Assembly (NCBI GenBank): GCA_013697295.1 | Contig: JACCXF010000005.1 | Span: forward strand, 1 to 45,812 | DNA: 45,812 nt | DNA from: Actinomycetota bacterium | GTDB lineage: Bacteria; Actinomycetota; CADDZG01; WHSQ01 | Direction: 5' to 3' | In this document: positions 1-45,812 of the stretch, in pieces | Layout: each line of letters begins with the position of its first letter | Numbering within the stretch: position 1 is the first letter of the stretch | Notes under the pieces: model-generated | Seen by the model: only the letters and a program-made list of their open reading frames with translations | What the model was told of the DNA's origin: nothing | Database searches by the model: none | Position numbers and translations under genes: made by a program

Positions 1-2
1 AC

Positions 3-422
3 CGGGATCACGGCTGCAGCTTCCCGGGTTGTGGGACGCGTTCGTTCCTGCAGGCGCATCACATCGTGCACTGGGAGCACGGGGGCACGACCGATCTCAA
101 CAACCTCACGCTGGTCTGTTGTTTCCATCACAAGCTGGTGCACGAATATGGGTGGCGGGTGGCGCTCGACGACGACTCGATGGCGACCTGGTTCCGGCGC
201 AGCGGACGGCGCTACGACCCGGGCCCGGATCCCCCACTGCGACTCGACCTCGGGCCCGCGCCCGGGACCGAGTCACCTTCCCGGCATGACATCAATGCAC
301 CACCACCGCTCGCGGCAGGGACCTACGTGCCAGATCGCCACATGCACGTTGGGCCGCCACCCGATGCGAGTGGCCTGGATGAGAGCGTGCGCGATCGGGA
401 ATTGCTCGGCGCGGCGTTCTGA
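3..422 (+). CDS. HNH endonuclease, C-terminal part (13E12/DUF222-type), truncated by window start
   Basis: Frame 3 is open from the first bases, so the gene begins before the window. The first 45 residues hold an HNH zinc-finger nuclease core: a Cys-x4-Cys pair (CSFPGC), then QAHHIVHW, the GGTTDLNNL asparagine stretch and a CxxHH motif (CCFHHKLVHE). This arrangement is typical of the HNH domain closing the 13E12/DUF222 repeat proteins that are abundant in Actinomycetota. The tail after residue 60 is Pro/Gly/Arg-rich and looks disordered. The ORF track starts it at an internal GTG (66), which would cut the HNH motif and is not the true start. Function in vivo is unknown; a nicking or mobile-element role is possible. 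The next gene starts 119 bp downstream. Confidence 0.8.
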   Translation, partial: RDHGCSFPGCGTRSFLQAHHIVHWEHGGTTDLNNLTLVCCFHHKLVHEYGWRVALDDDSMATWFRRSGRRYDPGPDPPLRLDLGPAPGTESPSRHDINAPPPLAAGTYVPDRHMHVGPPPDASGLDESVRDRELLGAAF

Positions 423-541
423 CCGGGAGTTGGACGGCGCTCCTGAGGGGATCCCCCCACGGTTCTAACTGTCAAGCCGTCAAGCTAGGAGGGCGCGGCA
501 CAAACTGCGAACGGAGAGGCGCCGGGCTGCGTCGAATCAGT

Positions 542-1120
542 GTGATGAAGGTCCTTTTGACAGCCGCGCTCGCCTTTCTGAGCTTCGCTGCGTGCACCGA
601 CGACGCCCCCACACGAGCGCAACACATGGGTCGGGACGCCTCGAGTCCCGTGAGTGATGGTCCAGCTTGCGAACCGCAATCTCGCGACCTTAGCTACGGC
701 AAAACGGTCCCAGGACGCTGGCTGCAGGATGTCCTCGTTAGTTTCGGCGCACCTGGTGATCACCCGCTGAGGCAGAAGGAAATACGGGACACCGGGGCGG
801 CGCTGTGGATCGACATCCCGGAATATGAGGACGCGATCTACGCCATCATGCTCACTCCGGATTTCGATCCAAACGTCACGCGCTCGAAAACGGAAAAGGA
901 GGTCGGCCGGCAGCACAGCTACACCCTCTACTTCGACGACAGCAACTTCGCGTGGGAGAGCTACAGGGCCGCCAATAACAAATGGCAGCTAGCCCTTTTG
1001 GCGTATCCAGGAGCTGGCAAGGACGACGTGACATGGCCGCAAGGAACCACTCGCTGGCTCAAGGCGGCAGTTGGCCGAGCCCAACAGTCCCCACCCCGAT
1101 GCGGAGGACCCGTGCCTTGA
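542..1120 (+). CDS. Putative lipoprotein of unknown function
   Basis: The 192-residue product opens with a short charged N-terminus, a hydrophobic stretch and a lipobox ending in FAAC (Cys about residue 18), so it is predicted to be exported and lipid-anchored. The start is either GTG 542 or the ATG directly after it (545); no strong ribosome site is visible. The mature part is polar, with a Trp/Tyr-rich central section (SYTLYFDD, WESYRAANN) and no motif I recognise. Codon use and GC at third positions look native. It is a single gene between an HNH gene and a convergent metal-binding gene. Function is not known. Confidence 0.65.
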   Translation: MMKVLLTAALAFLSFAACTDDAPTRAQHMGRDASSPVSDGPACEPQSRDLSYGKTVPGRWLQDVLVSFGAPGDHPLRQKEIRDTGAALWIDIPEYEDAIYAIMLTPDFDPNVTRSKTEKEVGRQHSYTLYFDDSNFAWESYRAANNKWQLALLAYPGAGKDDVTWPQGTTRWLKAAVGRAQQSPPRCGGPVP

Positions 1121-1198
1121 CTTCTCGCCACCGGACGGGCCGCAGCTTGAAGGGGGCTGGCTGAGAGGTCACCTTTCCCGCGAGGTTTTGCAACCCCG

Positions 1199-1405
1199 TT
1201 AGATGGAAGCCGGGTAGCCCGCTTCCTGGAGCGTGTGGAAGATCTTGTCTCGTTCGATGACGGCGGGGTCGTAATCGACGTCGACGCACTTCTCGGGGAC
1301 CCGGACGGTGGCGGCATTGACTCCATCGAGGTCGCCGAGCGCGCCCTCCACCGCACGCTTACAGTGATCGCACGAGATATCGGGCACTGCGAGAGTCTCC
1401 TGCAC
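1199..1405 (-). CDS. Heavy-metal-associated (HMA) domain protein, CopZ-like metallochaperone
   Basis: A 68-residue single HMA domain. The metal site is CDHC in loop 1 (residues 12-15), followed by the usual AVEGAL helix, the DGV turn and the YDP...GYP ending of the ferredoxin-like fold. Such proteins bind Cu(I) or similar soft metals and hand them to P-type ATPases or repressors. The start is GTG 1405, preceded by an AGGAGG site about five bases away; a nearby ATG (1409) is out of frame. No copper ATPase or CsoR is next to it in the window, so the partner lies elsewhere. It is divergent from the 6-phosphogluconate dehydrogenase gene. Confidence 0.85.
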   Translation of the reverse strand: MQETLAVPDISCDHCKRAVEGALGDLDGVNAATVRVPEKCVDVDYDPAVIERDKIFHTLQEAGYPASI

Positions 1406-1469
1406 GCATTCCTCCTACCGAGGTTGGTCAGTGCCCATAAGGCTACCCACACTCCGGGAAGGAGACCAC

Positions 1470-2378
1470 ATGAAGATCGGAATGGTCGGCCTCGGGAAGA
1501 TGGGGGCGAACATGACCCGCCGTCTTCTCCGCCACCACCACGAGGTCGTCGTTTACGACGTGAACCAAAAGGCGGTCGAGGGGATGGCGACCGAAGGGGC
1601 CATCGGGGCGGCTTCGCTGGGAGACCTCGTCAGCCAGCTCGAGGGCCCTCGGGCGATCTGGATCATGGTCCCCGCAGGGGACGTGACGGACCGGACGGTG
1701 GCGGAGCTCGGTGAGCTGCTGGAGTCGGGTGACACGCTCGTAGACGGCGGAAACTCCAGGTACACGGACAGTATGGCGCGAGCGCAGGCCCTCGCCCCCA
1801 AAGAGGTGTCCTTCGTGGACGCCGGCACGTCGGGGGGCGTGTGGGGACTGGAAGAGGGCTACTGCCTGATGCTCGGTGGGGAGAAAGGGGCCATCGAGCG
1901 ACTCGAGCCGATCTTCGCCGCCCTCGCCCCCGAGAAAGGTTTCGCGCACGTCGGTCCATCCGGGGCGGGACACTTCACGAAGATGGTGCACAACGGGGTC
2001 GAATACGGGCTCATGCAGGCATACGGCGAGGGATTCGAGCTCTTGCAGTCGTCTCCGTTCGACCTCGACCTCGGGCAGGTAGCCGAGGTGTGGCGGCACG
2101 GCAGCGTCGTTCGCTCGTGGTTGTTGGATCTCGCCGCGCGAGCGCTGAAAGAAGACCCTGGACTGCAGCGCGTCGAGGGATGGGTTGAAGACTCCGGCGA
2201 GGGCCGGTGGACGCTCGAGACCGCGATAGACAACGCGGTGCCCATCCCCGTCATAGCCCAGGCCCTCTTCGCACGGTTCGCATCACGCCAGGACGAGTCC
2301 TTCTCGGCCAAGATGCTGGCTGCGCTCCGTAATCAGTTCGGGGGGCACTCGGTCCGCCCAGTCGATCCCAGGCGGTAG
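1470..2378 (+). CDS. gnd: 6-phosphogluconate dehydrogenase (decarboxylating), short YqeC/GndA-type
   Basis: Oxidatively decarboxylates 6-phosphogluconate to ribulose 5-phosphate in the pentose phosphate pathway. The N-terminal Rossmann motif GLGKMGANM (residues 6-14), the substrate loop around GTSGGVWG and the catalytic GAGHFTKMVHNG with Lys and His-Asn are all present. At 302 residues it belongs to the short class, often NAD-dependent, rather than the about 470-residue E. coli type; cofactor preference is inferred only. I chose ATG 1470 over the track start 1431 because GGAAGGAG lies just upstream and the Rossmann strand starts there. The 6-phosphogluconolactonase gene sits separately at 25.2 kb. 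Confidence 0.93.
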   Translation: MKIGMVGLGKMGANMTRRLLRHHHEVVVYDVNQKAVEGMATEGAIGAASLGDLVSQLEGPRAIWIMVPAGDVTDRTVAELGELLESGDTLVDGGNSRYTDSMARAQALAPKEVSFVDAGTSGGVWGLEEGYCLMLGGEKGAIERLEPIFAALAPEKGFAHVGPSGAGHFTKMVHNGVEYGLMQAYGEGFELLQSSPFDLDLGQVAEVWRHGSVVRSWLLDLAARALKEDPGLQRVEGWVEDSGEGRWTLETAIDNAVPIPVIAQALFARFASRQDESFSAKMLAALRNQFGGHSVRPVDPRR

Positions 2379-2458
2379 GAGCAGCAGGCGTTTGGAACAA
2401 CTCCCACGGGTACACGACGTAACCAAGAGGACTTGACTAGGAGATCGGGAGGCAACAC

Positions 2459-2854
2459 ATGCTGGGTTGGGTCGGCGATATCGAGCAGACGACACTCGAC
2501 AACGACAACTTCAGGACCGTGGTCTACACCGGCGAGCACACGCAGCTGACTGTGATGCGCCTCGCCCCCGGAGAGGACATCGGGCTCGAAGCCCATCCGC
2601 AACTCGACCAGTTCCTACGCATCGAGCAGGGTCACGGACGAGCGGAGCTGGGACGCAGCGAAGACCAGATGGATGAGACTCACGACGTGGGTCCCGATTG
2701 GGCCATCATCGTTCCGGCCGGCGTGTGGCACAACGTGGTCAACACGGGAGACGAAGAGCTGAAGCTGTACTCGCTCTACTCGCCGCCCGAGCACCCCGAT
2801 GGCACGGTGCACGAGACCAAGCAGGAGTCCGAGGACGCCGAGCACGATCACTAG
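2459..2854 (+). CDS. Cupin-domain protein
   Basis: A 131-residue single-domain cupin. The first cupin motif is degenerate (GLEAHPQLDQFLRIEQG, keeping one His and a Gln/Asp in place of the usual second His and Glu), and the second is recognisable as PAGVWHNVVNTG with its metal-type His. The C-terminus carries an acidic/His tail (EDAEHDH). Small cupins of this kind bind a metal or small sugar or act as isomerases or dioxygenases; the substrate cannot be told here. The start ATG has GGGAGG six bases upstream. It lies 80 bp after gnd on the same strand and could be co-transcribed. Confidence 0.8.
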   Translation: MLGWVGDIEQTTLDNDNFRTVVYTGEHTQLTVMRLAPGEDIGLEAHPQLDQFLRIEQGHGRAELGRSEDQMDETHDVGPDWAIIVPAGVWHNVVNTGDEELKLYSLYSPPEHPDGTVHETKQESEDAEHDH

Positions 2855-2904
2855 AACCGTCCCGGGCCGTCCAGAACGATCACTATGGCCCCTAGGCACC
2901 ATTA

Positions 2905-2921
2905 CTAGCCGCCACGGCTAG
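2905..2921. terminator. Perfect hairpin between convergent genes, possible bidirectional terminator
   Basis: CTAGCCG-CCA-CGGCTAG forms a seven-base-pair stem with a three-base loop in the 143-bp gap between the cupin gene and acpS, which converge here. There is no T-tract on either strand, so intrinsic termination is only a suggestion. Confidence 0.35.
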
Positions 2922-2997
2922 CCGGGCGCTATCTGACCGCGCTCGGTTAGTAGTTCGGCGGGGCTCAGCCGCTCGGTCTGACCTGTGAAGAGCGTGG

Positions 2998-3342
2998 TCA
3001 GGCGGTAGCGAGGGCGACCGCGACGGCCACTCCACCGTCGTGCGAGATGGAGATCGGAACCTCCGTGGATGGGCCATGGCCGCCGCGCACCGAGGCATGG
3101 GGAACCCCTTGGGGCATGCGGACGATCTCGATGCGCGACGACCAGGCCACAAGTGGACCGAGACGCAGAGCTTTGATCACGGCCTCTTTGGCGGCCAATG
3201 TCCCTGCAAAGCTCTCCGCTGGGTCGAAAGCCGAGCGGCAATAGATGCGTTCTTCTTTGGTGAACAACCTGGCCTCGAGCCGGGGTACGGACTCGAGCTT
3301 CCTCCGCAATCTCTCGATGTCTACGACGTCGACGCCGAGCAT
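2998..3342 (-). CDS. acpS: Holo-[acyl-carrier-protein] synthase
   Basis: Transfers 4'-phosphopantetheine from CoA to the serine of acyl carrier protein. The 114-residue length is normal for AcpS. The two magnesium/CoA motifs are visible: GVDVVDIERL near the N-terminus and FAGTLAAKEAVIKAL in the middle, with the closing SISHDGGVAVA strand. The start codon overlaps the stop of the preceding fabL gene as TGATG, so the track ORF reaching 3768 is only an upstream extension. It is the last gene of the sigma-FAS II run and would activate the AcpP encoded in the same operon. Confidence 0.92.
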   Translation of the reverse strand: MLGVDVVDIERLRRKLESVPRLEARLFTKEERIYCRSAFDPAESFAGTLAAKEAVIKALRLGPLVAWSSRIEIVRMPQGVPHASVRGGHGPSTEVPISISHDGGVAVAVALATA

Positions 3343-4136
3343 CAGGCCAGCAGACTCGCGCCGCCGTCGATGACGATCGTCTGACCGGTGATCATCGACG
3401 CGTCGTCCGACGTTAGGAAGTCGACCGCGCGAGCGACGTCCTCGGGGGTGACGAGACGACCGGCGGGCGTCTGCGTACGCGCTGTCGCGAGCATCTCGTC
3501 CCTCATGGGGAAGTGTTTCAGGGCGTCGGTGTCGACCACGCCCGGCGATACCGCGTTCACGCGGATCCGCTCGGGGGCGAGCTCCACAGCGAAGTAACGC
3601 ACGAGAGCCTCGATGGCCGCCTTCGAGGTCCCCACGACTGCGTAGCCGGGCAACACCCGGTTGGCGCCGCCACTGGACAGACCGATGATGCTTCCACCGT
3701 CCGGCATCAATGCCCGGGCACGTAGTGATCCCAAGAAGAATGCGCGCGCGTTCGCGTCCATCGTCCATCTCCAGGCGCGCTCGTTGAGCTCCGGAACCGG
3801 CTTGATGACGCCGGTCGCAGCATTGCTGACGAAGATGTCGAGCCGTCCAAACGTCTCCTCGACCGAGTCGAAGAGTTTGTCGATCTGGGCTTCCTCGCCC
3901 ATGTGGGCATTGACGGCCATCGCCTTCACGCCCTCGCCCTCGAGCTCGGCCGTTGCAGCTCGAGCTGCGTCACCGTTGCGGAGGTAGGCCATGACGAGGT
4001 TCGCGCCGCGCCGCGCGAAGGCGCGCGACATCGCAAGGCCGATCCCACGGGTCCCCCCGGTGACCAGCGCAACGCGACCCTCGAGATCGCGCACGGTTCC
4101 CGTTGCTCCAGGGTCCAAGCGGCTGGCCTCGCTCAT
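3342..4136 (-). CDS. fabL: Enoyl-[acyl-carrier-protein] reductase, FabL type (SDR)
   Basis: Predicted to carry out the last, NADPH-dependent reduction in each fatty-acid elongation cycle. It is a short-chain dehydrogenase (264 residues) with the cofactor motif TGGTRGIG and a Tyr-x6-Lys catalytic pair (YAVVGTSK). Its resemblance to Bacillus subtilis FabL as I recall that sequence is specific: VDTDALKHFP, the TPAGR turn, and MITGQTIVIDGG near the C-terminus all have close counterparts there. A plain FabG-like role cannot be excluded without a tree, but a separate fabG lies in the same operon and no FabI, FabK or InhA does. It overlaps fabF by four bases and acpS by one. Confidence 0.82.
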   Translation of the reverse strand: MSEASRLDPGATGTVRDLEGRVALVTGGTRGIGLAMSRAFARRGANLVMAYLRNGDAARAATAELEGEGVKAMAVNAHMGEEAQIDKLFDSVEETFGRLDIFVSNAATGVIKPVPELNERAWRWTMDANARAFFLGSLRARALMPDGGSIIGLSSGGANRVLPGYAVVGTSKAAIEALVRYFAVELAPERIRVNAVSPGVVDTDALKHFPMRDEMLATARTQTPAGRLVTPEDVARAVDFLTSDDASMITGQTIVIDGGASLLA

Positions 4137-5407
4137 ACCGCCCTCAGAACCAGGCAGGCGTTCTGGCCCCCGAACCCGAACGAGTTGGACAGAGCCACCT
4201 GGATCGCTCCATCGCGGGGACCATCGCCGACGTAGTCAAGATCGCAGTCGGGATCGTCCTCTTCGAGGTTGATCGTGCCGGGGATGATCCCGTGCTCGAT
4301 CGACAGCGCACACACGGCGGCCTCAACCGCTCCGGCGGCGCCCAGCAAGTGCCCCAACTGAGACTTGGTCGACGAGATGGGGATGCGTTTCGATTCTTGG
4401 CCCAGGGCGTTCTTGATCGCGAGCGTCTCGATGCGATCGTTGTACGGGGTGCTCGTCCCATGGGCATTCACGTAGTCGACGTCCTCCGGCCGAGCATCTG
4501 CATCTGCGAGTGCCATGCGCATAGCCAACGCCGCTCCCTTGCCTTCCGGGTCGGGCTGAGTCACGTGGTACGCGTCGGCGGACGCGCCGTAGCCGGCCAC
4601 CTGGGCAAGGATGCGGGCACCCCGTCCCTCCGCGACACGTCGGTTCTCAAGTACGAGCACGCCGGCCCCCTCACCGAACACGAAGCCGTCGCGACCTGCG
4701 TCGAAGGGTCTACTGGCCCGGGCCGGCTCATCATTCCGAGTCGAAAGCGCGCCCATGCGCGCGAAGGCCGACACCGACAATGGAGTTAGCGCGGCTTCAC
4801 TTCCACCCGCGAGCATCACGTCCGTGATGCCCTCGCGGATGAACCGGGTCGCCTCGCCGACCGCGTGCGCGCCGGTGGCGCATGCAGAAGCAGGGGCGTA
4901 ATTGGGTCCGTGCAACCCAAGTTTCATGGCAACCGCGGCGGCCGCGGCATTCGGCATCAACCGCGGGACCATGAACGGGCTGACGCGACGCGGGCCCCCA
5001 TTCAAGAACGCTTTGTGCTCCTTCTCGATGGTCGAGAGCCCGCCGATGCCGCTTCCGATGACGACCCCGATGCGTTCCGGGGAGACACTCAGCTTCGAGC
5101 CGCTCGCCTCCTCCCACGCGAGGCTCGCAGCGCCGATCGCCATCTGCGCGAAGCGATCGGTCCGCCCGACCTCACGGGCGGGCATGTAGTCCGAGGGATC
5201 GAAATCGTTCACCTCGGACGCGATCTGCGTGGAGAACCCGGACGCGTCGAAGGCACTGATCGGCCCCGCGCCGGACTTGCCCTTCATCAGGGCACTCCAG
5301 AACCCGAGCGTTCCGGTTCCGATCGGAGTGATCAGTCCGATGCCGGTGACGACGACTTCATTCCTCGTTCGGTCCACGGCAGAACCCCCGGTCAAGGCGT
5401 CCGTCAC
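4133..5407 (-). CDS. fabF: Beta-ketoacyl-[acyl-carrier-protein] synthase II
   Basis: Condenses malonyl-ACP with acyl-ACP during chain elongation. The thiolase-fold Cys-His-His triad is complete: Cys176 in ASACATGA, His316 in NAHGTSTPYND and His353 in KSQLGHLLGAAG. Length (424) is normal for FabF. An N-terminal extension of about 17 residues precedes the usual VVVTGIGLITPIG strand; the ATG at 5407 overlaps the acpP stop by four bases (ATGA), which supports it. Translationally coupled on both sides (acpP upstream, fabL downstream). Confidence 0.95.
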   Translation of the reverse strand: MTDALTGGSAVDRTRNEVVVTGIGLITPIGTGTLGFWSALMKGKSGAGPISAFDASGFSTQIASEVNDFDPSDYMPAREVGRTDRFAQMAIGAASLAWEEASGSKLSVSPERIGVVIGSGIGGLSTIEKEHKAFLNGGPRRVSPFMVPRLMPNAAAAAVAMKLGLHGPNYAPASACATGAHAVGEATRFIREGITDVMLAGGSEAALTPLSVSAFARMGALSTRNDEPARASRPFDAGRDGFVFGEGAGVLVLENRRVAEGRGARILAQVAGYGASADAYHVTQPDPEGKGAALAMRMALADADARPEDVDYVNAHGTSTPYNDRIETLAIKNALGQESKRIPISSTKSQLGHLLGAAGAVEAAVCALSIEHGIIPGTINLEEDDPDCDLDYVGDGPRDGAIQVALSNSFGFGGQNACLVLRAV

Positions 5408-5658
5408 GCTCCTACGGCGAGCTTGCGCTGGATCAGATCGACCGCGTCGCCAACCGTCGCCACGTTCTCGAGGTCGGAATCCGGGATCTCGATCCCGAAC
5501 GACTCCTCGAGGCCCAGGGTCATCTCAACGGTGTCTAGTGAGTCCAATCCCAGGTCCTGAGCAAGGGTCGCGTCGAACTGCACCTTGTCTCCCTCGATGC
5601 CCCGTTCAGAAAGCTGCGTACGCATCGTTTCGAGGATCTGATTCCTCTTCTCATCCAT
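5404..5658 (-). CDS. acpP: Acyl carrier protein
   Basis: Carries the growing acyl chain on a phosphopantetheine arm. The attachment motif is DSLDTVEM, with the modified serine in the usual GLDSL context, and the rest is acidic and helical (84 residues). The track start at 5682 is eight residues too long: ATG 5658 (MDEKRN) has an AGGAG site six bases upstream. This is the only gene in the FAS II run not overlapping its upstream neighbour (33-bp gap after fabG), and it has the best ribosome site in the run. That fits the need for far more ACP than enzyme. Confidence 0.95.
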   Translation of the reverse strand: MDEKRNQILETMRTQLSERGIEGDKVQFDATLAQDLGLDSLDTVEMTLGLEESFGIEIPDSDLENVATVGDAVDLIQRKLAVGA

Positions 5659-5691
5659 CTGTTTCTCCTTTCGCTCGTGCATGTGATCCGC

Positions 5692-6429
5692 TCACGCGCT
5701 CATGCCTCCATCCAATGTCAAGACGCTTCCCGTCATGTAGCCGGCCTCTTCGCCACACAACCACCGCACCGCTCCCGCGACCTCCTCCGGGGTTCCGGGG
5801 CGACCTTGAGGGACGTGCGAGGTGATCTCAGCGAGGCGCTTCTCGCCGAGGGTCTCCGTCAACTCCGTCGTGACCAGACCGGGAGCCACTGCGTTGACGG
5901 TGATGTTCTTCGCTGCCACTTCGCGCGCCAGGGTGCGGGTGAATCCGACAACGCCTGCCTTGGCCGCGGAATAGTTCGCCTGGCCTGGGCTTCCTTGTAT
6001 CCCTGCGATCGACGAAACGTTCACGATGCGGCCCCATCGGGTTCGCAACATCCCTCTAAGAGCGCGGCGAGAACATGCGAACGTTCCGAAGAGATTGGTG
6101 CGAATGACGCGATCCCACATCTCGTCGGTCATAGAGAGTGCGAGGCCATCCGCTCGCACCCCTGCGTTGTTCACGAGCACCGTCACGGCACCCAGTTCTT
6201 TCTCTACCTCCGAGAAGCATCGATCGATCTGTTCGGAATCGGTCACGTCAGCCTGCACGCAGATACCGCGTCCGCCGAGCTCTTCGACCATCGCGAGGGT
6301 CTCTTTCGCCTCATCCGCCCCCGACCGGTAGTTGATCGCGATAGGCCTCCCCTCGGCGGCGAGCGCGAGAGCGACCGCTCGGCCGATGCCCCGGGAGGCG
6401 CCCGTCACCAGCGCCGCTTGCTCAGACAT
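5692..6429 (-). CDS. fabG: 3-oxoacyl-[acyl-carrier-protein] reductase
   Basis: NADPH-dependent reduction of beta-ketoacyl-ACP. Classical SDR features are present: TGASRGIGRA at the N-terminus, NNAGVRADG, the catalytic YSAAK (NYSAAKAG) and the MTGSVLTLDGGMSA C-terminus. The 245-residue length and the IQGSPGQANYSAAKAG stretch are characteristic of FabG. The start overlaps the fabH stop by eight bases. Together with fabH upstream and acpP-fabF downstream it forms the standard fabH/fabD/fabG/acpP/fabF core. Confidence 0.94.
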   Translation of the reverse strand: MSEQAALVTGASRGIGRAVALALAAEGRPIAINYRSGADEAKETLAMVEELGGRGICVQADVTDSEQIDRCFSEVEKELGAVTVLVNNAGVRADGLALSMTDEMWDRVIRTNLFGTFACSRRALRGMLRTRWGRIVNVSSIAGIQGSPGQANYSAAKAGVVGFTRTLAREVAAKNITVNAVAPGLVTTELTETLGEKRLAEITSHVPQGRPGTPEEVAGAVRWLCGEEAGYMTGSVLTLDGGMSA

Positions 6430-7411
6430 TCATCTCACCCGCCAGCACGAGCTCGTTCTGGCCATCAATCGGAGCCCCCCAGCGAACCAGGGCCGCTCCC
6501 CAGACGAAGCCGGCCCCGAAAGCCGTGATGATCACGTGGTCGCCGTTCTCGAGGTCCCCCTCATCGCTAGCCTGTGCAAGAGCAAGAGGTATCGATGCTG
6601 CCGATGTGTTCCCAAGCCGCGCGATGTTCAGTGCAACCTGGTCCGGTCGCAGTCCAAGGCGCTGGCCCACCGCCTCGACGATGCGGGCATTGGCCTGGTG
6701 GGCGACTACGAGATCGATCTCGTCCAACTTCATCCCGGCGCGCTCGACGATCTCGTTCACCGAACGTGACATCGCGTCGACCGCTCGCCTGTACACCTCG
6801 CGGCCCTCCATGCGCAGGAACGGATCACCGGAAGGGATGCGCAACAAACCGGCACCCGATCCGTCGGATCTCAGGACGAAGGGGCCCAGACGCGATTCTC
6901 CATCGACCCGCTCGATGACGACCGCCCCCGCCCCATCGCCGAAGAGCACGCAGCTCGATGGATCGGTGTAATCGGAGACGCGCGACAACAGGTCCGAAGC
7001 GCAGAACAAGATCTTCCGGGCTGTTCCCGAAGCAATGAGGCCGTCCGCTTGCGCCAGACCGTAAAGGAAACCGGAACATGCAGCATTGGTGTCGAACGCG
7101 CCTGCCTTTTCAGCTCCCAGAGCGGCCTGAACGAGCGGAGCCGTCGCCGGGAGCTGATAATCCGGCGTCGAAGTCGCCACGATCACCAAGTCGAGATCAT
7201 CCGGCTCGACCCCGGCGCGCGTCAACGCTGCGTGTCCGGCCGTGATCGCGAGACTCGATGCGGAATCCTCAGGGCCTGCAATGCGCCGCATCTCGATCCC
7301 TGTTCGATCGCGTATCCACTTGGCGGTCACGGGGAGGCTCTCGGCGAGCTCATCGTTGCGCAGCTCGCGCGAGGGCAACGCAACACCCCATCCGGTTATC
7401 GCCGCTCCCAT
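6422..7411 (-). CDS. fabH: Beta-ketoacyl-[acyl-carrier-protein] synthase III
   Basis: Starts fatty-acid synthesis by condensing an acyl-CoA primer with malonyl-ACP. Catalytic Cys112 lies in DTNAACSGFLYGL, the His in VVAHQANARI and the Asn in RLGNTSAASIP, giving the Cys-His-Asn triad. The 329-residue length is typical. The true start is ATG 7411 (MGAAITGWG), which shares one base with the stop of the upstream biotinyl-like gene; the track ORF to 7621 is an overrun through that gene. Primer preference (straight versus branched) cannot be judged here. Confidence 0.94.
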   Translation of the reverse strand: MGAAITGWGVALPSRELRNDELAESLPVTAKWIRDRTGIEMRRIAGPEDSASSLAITAGHAALTRAGVEPDDLDLVIVATSTPDYQLPATAPLVQAALGAEKAGAFDTNAACSGFLYGLAQADGLIASGTARKILFCASDLLSRVSDYTDPSSCVLFGDGAGAVVIERVDGESRLGPFVLRSDGSGAGLLRIPSGDPFLRMEGREVYRRAVDAMSRSVNEIVERAGMKLDEIDLVVAHQANARIVEAVGQRLGLRPDQVALNIARLGNTSAASIPLALAQASDEGDLENGDHVIITAFGAGFVWGAALVRWGAPIDGQNELVLAGEMNV

Positions 7412-7713
7412 CAACAGCCCCTTATCCAGAAGAGCGCATCCCCGGCCTTCACCGGTTGACCCTGGATCGCGAGCATGCCCATGACCCAGCCACGGAATGA
7501 CGACTTCACATGCTCGATGTCGCCGTTGTTCACGACCTCGGCAAGGATCGTTCCGGGCTCGACCCACTCGCCCTCGCTCGTGAATGTTTCGGGAGGCAAC
7601 GAAACGAACCGTCCGGAACACGGAGATACGACTACGCGCTCCCGGATCGGAGTTGTCTCGGGGACCGCGAAGAGCGTCTCGGGCGCAGCAGTCATCGCGT
7701 CATGCACCGACAC
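7411..7713 (-). CDS. Biotinyl/lipoyl-fold protein without the modified lysine (BCCP-like)
   Basis: A 100-residue protein whose residues about 28-98 follow the biotinyl-domain pattern of acetyl-CoA carboxylase carrier protein: SPCSGRFVS, a GEWVEPGTIL turn and GQPVKAGDALFWI at the end. Over its last half it can be laid against E. coli AccB (recalled, not searched) with no gaps. There the biotin motif AMKM is replaced by NNGD, so Gly sits where the biotinyl Lys should be and modification looks impossible. It overlaps fabD by 14 bases and fabH by one, so it is made with the FAS II enzymes. It could be a structural partner or scaffold; the function is unknown. Confidence 0.7.
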   Translation of the reverse strand: MSVHDAMTAAPETLFAVPETTPIRERVVVSPCSGRFVSLPPETFTSEGEWVEPGTILAEVVNNGDIEHVKSSFRGWVMGMLAIQGQPVKAGDALFWIRGC

Positions 7714-8575
7714 TCACCTCCGCCCGCCGGAGAGGACGAGTGATCCTCTGGGCAAGTCCCGCCGCGACCCGGCCAGGACCGAGATCCTCGAAGTCACGGA
7801 ACCCCTGGTACCAGAGCCACTCGATCGACTCACGAAAACGAACCCGACCGGTCAACTGCTCGACGAGCAACTTGCGGATCTCGCCGGGTGCCCGATAAGG
7901 CGCCGCTGTCACGTTCGAGATCACTGGCACCTCGGGCATCCGGACATCCACGTGATCGAGCGCGTCGCGAAGCGCTACGGCCGCCGGTTCCATCGCTTGT
8001 GTGTGGAACGAACCGCTCACCTCGAGAAGAACCGACCGAGCGCCCTCCTCGCGGACCCGGGTCGCCGCAGCCGCGAGACCATCGTCGGAACCCGAAAGGA
8101 CGACCTGTCCGGGCGCGTTGTCGTTCGCGACGCTCACACCGGTCGAGTCCGCTATCTCAGAGACGCGATCTAGATCGAGTCCGAGGATCGCAACCATGCC
8201 GCCGGAGCTAGCTTGAGCTGCCGCCTGCATCGCGCCGGCCCTAACCTTCACGGCTTCCATCGCCTGCTCGAAACTGAACGATGCACCGGCCACGAGCGCG
8301 GCGTACTCACCGAGGCTATGTCCGGCGAAGGCGTGCCAGTTCGCCCCTGCTTCCTGAGAACGACGGAACGAGGCGAGGCCGGCGACGAACATCGCAGGCT
8401 GCGCTATGAGCGTGGGAACGGCCGCTCCCTTACGTCGGGATGCGATCTCGACTCGACGGCGAAGGTCGTATCCGAGTACCTCATTCGCGCGCGTCAAGAG
8501 GTCATCACTTTCGGGAAGAACAGCCAGCACTTCGGCGGCCGGCACGCCCTGGCCGGGGAACAGGCCGGCTTTCAA
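7700..8575 (-). CDS. fabD: Malonyl-CoA:[acyl-carrier-protein] transacylase
   Basis: Loads malonyl groups onto ACP. The N-terminal GQG motif (residues 8-10), the nucleophile elbow GHSLGEY (Ser87) and the catalytic His in GSFHTQAMEPA are present, and 291 residues is normal length. The start ATG overlaps the stop of the small membrane protein gene by four bases (ATGA). It is the first biosynthetic gene in the operon headed by the ECF sigma factor. Confidence 0.94.
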   Translation of the reverse strand: MKAGLFPGQGVPAAEVLAVLPESDDLLTRANEVLGYDLRRRVEIASRRKGAAVPTLIAQPAMFVAGLASFRRSQEAGANWHAFAGHSLGEYAALVAGASFSFEQAMEAVKVRAGAMQAAAQASSGGMVAILGLDLDRVSEIADSTGVSVANDNAPGQVVLSGSDDGLAAAATRVREEGARSVLLEVSGSFHTQAMEPAAVALRDALDHVDVRMPEVPVISNVTAAPYRAPGEIRKLLVEQLTGRVRFRESIEWLWYQGFRDFEDLGPGRVAAGLAQRITRPLRRAEVSVGA

Positions 8576-8817
8576 AAGCGCCGTCCACGAGCGAGGCGAC
8601 GGTAGGCGAGAACCGCGGCGCCGGCGGAGCCGATGGCTGCCCCGGCGACTGCCCCCGCCAGGGGCCAGGGTGCGCGCGTTGTGTGATCAACCGCAGCAAG
8701 GCGTACGGGCAGATACGAAGCATGTCGCAGTGCGCTCAAGAGTTCAGCTGAGAAGCCGGGTCGCGGCGAGATACTCATGAGCCCAACCACTACCGATCGA
8801 TCGAACGGATCCATCAC
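8572..8817 (-). CDS. Small membrane protein coupled to the ECF sigma factor gene
   Basis: An 81-residue protein with a polar N-terminal half (about 50 residues), one Gly/Ala-rich transmembrane segment (WPLAGAVAGAAIGSAGAAVLA) and a basic tail (YRRLARGRR) that predicts a cytoplasmic C-terminus. It has no cysteine, so it is not a zinc-type (ZAS) anti-sigma factor. The start overlaps the sigma stop by four bases and its own stop overlaps fabD by four, so it is translated with both. Its position directly behind an ECF sigma gene makes a regulator or membrane tether attractive, but no family was recognised and this is inference. Confidence 0.65.
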   Translation of the reverse strand: MMDPFDRSVVVGLMSISPRPGFSAELLSALRHASYLPVRLAAVDHTTRAPWPLAGAVAGAAIGSAGAAVLAYRRLARGRRF

Positions 8818-9392
8818 CGATGCAGCTCCTTTCCTTCCAATGACCTGCGAAGCCGAAGGCGAGCGCGGTGAAGGAGGATGCGAACCGCACCCCTGCTTCG
8901 ATCGGTGACGTCGGCTACCTCTTCGATGCTGAAATCCTCCAGATAACGCAAGGCGATGACCTCGCGCTGAGCGGGGGGAAGCTGTGCGACCTGAGCCCGC
9001 ACCATCTCTCGTTGCTCACCGTGGATGACCTGAGTGGCCGGAGAGGGGGTCATGTCCTCCGCGTCCGGCAGGCTGGCAACGACGAGCGGCGTCCTTGCCC
9101 GCTGACGACCCCACGTGGCGATCACGTTGTGGGCGATCCGGTAGAGCCACGAGTGGTATGCGGCCTCACCCCGGAAGGAACCTGCAGAGGCCATCGCTTT
9201 GAAAAAGATCTGGGCCGTCAGGTCCTCTGCCGTACTGCTATCCGCAACCTGCGATCGCACGAACCGATAGATCCGGTCGAGATGACGGCGGTAAAGCTCC
9301 CCGAACGCGTCGAAGTCGTGCGGTGCTCGCGCCGCGAGCACATCGTCTCGTTCCTCAATAAGGACGTTCTCGTTTCGAGCCTCCAATTCCAT
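8814..9392 (-). CDS. ECF-type RNA polymerase sigma factor
   Basis: A 192-residue sigma-70 family member with region 2 ([20 protein letters not shown], then [12 protein letters not shown] and [10 protein letters not shown]) and region 4 ([25 protein letters not shown] followed by the helix-turn-helix [19 protein letters not shown]). It lacks region 3, as ECF factors do. It directs RNA polymerase to a set of promoters that is unknown here. It is the first gene of the run into FAS II. A GGGAGG site lies about 13 bases before ATG 9392, rather far, so a slightly different start is possible. The upstream 231-bp gap is shared with clpS. Confidence 0.92.
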
Positions 9393-9516
9393 TTTGTGTG
9401 GTCAGCCTCCCGAGGCAGTCGAGCTTTCTTCCTAAGACTCGTGTGTATGCGCGCGCGTTACCCAATTACAAGGGAAAGAGTGAGAAAGATCAGAAAGAGG
9501 CGCGATTCTTTGCAAG

Positions 9517-9602
9517 TCTCCGAACGTGCGGTCAAGAGACGCAGTCGGTTCTCCGAACCGACGGTCAAGAACGAGCGTAGGTCTCCGAACCGACGGTCAA
9601 GA
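9517..9602 (+). repeat. Three direct repeats of 21 bp, with an overlapping palindrome, upstream of clpS
   Basis: The unit TCTCCGAAC-N4-CGGTCAAGA occurs at 9517, 9550 and 9582. Copies 2 and 3 are identical over the full unit and copy 1 differs only in the central N4. The spacing is 33 and 32 bp, about three helical turns. Copy 2 also lies in an eight-base-pair inverted repeat (9544-9562, GTCGGTTC-TCC-GAACCGAC). The array sits between the divergent ECF sigma and clpS genes, 22 bp before the clpS start. It may be an operator or leader element. Confidence 0.75.
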
Positions 9603-9623
9603 ATCTGTGCGACGATTTTCTTC

Positions 9624-9920
9624 GTGCCACAGACGATCGCGCCCGACACGATTGAAGACATCCAGGACGATACTCAGTCCGACCTCGAGCGCGTGTGGCT
9701 CGTCATCGTGTGGAACGACCCGGTCAACCTCATGTCCTACGTGACCTTCGTGCTGCAAAAGCTCTTCGGGTACTCGCGCGACAAGGCGACGAAACTGATG
9801 CTGCAGGTGCATCACCAAGGCAGGGCGGTCGTGTCCAGCGGCAGTCGCGAGAAGGCCGAGCTCGACTGCTTCAGACTGCACGGCCACGGTCTGTGGGCGA
9901 CTCTCTCGAAATCCGATTGA
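9624..9920 (+). CDS. clpS: ATP-dependent Clp protease adaptor ClpS
   Basis: Delivers N-degron substrates to ClpAP/ClpCP. The ClpS core is clear: [23 protein letters not shown] and the following [17 protein letters not shown]...GSREKAE, with the acidic substrate-binding turn. I start it at GTG 9624 (98 residues) because the track ORF (from 8868) runs backwards through the repeats and antisense to the sigma gene. No good Shine-Dalgarno is visible, so the start is approximate. The stop overlaps the next ATG by one base (TGATG), the usual actinobacterial clpS-DUF2017 coupling. Confidence 0.9.
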
Positions 9921-10414
9921 TGCCGTCGGCAAGACGTGGGGATGGCTCGTCATTGAAGCTCAAGTTGAACGCGCAGGAGGCTGCGCTGATGAGGCATGTG
10001 GTGAGCGAGATCACTCAAGTCATCAGCGGAGAAGGAACGACTGACGTCCACGACCGACTGTTCCCGGATGCCTTCGACGATCCTGAAGAGACGCGGAAGT
10101 ACAACGCCTTGGTTCAGGACGAATTGAGAACGCACAAGCTCCGTGCGCTGGACACCATCCGCAACACCCTTGGAGACACCGGACGCGTCAACGCTAGTCT
10201 TCCTCCGGACGAAGCGCACCTCTGGCTAACGGCTCTCACGGACATGCGCTTGGCTCTCGGCGTGCGATTGGAGGTGTCGGAGGAGGACATGGGACGGGAA
10301 CCGGATCCGGACGACCCCAACGCGCCCGCATTTGCCGTGCTCCACTGGCTGGGATGGTTGCAGGAAACGATGGTGGAGAAACTTGACCCATACAGCGAAG
10401 GGACGGATTCGTGA
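9920..10414 (+). CDS. DUF2017 family protein
   Basis: A 164-residue soluble, acidic, helical protein recognisable as the DUF2017 partner found directly after clpS in actinobacteria. Features are the LNAQEAALMRHVVSEI opening, RLFPDAFDD, and the LWLTALTDMRLALGVRLEV segment, ending in VLHWLGWLQETMVEKL. Its function is not established; the conserved link to clpS suggests a role in Clp proteolysis or its regulation (inference). ATG 9920 shares a base with the clpS stop, and the stop overlaps the following GTG as GTGA. Confidence 0.88.
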   Translation: MPSARRGDGSSLKLKLNAQEAALMRHVVSEITQVISGEGTTDVHDRLFPDAFDDPEETRKYNALVQDELRTHKLRALDTIRNTLGDTGRVNASLPPDEAHLWLTALTDMRLALGVRLEVSEEDMGREPDPDDPNAPAFAVLHWLGWLQETMVEKLDPYSEGTDS

Positions 10415-10866
10415 AGCTCGAAGCAGGGATGGATGCGCCCGATTTCAGCACCGTGGATGCGGACGGACATAGATGGACGATGTCTGGGCTGCGTGGGCAG
10501 AAGGTCGTTCTCTACTTCTACCCTGACGACGATACGCGTGGTTGCACCGCGCAAGCGTGCGATTTCAGGGATTCGCAAACCGAGTGGAAGGAAGCCGGCT
10601 ACGTCGTGCTGGGCGTCAGCGCTCAGGGGGCGGATTCACATCGAGCGTTCGCGCAGAAGAATTCGCTCAACTTCCCCCTCCTGATCGACGAGGACCTCTC
10701 GCTCGCGGATAGTTACGGGGCGAGGGCCGAACCCGAGGATGGCATCCCTCCGTTGTCGAACCGAAGCACGTTCGTGATCGATGAGGATGGGAAGATCGTC
10801 GAGGCACTGTACGGGGTGCAGTGGCGGGGGCACATAGACCAGCTCAGGAAGAAACTGTCCGTCTAG
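10411..10866 (+). CDS. bcp: Bcp/PrxQ-type peroxiredoxin
   Basis: Thiol peroxidase that reduces H2O2 and organic peroxides. The 151-residue AhpC/TSA-fold protein has the peroxidatic and resolving cysteines five apart in DDTRGCTAQACDF, the Bcp/PrxQ arrangement, preceded by VVLYFYPDD and followed by LGVSAQGADSHRAF and FPLLIDED. The normal PxxxTxxC is altered to DDDTRGC but keeps the Thr. The GTG start overlaps the DUF2017 stop by four bases, so it is the third gene of the clpS operon. The stop codon shares CTAG with the convergent neighbour. Confidence 0.93.
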   Translation: MKLEAGMDAPDFSTVDADGHRWTMSGLRGQKVVLYFYPDDDTRGCTAQACDFRDSQTEWKEAGYVVLGVSAQGADSHRAFAQKNSLNFPLLIDEDLSLADSYGARAEPEDGIPPLSNRSTFVIDEDGKIVEALYGVQWRGHIDQLRKKLSV

Positions 10867-11186
10867 TCCCGCCGCCCTACGTCCCGGCCTCTCAAGCCCC
10901 AGAACAGCAAGCCCAGCAGGGCGAGGGCGAACAGGAGCAACAACGCCTCTCTCTTGCGGTCGACCTCGTCACCTGCGTCGGCGCCGGAAGTACGCGGCTC
11001 CCAAACCTCGACGCCGGGATAAGCGAGCTCGGCGGCGCGATGCGCGGCCTCCCTGCTCGGCCAGGAGTCATTGCTCTGCAGTTCCACTTCCGCATCGCGC
11101 TCCAAATAAGTCCACGTCCAATCGCCCTCATCGTCCCGCCATAGCTTGACTATCCGATTGGGTGGCGCCTGCACCGTTGCGCTCAT
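10863..11186 (-). CDS. YegP/DUF1508-like domain protein with a C-terminal membrane anchor
   Basis: A 107-residue protein. The N-terminal 60 residues resemble the small YegP/DUF1508 or DUF2188 fold (WRDDEGDWTWTYL, then SWPSREAAHRAAELAYPG), a Trp-rich beta sheet followed by a helix. A hydrophobic helix near the C-terminus (LLLLFALALLGLLFWGL) with a basic end predicts a tail-anchored membrane protein. The start ATG 11186 overlaps the endonuclease IV stop by four bases; the track start at 11234 would lie inside that gene. Function unknown. Confidence 0.6.
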   Translation of the reverse strand: MSATVQAPPNRIVKLWRDDEGDWTWTYLERDAEVELQSNDSWPSREAAHRAAELAYPGVEVWEPRTSGADAGDEVDRKREALLLLFALALLGLLFWGLRGRDVGRRD

Positions 11187-11935
11187 GTCAGATGCTCCCG
11201 TAGGTAGGCGATGTCGTCCTTGATCTGTGGCCACGGCGTCTCGCAGATGACCGCTGGGGCACCCGCCGCGGCGACCATGGCGAGGAGGTGCTCATCCGCG
11301 ATGTTTCCTTCCGAGAAGTTCGCGTGACGGTCGGCTCCCGTCCCGGGAGGATCGCGCGAGTCGTTCGCATGAACCAGATCGATCGTGCCAACGGCATCCA
11401 GAACGCGCTTTATGACATCGTCCAGGTCCTCGCCGCCCGCGTGTGCGTGGCACGTATCGAAACAGAAGCCCACGTTGAAGTCGGCTAGATGGGGCCACAG
11501 CTCGGCGAGAACGTCGACCCTGCGGCCCATGGCGTTCTCCCCTCCGGCGGTGTTCTCGATCAGGATCGGGATCTCGGTATCGAGCTCCTCGAAGACCTTC
11601 CGCCACCGCATGAACCCCCGCCGGACGTCATCCTCAGCGTGACCGGCATGAACGATCACGCCGGTGGCTCCCACTTCCTCGGATCGCTCGATGGTGCCTG
11701 CCAGGATCTTCCTGGAGGGGATCCGCACACGATTATTGGGCGACGCCACGTTGATGAGGTAGGGCGCGTGCACGTACACGGGCATCTCCGAGGCCCGGAG
11801 TTGCTCCGCGTCCGCACGCGGTGGGGGCTTCTTCCAGGACTGGGGGGGGCCGACGAACAGCTGGATGCATTCAGCCCCCACTGCGGCCGCCGCTCCCAAC
11901 GGGTCCTCGTCCGGCACGTGTGCACCGATGATCAT
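11183..11935 (-). CDS. nfo: Deoxyribonuclease IV (AP endonuclease, Nfo/EndoIV family)
   Basis: Cuts DNA 5' to abasic sites in base-excision repair. The TIM-barrel zinc ligands appear in order: YVHAPYLINVA, IVHAGHA, ILIENTAGG, GFCFDTCHAHAGG, HANDSRDPPGTGADRHANFSEGNI and the final ICETPW. At 250 residues it is slightly shorter than E. coli Nfo (about 285) but motif-complete. It is coupled by a 4-bp overlap to the downstream YegP-like gene and lies divergent from the CBS gene (63 bp between). Confidence 0.93.
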   Translation of the reverse strand: MIIGAHVPDEDPLGAAAAVGAECIQLFVGPPQSWKKPPPRADAEQLRASEMPVYVHAPYLINVASPNNRVRIPSRKILAGTIERSEEVGATGVIVHAGHAEDDVRRGFMRWRKVFEELDTEIPILIENTAGGENAMGRRVDVLAELWPHLADFNVGFCFDTCHAHAGGEDLDDVIKRVLDAVGTIDLVHANDSRDPPGTGADRHANFSEGNIADEHLLAMVAAAGAPAVICETPWPQIKDDIAYLREHLT

Positions 11936-11998
11936 CCCAGGACGCTAGCGCATCCATGGCCCTTGCCAGAAGCGCCAAAACGGACCAAGATTCGCGCC

Positions 11999-12397
11999 AT
12001 GAAGCTTCTCAGGGACGTCGCCATCCAGCACCTACTGACGCTCGAGCCTCACTCGAGTCTCCGGCAAGCGGCGAAGTCGATGAGCGGCCGGGGTGTTGGT
12101 AGCGCCGTGGTCATGGAACTAGGCGATGTGGGCGGCATCGTCACGGAACGAGACCTCATGCACGCTCTGGCCTCGGACCTCGATCCGGACGACGTGAAGG
12201 TGGTCGATGTCATGACACGAGATATCGTCAGCGGCTCGCCCGGCTGGACCATCCTCGAAGCCGTCAAGACCATGATCGACGGCGGGTTCCGGCACCTCCT
12301 CGTGATGGAGATGGACGGACCCGAAGGGATCGTTTCGCTGCGCGACCTGATGGATTCGATGGCGGAGCTGATTCAGGAGCAGGACGCCTCGGCCTGA
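11999..12397 (+). CDS. Tandem CBS-domain protein
   Basis: A 132-residue protein made of a CBS pair (Bateman module). CBS1 is VAIQHLLTLEPHSSLRQAAKSM...GGIVTERDLMHAL and CBS2 is VDVMTRDIVSGSPGWTILEAVKTM...GIVSLRDLMDSM. Such modules bind adenine nucleotides and sense energy status or gate a partner protein. I take ATG 11999 as the start because the longer track ORF (11489) runs antisense through nfo. The last 25 bases overlap the convergent SRPBCC gene. Confidence 0.88.
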   Translation: MKLLRDVAIQHLLTLEPHSSLRQAAKSMSGRGVGSAVVMELGDVGGIVTERDLMHALASDLDPDDVKVVDVMTRDIVSGSPGWTILEAVKTMIDGGFRHLLVMEMDGPEGIVSLRDLMDSMAELIQEQDASA

Positions 12398-12828
12398 CGA
12401 ACCAGCTCGTCCAAGGCGGCTCGTTGCATCCGCCTGAGCCTGGAGCGAAGAAACAGCGACAACACGCGTCCCCAGATGCCCGTCGGTAGATCCGACCTGA
12501 GGCTATGGGTGATCACAGCTCCGTCGCCCGACGGCGTGGTTGCGTAAGTCACCCGCATCCTCACGCCCACGATCACGTCCTCCACGAACACATCCGGGGC
12601 GGTCTCGACCGCCGTGCTGTGACCCTGCACGTTGAAGCCCAACATGGTCGCGTGCCCGCGCACAACGTCTCCAGATGCCACGCGGTCCGGACCCTCGGTC
12701 GCGACGATCTCCGGCTGCCAGCGGGGCCACGAGCTGGGATCGAGGATCAGATCCATAAGTGCGGCGGGCGGACATCGGACGTCCCGCGAGGACTCGATCT
12801 CGAATCGAACCTGGGCCGGCCTCGTCAC
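12373..12828 (-). CDS. SRPBCC-superfamily (polyketide cyclase/START-like) protein
   Basis: A 151-residue helix-grip protein: an N-terminal strand (RFEIESSRDVRCPPAALMDLILD), the typical PSSWPRWQPEI segment, alternating strands and a long C-terminal helix (RLRRMQRAALDELVRQA). These proteins bind hydrophobic ligands or act as coenzyme Q-binding/cyclase-like factors; the ligand is unknown. It converges with the CBS gene and overlaps its 3' end by 25 bp. Confidence 0.82.
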   Translation of the reverse strand: MTRPAQVRFEIESSRDVRCPPAALMDLILDPSSWPRWQPEIVATEGPDRVASGDVVRGHATMLGFNVQGHSTAVETAPDVFVEDVIVGVRMRVTYATTPSGDGAVITHSLRSDLPTGIWGRVLSLFLRSRLRRMQRAALDELVRQAEASCS

Positions 12829-12893
12829 GATATGGAGTCTAGGAGAAGCGGAACGCTATTCTGTGGCCGGCGGACAACACAGGGAGGATGCTG

Positions 12894-13466
12894 ATGGCCA
12901 GGTTGTTCTCGATCAAGCCCACCCTCACCATGAAGGGGCGCCAGTTCAAAGGACTGCGCGGGTGGGCCGGTAAACCCACGCACCCTCCTCTCACCGATAT
13001 CCCCGTTGCCGCTTACGTGCTGGCGGCGGTGTTCGATCTGATCTCCTTCATCGCCGGTCGCGGCGAGGGCGAATCACGTCTCGCTCACGATCTGTTCCGC
13101 GCCGGAACCTTCACGATCATCGCCGGCGCGATCGTGTCCATCCCCACCGCGCTCACCGGGTTCTGGGACTGGCTCAAGTCCACCGCTCCCCACACTCAAG
13201 CGTGGAGGACCGCAAACTGGCACATGGCCGTGATGCTCACCGTGACCGCGATCGTCATCGTGAACATCATCGTTCGGCTCGCCTCCGACTCGAACGCGAC
13301 GCCGGCCGGAGTCATGATCATCTCGCTCATCATCGGAGGCTTGGTCTCGCTCGGAGCCGCCTACGGAGGCGCACTGGTCTACGAGTACGGCTTCAACGTC
13401 GAGACCTCCGGCGACCACCCTGCGTGGCACGAGTCGGAGGAGGATGTGTACCCGGGGAGCAAGTGA
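12894..13466 (+). CDS. DUF2231 membrane protein
   Basis: A 190-residue integral membrane protein with four hydrophobic segments. The DUF2231 signature PTHPPLTDIPVAAYV occurs near residue 30, followed by a helix containing DLISFI, a second around IVSIPTALTGFWDWL, a third (AVMLTVTAIVIVNIIV) and a fourth (MIISLIIGGLVSLGAAYGG). The family is of uncertain function; some members accompany haem or redox proteins. I prefer ATG 12894 to 12888 because the AGGGAGG site then has a six-base spacing. Confidence 0.88.
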   Translation: MARLFSIKPTLTMKGRQFKGLRGWAGKPTHPPLTDIPVAAYVLAAVFDLISFIAGRGEGESRLAHDLFRAGTFTIIAGAIVSIPTALTGFWDWLKSTAPHTQAWRTANWHMAVMLTVTAIVIVNIIVRLASDSNATPAGVMIISLIIGGLVSLGAAYGGALVYEYGFNVETSGDHPAWHESEEDVYPGSK

Positions 13467-13470
13467 GCCG

Positions 13471-14451
13471 TCAGACGGCGAACCGGATGTTCAACACGTC
13501 TCCTTCGGCGACCGTGTAGTCCTTGCCTTCGACACGTAGCTTGCCCTGAGTCTTGGCGGCATCCCACGAGCCAGCCTCGACAAGATCTTCGTACCCCACG
13601 ACCTCGGAGCGGATGAACCCCCGTTCGAGATCGGAGTGGATCGCCCCTGCTGCTTCGGGCGCTTTGGCTCCCCGCCGGACCTCCCAGGCCCGGGACTCGT
13701 CCTCGCCCGTCGTGAGGAACGTGATGAGGTCAAGGGTTTGATAGCACGCTGCGATAACGCGGCTCAGCCCCGGCTCCTCGATCCCGAATCCCGCCAGCAG
13801 CTCGGCTGCTTCACCTTCGTCCATCCCCGCCACCTCAGCCTCGAGCGCGGCGCTGATCGCGATCGCGGTGGAAGGAAGGGCCTGTGGGAGCTCGCCGCCT
13901 TCCTCAACATTGGCCACGAGAACCCACGGTTTCATAGTCAAGGGACCAAACCCCCGCAGGACCTTCCGGTCCGCCTCATCGAGATTCGCATCGCGAAGCA
14001 GACGCTCTTCATTCAGGACTTCGTGGGCGCGCTCGAGCGCAGCCAGCTCTGCAGCGCCCTCTTGCGAACCACGCGCGCGCTTACGCGCCTTCTCAACACC
14101 GCTTTCCACGCTGGCGAGGTCGGCGAGTAACAGATCGGCCTCGAGATCGGCCAACTCCTTCGCCGGGTCGGCGTCGGCGCCGAAGGACCTCAGGACTATG
14201 CACAAGGCATCCGTCTGGCGATACTCCGCGATCCCTTGCGCCGTCAATCCACCGGGGACGTCCACGAACCGAACCTTGGCGGGCACGACCTTCTTCGAGC
14301 GCTCGAGCTCTGACAGAACCTTCAGTCTGGGATCCGGAACGTCCACGACCGCCTGGTTGGAGCGACCTCCTGACGAACCGTGCTGCGTCAAAGCCGTGAA
14401 GAGGGTCGACTTGCCTGCGTATGGAGTTCCAACGATCCCGACGTCCTTCAT
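13471..14451 (-). CDS. ychF: YchF/Obg-like ATPase, divergent
   Basis: Ribosome-associated P-loop NTPase of the YchF family. The P-loop is GTPYAGKST rather than the usual GxPNVGKST, the G3 motif is DVPGGL rather than DIAGL, and the specificity motif NVEE fits the NxxE of ATP-preferring YchF in place of the GTPase NKxD. The C-terminal TGS-like domain is intact (GAIHSDLERGFIRSEVVGYEDLVEAGSWDAAK). At 326 residues it is about 35 shorter than usual. The start is ATG 14451 with the P-loop right behind it; the longer track ORF is an overrun. It diverges from the SDR gene with 33 bp between starts. Confidence 0.88.
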   Translation of the reverse strand: MKDVGIVGTPYAGKSTLFTALTQHGSSGGRSNQAVVDVPDPRLKVLSELERSKKVVPAKVRFVDVPGGLTAQGIAEYRQTDALCIVLRSFGADADPAKELADLEADLLLADLASVESGVEKARKRARGSQEGAAELAALERAHEVLNEERLLRDANLDEADRKVLRGFGPLTMKPWVLVANVEEGGELPQALPSTAIAISAALEAEVAGMDEGEAAELLAGFGIEEPGLSRVIAACYQTLDLITFLTTGEDESRAWEVRRGAKAPEAAGAIHSDLERGFIRSEVVGYEDLVEAGSWDAAKTQGKLRVEGKDYTVAEGDVLNIRFAV

Positions 14452-14484
14452 CCGCAAGCACCTTAGCGGGGTACGGTCACACGC

Positions 14485-15261
14485 ATGGACCTGGGTCTCG
14501 AGGGAAAAGGTGTGCTGATCACCGGTGGAGCGGGTGGGATCGGGCGCGCCACGACACGCGCCTTCGCTGCGGAAGGCGCTCGCTGCGGGATCCACTACCG
14601 CACCAGCAAGGACGCGGCCACGAGACTCGCCGCCGAAGTGAGCGGCGCGACCCTGGCGGCGGACCTGACCGTGGAGGCGGAAGCCGATGCTTTGGTGCCG
14701 GACGCAATGGCCGCATTGGGCAGGCTCGATGTCCTCGTGGCCAATGCCGGCGTGTGGCCCTCACAGGATGAGCCCGTGTGGGAACTGTCGTACGACCGAT
14801 GGCGGGCCACGATCGCAGCCGATCTCGATTCCGTGTTCCTGTCCTGTCGCTCGTTCCTACGGCATGTCGCCAGCACCGGGAAAGGCAACATCGTCATCGT
14901 CGGATCTACCGCGGGCCTATTCGGAGAGGCGGGCCATGCCGACTACGCAGCCGCGAAGTCGGCCCTCATGAATGGCTTCTTGATGAGCTTGAAGAACGAG
15001 ATCGTTCGCATCGCGCCGCATGGTCGGGTGAACGGGGTGGCTCCCGGATGGACCGCAACGGAGATGGCGAGAGATGCCCTTGAAGATCCCGCGCTCGTTG
15101 CGCGCGTCACCCGAACCATGCCCTTGAAGAAGATCGGCAGGGCCGAAGACGTCGCACACGCGATCGTGACTCTTGCATCCGATGCCGCGTCCGGGCACGT
15201 GACGGGTCAGGTGATCACGGTGGCCGGAGGCATGGAGGGACGCGTGCTGGACGGGCAGTGA
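14485..15261 (+). CDS. Short-chain dehydrogenase/reductase
   Basis: A 258-residue classical SDR: cofactor motif TGGAGGIG, NAGVW, catalytic Ser in VGSTAG and YAAAK (DYAAAKSA), and the closing HVTGQVITVAGGM. It resembles 3-oxoacyl reductase-like or sugar/steroid SDRs, and the substrate cannot be assigned. It stands alone between the divergent ychF-like gene and convergent arginase; its TGA directly abuts the arginase stop with no spacer. Confidence 0.88.
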   Translation: MDLGLEGKGVLITGGAGGIGRATTRAFAAEGARCGIHYRTSKDAATRLAAEVSGATLAADLTVEAEADALVPDAMAALGRLDVLVANAGVWPSQDEPVWELSYDRWRATIAADLDSVFLSCRSFLRHVASTGKGNIVIVGSTAGLFGEAGHADYAAAKSALMNGFLMSLKNEIVRIAPHGRVNGVAPGWTATEMARDALEDPALVARVTRTMPLKKIGRAEDVAHAIVTLASDAASGHVTGQVITVAGGMEGRVLDGQ

Positions 15262-16161
15262 CTACAGGATGCTCTCCCCGAGGGCGCTTGCTGCGAGCTC
15301 GACCGCCAAGGCGCCGGTGGCTCCAGCGTGATCCACGATCGGATTCACTTCCACCACCTCGATAGATGTAAGGGCGTCGGCTTCGGCGAGAAGCTCCATG
15401 CACAGATGAGCTTCACGGTAAGACAAGCCACCCCGCACCGGAGTTCCGACACCCGGAGCGATAGTCGGGTCGCACACATCCACGTCGAGTGACAGGTGGA
15501 CGAACCCGGTCCCCTTGACGACCTCGAGCGCCTCGGTCAGAACCCCTTCGACACCCAACCGGTCGACGTCGGACATCGTCATCACACGGATCCCAAGCTC
15601 TTTGATCAGATCCTTCTCGCCGGGATCGAGAAGGCGGACCCCGATGAGGGCCACGCGGCTTGGGTCGGCCCACGGAGCTTCTTTGAAGCCTTCGATCGAG
15701 AACCCACACTGGCCGAGCGCTGCGGCGAGAGGCATCCCGTGCACGTTTCCGGAAGGGGTGTTGTCGGGCCGGTTCATGTCGGCGTGAGCGTCTACCCATA
15801 GAACGCCGCCGGGACCGTGAGCCGCGTGAAGTCCCGCAAGTGTTCCCATCGCGATCGAGTGATCGCCGCCAAGAACGAGCGGCATCTGTCCCCGTTCGGC
15901 GATCGTCTGGACCTCGGCGGCGATCTCGGCACACGTTGCGAGGATCGCGGGGAGGTAGCGCGCATGGACGTCGGTCTCGGCCGCGACCTCCGGGATCTCG
16001 GCCACCACGTTCCCGCAATCGATGACGTCGATCCCCAAGCGCGCCAAGCGCTCGTCCAGGCCCGAGTACCTGATCGCGCTCGGCCCCATGTCGACCCCCC
16101 GTCGCGACGCTCCGAGGTCCAGTGGCGCTCCCAGGATGGTTACCGTTCGATCGCTACCCAT
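15262..16161 (-). CDS. rocF: Arginase
   Basis: Hydrolyses arginine to ornithine and urea. Binuclear manganese ligands are visible in GGDHSIAMGT, DAHADMN and SLDVDVCDP, and the RRGVDMGPSAIRYSGL N-terminal stretch is characteristic of arginase rather than agmatinase. I use ATG 16161, which leaves five residues before the first beta strand as in Bacillus arginases and overlaps terC by eight bases. ATG 16188, the track start, is a possible alternative with a closer AAGGA. Product length is 299 residues. It follows terC on the same strand, so the two may be co-transcribed. Confidence 0.9.
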   Translation of the reverse strand: MGSDRTVTILGAPLDLGASRRGVDMGPSAIRYSGLDERLARLGIDVIDCGNVVAEIPEVAAETDVHARYLPAILATCAEIAAEVQTIAERGQMPLVLGGDHSIAMGTLAGLHAAHGPGGVLWVDAHADMNRPDNTPSGNVHGMPLAAALGQCGFSIEGFKEAPWADPSRVALIGVRLLDPGEKDLIKELGIRVMTMSDVDRLGVEGVLTEALEVVKGTGFVHLSLDVDVCDPTIAPGVGTPVRGGLSYREAHLCMELLAEADALTSIEVVEVNPIVDHAGATGALAVELAASALGESIL

Positions 16162-17104
16162 GCGCGGAAGAGGTGTCGTTCTTGCCATCGTCCTTGGGTG
16201 GGATCTTCAAGGACAGAACCGTCGTGATCGCGAGAACCCCGATGATGACGCCCAACGACAGCCAGATGGGTATCTCGATGTGGAACAGCTCGACGATCAT
16301 CTTGACTCCGACGAAGCCCAACACGACCGCCAGGCCGTAGTGCAGCAGATGCAACCGGTTCATCGCGCCGGCAAGGGTGAAATACAAGGCTCGCAGCCCC
16401 AACACCGCGAAGACGTTGGACGTCAGGACGATGAAAGGCTCCTTCGTGATACCGAATATCGCCGGAATCGAGTCGAGAGCGAAAACGACATCCGTCATCT
16501 CGATGAAGATGAGCGTGATGAACAGCGGGGTCGCGAGCCGTTTCCCGTTCTCGACCGTGAAGAGGTTCTGACCGTCGAAGTTTTTCGTCGAGGGAAATCT
16601 CTTCTGTGCGAACTTGAGGATCGCGTTGTCTTCGGGATGGATATCCTCTCCGCCGCCCCTCGCGATGCGATAGGCGGTAAAGATAAGAAAGGCTCCGAAG
16701 ACGGGTATGACCCAGTCGAACCTGTTGATCAGTGCGACGCCGATGGCGATGAAGATGCCACGAAAGATGATCGCACCTAGGATCCCGTAGAACAGGACTT
16801 GATGTTGATATTTCAGAGGCACTGCGAAGTAGGTGAAGATGACAACGAACACGAACATGTTGTCGACGGACAACGAATACTCGATCAAGTAGCCGGCCGT
16901 GTACTCGATCCCGATATCGCTGCCCTGCCAGATGAAAATGATCACGCCGAAGATGACCGCCAGGCTTATCCACACCGCGAGCCACGTCGCGGACTCCTTG
17001 AGCGTCGGCTCGTGCTCCTCCGTGTGGAAGAACTTGAGGTCCACGACCAGCATCGCGATGACGAACGCGATGAATCCGGCGTAGTAATACCAGTGGACTT
17101 CCAC
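16154..17104 (-). CDS. TerC-family integral membrane protein
   Basis: About 316 residues with roughly eight membrane helices in two repeats. The acidic residues thought to coordinate metal occur in YLIEYSLSVDNMFVFVVIF and in MTDVVFALDSIPAIFGIT, the TerC/Alx/YkoY signatures. Family members export Mn2+ or take part in metal homeostasis and tellurite resistance. The track start (17206) gives a 34-residue polar extension; GTG 17104 behind GGGAGAG fits the family better. Manganese-dependent arginase is encoded directly downstream, an attractive but unproven metal link. Confidence 0.88.
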   Translation of the reverse strand: MEVHWYYYAGFIAFVIAMLVVDLKFFHTEEHEPTLKESATWLAVWISLAVIFGVIIFIWQGSDIGIEYTAGYLIEYSLSVDNMFVFVVIFTYFAVPLKYQHQVLFYGILGAIIFRGIFIAIGVALINRFDWVIPVFGAFLIFTAYRIARGGGEDIHPEDNAILKFAQKRFPSTKNFDGQNLFTVENGKRLATPLFITLIFIEMTDVVFALDSIPAIFGITKEPFIVLTSNVFAVLGLRALYFTLAGAMNRLHLLHYGLAVVLGFVGVKMIVELFHIEIPIWLSLGVIIGVLAITTVLSLKIPPKDDGKNDTSSAHG

Positions 17105-17206
17105 GTCTCTCCCAGGATCCTCGTAGGGACGCACGACCCGCGCCGCAAGGGGGAGGAGATTCCTTCCCGGCAGCGTCGGCGCCACGATAACAGCGGTCCA
17201 ACGCAA

Positions 17207-18076
17207 ATGAACGCCTCAATACCGCGGAGCGACGGGGCGGGGGTCGCACTCGGGGTGGGAGCTGCGCTCGCCTTCAGCACCCTTGCGATCTTCGCGAAGC
17301 TCGGTTATCGGGAGGGTGCCGATGCGCTACCGCTGCTCGCCACCCGCTTCTCGATAGCTGCGGCTCTCTTATGGATCGTCGCTCTGATCCGCCGGCCGGT
17401 CGCCACCGGGAACCGAACCAGTCACCTCCGGCTTCTCCTGCTCGGCGCCTTCGGTTACGGGCTCGAGTCGTTCCTTTTCTTCTCTGCTTTGGAGCGTGCT
17501 CCCGCTGCGATCGTCGGGCTCGTGTTCTACAGCTATCCGTTGTGGACGAGCCTGTTCAGCATCACCGCCCGCCTGGAGCCTTTCACCTGGCGTTTGGTCG
17601 CAGCGCTCGTATTGGGCACCGCGGGGGTGGCGCTGGTTTTCGCAACCCCCCTCTCCGGTCTCGCGGGGCCTCTATTCGCGCTCGGAGCCGCCGTTGCTGT
17701 AGCCGTCTATTTCACTCTGGCCCAAGTAGCCGTACGCGATACGGACGTAGCCTCCGCTGCGCGGTGGACGGCCACGGGTGCCGCCGTTGCTCTCGTCACC
17801 ATCTCGTTGATCGCGCGCAAGGGCCTGCCCATTGCAGCCTTCCCTGCAGCGGGGGCTCTTGGGATCGCCACGGTGATCGCCTTCTTACTCATGTACGCGT
17901 CGATCACGCGGATAGGGTCCGCTCGCTCGTCCATCGCAACGATGCTCGAGCCGGTGGCCACGGTGGTCTTGGCCGCCATCATCCTCAACGAGGACATCAC
18001 CCTCACGATCGTGATGGGGACGTTACTGGTCGTGGCTGCCCTCCCGGTCCTGGCGCTGCGACGACGGCCAAGGTAG
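17207..18076 (+). CDS. EamA/DMT-family transporter
   Basis: A 289-residue protein with ten hydrophobic helices arranged as two EamA repeats: FSTLAIFAKLGYREGADAL with a following LLATRFSIAAALLW, and a second copy ending in ARSSIATMLEPVATVVLAAIILNE. These drug/metabolite transporters exchange amino acids, metabolites or sugars; substrate unknown. The ATG at 17207 is chosen because the longer track ORF (16799) is antisense to terC. It is transcribed divergently from terC. Confidence 0.88.
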   Translation: MNASIPRSDGAGVALGVGAALAFSTLAIFAKLGYREGADALPLLATRFSIAAALLWIVALIRRPVATGNRTSHLRLLLLGAFGYGLESFLFFSALERAPAAIVGLVFYSYPLWTSLFSITARLEPFTWRLVAALVLGTAGVALVFATPLSGLAGPLFALGAAVAVAVYFTLAQVAVRDTDVASAARWTATGAAVALVTISLIARKGLPIAAFPAAGALGIATVIAFLLMYASITRIGSARSSIATMLEPVATVVLAAIILNEDITLTIVMGTLLVVAALPVLALRRRPR

Positions 18077-18102
18077 AGAAAGTGCACTGATATCTTGCCC
18101 CC

Positions 18103-19557
18103 GTGGACAGGAATCCGATCCCGATAAGGGCCGTGAGTGTCCTCGTGGTGTGCTTCATGATGCTCGCCTCCGCCTGCCAGACGGACTCCCCGGAAGGCGC
18201 CGACGGGCAGTCTCCTGCGCCGCAACAGCCATCGAACGCGGGTGCATCGAGCGCTCCCGGCGTCGACGAGGACGTCATCGAGGGTCTTCCGGATTTCGTG
18301 ACCGAGGGCATCGCCGCCCAGGTCGAACGCGAGCTAGCGCGCGCCGATATCGTGAGCCAGGCGCGCGAGAAGATCAAGCACTTCGTCTTCCTCGTCAAGG
18401 AGAACCGGACGTTCGATCATATGTTTGGCCGCTTCCCGGGGGCAGAGGGCGCTACCGAGGGCCTCACGTGCGACAACGAAACCGTTCCGCTTCGGAGGGC
18501 AGGAGACACGACCGTGAGTGTCGACCACTCTTTCGTTGCGGGGCTGACCGTGATCAACGGCGGACAGATGAATTGCTTCGACTCGATTCGCGCGGGCCAG
18601 GGCGAGCTGAACGCGTACGTTCAGTACCAAGAGGAAGACATCCCGAACTACTGGGAGTACGCGCGTAGGTTCACGCTCGCCGACCGATTCTTCAGTTCCG
18701 TCTACGGACCTACAACGGTCGAGCACATGTGGGTCATCTCGAGCCAGTCGGATCGCTTCGTCGATCTCCAACGACCGGATCAAGTGGGCACGGGAGAGCC
18801 GCGCGAGTTCTGCGAGGACGATCAAGAGCTCATGTGGTCATTCAAGAAGCTCACTGAGGAAGAGGAGGACGAGGCCTACCGCCTCGAGGAGATCCCGTCC
18901 ATCGTCGAACTGGTCAGCAGGTTCTGGATCGAACGGCCACCGTGTACGGACATCAGGATCCTTCCCGACATGCTCGAGGACCGGGGGATCTCCTGGAAGT
19001 ACTACTTCTCCGGCGCAGGCCCGATGCACGCGATGAAGATGATCCGCCATGTCAGGTTCGGTCCGATGTGGAAGAAGATCGTTCCGGCTTCGGACTTCAA
19101 GGCCGATCTCGCCGAGGGGCGGCTCCCGCGCGTCTCGTGGCTGATCCCACCGTGGACAGGCAGCGACCATCCCTCGGCTGCTGGGATCTGCCGCGGCGAG
19201 AACTGGACGGTCGAGTACCTCAACGCGCTCATGGCCAGTGACGCGTGGAAGAACACCGCAGTCGTGATGACGTGGGACGACTACGGCGGGTTCTACGATC
19301 ACGTGCCACCGCCACACGTCGACCTCTACGGGATGGGCCCACGCGTCCCGGCTATCGTCATCTCGCCGTGGGCGAAACCCGGCTACATAGACAAGCGGAC
19401 GTACGACTTCTCATCCGTGCTGCGAACGATCGAGGAGCTCCACGGTTTGGCTCCGATGACCGAGCGGGATGGCCGGGCGGCCCCGATGTTCGACGCGTTC
19501 GACTTCGAACAGGAGCCGCTGGATCCCCTGGTGCTCGACGAGCGTGATTGCCCGTGA
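18103..19557 (+). CDS. Secreted phosphoesterase (phospholipase C/AcpA-like), lipoprotein
   Basis: A 484-residue member of the phosphoesterase family that includes non-haemolytic phospholipase C and acid phosphatase AcpA. The N-terminus has a signal peptide with lipobox LASAC (Cys about 26), so it is lipid-anchored outside the membrane. Catalytic and metal motifs are [17 protein letters not shown] near residue 95, [12 protein letters not shown], and [16 protein letters not shown] with PWAKPGYID later on. It hydrolyses a phosphate ester, but the substrate class is not resolved. The GTG start at 18103 lies 26 bp after the EamA gene. Confidence 0.88.
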
Positions 19558-19572
19558 GTCCGTCGAGCCGTC

Positions 19573-21624
19573 CTAGGGGCTGAACTTGAAAGCCGTGGCG
19601 GAGTGCGGGGGGAACGTGTACACGATGCTCTCGGGAGGTTGCTCCACCACCGATCTCTCGATGCTCACGCGATCCGGATCCTCTTCGGTGTTTATCGACA
19701 GGTAGCTGGGGCCCGTCAGGCTCCATAGCTCCAGGGCGCTAGCTGCATCCGTGCCGCGTGTCCTGACCTCCGCTTCGACCTCGGCCGAGCGATCGCGGTT
19801 GATGACGATGAGATAGAGGTTCCCCTCTTCGTCGACGCTCGAGACCGGCACAAGTGACGCTAGAGAGGTTCCTTCGAAGATCCGTTTCGTCGGATTGCCC
19901 GTGACCCAACTGTTGACCCTCGTGGGACCCATCATCGAGGTGAACATCCTGAAGATGCTCGAGGTCGCGCTGGGAACGAAGCATGGTTTGGGCCCGATCA
20001 CCGCCTGCTCGGCCTTGTGAACCCGGGTGAACCCCTCGGGCGGGTTCTCGGGATCGAAGTCGATCAACGTGTGTTTCTCGGCCATGGGGATCTCCAGCTC
20101 GATCCAGTCCCGCATGAGCAGACCGGTGTAGAGCGCCACGTCGAGGCTTTGCAGGTAGTGATCCGGCGGATCGTCGAGCTGACCGATACCTCGCTTCAGC
20201 CACGGAGCGGGACCGTACTCCGTGACGATGATCTCGATCTCCTCCGCCCGCTCCGCCCCCGCGTACTTGAGGATCTCGTCCTCCGTGTGCTGTAGCCACT
20301 TCAGCTGGTCCTTCGGGAGACGCATCATCAAGTCGTGGAGTTGACCCGGCCCCGCAGGCTTCTCGTTGAAGATCCCGTAGCTGTGAACGACGAGGAAGTC
20401 GTATGGGTACTGCGACCCCATGGTCGACAAGAACTCCGCGCTGTGGACGGCCGCGCCGATCCGGATGCTGGGATCGACCTCTTTCATCTCGGCGTAGAAG
20501 TCCACGAAACCCTCATGGGGGCCAGACGTGTACGCGGCGGTGATGCGCGCACCCTCAGGTGGGACGTTGCCGTGCTGCGCGTCGCCGAAAGAGATCTTGC
20601 CGGTGACCTCGTTCAGCTCGTAGACGTTCTCCCGCCCGGCGACAGCCAGGTTCTCGACCCTCGTCCAAGGTTCGCCGTCCACGAAGATCGTCGCGCTGTC
20701 CGGCTCGACCGGCGGGTAGCGGATGTAGAAGGTCTGCGATTTCGAGCCGTCGCTGACCTCGGCCCCCTCACGGTGGTCGGCGTAACCCGCCACCCGGTCC
20801 TCAGCGAACTCGGTGCTTCCGCCGAACGCGTACTTCTGAGCTTTCTCGAGAAAAGAGGAGTCGCTCCCGACCCAATACACCTTGTCGCCGCTGTTGAACT
20901 CGTTCCCGACCTCCCAGTAATGGATGCCGTACGGCTCGGGATGCCCGTTCTCCGCGCGCACCTCCGCCCAGTCGCGCCCGCCGTTCGAGTTCGCGCCCAC
21001 CGGACTGTTCATGTACTCGACCCAATCGGCGGCCTCGCGCGCGGTGCCGGTCCCGAAGTTCACCATCACGTTCCCTTCGGCCCCCGTCCGTTCGAGCAGG
21101 TCGCCGAATTCATCGGGTCCGTACTCGTTCGTGACCGGCTGCAACGCCCCGCCGTTCACGTTGGGTGTTCGATCCTGGGGGGGGCCGATCCCCCTTTTCC
21201 AGTGATAGGTGTTGGCGATGCGGCCACCCGGGAAGCGCACGGCGGAAAAGCCCGCCTCCTCGAAGTTGTTCAGGAAGCGAGGATAGAAGTCCCCGGAGGC
21301 CTCGTCCCAGATCCCGAACCCGCCGTACGGATACCGGTGATTGACGCCATAGATATGGGGGCTGATCGAACCGATGTCGGCGCCGGCATCCACCACAACC
21401 CGGGTCTCTGCCCCTCCCGAGGCTTCGAGCGGGGCCGGCTCGGTCGCCGTCTGCACAAGGGCGTGGTCGGCGGGGGCCTCGTGCGGGTCGCAGCCGGCGG
21501 AGCCGTCCGCTTCGGGCGAGCCCTCCCGACCTGCGGACCCTCCCGGTCCGGACCTTGAAGGCTCGCAAGCTGCGGCCAGCAGAGCCAGGGCCATACACAC
21601 ACCCGCCATTCCTCTACGCGACAC
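19573..21624 (-). CDS. GH51-like glycosidase (alpha-L-arabinofuranosidase-like) lipoprotein with an inserted domain
   Basis: A 683-residue exported protein: lipobox LAAAC at about residue 20, then a low-complexity linker. The TIM barrel carries the clan GH-A pair: the acid/base Glu in YWEVGNEF (about residue 240) and the nucleophile in IIVTEYGP (about 467), with SPHIYGVN and RFPGGRIAN near the start as in GH51. Between them, about residues 265-365, lies an extra beta-rich domain (VDGEPWTRV, GKISFGDAQHG, VPPEGARITAAY) not part of the standard barrel. The C-terminal 150 residues form a beta sandwich. Substrate is inferred as arabinoside or related glycan. Convergent with the phosphoesterase gene. 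Confidence 0.78.
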   Translation of the reverse strand: MSRRGMAGVCMALALLAAACEPSRSGPGGSAGREGSPEADGSAGCDPHEAPADHALVQTATEPAPLEASGGAETRVVVDAGADIGSISPHIYGVNHRYPYGGFGIWDEASGDFYPRFLNNFEEAGFSAVRFPGGRIANTYHWKRGIGPPQDRTPNVNGGALQPVTNEYGPDEFGDLLERTGAEGNVMVNFGTGTAREAADWVEYMNSPVGANSNGGRDWAEVRAENGHPEPYGIHYWEVGNEFNSGDKVYWVGSDSSFLEKAQKYAFGGSTEFAEDRVAGYADHREGAEVSDGSKSQTFYIRYPPVEPDSATIFVDGEPWTRVENLAVAGRENVYELNEVTGKISFGDAQHGNVPPEGARITAAYTSGPHEGFVDFYAEMKEVDPSIRIGAAVHSAEFLSTMGSQYPYDFLVVHSYGIFNEKPAGPGQLHDLMMRLPKDQLKWLQHTEDEILKYAGAERAEEIEIIVTEYGPAPWLKRGIGQLDDPPDHYLQSLDVALYTGLLMRDWIELEIPMAEKHTLIDFDPENPPEGFTRVHKAEQAVIGPKPCFVPSATSSIFRMFTSMMGPTRVNSWVTGNPTKRIFEGTSLASLVPVSSVDEEGNLYLIVINRDRSAEVEAEVRTRGTDAASALELWSLTGPSYLSINTEEDPDRVSIERSVVEQPPESIVYTFPPHSATAFKFSP

Positions 21625-21753
21625 GCGCTCGGTTCACTCCTCTTCGTTGGTGGCTTTGATGTTGGTGACGATCGGGCCCACCTGCGTGCGCCGTGGGCCG
21701 CTGCCTGGAAGGCTAAGCTTCCCCGCAGTCAACCATAGGGGGATAACAAGCGC

Positions 21754-22782
21754 ATGAGTCGCGGGCTGGTTCTGGGCGGCGGCGGCCTGATCGGGATGGC
21801 CTATCACGCCGGTGCGCTGAAGGCCTTGGACGAGATGGGGTTGAACCCCTCGGGGGCCGACCTCGTCGTCGGGACCAGCGCGGGGGCGATCCTAGGCTCC
21901 TATCTCAGGAGCGGCTGGACGCCGCAAGACTTCTCCGACTACGCGCACGGCGTGCACCCAAATTCCGTGGCGGGCGATGACGAACAGGAAGACGAGGTGC
22001 GACGTCTCTTCTCGCCCTTGTACTCGTCACACCTCGACCGCGCTCGGAGGATGACGGGAGGCGCGTTCGCCGCCATCTCGTCGCGGGGCTACTTCCGGCC
22101 GGGAGCCGCAGGCCGCGTGCCATTGAACCTGCTCCGTAAGGCGTTCCCCTCCGGCATGTACTCGACGGAGGAGACTCGCGAACGCTTCCACAACGATCTC
22201 CCGGTCGAATGGCCGAAGCGTGACATCTTCCTCTGTGCAGTCGACCTGTACTCGGGGGCGCGAGTGCCCTTCGGCCGTAAGGGTGCGCCGAAGGCCAGCT
22301 TTCCTGATGCGGTTCTCGCATCCACCGCGATCCCGGGCGTCTTCCCGCCCGTGAAGATCGGCGATCGTCAGTACGTTGACGGCGGGGCCTTCAGCGCCAC
22401 CTCGCTCGATCTGGCGGTCGAAGCCGGCTGCGACAAGATCCTGTGCATCGCGCCGCTCGGCTACCGCACGGATGAAACCCTTCTGACGCGCGACCCGAGG
22501 ATGTGGCCACCGATGCTGATCCGGTCTCTCTTCGCACGCGCCTTGAAGCGCGAAGTGACTCAGGCGCGCGGTCTGGGGATCGATGTCTTCGTGATCCGTC
22601 CGTGGTTGACGGAGCTGAAACAGCATGGAACGAACTCCATGCGCCATCACGATCGCGCCGCCGTCGTCGAGTCCTCCCGGACTGGAACCATCCGCTTGCT
22701 GGAAGATCACCTCGACCATCCCGTGATCAAGGACCTCGCGCGTGCAAACCAGAGGGTAGCGAAAAAGGCGAGGGGCGTCTGA
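21754..22782 (+). CDS. Patatin-like phospholipase
   Basis: A 342-residue serine lipid hydrolase. The oxyanion loop GGGGLIG, the nucleophile elbow GTSAG and the dyad aspartate in DGGAF (RQYVDGGAFSATS) are all present, so it should act on phospholipids or neutral lipids. The cytoplasm is likely, as no signal peptide is seen. ATG 21754 follows GGGGGATAACAAGCGC. Its stop shares one base with the acyl-CoA synthetase start, which suggests that released fatty acids are passed to the synthetase. Confidence 0.9.
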   Translation: MSRGLVLGGGGLIGMAYHAGALKALDEMGLNPSGADLVVGTSAGAILGSYLRSGWTPQDFSDYAHGVHPNSVAGDDEQEDEVRRLFSPLYSSHLDRARRMTGGAFAAISSRGYFRPGAAGRVPLNLLRKAFPSGMYSTEETRERFHNDLPVEWPKRDIFLCAVDLYSGARVPFGRKGAPKASFPDAVLASTAIPGVFPPVKIGDRQYVDGGAFSATSLDLAVEAGCDKILCIAPLGYRTDETLLTRDPRMWPPMLIRSLFARALKREVTQARGLGIDVFVIRPWLTELKQHGTNSMRHHDRAAVVESSRTGTIRLLEDHLDHPVIKDLARANQRVAKKARGV

Positions 22783-24437
22783 TGGGCGCGCTATCCACCG
22801 CAGGCGATGGTCTGAAGCAGATCGGGCAGTTCCTTCATCCACGCACCATCGTGCAACTGCGTAAAGCCAATGCGCTTGCACCTAAGAACTCGATCGCGAT
22901 GCTGCTCTCGCTCCCGTGGTTGATCGGCAGAGGTCCGTCGCTCGGGATCATCACGCAGATGCACGGGTTCTCGCTCGCTCGAAAAGCTGCCCTGCACGAC
23001 CGCGATGGGTGTCTCACCTGGGGCGAGCTCGATAAGCGGGCGAATCAAGCCGGTCACATGCTGGAAGAGCTGGGCGTGAAGGGCGGCGACCGCGTTGCCA
23101 TGCTATTGCGGAACGGGCGCGAGATCGTCGAGACGACGCTCGGGGCGCAGAAGCTCGGAATGGTCGCGTGCCCTCTCAACACCTGGGCCAAGCCCAAGGA
23201 ACTGAGGTTCACGCTCAGCGAGGCGAAGGCAAGTGTTCTGATCTACGACACGAAGCACTCGGATCAGGTCGAGGAGTGCGCTCCCGAGGGCCTGGCCCTC
23301 GTCTACGTGGGGAACGAGGATGACGCAGTTGCGAACTCCTACTCCTACGCGGAGTTGCTGAGCGACCAATCGGTCAATCCACCTCCGTTCCTCACCAGGG
23401 AGGCGCAGAAACCTAAGGTCGTGATCCATACCTCCGGCACGACCGGCACCCCGAAGGGGGCGTCCCGAAACTCATCCGCAGCCGGAGTCGGCGCGTTGGC
23501 CAACCTGCTCAGCGTTGTTCCCTACAGTCGCGACGACATCATCGTTCTTCCGGCGCCCATGTTCCATTCATTCGGTCTCGCGACCTTCACCTTCGGCACT
23601 GCGTTGGGAGCGACGTTCGTGATGCCCGAACAGTTCGACCCGGAGGGAACCTTGCGCGCGATCGAAGAGCACGGGGCGACCGCATGCTCGCTGGTGCCGG
23701 TCATGATCAAGCGCATCCTGACTCTGGATGACGAGATCAAGTCTCGTTACGACCTTTCGAGTCTCCGAGTCGTGATGGCGAGTGGTTCTGCGATGTCAAC
23801 GGAGATGCGCAGAGCGGCGACGGAATTGTTCGGCGACGTCCTGTATGACCTGTACGGCTCGACAGAGGTTGGGTGGGTGGCCATCGCCCGGCCCCAGGAC
23901 ATGCTCGATCATCCCGGCACCGTCGGCAAACCTGTTCCCGGGATAAAGGTGGCGATCTTCAACGAAGATGGCGACCGAATCGGCCCCGGCGAGATCGGCG
24001 AGATCTACATCAAGAGTGATGTGATGTTCGAGGGTTACACGTCGGGCGATTCGAAAGAGGTGCGCGACGGATACATGACGATCGGCGACCTCGGTTACGT
24101 CGATGAGGGGGGATTCCTATTCATCGAGGGGCGGGCTGACGACATGGTTGTCGTTGGGGGAGAGAACATCTACCCCGTCGAGATCGAAGAGACCCTCGAC
24201 GACATGGACGGAGTCGAGGATGTCGCGGTGATGGGTGTTCCGGATGACGAATACGGCGAGGTGCTCGGCGCTTTCGTCGTCGGCACGGTAAAGGCCGAAG
24301 ACGTCAAGAAGTACTGCAAGGATCAGCTCGCGTCGTACAAGGTTCCGAAGCGTGTGGAGATCCTGGACGAGCTGCCCCGGACCTCCACCGGCAAGGTGCT
24401 GAAGCGCGAGTTGATCGAGCAGGTCGAAGAGGGCTAG
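22782..24437 (+). CDS. Long-chain fatty-acid--CoA ligase (AMP-binding protein)
   Basis: A 551-residue ANL-superfamily acyl-activating enzyme. Motifs in order are the P-loop HTSGTTGTPKGASR, the A5 motif YGSTEVGW, the hinge region GDLGYVDEGGFLFIEGRADDMVVVGGENIYPVEIE and the catalytic lysine in RTSTGKVLKREL. It converts free fatty acid to acyl-CoA through an acyl-AMP. The start ATG 22782 overlaps the patatin stop as TGATG; the longer track ORF is an overrun in another frame. The N-terminal 45 residues precede the adenylation domain and contain a hydrophobic stretch. Confidence 0.92.
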   Translation: MGALSTAGDGLKQIGQFLHPRTIVQLRKANALAPKNSIAMLLSLPWLIGRGPSLGIITQMHGFSLARKAALHDRDGCLTWGELDKRANQAGHMLEELGVKGGDRVAMLLRNGREIVETTLGAQKLGMVACPLNTWAKPKELRFTLSEAKASVLIYDTKHSDQVEECAPEGLALVYVGNEDDAVANSYSYAELLSDQSVNPPPFLTREAQKPKVVIHTSGTTGTPKGASRNSSAAGVGALANLLSVVPYSRDDIIVLPAPMFHSFGLATFTFGTALGATFVMPEQFDPEGTLRAIEEHGATACSLVPVMIKRILTLDDEIKSRYDLSSLRVVMASGSAMSTEMRRAATELFGDVLYDLYGSTEVGWVAIARPQDMLDHPGTVGKPVPGIKVAIFNEDGDRIGPGEIGEIYIKSDVMFEGYTSGDSKEVRDGYMTIGDLGYVDEGGFLFIEGRADDMVVVGGENIYPVEIEETLDDMDGVEDVAVMGVPDDEYGEVLGAFVVGTVKAEDVKKYCKDQLASYKVPKRVEILDELPRTSTGKVLKRELIEQVEEG

Positions 24438-25244
24438 ATGCCGCAGTTCAATCTCGACGGTTTCTCGATCTCATACGAGCAGCGGGGCCGAAAAAGGGGC
24501 GCCGCCGAGCGGCCGCTGGTCCTGATCCACGGCCTTCTGTTGCCCCGAGTTCATCACTACCCGCTGGCGGATGCGCTGGCCGAGCGAAACAACCGTGTGG
24601 TCTTGATCGACCTCTTGGGGCACGGTGAATCCGACAAGGCCGATCACTCGCGCTTTTATTCGATGGAACTCTTCGCCCAACAGGTGGTCGGTCTCATGGA
24701 TCATCTCGATCTCTCCGAGGCTGTCGTCGCGGGGACCTCTCTGGGGGCCAACGTGGCCCTCGAGGTTGTGGCTCATTCCCCTCAACGCGTGCGCGGGCTC
24801 ATCATCGAGATGCCGGTCTTGGAGCGGGCTGCGCCTGCGGCTGCTGCGATGTTCCTACCGCTCACGATCGCCTACGCCCAGATGCCCGTCGTGTTCAGGG
24901 CCCTACAACGGATCGGCGCCGTCGCACCGCGCGGCATGTCCGTTTACGGAGATGTACTCATCGACCTGCTGTCACGGGATCCGGAGCCCTCTGCCGCCGT
25001 ACTGCACGGATTGCTCACCGGCCGACTGGCCCCTCATCCGGCGGACCGCGAGAAGATGGAGCACCCTGCGCTGATCATCGGCCATGGTCGCGACCTGCTC
25101 CACCCGTTCTCCGACGCGGCCGCGCTGCATCGAGAACTCCGCAACTCAGAGCTCGTTCAGGCCAAGTCGTTCTTCGAACTGCGTTTCCCGCCGAACGGAT
25201 TGTCCGAACGGATCGCCGTGTGGCTGGACGAGGTGTGGGCATGA
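24438..25244 (+). CDS. Alpha/beta hydrolase
   Basis: A 268-residue alpha/beta-fold hydrolase with the oxyanion strand LVLIHGLL, the loop DLLGHGESDK, nucleophile GTSLGAN and the acid residue in GHGRDLLHPFSDA. The final catalytic His expected near the C-terminus is not clear (SFFELRFPP replaces the usual xxGH), so catalytic competence is uncertain. ATG directly abuts the stop of the synthetase gene with no spacer, and the stop overlaps pgl by four bases. A thioesterase or lipase-like role fits the lipid operon. Confidence 0.82.
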   Translation: MPQFNLDGFSISYEQRGRKRGAAERPLVLIHGLLLPRVHHYPLADALAERNNRVVLIDLLGHGESDKADHSRFYSMELFAQQVVGLMDHLDLSEAVVAGTSLGANVALEVVAHSPQRVRGLIIEMPVLERAAPAAAAMFLPLTIAYAQMPVVFRALQRIGAVAPRGMSVYGDVLIDLLSRDPEPSAAVLHGLLTGRLAPHPADREKMEHPALIIGHGRDLLHPFSDAAALHRELRNSELVQAKSFFELRFPPNGLSERIAVWLDEVWA

Positions 25245-25915
25245 CCTTCGGGATCGATGTCGTCTCTCCAGATCGGCATCCGGGCCACGCGGCGAGCGTC
25301 ATCGCGGAGGCGATCCCCCTGCAGGGCTCTCTGGTTCTAACGGGGGGCACCACCGCGCAGAGGATCTATCCGCGGCTGGCCGAGAAGAAGGCCTCTTGGG
25401 ACCCTCTGATCGTGCTCTTCTCCGACGAGCGCTGCGTGCCGCCCGACCACGGGGCGAGCAACTTCCGGATGGCGCGGACCCTCCTTCTGGACAGAGTCGG
25501 TGCTCCCAAGGTCCGCCGGATGCCCGGCGAAGATGACCCGGACGCTGCCGCCGCCCGGTACCACGCGGACATCGGTCCGGACGTGGACCTGGGCCTCGAC
25601 CTACTCCTGCTCGGGATGGGTGAGGACTGCCACATCGGAGCTATGTTCCCCGGTTCTCCCGCTCTCAACGAATGGCATCAGCTCTGCCGGGCCGTGGATC
25701 GACCGGACGGGATGAAGGGGTTGACGCTCACGCCCCCCGCGATGCTCTCGGCGAAGAAGATCCTGCTCCTGGTAACTGGCTCGGGTAAGTCGGATGCCGT
25801 TCGACGGGTGATCCAGAGCGACGAACCCGTCGCGGACTGCCCGGCCCGCCTTCTCGCGGATCATGCCGACGCCACATTCCTTCTCGACGAGCAGGCGGCG
25901 GCCCGACTCGCCTGA
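25241..25915 (+). CDS. pgl: 6-phosphogluconolactonase
   Basis: Hydrolyses 6-phosphoglucono-lactone in the oxidative pentose phosphate pathway. The 224-residue protein has LTGGTTAQRIYPRL, the FSDERCVPPDHGASNFRMA segment, and GMGEDCHIGAMFPG (the family GMGEDGHxASLFPG with Gly to Cys and a changed Thr/Ser). Length and order are normal for the bacterial DevB/Pgl type. ATG 25241 overlaps the hydrolase stop (ATGA), so it closes the patatin operon even though its metabolic partner gnd is 23 kb away. Confidence 0.9.
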   Translation: MTFGIDVVSPDRHPGHAASVIAEAIPLQGSLVLTGGTTAQRIYPRLAEKKASWDPLIVLFSDERCVPPDHGASNFRMARTLLLDRVGAPKVRRMPGEDDPDAAAARYHADIGPDVDLGLDLLLLGMGEDCHIGAMFPGSPALNEWHQLCRAVDRPDGMKGLTLTPPAMLSAKKILLLVTGSGKSDAVRRVIQSDEPVADCPARLLADHADATFLLDEQAAARLA

Positions 25916-25943
25916 TCGCCCCCCGGCCTCCTCGGCCCGCGGT

Positions 25944-26016
25944 GTTACGGATTGTTACGGGCGGGAAACGGCTGCGAAACACATCCGAAACACCCGCTCC
26001 ATTCAATCCAGGTAAC
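25944..26016 (+). promoter_or_regulatory. GlnR-type operator upstream of the amt-glnB-glnD operon
   Basis: Half-sites GTTAC (25944), GTTAC (25954), GAAAC (25965), GAAAC (25976) and GAAAC (25987) follow each other at 10, 11, 11 and 11 bp, with a further GTAAC at 26012. Streptomyces GlnR boxes are described as GTnAC and GaAAC five-mers separated by six bases, so this is the same arrangement and phase. It lies 26-98 bp before the amt start. Binding is inferred; MtrA-type or other OmpR regulators use similar sites. Confidence 0.7.
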
Positions 26017-26041
26017 AACCGCGTATCTGGAAGGAGCACAG

Positions 26042-30114
<4,073 letters not shown>

Positions 30115-30118
<4 letters not shown>

Positions 30119-31467
30119 GAACCTGCGTCGCTCCCGAGATCGGGCTCGGAGATCTGATTCACGAACTGTCGATCGAGGACGTGCTCGACCGCGCGGCCGG
30201 CGGCGAGCACCAGCTCGTCGGCTCCGCGGCGACCCGAGATGGTGAGTCCCACCGGCATCCTCGATGCGGTGAATCCGCACGGCAACGACAGCGACGGTAC
30301 GCCGGCGACGTTCATCGGGGCATTCCATCGCAGGTATGCGGACGAGGCGGGCAGCGCGCCGGCGGGCAGCTCGACCGTGGGCCTCGCGATCGAGGGTGGA
30401 GCGGCCGGAAGCGTCGGCGTCAACAAGAGATCGAAGTCCACCAGAGCCTCGTCCCACCGCCGGCGCACGCGCCCTCTGGCTGACGCAAGAGCGGCGAGCT
30501 CGCTCGGTCCGGCGCCGGCTCCCCAGCGCAAGAGCCGCAGGGTGGACGGCTGAAGATCATCCGCTCGCGTCTCGATCGCGTTCCCCATACGCGCAGCGGT
30601 AAGGGCCAGCAGATCGGAGACGCCCTTCACGGCATCCTCCAGCCCCTCCAACGACACCTCTTGCACCTGACCGTGCCGGCGGGAGAAAGCCGCGACCGCA
30701 TCCTCGACCGAGCCCCGCACGTCCTCGGCTGCGTCGTCGAAGAACGGGGTGTGAGCGACGGCGACGCGCGCGCCTTCGAAGGCCGGGATCTCGAGCCGTC
30801 GCCCCACCAGTACCGACAGGAGCAGCGCAACGTCCTCCACCGAGCGGGCCATCGGTCCAACATGGTCGTAGGGGCCTCCATCTCCCGTGTAGCCATCGGT
30901 GGGAACCAGCCCCCAGGTTGGCTTGAGCCCCACGATGCCGCAGCAGGCCGCCGGGCATCGGATCGATCCTCCGGCATCCGTGCCGAGAGCTCCTGCAACC
31001 AACGCGGCCCCAACGGCTGCGCCCGAGCCTCCGCTCGACCCTCCGGCGATCCGCGCAGGGTCCCACGGGTTGTGCACGGGGCCGAACGCGCTCACGGTCG
31101 AAGTCATGTCAAGGCACCACTCGTGCATGTTCGTGTAGCCCACGATCACCGCTCCCGCCGCCCGCAAGCGATCCAGCACCGTGGCGGTTCCGTCGAGCCA
31201 GGTAGGACGGAGGCGGGACCCAGCCGTCGGCGAGCGCCCGCCGTCGACGAACACGTCCTTGACCGCGATCGGGACGCCACCGAGCGGCCCACCGGCCCGG
31301 AGCGCCTCGTCCCCGGCCGAGGCACGGACTTCAATGAAGGTATTGAGCGTGGCGTCTAACGCGTCGATCCGCTCGAACGTTGCTTCGACGACCGCGGTGG
31401 GCTCGAACGTCCCGTCCTCGATAGCCGCCGCCAGAGCATTTAGGGGGAGCTCGTGGAGGGGCCTCAT
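30115..31467 (-). CDS. Amidase (amidase-signature family)
   Basis: A 450-residue amidase-signature enzyme with the Ser-cisSer-Lys triad: Lys70 in VPIAVKDVF, the cis-Ser in GGSSGGSGAAVGA and the nucleophile Ser in LGTDAGGSIRCPA. Such enzymes hydrolyse linear amides and occasionally urea derivatives (AtzF-like); substrate is not resolved. It is not GatA, because no gatB/gatC is present. It converges with glnD and shares a CTAG stop. Location beside amt-glnB-glnD would suit ammonia release from amides, an inference. Confidence 0.88.
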
Positions 31468-31534
31468 GGACGCTCATTCTTCACCAGCGAAGAGAACCGA
31501 ATGGTCTGGAGGAGATTGGGGTACACAGCTACGG

Positions 31535-33178
31535 ATGCCCACTTCCAGCCAGAACATCGTCGCCGGCCGCTACGACCTCGAGGAACAGCTCGGTCGGGGT
31601 GGCATGGGCGTCGTATGGAAAGCGAACGACACCCTGCTCAAGCGCAAGGTAGCCATCAAAGAGGTGCAACTGCCCGATACGTTGCCGGAGAGCGAGCAGG
31701 CCTCGATGCAGGCGCGCGCGTTGCGTGAAGCGCGTGCCGCCGCGCGGATCGGCCACCCCGCCGCCGTGACGGTATTCGACGTGCACAAGGAAGATGGGCG
31801 CGCGTTCATCGTCATGGAGCTCGTCGACGCTCCGACGCTCGAGGACATGGTGAGATCGGAGGGTCCCCTGACTCCCGAGAAGACCGCTGAGGTGGGCCTC
31901 GGAGTCCTGTCGGCTCTCGAGGCGGCGCACGCTCAGGGGATAGTGCACCGGGACGTCAAGCCTGCGAACGTGATGGTGCTAAGCGACGGCCGGGTGAAGC
32001 TCGCCGATTTCGGCATCGCCTCCCTGAAGGACGACCCCAAGATCACGGCGACCGGCCTCGTGCTGGGTTCGCCTTCGTTCATGGCCCCCGAGCAGGCCGA
32101 GGGGCATCGGAGCGGCCCGGCATCCGATCTCTGGGCGCTGGGAGCGACCATGTTCTTCGCCGTCGAGGGAGCGCCGCCGTTCGACAAGGGCCAGCCCATC
32201 CCCACCTTGACCGCGGTACTCCACGAGGACATGCCGGCCCCGGACCGGGCCGGCAACCTCGAGCCCGTGCTGCGGGCCCTACTCAGTAAGAAGCCAGACT
32301 CACGCCCGTCTCCCGCGGAGCTGAGGAAGGCGCTCGAGGATGTCGCCGACGGGCGCGTCCCAACCCTGACGGCCACCGAGGTGTCAGACCCTTCGGCGAC
32401 GCAGTCGTGGGCCGGGCCCCCGCCCTCCTCGACCTCTCCTGTTGCGGACGCTCCTCGTGAACCGGAGCGAGAACCGGAGCCGGCTCGTACGACCACGCCG
32501 GCGCGCCGCCGGCGCAACCCGTTGCCCGTGATAGCGACCCTGCTGGCGCTGGCGGTCGTGGGTGTCCTGATCTTCATCATGCTGAACGCCGGCGACGATC
32601 CGGGACCTTCGAACGAGGCGGCGTCGAAGCGTGAGGCCAACCAGGAGGATCCCTCCCCGACGCCGGAGGAGACCCAGTCCGAGGCCCCGTCCGAGGCTCC
32701 GTCCGAGGCCCCGCCCGAGCCGCGCGTGCCCGCGGGCTGGACCGAATACACCGACGAGGAGACGGGGTACCGCGTCGCCTATCCGGATGGCTGGACCATC
32801 CAGGACGACTCGACGGACACCTCCTCCACGGACTTCTCGGACCCCTCCTCGAACACCTACCTTCGGGTGGACTGGACGGATCAGCCGGGCCCCGATGCGG
32901 CGGCGGCCTGGGAGCAACAGGCGGCTTCCTTCTCCCAGGACCACGCGAACTATCAGGAGATCACCATCGAGGAAACGAGCTTCAAAGGGGCGGACACCGC
33001 TGCGATCTGGGAGTTCACCTACGACGAGGGCGGCGCCACCTTGCACGCGCTGGATCTCGGATTCGCGGACGACCGGTACGGGTTCGCCCTCTACTTCCAG
33101 ACCCTGGAAGAGGACTGGGCCGGCTCCCAGAAAACCTTCGAGCAGATCAAGCGCTCGTTCCGCTCTCCGCCTCAATAA
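31535..33178 (+). CDS. Transmembrane serine/threonine protein kinase
   Basis: A 547-residue eukaryotic-type kinase. Kinase domain about residues 10-275: glycine loop LGRGGMGVVWKA, VAIK Lys42, catalytic HRDVKPAN (138-145), DFGIAS (158-163) and APEQA. A Pro/Ala-rich, basic juxtamembrane segment leads to one membrane helix (about 330-350), then an acidic Ser/Pro linker with SEAP repeats and an external 145-residue domain (GYRVAYPDGWTIQ...) resembling PsbP/Mog1-like modules. No PASTA repeats. ATG 31535 is chosen; GGAGGAG lies 20 bases away so the start is not certain. Followed after 161 bp by CAP genes on the same strand. Confidence 0.88.
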   Translation: MPTSSQNIVAGRYDLEEQLGRGGMGVVWKANDTLLKRKVAIKEVQLPDTLPESEQASMQARALREARAAARIGHPAAVTVFDVHKEDGRAFIVMELVDAPTLEDMVRSEGPLTPEKTAEVGLGVLSALEAAHAQGIVHRDVKPANVMVLSDGRVKLADFGIASLKDDPKITATGLVLGSPSFMAPEQAEGHRSGPASDLWALGATMFFAVEGAPPFDKGQPIPTLTAVLHEDMPAPDRAGNLEPVLRALLSKKPDSRPSPAELRKALEDVADGRVPTLTATEVSDPSATQSWAGPPPSSTSPVADAPREPEREPEPARTTTPARRRRNPLPVIATLLALAVVGVLIFIMLNAGDDPGPSNEAASKREANQEDPSPTPEETQSEAPSEAPSEAPPEPRVPAGWTEYTDEETGYRVAYPDGWTIQDDSTDTSSTDFSDPSSNTYLRVDWTDQPGPDAAAAWEQQAASFSQDHANYQEITIEETSFKGADTAAIWEFTYDEGGATLHALDLGFADDRYGFALYFQTLEEDWAGSQKTFEQIKRSFRSPPQ

Positions 33179-33339
33179 CCAACACAGATGTACCGAAGCT
33201 GACAATAATTCACTCTTCTGTGGGTACTTGAGGCTCTTACGTGTCCCTTTCACCCCCATCACGAGGGATGTGAACCGCAAGGCTCGTTCTGTAGCTTGTG
33301 CCGCTCACCCAGACTTTTCCTAGCTGGAGGTGAGCACTC

Positions 33340-33837
33340 GTGGTCACAACCAAAAAGATCCTGGCAACAACCGCCCTGGTCACCGCGGCCGCCCTTGTTT
33401 CGGCGAGCCCCGGGTCGGCCGATTCCCGTTGCTACAGACACGGCCCGGGCGAGAAACGCATGGTCCGAAAGATCAACCGGGCTCGAGGGCGGGCGGGAGC
33501 GCCCCACCTCGGCCGCGATCCGGAGCTCTCCCGGGTAGCAGGCGTTCATTCCAGGTCGATGGCCCAGGACAACCGACTCTTCCATACGCCGTCGGAGCTG
33601 CTGGCCTGGCGGGTGACACGCTGGAGCATGCTGGGAGAGAACGTCGCCTATGGGTCGACCGTCGGCGGTATGCACCGGCGATTCATGGCCTCTCCAGCAC
33701 ACCGGGGGAACATCTTGCGGTCGAGCTACAGGAACGTGGGCGTCGCCATCTCACGAGGCCACGGCCGGCGTTGGGTAACCGTGATCTTTGAGTCCAGACG
33801 GAACCCCGGGACCCGCATGGACATGCCCAGGTGTTAA
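33340..33837 (+). CDS. Secreted CAP/SCP-domain protein 1
   Basis: A 165-residue CAP-superfamily protein (allergen V5/Tpx-1 type). A Sec signal peptide covers about residues 1-28 (ending SPGSADS). CAP motifs include GVHSRSMA, the LGENVAY glutamate, PAHRGNIL and RWVTVIFES. There are only two cysteines, just after the signal and at the C-terminal residue, which would tie the termini together. GTG start at 33340 with GGAGGTGA upstream. Bacterial CAP proteins are of unclear function; cell-wall or secreted roles are typical. Paralogue of 33987 and 36981. No riboswitch was seen in its 161-bp leader. Confidence 0.87.
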   Translation: MVTTKKILATTALVTAAALVSASPGSADSRCYRHGPGEKRMVRKINRARGRAGAPHLGRDPELSRVAGVHSRSMAQDNRLFHTPSELLAWRVTRWSMLGENVAYGSTVGGMHRRFMASPAHRGNILRSSYRNVGVAISRGHGRRWVTVIFESRRNPGTRMDMPRC

Positions 33838-33890
33838 GCCCCACAAGGGCTCAAGCATTCTCACCCTTGTGCCGAAGAAGCTCTTGAAGA

Positions 33891-33984
33891 CCCACGCGAA
33901 ACGGCAAACCTGCGGCAACGCAGGGGCGCAAAGCCAGGGGCCCGCCATGAGAGCGGGCAGCCCAGCTACCGAACTGGGAGGAAG
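33891..33984 (+). ncRNA. GEMM / cyclic-di-GMP-I riboswitch in the leader of CAP protein 2
   Basis: The 149-bp leader of the next gene carries the diagnostic elements of the GEMM (c-di-GMP-I) fold: ACGGCAAACC, a GNRA-capped P2 hairpin (TGCG-GCAA-CGCA), then GGGGCGCAAAGCC, a second hairpin with GCCCGC/GCGGGC arms, and GCTACCGA. CCCA at 33891 and CCCAG at 33961 could each pair with CTGGG (33974-33978), next to the GGAGG ribosome site. This suggests control at translation. The ligand could be c-di-GMP or, in variants, cGAMP; the sequence alone does not settle it. Confidence 0.88.
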
Positions 33985-33986
33985 TC

Positions 33987-34505
33987 ATGAAACTAGGCAA
34001 GCGTCTCACCGGAGTCCTGGTGGCCACGGTCATCATGGTTGCGATGTTCCCCGGCCTCACCGCAAACGCAACGACCTCGCGGCCAGGTCACAACTGCTGG
34101 CGCTACAAGACCACCGAGCGTTCCTTCGTCCAGAAGATGAATGGAGCTCGCGATCGCGCCGGCCGTTCGAACCTGCATATCGACAAGCAGCTCACGAAGG
34201 TCGCCAGAGTGCACACCAAGGTGATGGCCCGCACGAACCGCCTCTATCACACCCCGTCGAGCACGCTCAGTAGTCGCGTCACCAAGTGGCGCATCCTCGG
34301 CGAGAACGTCGGGGTCGGCGGGAGCGTAACCTCACTGCACCAGGCGTTCATGCACTCCCCGGCGCACCGTGACAACGTCCTCTTCGGCCAGTACCGCCAC
34401 GTCGGGGTCGGCGTCAAGATGGACGGGAACACCATGTGGGTGACGGTCGTCTTCGAGTCTCAGGCCGATCCGGGCACAACATTGCGAGTCGCCCCCTCCT
34501 GCTAA
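33987..34505 (+). CDS. Secreted CAP/SCP-domain protein 2, riboswitch-controlled
   Basis: A 172-residue CAP-domain protein, close to protein 1 in the same order. A signal peptide covers about residues 1-30 (ending TANA). Motifs: RVHTKVMA, LGENVGVGG, PAHRDNVL and WVTVVFES, with the conserved His, Glu and His all present. Again just two cysteines, near the start of the mature chain and as the last residue. It is preceded by the GEMM riboswitch, so expression should respond to a cyclic dinucleotide. The ribosome site is GGGAGG, with the ATG six bases downstream. Followed by an intrinsic terminator. Confidence 0.9.
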   Translation: MKLGKRLTGVLVATVIMVAMFPGLTANATTSRPGHNCWRYKTTERSFVQKMNGARDRAGRSNLHIDKQLTKVARVHTKVMARTNRLYHTPSSTLSSRVTKWRILGENVGVGGSVTSLHQAFMHSPAHRDNVLFGQYRHVGVGVKMDGNTMWVTVVFESQADPGTTLRVAPSC

Positions 34506-34546
34506 CCCGCAGGCAACCAACACTCCTACCCTCGAGCCAGCCAGCG

Positions 34547-34576
34547 GAAGGCCCCGGCACTCCCAGCGGGGCCTTC
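34547..34576 (+). terminator. Intrinsic-type terminator hairpin after CAP protein 2
   Basis: A perfect ten-base-pair stem, GAAGGCCCCG paired with CGGGGCCTTC, with a ten-base loop, 41 bases after the stop of the CAP gene. Only a short T-run follows (TTG), so it is a strong hairpin with a weak tail. Confidence 0.75.
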
Positions 34577-34620
34577 TTGCGCGTCGTCCAGTCGGCCTCG
34601 ATCCTGGCCCCGATGTTGTC

Positions 34621-34638
34621 ACACTCCTATAGGAGTGT
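34621..34638. promoter_or_regulatory. 18-bp perfect palindrome, probable operator
   Basis: ACACTCCTATAGGAGTGT is perfectly self-complementary over 18 bases and lies 14 bp before the ATG of the Na/Pi-like transporter gene. A protein binding here would block transcription or the ribosome. The neighbouring ribbon-helix-helix protein (35816) is a candidate, by proximity only. Confidence 0.65.
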
Positions 34639-34652
34639 TATAAGAGGCGGCT

Positions 34653-35819
34653 ATGGACCGGACAGACCGGACTGACGTCGCGGAGCCAATCGCACCTCGG
34701 GGCGGTTCCCAGCGCCCCCCCGAACGCGCCAAGGCCGTCGACGCGCGCTCGAGTGCCCGGCGAGCATTCGACGCGTTGTGGTGGCTCGCTCGCTTCTTGA
34801 CGGCCCTGTTCTTGTTCGTGGGGGCCCTGCAGGTCATGAAGACGGGAGCGGCAGACCTCGACATCCTCAAACAAGGGGGGCTCCTGGTTCGCAACGCGGT
34901 GGCCACCCTCGGTCTCGGGTGGCTCGGGGCACTGCTGGTGCTGTCCGGCTCCCCGATAGCTGCGTCGGCTCTGACGCTGGTGGCGGCGGGATCTATCAAC
35001 GAGACCGAAGGCTTCGCGATGCTCACTGGGTCCCGTCTGGGAGCCGCGTTCGTTGTTCTGCTAGTCGCCGTCATCTATGCCCTGCGCGGGCGCGAAGGCG
35101 AGCGCATGAAACCCGTCTCCACGGCGGTGATGGCCCTGTCAACGACCGCAGCGATCTACATCCCCGGCTCTCTCATCGGCCTTGCCCTCCTGCGTTGGGG
35201 GCCGTTCAGCACGCTGAACATCGAGTTTCCAGCTCAGTTCGGCGACCTCATCGATGTCATCTACGGATCGATGCTCTCGAGGATCGAGGATCTGCCGGCG
35301 GCGCTGCTCTTCGTCGGTGGACTGGGCATCCTCTTGCTGTCGTTCAAGTTGATCGACACCGTGGTTCCCGCGATGTCGGGTCAGGACATCGAGAACTCGC
35401 GCCTGGGTTGGCTCCAGAAGAAGTGGCCGATGTTCGCGTTGGGCTGCCTCGTGGCGCTGGTGACGATGTCGGTATCCGTTGCTCTAACCGTGCTGGTGCC
35501 GCTCGTGGCCAAGAAGTACGTCAAGCGCGAACACATACTCCCCTACATCATGGGCGCCAACATCACGACGCTGGGGGACACGCTCCTCGCCGCGTTCCTG
35601 CTCAACTCTCCCGCTGCGGTCCGCATCGTGCTGGCCGGGATCGTCGGAACCACGATAGTCAGCGTGTTGCTTCTCGCGTTCTTCTATCCACAGATGCGTA
35701 CCGGGATCTGGAAGTTTCAGCGCCAGATGGTCAAGAGCAAGTTCCGGCTAGCTGCATTTACTGCCACAATGTTCGTCATGCCCCTGGCCTTGATCGCCGT
35801 CTCTGGCCTCTTCGAATGA
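34653..35819 (+). CDS. Na/Pi-cotransporter-like membrane protein
   Basis: A 388-residue polytopic membrane protein with about ten helices and a basic cytoplasmic N-terminus. Two halves carry Na/Pi-cotransporter-like repeats: SGSPIAASALTLVAAGSINETEGF and later PYIMGANITTLGDTLLAAFLL, the latter like the GANIGTT motif. The QSSS signature of NptA is not exact, so this is a divergent member and phosphate as a substrate is inferred. It follows the 18-bp palindrome and overlaps the downstream ribbon-helix-helix gene by four bases (ATGA). Confidence 0.72.
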   Translation: MDRTDRTDVAEPIAPRGGSQRPPERAKAVDARSSARRAFDALWWLARFLTALFLFVGALQVMKTGAADLDILKQGGLLVRNAVATLGLGWLGALLVLSGSPIAASALTLVAAGSINETEGFAMLTGSRLGAAFVVLLVAVIYALRGREGERMKPVSTAVMALSTTAAIYIPGSLIGLALLRWGPFSTLNIEFPAQFGDLIDVIYGSMLSRIEDLPAALLFVGGLGILLLSFKLIDTVVPAMSGQDIENSRLGWLQKKWPMFALGCLVALVTMSVSVALTVLVPLVAKKYVKREHILPYIMGANITTLGDTLLAAFLLNSPAAVRIVLAGIVGTTIVSVLLLAFFYPQMRTGIWKFQRQMVKSKFRLAAFTATMFVMPLALIAVSGLFE

Positions 35820-36100
35820 AGCGGGAAGGCGCGCGCGACGCACACGTCACGCTAAAGATCCCGCGTCCCCTCTACGAACAGCTCAAACAGGTGATCCAGG
35901 GCTCCGGGTTCCACTCCGTCACCGAGTTCGCCGTCTACGTCATGCGCGACCTCGTGTCCCACCGCAGCGAAGCAGCAAGGTACGGCCTGCAGCCGGACCC
36001 CGACACGGCAGATCCTGAGCCACAAGACGACATCGAGCCGCTGAGCCCTGACGAGATCGAGGCGATACGCAAGCGACTGACCTCGCTTGGGTACCTCTGA
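35816..36100 (+). CDS. Ribbon-helix-helix (CopG/Arc-like) protein
   Basis: A 94-residue protein. Residues 10-46 form an RHH DNA-binding fold: the strand AHVTLKIPRPLYEQLKQV, helix and turn GSGFHSVTEFAVYVMRDLV. The second half is acidic (DPEPQDDIEPLSPDEIEAIRK) and ends RLTSLGYL, a tail also seen at the end of the phosphodiesterase at 42970. ATG 35816 overlaps the transporter stop, so the two are made together. Autoregulation at the palindrome is possible. Confidence 0.78.
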   Translation: MKREGARDAHVTLKIPRPLYEQLKQVIQGSGFHSVTEFAVYVMRDLVSHRSEAARYGLQPDPDTADPEPQDDIEPLSPDEIEAIRKRLTSLGYL

Positions 36101-36101
36101 G

Positions 36102-36977
36102 GTGAGGCGTACCTCCCTCCTCTGCCTCGTCGTGCTCTCGGTGGCCGCGTCGTGCGTCCCTCCCGAGACCGACCCCATCCGCAGGTTCGCGGCGGACACT
36201 CCGCTGGGCGAGTTTCAGAAGGCCGGGATCATGCGCATCGCGGTGGACACGAACTGGACTCCCTTCGGTACCGGCACTTCCGCCGATCCACGCGGCTTCG
36301 CAGTGGATCTCGGGATCTTCGTTGGCGGCGAGATGGGCATGGAGACCGAGTTCATCGCTGCGTCATCGCCGGAGGAGGTTGAAAACCTGGTCAACGGAGG
36401 CGAGGCCGATCTCGGCTTCGCAGCCATCGAGCTCACCGAGGAGAACGTACGTAACAACAGCCTCACGGATCCTTTCTTCATAGCGCACCAGAGGTTGCTC
36501 GTGCCGGGTGTATCCAACATCGAGGACATCGCGGATCTCCAAGGCAAGGAGGTCTGTGAGGTGGTGGACGAGGTAACGGGCGTCTCAGCCGCTGAGCTCG
36601 TCGAAGCGGCCACCGTGTCTTCCACGAATGATCTACGGGGGTGTGCCATCGCGCTGAAGCGCGAAGAGGTGGATGCGATCTTCGCGCTGGACGGACACCT
36701 AATGCGGTGGCTCGATCCCGACAGCACCAGGAGAACAAGCTTCGAGTTCGTCGGAGAGGACGAGACCACCGTGGGCTGGGCGGCGATCGCGTCACCGGAG
36801 TTGTCGGGACTCGTGGGGCACTTCAACGACTCCCTAGCGGAGGCGAAGGTCGACGGCGACTGGTTGAAGTGGTACGCCCGCTGGATCGAGCCCTTCACCA
36901 GCGAGCGGGACGCGGAGCCACCGGGCCTCAGCCTCGAGGAGGCGGCCGCATTGTTCCCCAGCTCGCTCGAGGGTTGA
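36102..36977 (+). CDS. ABC-type amino-acid substrate-binding lipoprotein (family 3), orphan
   Basis: A 291-residue periplasmic-type solute-binding protein of family 3. The N-terminus is a lipoprotein signal ending VAASC. The mature part starts MRIAVDTNWTPFG and contains GFAVDLGIFVGGEMG, DLGFAAIELTEENV and the GKEVCEVV hinge region, the usual order of FliY/HisJ-like proteins, but with many changes, including two cysteines. GTG 36102 lies 1 bp after the preceding stop. No permease or ATPase is adjacent, so it may be a sensor or part of a distant transporter. Confidence 0.82.
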   Translation: MRRTSLLCLVVLSVAASCVPPETDPIRRFAADTPLGEFQKAGIMRIAVDTNWTPFGTGTSADPRGFAVDLGIFVGGEMGMETEFIAASSPEEVENLVNGGEADLGFAAIELTEENVRNNSLTDPFFIAHQRLLVPGVSNIEDIADLQGKEVCEVVDEVTGVSAAELVEAATVSSTNDLRGCAIALKREEVDAIFALDGHLMRWLDPDSTRRTSFEFVGEDETTVGWAAIASPELSGLVGHFNDSLAEAKVDGDWLKWYARWIEPFTSERDAEPPGLSLEEAAALFPSSLEG

Positions 36978-36980
36978 CCT

Positions 36981-37535
36981 CTAGGGGTAGCTGAAGGTGT
37001 TCCCGGGGTTGCGCCGGCTCTCGAAGATCTGGAGGACGTAGATGTGACCCCTCCTACGCTCGACTCCCACTCCGACGAAGCGCCAGCTGCCCATCATGAT
37101 CTGGCGATGGACGCTGGAGCGCCAGAACATCCGGAACATCGCGCGGCATCTGGGAGCTCGGCCAACCGTCTGGCCCAACCGTCGCCAGCGGGTTACTACG
37201 TTGGCGAGATTCCCGAGATGCCACGTCGTTCCCGCCCCGGCCATGTTCCGCGCATGTCGCCGGCCCACATAGCCCAGCTGCTTGTCCGACTCGAGCCGGC
37301 GCAGGCCACGATTCGCGCGACGGCGATTCAACTTGCTCATCAAGCAGCGCTCGGCGTGCGTGAAACGGTACCCACTTCCGGCCGCGCGCTGCCTCGCTTG
37401 TGAGGCCTCGGGGGTTGCCAGGGTGCCGACTCCAGTGAGTGCGACAACGAGCGACATGAGTAGAGCGGTGAGCGCTAGGTGACTTCGCGAAGCTAAGCGC
37501 AAGTTCGTCTCCCTTCGATCGGTCTCCCTCCTCAC
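36981..37535 (-). CDS. Secreted CAP/SCP-domain protein 3, divergent
   Basis: A 184-residue CAP relative with an N-terminal hydrophobic export helix (about residues 20-45, LALTALLMSLVVALTGVG). It keeps the architecture HARNMAG, RWRRLGQTVG, VHRQIMM and YVLQIFESRRNPG. The GEN glutamate that completes the CAP tetrad is Gln here (LGQT), and the HRxN signature is altered to HRQI, so catalysis or metal binding as in proteins 1 and 2 is unlikely. It lacks the C-terminal cysteine. Convergent with the solute-binding gene. No riboswitch motif was seen upstream. Confidence 0.82.
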   Translation of the reverse strand: MRRETDRRETNLRLASRSHLALTALLMSLVVALTGVGTLATPEASQARQRAAGSGYRFTHAERCLMSKLNRRRANRGLRRLESDKQLGYVGRRHARNMAGAGTTWHLGNLANVVTRWRRLGQTVGRAPRCRAMFRMFWRSSVHRQIMMGSWRFVGVGVERRRGHIYVLQIFESRRNPGNTFSYP

Positions 37536-37722
37536 GTAAGGCGACCACTGGGTATCAGTCCCGGCTCACCGTCACAAACGGATCCGACACGGTGCGCATT
37601 CGCACGCGTCCACAGAGTGACCCGGTGCAGTTCAGCTGAGGGTCAGATTCCTCGATTCTCTTTTTCACGAGCGTTCACGAAGTCCCTAGACAACGTCGGC
37701 GGACTCCCTCAGGCTGAAAGTT

Positions 37723-38076
37723 GTGAGCGACAACTCGCACAAGACGGTCCTCATCGTCGATGACGACGAGGATATACGGCACGTGCTTCGACTCCTTTGT
37801 GAGTCCGAAGACCTGCGCGTCGTGGGTGAGGCGGCCAACGGCGTCGAGGCTGTGGCTCTGGCGCTTCACAATCAACCGGATTTCGTGATCCTCGACTACA
37901 AGCTGCCCAGGCTGGACGGCGAGGGCGCCGCCGAGATCCTCCGTGCGGTGACGCCAGAGAGCAAGATCGTTGCTTTCTCCGCGGTGCTCGAGCGCCGGCC
38001 GGAGTGGGCCGACGCCTATCTGAACAAGGATCGGATCGTCGAACTGATGCCGCTTCTCAACACACTGTTCCATTGA
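37723..38076 (+). CDS. Stand-alone response-regulator receiver domain
   Basis: A 117-residue CheY-like receiver with no output domain. The acidic pocket is VDDDED, the phosphoacceptor aspartate lies in FVILDYKLP (about residue 54), and the conserved Lys is in AYLNKDR. The GTG start gives MSDNSHKTVLIVDDD. It likely takes phosphate from a distant kinase and passes it by protein contact. The 187-bp gap before it (37536-37722) holds a GTGCG-CATT-CGCAC hairpin (37592-37605) and TGACCC-N16-GGGTCA (37618-37645), possible operators; nothing else was seen. Confidence 0.9.
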   Translation: MSDNSHKTVLIVDDDEDIRHVLRLLCESEDLRVVGEAANGVEAVALALHNQPDFVILDYKLPRLDGEGAAEILRAVTPESKIVAFSAVLERRPEWADAYLNKDRIVELMPLLNTLFH

Positions 38077-38114
38077 GGTTGCACATGCCCCCTCACCATC
38101 GCTAACCTCCCTCC

Positions 38115-38618
38115 ATGGCCAAAGAAGCTTCTTTCGACGTCGTCTCCGAGATCGACCTTCAGGAAGTAAGGAACGCCGTCGACCAGGCGCAGCGCGAGAT
38201 CTCGCAGCGGTTCGACTTCAAGGGAACCGGCTCTGCCATCGAACTGGCGAAAGATGGAGAGCGCGACACGATCGCGTTGAGATCGAACACCGAACAGAAG
38301 GTGAAGGATTGCGCCAAGGTGCTCGATGAAAAGCTCGTGAAACGAAAGGTCGCACTCAAGGCGCTACAGCGCGGCGACATCCAACCCGCCGCCGGAGGGA
38401 CTGCCCGTCAGGTAATCACGCTCAACCAGGGGATCTCCACGGAAAAGGCGCGCGAGATCGTCAAGCACATCAAGGGGATGAAGGTGAAAGCCCAGGCGGC
38501 GATCCAAGGGGACCAGGTGCGTGTCTCCTCGAAGTCCAGGGACACCCTCCAGGAGATCATCGACGCCCTGAAGTCGGAGGACTTCGGCATCCCCCTTCAG
38601 TACACGAACTACCGCTGA
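38115..38618 (+). CDS. yajQ: YajQ-family nucleotide-binding protein
   Basis: A 167-residue YajQ/UPF0234 protein made of two ferredoxin-like domains. Signatures: ASFDVVSEIDLQEVRNAVDQA at the start, SQRFDFKGT, and the ending DFGIPLQYTNYR. A Xanthomonas YajQ homologue has been reported to bind cyclic di-GMP and DNA, which suits the nearby GEMM riboswitch; other roles such as RNA binding are also known. It follows the receiver gene by 38 bp and overlaps the convergent HAD gene by ten bases. Confidence 0.93.
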   Translation: MAKEASFDVVSEIDLQEVRNAVDQAQREISQRFDFKGTGSAIELAKDGERDTIALRSNTEQKVKDCAKVLDEKLVKRKVALKALQRGDIQPAAGGTARQVITLNQGISTEKAREIVKHIKGMKVKAQAAIQGDQVRVSSKSRDTLQEIIDALKSEDFGIPLQYTNYR

Positions 38619-39262
38619 CCCTCGTCGCGTAGCTCGACGCCCAGCAATGTCTCGAGGGCCTCGATCGTCTCTTGTGAAGAGCGGTGGAGAAGGGTCATCA
38701 ACCCCAGGTCACGCGCTGCGGCGAGGTGACCGGGATGATCATCGACGAACACGCACCGCTGGGGCGCCACCTGGATCCGCTCGAGCGCCAGCGCATAGAT
38801 GCGGGGATCCGGTTTGCGCATCCCGACCTCCCCTGAGATGACCACCGCATCGAAGAGGTCGACGAGCCTGTCGCGCGGATAAAGGCTCGATCCCCATGAG
38901 TTGGACAGGAGAGCCGTCTTGAATCCGGCCCTCCTGATCGCAGCCACCGCGGACAGCATGTCCTCTTCGAGATCGACCGCGAACATCCTGGCAACGAGTC
39001 CGTAGGGCGACACGCGAACCCCCGAAACCTCATGCAGACGAGCCGAGAGACCGGCGCCGAACTCCTCGTCCGAGATCGCACCGATCTCGAAGTCATGGAC
39101 CAGCGGATCCTCCGTGCCCGTGTAAAGGCCGAGCGCCACCCGCACCAGATCCTGCAATTCGACCCCGGCCGACTCTGCAAAGGCGGCGAGGGCGTCTTGA
39201 AGAGAGGTGGTCAACACTCCCCCGAAGTCGATGACGAGGGCGTCGATGTTCGTCTCGCTCAT
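38609..39262 (-). CDS. HAD-family hydrolase
   Basis: A 217-residue haloacid-dehalogenase-type hydrolase. Motif I is DFGGVLTTS, motif II is LLSNSWG and motif III/IV are GMRKPDP with FVDDHPGHL. The first motif has DFGG (rather than DxDxT), as in the HAD family near acyl-CoA dehydrogenases and EphN-type proteins. Substrate unknown. The start ATG 39262 overlaps the upstream phosphotransferase stop by four bases, while the longer track ORF is an overrun. Last gene of the acyl-CoA dehydrogenase operon. Confidence 0.88.
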   Translation of the reverse strand: MSETNIDALVIDFGGVLTTSLQDALAAFAESAGVELQDLVRVALGLYTGTEDPLVHDFEIGAISDEEFGAGLSARLHEVSGVRVSPYGLVARMFAVDLEEDMLSAVAAIRRAGFKTALLSNSWGSSLYPRDRLVDLFDAVVISGEVGMRKPDPRIYALALERIQVAPQRCVFVDDHPGHLAAARDLGLMTLLHRSSQETIEALETLLGVELRDEGQR

Positions 39263-40290
39263 ATGCGGGCGATGGATCGAGCGTGGCCCGCGAGCTCCGG
39301 CACACCGCGCTCCATCTTCGCGAAGAAGGGGTCGTCGGTGGCTCCTGCGAGATGGCGGGCGTAGGACCCCTCGAGCAGGATCGCAAGCTTCCACACCGCG
39401 AGGACCCGATACCACTCGAGTGCATCGACCTGGCGGCCGCTGGCCGACGCATACCGGTCCACGAGCTCGCCTCTTGTGCGGAAGCCCGGGAGTGCCGTGG
39501 CGCTATTCAACTCCCCGAAGACCCCGTCGCGCTCGTCGGGATCCACCCAGAAAGACACCAACCATCCGAGATCCGCCAGAGGGTCGCCCAGAGTGGACAT
39601 CTCCCAATCCAGTATCGCAACCAGGCGCGCCGGAGGGTCCGGCGCGAACATCACGTTGTCGAGCTTGAAATCTCCGTGCACGAGTGTCCCCGCCGGGGAC
39701 TCAGGCATGCTCCCTTGGAGCCAGTCCCCGATGAGCTCCAAGTCGGGGAGCGGGCGCGTGAATGGCGTCGTCAATCCGAGCTGTCCGCGCCAGCGTCGGA
39801 GTTGACGCTCGAGGTAGCCGGACGGCTTGCCGAACCCACCGAGGCCACACGCCTCCAGATCCACCGCGTGCAACTCCACGAGCGCGTCGACGACCTCATC
39901 GCCGAAGGGTGGGCGCTCGGTGGGTCCGAAGGCGTCCGGAAGTTCGTCTCTGACCACGAAGCCGTGCGCGCGCTCCATCACATAGAAGGGAGCTCCGATG
40001 ATTCCTTCATCCGTGCACATCAGGACCGTCGCCGGCGACCGAACGCCGGTTGCGCGTAGAGCGCTCAGGACCGTGTACTCGCGACCCACGTCATGAGCGG
40101 TCGGAAGGAAGGCGCCCTCCGGCGGCCGCCTCAACACCAGCTCGCGCTCCCCCCTCGTGACGAAGAAGGTTTCGTTGGAATGACCGGCTCGGTGTCGTTC
40201 GATCGATAAGGGCTTTTCGCCTCCGAGCTTCTCATTCAGGTAGGCCTCTAGAGACGCCGCTTCGATCAGAGGGGCACTCACGTCGCTCAC
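39259..40290 (-). CDS. Aminoglycoside-phosphotransferase-like family protein (ACAD-linked)
   Basis: A 343-residue APH/ChoK-like kinase. The glycine-loop region GHSNETFFVTRG, the catalytic loop LVHGDFKLDNVMF and the metal motif LDWEMSTLGDPLADLGW match the phosphotransferase type found near, or fused to, acyl-CoA dehydrogenases of the ACAD10/11 kind. A likely role is phosphorylation of a 4-hydroxyacyl-CoA, by analogy only. Overlaps its neighbours by 4 bp on both sides. Antibiotic resistance is unlikely in this context. Confidence 0.88.
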   Translation of the reverse strand: MSDVSAPLIEAASLEAYLNEKLGGEKPLSIERHRAGHSNETFFVTRGERELVLRRPPEGAFLPTAHDVGREYTVLSALRATGVRSPATVLMCTDEGIIGAPFYVMERAHGFVVRDELPDAFGPTERPPFGDEVVDALVELHAVDLEACGLGGFGKPSGYLERQLRRWRGQLGLTTPFTRPLPDLELIGDWLQGSMPESPAGTLVHGDFKLDNVMFAPDPPARLVAILDWEMSTLGDPLADLGWLVSFWVDPDERDGVFGELNSATALPGFRTRGELVDRYASASGRQVDALEWYRVLAVWKLAILLEGSYARHLAGATDDPFFAKMERGVPELAGHARSIARI

Positions 40291-41504
40291 GTGGGGTCTC
40301 CGGTGGCCCGCTTGGTTCCGTTTCCTTCCATGGCCACCTTCAGCAGATTGCGAGCGATGACCATGCGATGAACCTCGGAGGGGCCGTCATAGATCCGCGC
40401 CGCTCGCGCGTCGCGGTAGAACCGTTCGAGCGGAAGGTCCCCTGAATATCCAAGCGCGCCGTGCACCTGTATCGCACGATCGACGATACGTCCTAGGGCT
40501 TCGGATACGTACACCTTGGCCATCGAGACCTCCTGACGCGCCTCCACGCCCTTCTCGAGGAGATAAGCCGCGTGCAAAACCATCAATCGCGATGCGTACA
40601 ACTCGATAGCCGAATCGGCGAACCAATTCTGAATCGTTTGCCTTCGCGCCAGCGGTTCGCCGAAAGTCTCTCTCCGGAGGGAGTACGCGGACGCCATATC
40701 CAGAGCTCTTTGGGCCACTCCCACCCAACGCATGCAATGCGCCAGGCGGGCAGGACCTAGTCGCGCTTGCGCCAGTTTGTATCCGTCGCCGACCCCTCCC
40801 AACATCGAGGTGGCTTCGACGCGGCAGCCCTCGATCGCTACCTCGCAGTGACCGCCCGCAAGGTGAGTGCCCATCACCGGAACCTCCCGTAAGACGTTCC
40901 ATCCGGGAAGGTCCGCGTCGACGATGAACAAGCTGTAGGCGTCGCGTGGCTTGGCGTCGGGATCCGTGCGGGCGACAACGATCGCGAAGGCAGCACCGGC
41001 TGCGCCCGTGATGAACCACTTCTCTCCATCGAGAACCCATCCCGATCCATCCCGTCTCGCCATCGTGGTGATGCCGGCGGGGTCCGCTCCCGCCGCCTTC
41101 TCAGTCATAGCGAAACAGGACCGCGCCTCGGCGTCGGCTAAAGGTCGGAGGTATCGCTCACGCTGGTCGGGAGTGCCGGCGTGCAGGAGTAGGTGCATAT
41201 TGCCTTCGTCCGGGGCCATGGCGTTGAGGGCCAACGAGGCCAGCCCCGACGCGCCACACTCCTGCGAGACGAGAGCCATGCCCAGCGGGCCGAGCCCCAT
41301 GCCCCCCCATTCCTCGGGAAGATGCGGGTTCCAGAGCCCTGCCGCCCTGGCCGCCGATCGGAGCGAGGCGATCGCCTCGAGTGCCTCGTCCGACTCGATC
41401 CCGTCGCCAAGCGCCTCTTCCGCCGGAAGGACCTCGGCGCGTACGAAGCCGGCAACCCTGCGCTGGACGGCTTGGAGGTCTGCGGGGACCTGGAAATCGA
41501 TCAT
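40287..41504 (-). CDS. Acyl-CoA dehydrogenase
   Basis: A 405-residue FAD enzyme of the ACAD10/11-like group. FAD and substrate motifs: CFAMTEKAAGADP, GEKWFITGAAGA, and QVHGALGYSGDLPLERFYRDARAARIYDGPSEVH with the probable catalytic Glu in GPSEVH. It introduces the alpha-beta double bond in acyl-CoA beta-oxidation. ATG 41504 (MIDFQV) is preferred over the track's 41558 because the N-terminal helix of the fold begins there. First gene of a three-gene overlapping operon. Confidence 0.93.
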   Translation of the reverse strand: MIDFQVPADLQAVQRRVAGFVRAEVLPAEEALGDGIESDEALEAIASLRSAARAAGLWNPHLPEEWGGMGLGPLGMALVSQECGASGLASLALNAMAPDEGNMHLLLHAGTPDQRERYLRPLADAEARSCFAMTEKAAGADPAGITTMARRDGSGWVLDGEKWFITGAAGAAFAIVVARTDPDAKPRDAYSLFIVDADLPGWNVLREVPVMGTHLAGGHCEVAIEGCRVEATSMLGGVGDGYKLAQARLGPARLAHCMRWVGVAQRALDMASAYSLRRETFGEPLARRQTIQNWFADSAIELYASRLMVLHAAYLLEKGVEARQEVSMAKVYVSEALGRIVDRAIQVHGALGYSGDLPLERFYRDARAARIYDGPSEVHRMVIARNLLKVAMEGNGTKRATGDPT

Positions 41505-41598
41505 GCGCCACTCTAGCCACCCCGGAGAAGCGTTTCTGCTTCCCGCTATAGAATCCACACAACCTTTCGATGGTCGAGAGCGACACAGGAGGCGATTC

Positions 41599-41838
41599 GT
41601 GGCGGGAGGAGTGACGGCCTACGTCCTGATCCAGGCTCAGGTGAACGCGGCGAGGGTCGCCAGCGACATCCGCGCGCTCGATGGAGTCGAATCCGCCGAT
41701 GACGTCTCGGGCCCCTACGACGTCATCGTCCGAGCGAGCGCCCGCAACATGGACGAACTCGGGCAACTAGTGGTGGCGAAGATCCAGGGCGTCGAAGGGA
41801 TAACTCGCACCCTTACGTGCCCGGTCGTCGAACTCTAG
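41599..41838 (+). CDS. Stand-alone Lrp/AsnC ligand-binding (RAM) domain protein
   Basis: A 79-residue single RAM domain: VTAYVLIQAQVNAARVASDIRAL, then GPYDVIVRASARNMDELGQLVV and a final strand TRTLTCPVVEL. There is no helix-turn-helix, so it cannot bind DNA by itself. Such small proteins bind amino acids and may modulate full-length Lrp. GTG 41599 is supported by AGGAGG six bases upstream; the longer track ORF is antisense to the dehydrogenase. Divergent from it; stop shares CTAG with larE. Confidence 0.88.
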   Translation: MAGGVTAYVLIQAQVNAARVASDIRALDGVESADDVSGPYDVIVRASARNMDELGQLVVAKIQGVEGITRTLTCPVVEL

Positions 41839-42665
41839 CCGCCCCCGTCTCTCAATCTAGGCGACGGAAGGACCTCGTTCATCGCTCCCGACCGGAAACC
41901 CGAGAGGTCCAGGGCGACGTAACGGAATCCGAGCTCCCTCAGCGCGGCGGATATCTCCTCGTGCAATGAGGCGGCTCTTTCGATCTCGTCCGGCGGCACC
42001 TCGATGCGTGCAAGATCACCGTGATCACGCACGCGAAAGACCGTGAACCCGAGAGCTCGCACAGCCTCTTCCGCCCGATCGACACGCTGAAGACCATCCG
42101 GAGTCACCCTGACACCGTAAGCGAAGCGAGACGCGAGACACGGTGACGCGGGTTTCTCGGCCGCCGGCAAGCCAAGTTTCGCGGCCAGCATCCGCACCTC
42201 CGGCTTGGTCAGACCGGAGTCGACCAGCGGGGTAGCGACATGACGTTCGGATGCTGCCCGCAGACCGGGGCGGTAATCACCAAGATCGTCGACGTTCGTT
42301 CCGACGGCGATGCGAGCGCCGCGCTCACTTGCGAGTGGAGCAAGCACCTCGAAGAGCTCGGTCTTGCACCAGTAGCAGCGATCGGCATCGTTGCGCGCGT
42401 ACTCCTCGCGATCACCTTCGTGTGTTCGCACGATGGCGTGGGCCCAACCGAACCGACGCGCCAGGCCCGATGCAGCCGCTAGCTCGCTACGAGCCAACGA
42501 CGGAGATACCGCGGTCACCGCTAGCGAGCCCGGTCCGAGCACCTGGTGGGCGACCGCCGCCAGGGTCGCCGAATCGACACCGCCCGAATAAGCGACCACC
42601 ACCGTGCCCAATCCCTCGAGGATCCTTTGGAGCCTCGAGGTCTTGGTGGTCAACCCGATGTGCAT
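41835..42665 (-). CDS. larE: ATP-dependent sacrificial sulfur transferase LarE
   Basis: LarE donates sulfur from its own cysteine to the nickel-pincer nucleotide cofactor precursor of lactate racemase. The 276-residue PP-loop protein has YSGGVDSATLA, DADRCYWCKTELFE, and KPASPCLASRFAYG, whose Cys matches the sacrificial cysteine of the Lactobacillus enzyme (Cys176, as recalled). The extra CxxC, in DRCYWCK, is found in [4Fe-4S]-type LarE variants. ATG 42665 is used; the track ORF to 42908 is an overrun. larA, larB and larC are not in the window. Confidence 0.9.
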   Translation of the reverse strand: MHIGLTTKTSRLQRILEGLGTVVVAYSGGVDSATLAAVAHQVLGPGSLAVTAVSPSLARSELAAASGLARRFGWAHAIVRTHEGDREEYARNDADRCYWCKTELFEVLAPLASERGARIAVGTNVDDLGDYRPGLRAASERHVATPLVDSGLTKPEVRMLAAKLGLPAAEKPASPCLASRFAYGVRVTPDGLQRVDRAEEAVRALGFTVFRVRDHGDLARIEVPPDEIERAASLHEEISAALRELGFRYVALDLSGFRSGAMNEVLPSPRLRDGGG

Positions 42666-42702
42666 GCACCCATCTTGCCAGCCCGGCCTATACGGTTGCA
42701 CC

Positions 42703-42948
42703 ATGATGGATGCAGGAGCGACATTGCTGGCCCAGGGACGCATCGACGAATTCGTGAGCGACCCCGTGTTGACGGTTGCGTGCGTCTTGCTCGTGGCCGT
42801 GTCCATCGGTTGGATCGTTACTTCGAGAGCGATCACGAAGAACATGCGGCGTGCGGCAGAACGCCAGCGGAGACGACCGCCGCAACCACGCCGCCGGTCC
42901 CCCGACACGCGAACGCAACCGACGCGACGCGTGCCGCCGCCTCGCTGA
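42703..42948 (+). CDS. Small single-pass membrane protein, hypothetical
   Basis: An 81-residue reading frame with one hydrophobic helix (LTVACVLLVAVSIGWIV) after a short N-terminus and then a strongly basic, Arg/Pro-rich tail. It lies divergent from larE with 37 bp between starts, and has two adjacent ATGs (42703, 42706). No ribosome site is clear and no homologous family is recognised, so the gene is plausible but weakly supported. Confidence 0.45.
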   Translation: MMDAGATLLAQGRIDEFVSDPVLTVACVLLVAVSIGWIVTSRAITKNMRRAAERQRRRPPQPRRRSPDTRTQPTRRVPPPR

Positions 42949-42969
42949 CGGATCGGCCCGCCCGAGCGC

Positions 42970-44559
42970 CTACTCGATGTAGCCCAGATCCTTCAGGTGA
43001 GCCGCCACGGAGGCCGCTTCCTCCTGTGAGTACCCGCCCTCCACGCTGCGAGTGCCGCCACCGGTTCCCTTCTCGACGGGATGAGCCTCGAGCCACTCTC
43101 GCTCGATGACCCGGTCCGCTACTCGCCCATCTAGATCCGGGGGAACCGGCTGCTCGAGCAACGCCAGAGACGTCGGGCACACGTCGTAGAGAGCCAGCTC
43201 GTCGCTCTCGCCCCGGGCTATCCGCGGGCCGGCCGCAACGAATATCCCAAGAGGTCGGTGATCCGAGGACCACGCCTGGCCCACGCCCGCGAGTTGTGCG
43301 GGGGGCACGACGAGCTGGTTCGATGCTTCGCGTCCGGGCGCCACTCGATAGCCCGCGGACCATGAATCCAGGATGAGGTCGGGGGCCAGGTCGATGGCCG
43401 GTCCCGAATAGATGTCGGCGCGGCGGTGCGCCGCAGCGAACAAAGGCGCGTCGTCGCGCGGGTCCCGCAGTCCCAGGAGGCCCGCCCGCACCTCTTCCAG
43501 CACCTCCGGCGCGTCACTGGCTGTCACACTCCCCGTCCGCTCTCGGCCCTCGAGGTTCAACCAGAGGTCCGAATGGACTCCCAGGAACGCGTCGGTGCGC
43601 TCCCAATCGAAGGAGCCAAGCTGTCCGCTGAGAGTTGCGCCCATGGTTCGTTGCGCGGCTCCGGGAGCGAGCCGTCGTCCCAACCGTCGAACGGTGGGCG
43701 GCATGGCCCAGGCCGCTCGAACCGCCAGGGAGGTCTTCTTCTTCCCGTACGCGGCGCGCCCGTTCGCAGCGAGCCACGCGCCCACGTTCACATCTCCTTG
43801 GAGGGGCCCCGCCCCGTGATCGCTGACGACCAGCACGTCGGCGTCCGGGAAGGCCTCAACGATCCGTCCGGTGGCTCGGTCCATGGCTTCGTAGACCTCA
43901 TCCACGGCGGATGCAAGAGGATGGTTCGTCCCGCGGAATCTCCAGAAGAAGTGCTGTGCACGGTCCACGTGTGGCCACACGACGGCCACGCAATCGGCCC
44001 CCGCCTCCCGCGCCGCCCACGGGAGGGCCTCGGCCTGATGGGCCAGCCCGTCGAGCAACTCCTTCTTGAATCCTTCGAGAGAACCGTGCGGCGCGCGGTC
44101 GAGGAGATCGGCCGGGTCCCACTTGCGTTGGAGTTCATCCTGGAACGCGTCGGGTGCGCAGAATCGGGCTCCGGGGGGAGCGCCGTAGCCGGCGACCATG
44201 ACCCCGTTCATCGCAGCCGGCGGGAAGGTCATGGGGATATTCCAGAGCAGCCACCGACGCTCGTCGCCCAGCTCCCAAGCCGCCGAAGCCATGCGGTTGC
44301 GCGATGAGAAGTAGCGGCACTCGTAGGCCCCCGGGGCCCTGTACCAGGACCCGAAGATGCCGTGAGCCCCCGGGTTCCGTCCGGTGAAGGCGGAGGTCCA
44401 GGCGCAGTCGGTCATGGGGGGCCAGGTCGAACGCAACGGAGCGCGGGAGCCGCGCTCGATCATCCCCGCGAGCACCGGCAGCCGGCCTTGCAGGATCAAC
44501 GGGTCGACGATGTCGAACGTCGCCGAGTCCCAACCGAGCACGACGAGCCGGGGGGCCAC
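42970..44559 (-). CDS. Alkaline-phosphatase superfamily protein (type I phosphodiesterase-like)
   Basis: A 529-residue metal-dependent phosphodiesterase/phosphatase-fold protein. It starts with VVLGWDSATFD (first metal Asp), has PPMTDCAWTSAFTGRNPG (nucleophile Thr), HVDRAQHFFW and VVSDHGAGPLQ (metal Asp-His), and SSDHRPLGIF (final His). Exact substrate unknown. The C-terminal tail is VAAHLKDLGYIE, resembling that of the RHH protein. A GTG at 44559 is used, with weak upstream Shine-Dalgarno. It lies six bases after the secreted protein gene on the same strand. Confidence 0.85.
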   Translation of the reverse strand: MAPRLVVLGWDSATFDIVDPLILQGRLPVLAGMIERGSRAPLRSTWPPMTDCAWTSAFTGRNPGAHGIFGSWYRAPGAYECRYFSSRNRMASAAWELGDERRWLLWNIPMTFPPAAMNGVMVAGYGAPPGARFCAPDAFQDELQRKWDPADLLDRAPHGSLEGFKKELLDGLAHQAEALPWAAREAGADCVAVVWPHVDRAQHFFWRFRGTNHPLASAVDEVYEAMDRATGRIVEAFPDADVLVVSDHGAGPLQGDVNVGAWLAANGRAAYGKKKTSLAVRAAWAMPPTVRRLGRRLAPGAAQRTMGATLSGQLGSFDWERTDAFLGVHSDLWLNLEGRERTGSVTASDAPEVLEEVRAGLLGLRDPRDDAPLFAAAHRRADIYSGPAIDLAPDLILDSWSAGYRVAPGREASNQLVVPPAQLAGVGQAWSSDHRPLGIFVAAGPRIARGESDELALYDVCPTSLALLEQPVPPDLDGRVADRVIEREWLEAHPVEKGTGGGTRSVEGGYSQEEAASVAAHLKDLGYIE

Positions 44560-44565
44560 CTCGAG

Positions 44566-45123
44566 CTAAGGAACCGGTTGGAGCGGTTCCGCAACCCCTC
44601 CATCGTCGGGAACGCGATCCATGCACACATGGCCGCACCCCGTCCCATTGGAGATCGTCTTCACGTACCACTTATAGACAGCGCGCGCCCCGCCGATCTC
44701 CATCTTGCTCTTCACCGGAACCCTAACGGTCACGGTTCTGCGACCCGGCTTCCTCGTTCGCAACGTACCGATCCGCACGTCGCTGCGCGACTTGAAATCC
44801 CGGAACAAGAGGCCTTGCATACGGCGACCATTCGAAGACAGAAGAGCGTAGTAGTCGTAGCGCGAGCCCTTGCCCTGCAGGGGACCGTAGGTGTCGAAAT
44901 AGATCGTGATGTAGCCCTGGTCCCAGAGCTGGGCGCTCGACCATCCGTTGTAGGTGAATATGCGCCAGCGCGGCGGCGAATTGCCCCACACTCCGACTTC
45001 TTGCACATCCAATGGACCGCTCGCATCGTTCGCATCGTTCAGATCCAGATGGCTGGCACCCGCGGCGAGAGGCACGACCAGGATAGCGAAGGCGACCACC
45101 GAGATAAAGAGTCGACGTTTCAT
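44566..45123 (-). CDS. Secreted protein of unknown function
   Basis: A 185-residue protein with a Sec signal peptide (MKRRLFISVVAFAILVVPLAAGA; cleavage after AGA or ASH is likely). The mature part is beta-rich, with Trp/Tyr repeats (WRIFTYNGWSSAQLWDQGYI) and RTVTVRVPVKSKMEIGGARAVYKWYVKT, and ends with GTGCGHVCMDRVPD containing the only two cysteines of the mature chain. No family recognised. ATG 45123 shares a base with the mauE-like stop (TGATG). It may receive disulfide-forming help from the neighbouring redox genes. Confidence 0.75.
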   Translation of the reverse strand: MKRRLFISVVAFAILVVPLAAGASHLDLNDANDASGPLDVQEVGVWGNSPPRWRIFTYNGWSSAQLWDQGYITIYFDTYGPLQGKGSRYDYYALLSSNGRRMQGLLFRDFKSRSDVRIGTLRTRKPGRRTVTVRVPVKSKMEIGGARAVYKWYVKTISNGTGCGHVCMDRVPDDGGVAEPLQPVP

Positions 45124-45656
45124 CAGGGCTCCTTCTTGCGCCACGCGCTCATCGTTTGACTTACCGTCCACCATGCGAGCAGCACACCAACGAGAGCCAG
45201 GGCGGCCGGAGCGAACTCGGCCGCCTCGGGCGTCGAGGCGGCTGCAAGCAAACCTTCTTCCGGGCCGGACAGCAACACGATCGCAGCCATCACGCCCAGA
45301 CCTGCGTTCCTCAAGAGCATCAATCGGTAGTCGCGGTCGCTCGCCTTACCGAAGCAACCACAGGGGAGACGATCTCCTCTGACCTCCTTCGCACGCAACA
45401 GAGCAAGCGAGAACGACGCCAGGAGAGCGACGGTGAGGGCGGCGGCCGCGCGGGCTGAGAACGCCAGCATCACGACGATGATCGCTGCTTCGGCGAGTGG
45501 CACGCCCCAGAACGCGACCGCCTGCGTGCTTCGCCCCAATCCATAGCCTTCGAGCGCGCGGCTCCATGCCCGCCGGTTCGCGAGCTTGGCGATCGCCGCC
45601 CACGCGAAGGCGGCGGCGAGAAGAGAACCTGCGATCCGAACCACGAAGAGTTCCAC
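45123..45656 (-). CDS. MauE/DoxX-family redox membrane protein
   Basis: A 177-residue protein of four to five membrane helices. The MauE signature is CGCFG (RLPCGCFGKA) in a short loop, after an N-terminal FAWAAIAKLANR helix as in the methylamine-utilisation MauE proteins. It is thought to carry electrons across the membrane for extracytoplasmic thiol chemistry. Its downstream genes are the secreted protein and the phosphodiesterase, and upstream, divergent, is a MauD-like gene. No methylamine dehydrogenase subunit was found. Confidence 0.88.
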   Translation of the reverse strand: MELFVVRIAGSLLAAAFAWAAIAKLANRRAWSRALEGYGLGRSTQAVAFWGVPLAEAAIIVVMLAFSARAAAALTVALLASFSLALLRAKEVRGDRLPCGCFGKASDRDYRLMLLRNAGLGVMAAIVLLSGPEEGLLAAASTPEAAEFAPAALALVGVLLAWWTVSQTMSAWRKKEP

Positions 45657-45699
45657 GGGCGAGAATCCTATTACTGAGGCTGCGGGATAGCCTGACGGC

Positions 45700-45812
45700 G
45701 TGGAAGGTTGGTGGGCAGCTTCTTATCTCGTGTTGTGGCTCCTCGTCGTGATGCTCTGCGTCGTGGTCGTCGCCCTGGCGCGTCAGATCGGGACGCTGCA
45801 CCTTCGACTCGG
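45700..45812 (+). CDS. MauD/TlpA-like thioredoxin-family protein, N-terminal part, truncated by window end
   Basis: GTG 45700 opens a frame running to the last base: an N-terminal hydrophobic helix (YLVLWLLVVMLCVVVVALAR) followed by QIGTLHLRLG. That helix and the LARQIGxLHLRLG ending are typical of the MauD membrane anchor before its thioredoxin domain; the domain itself lies beyond the window. It is divergent from the mauE-like gene with 43 bp between starts, so the pair probably shares a control region. Confidence 0.7.
   Translation, partial: MEGWWAASYLVLWLLVVMLCVVVVALARQIGTLHLRL

Follow-up and report, generated by a model that had tools for sequence, protein, structure and literature searches.

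The window analysed here, a stretch of 45,812 nucleotides from an Actinomycetota bacterium, contains two adjacent genes for CAP-domain proteins on the forward strand, of which only the second is preceded by a riboswitch aptamer. CAP1 (33340–33837, +; PF00188, E 5.2e-11) is the paralogue without a riboswitch, and CAP2 (33987–34505, +) encodes a secreted protein of 172 amino acids, which matches PF00188 with 42.8 bits against a cut-off of 21.1 (E 1.1e-10) and has at its N-terminus a stretch that by inspection resembles a signal peptide. CAP2 belongs neither to the YkwD subfamily (64.7 against 171 bits) nor to the DalA subfamily (27.7 against 200 bits). A third CAP gene, CAP3 (36981–37535, −; PF00188, 23.2 bits), which is absent from the initial annotation, also lacks a riboswitch; its orthologues occupy the same place in sister genera, as judged by synteny, and form a clade of their own on the CAP tree. 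The family model also gives a 15.5-bit hit within the CAP3 coding sequence; it does not contain the core and was discounted.

CAP1 and CAP2 had been described as nearly identical genes whose regulation had split. They share only 45% amino-acid identity, with one 96-nt stretch of 71% DNA identity, and are therefore old paralogues rather than near-copies. It is correct that the element stands before the second gene only: neither Rfam (E ≤ 5) nor the family-specific model, run with filters off (E ≤ 10), finds a GEMM copy in the CAP1 leader, and the decayed copy that was sought there is not detected by these searches either. The account of a split between twins is nevertheless weak, because the paralogues are old.

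The element upstream of CAP2 is a complete c-di-GMP-I (GEMM) riboswitch aptamer (33893–33973, +), which ends 13 nt before the CAP2 ATG. In a search of the whole window it scores 61.2 bits (E 1.1e-9) with RF01051, for which the curated cut-off is 35, in an alignment that covers model positions 1–87 of 87, and no other Rfam family exceeds its own cut-off anywhere in the window. The family model R1, which was built from family members with this sequence among them, scores it at 78.8 bits. The RF01051 score had been set beforehand as the check on the initial annotation, which had correctly recognized the riboswitch class, the CAP-domain gene directly downstream, and the order and positions of the conserved blocks: GGCAAACC (33903–33910), the P2 hairpin capped by GCAA, CGCAAAGCC and GCTACCGA.

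The fold is supported by covariation in an alignment of 40 elements, 39 from the family and one from another family of the same class, in which 91% of helix cells are paired and 13 of 20 pairs show two-sided changes, a result equalled by none of 500 shuffles. The P2 hairpin, CCUGCG-GCAA-CGCAGG with a GNRA loop (33909–33924, +), is paired in 97.9% of cells and has two-sided changes in 5 of its 6 pairs, while P3 (33932–33967, +), which is present in both the Rfam and the R1 structures, has them in 8 of 12 pairs and contains in the window a single mismatch (C-A) that recurs in most relatives. Covariation is seen in P1b, P2 and P3, the helices by which membership of RF01051 is recognized. Judged by its sequence, the window RNA is a genuine, ordinary member of the c-di-GMP-I class, with which it shares the fold, the conserved core, the ligand-contact bases and an exported-protein gene downstream; it differs from RF01051 in that its target is a CAP-domain gene and in that its aptamer directly abuts the Shine-Dalgarno sequence.

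The bases that contact c-di-GMP, G20, A47 and C92 in a numbering which we take to be that of Vc2, are all present, and the G at position 20 (33903, +) is the signature of c-di-GMP where sensors of cGAMP have A. Across the 62 class-level elements of alignment A2, the combination G20/A47/C92 occurs in 58, G/A/U in 4 and A20 in none. The host genome encodes enzymes of c-di-GMP turnover, with seven strong matches to GGDEF (E at or below 2e-38) as well as weaker ones, and three EAL matches; no match to the PilZ receptor was found in it. The sequence indicates c-di-GMP as the expected, putative ligand because of the three contact bases, the lack of A20 in any of the 62 elements and the presence of GGDEF and EAL domains in the host genome. 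That the aptamer instead responds to 3',3'-cGAMP, or to some other cyclic dinucleotide, is highly improbable: GEMM variants that sense c-AMP-GMP and control distinct genes are on record (PMC7266159, PMC9481103), but they carry A20, and this position is G in the window as in each of the 62 elements, so that assignment to the c-AMP-GMP (GEMM-Ib) riboswitches was rejected. Assignment to c-di-GMP-I-GGC (RF03167), a family of the same clan whose match overlaps the aptamer, was rejected as well, since the score of 55.6 bits lies under the gathering score of 59 and the window keeps A at position 47 where the variant model has G. In four other elements (L043, L056, L072 and L082) a U stands at the C92 position, a ligand-contact base, and their affinity or specificity may differ.

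The aptamer is followed immediately by the Shine-Dalgarno sequence GGAGG (33977–33981, +), 5 nt before the start codon, and the 3' strand of P3, CCCAG (33961–33965), is also the proposed anti-Shine-Dalgarno strand. The initial annotation had called for the alternative pairings of CTGGG to be predicted. In the ligand-free ensemble, CCCAG is predicted to pair with CUGGG (33974–33978) in a hairpin (33961–33978, +) with a probability of about 0.75; this hairpin dominates the predicted ligand-free fold, excludes P3, and overlaps only the first two bases of GGAGG, while the aptamer fold without ligand is less stable by about 3–5 kcal/mol. The same two strands are found in L047, L049, L057 and L065. 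Over 49 elements the Shine-Dalgarno sequence becomes more accessible on aptamer folding (0.46 to 0.60), but the gain is not above that of shuffled spacers (0.14 against 0.12, p 0.24). The ON direction of the CAP2 switch, which the folding model suggests, rests for this reason on the specific CCCAG/CUGGG hairpin.

The reading that is probable, with appreciable doubt, is that a c-di-GMP-I riboswitch in the CAP2 5' leader frees the Shine-Dalgarno sequence when ligand is bound and so raises translation. The window RNA would bind c-di-GMP, and binding would stabilize P1 and P3; once P3 had formed, its CCCAG strand would be unavailable to the CUGGG of the ribosome-binding site, the Shine-Dalgarno sequence would be released, and translation of CAP2 would rise at high c-di-GMP. 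The protein would then be exported within a sessile or surface programme, in company with those secreted proteins, type IV pilin included, whose genes have the same leader element. The same riboswitch could also act with the opposite sign, if the ligand-stabilized P1 and an aptamer lying 0–4 nt from the Shine-Dalgarno sequence hindered ribosomes and turned CAP2 off. This seems rather unlikely, although it is favoured by the position of the Shine-Dalgarno sequence, which starts between −2 and +4 nt from the aptamer end in 49 of the 62 class-level elements, and by an accessibility gain no larger than that of the shuffles. Helices 5' of a Shine-Dalgarno sequence are generally tolerated, and a spacer complementary to P3, CUGGG, is kept in five CAP-type leaders from four genera while the remaining spacer diverges, both of which speak against repression. 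The segment right behind the aptamer, CUGGGAGG, is conserved in the leaders of G000, G005, G006, G010 and G013, the contig of G010 stopping before a downstream gene can be identified.

The arrangement of CAP2 is not the only one by which CAP genes are joined to the aptamer. The Shine-Dalgarno sequence abuts the aptamer in family f1 and in most of f2, whereas an intrinsic terminator follows it in f3 (L082) and f17 (L007), the terminator platform being present in three families overall; the leaders of L009, L010 and L004 contain similar hairpins with T-runs, and in f12 no simple expression platform was seen. That one target is reached through different platforms speaks for selection acting on the regulatory link as such. 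A scan for sigma-70 promoters and terminators, which does not cover actinobacterial promoters, gave no informative site near CAP2. The leaders of pilin genes (L033:4079–4154 on G000:C30, L035, L040, L050, L054 and L066) form a separate GEMM-I subtype, whose aptamers end in ACCTGC/T rather than ACCGAA; in the roughly 100 nt that come next, GCAGGC segments recur, and these two features suggest a different platform.

The block of kinase, CAP, Na/Pi transporter, SBP, CAP3, response regulator and YajQ in which CAP2 lies is for the most part preserved throughout the family, and tandem CAP genes occur at the locus in two genomes (G000 and G005). At the syntenic CAP locus G000 carries the element before the second of its two CAP genes; G003, G006 and G013 carry it too, as does G005, where it precedes the first of two in a syntenic assignment made by neighbouring genes. 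It is absent in G001, G002, G007 and G008, and the syntenic CAP copy of G004 lacks it while another CAP gene of that genome has one. When "has GEMM" is mapped as a label onto a tree of 89 CAP domains, 9 changes are needed, and at least 5 are forced by well-supported branches; the element may have been gained, lost or swapped from one tandem CAP gene to the other.

Absence from the syntenic loci of several sister genera means that the element is dispensable there, which is the point in favour of reading the window aptamer as a decayed, non-functional leftover. Against such decay stand a full-length match, a core in which every base is intact, covarying helices and a conserved distance to the Shine-Dalgarno sequence, and it is given little credence here. 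The same comparison bears on YajQ (38115–38618; PF04461, NF003819 "YajQ family cyclic di-GMP-binding protein"), a family for which c-di-GMP binding has been reported (PMC4199771). The gene lies downstream as the initial annotation had noted, but its nearness is no evidence of a c-di-GMP circuit, because the block is conserved with or without the element; YajQ was accordingly rejected as the mark of a c-di-GMP gene cluster, the same block surrounding a CAP gene without a riboswitch in G001, G002, G007 and G008.

The pairing of the aptamer with a CAP gene recurs well beyond this locus. GEMM-I elements above the cut-off are present in 54 of 101 genomes of the phylum, with 104 matches in total, and the downstream gene was read for each. 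A CAP gene follows 26 of the 104, in 7 of the 20 element-bearing family-level groups (f1, f2, f3, f9, f12, f17 and f34); under an assumed CAP gene frequency of 0.5%, which is generous, the chance of this is 2e-36 counted per element and 4e-8 counted per family. Type IV pilins are the second target (19 of 104, and one further element with a masked start that is probably a pilin leader), and the other partners include subtilase, glycosidase, malectin and UDP-sugar dehydrogenase genes. Seen from the side of the target, an element stands before 12 of the 71 CAP genes listed in the 24 genomes of the class; the majority of CAP genes therefore lie outside GEMM control. Among the named public records that show the pairing are Actinomycetota and Acidimicrobiia MAGs (L193–L195, L197, L202, L211, L214 and L219).

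The initial annotation had regarded a CAP protein as an unusual target of a cyclic dinucleotide. It is not an isolated one, given the seven family-level groups, but no report of the pairing was found in the literature searched, including riboswitch and CAP-domain terms; coverage was partial, with few subscription papers, and the recurrent CAP target is for this reason only provisionally described as apparently unreported. Since the pairing extends over seven families, c-di-GMP signalling in Actinomycetota appears regularly to have CAP proteins among its outputs. The broader proposal, that secreted CAP proteins are a core and repeatedly acquired c-di-GMP output across the phylum, controlled by c-di-GMP-I riboswitches with differing platforms, co-regulated with pilins and undocumented elsewhere, is held with slightly better than even confidence. 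Bacterial CAP-domain proteins are widespread and, to our knowledge, mostly without a known role, and a link to c-di-GMP riboswitches that is shared with type IV pilins leads to the hypothesis that their place of action in the sessile state is the cell surface or the matrix. The regulon of c-di-GMP riboswitches is thereby also extended to Actinomycetota that are for the most part uncultured.

Among the targets of GEMM elements, extracellular and pilus proteins are typical. The c-di-GMP-I regulon of C. difficile, which comprises an adhesin, the metalloprotease PPEP-1, flagella and antisense RNAs, resembles the present case in placing c-di-GMP riboswitches on genes for secreted or surface proteins, but belongs to another phylum and has no CAP-domain gene in its target list (PMC11477304). 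The Bc2 riboswitch of Bacillus thuringiensis likewise precedes a secreted-protein gene, "cap", but its product is a collagen adhesion protein (PMC4933901), which in spite of the shared name is a different protein from those with the CAP (PF00188) domain.

Several further elements were observed in other settings. The third GEMM-I of the host genome (L034:2330–2406 on G000:C216) is flanked by selA and selB but lies on the strand opposite to theirs. A hairpin resembling a terminator faces the selA end, a long ORF in the sense direction is absent, and the arrangement is repeated in two other family genomes (L053:474–548 and L068:3062–3155, −). Because an element of G006 (L048), about 2.6 kb from selA, heads a secreted-protein gene, the selA-selB elements may be leftover leaders, or else c-di-GMP-responsive antisense or small RNAs. 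Elsewhere, GEMM elements stand in the leaders of genes for UDP-sugar dehydrogenases and of a gene for a response regulator (L059:3032–3109, L070:3087–3162 and L044:3022–3096, all −), so that exopolysaccharide and signalling genes may belong to the regulon. In G023 three elements, two found by Rfam and the third by the family model, lie within 2 kb (L089:763–840, 1824–1901 and 2575–2652, all −), and at least two of them precede similar small secreted proteins (MLETLFASLAxKIAAG...).
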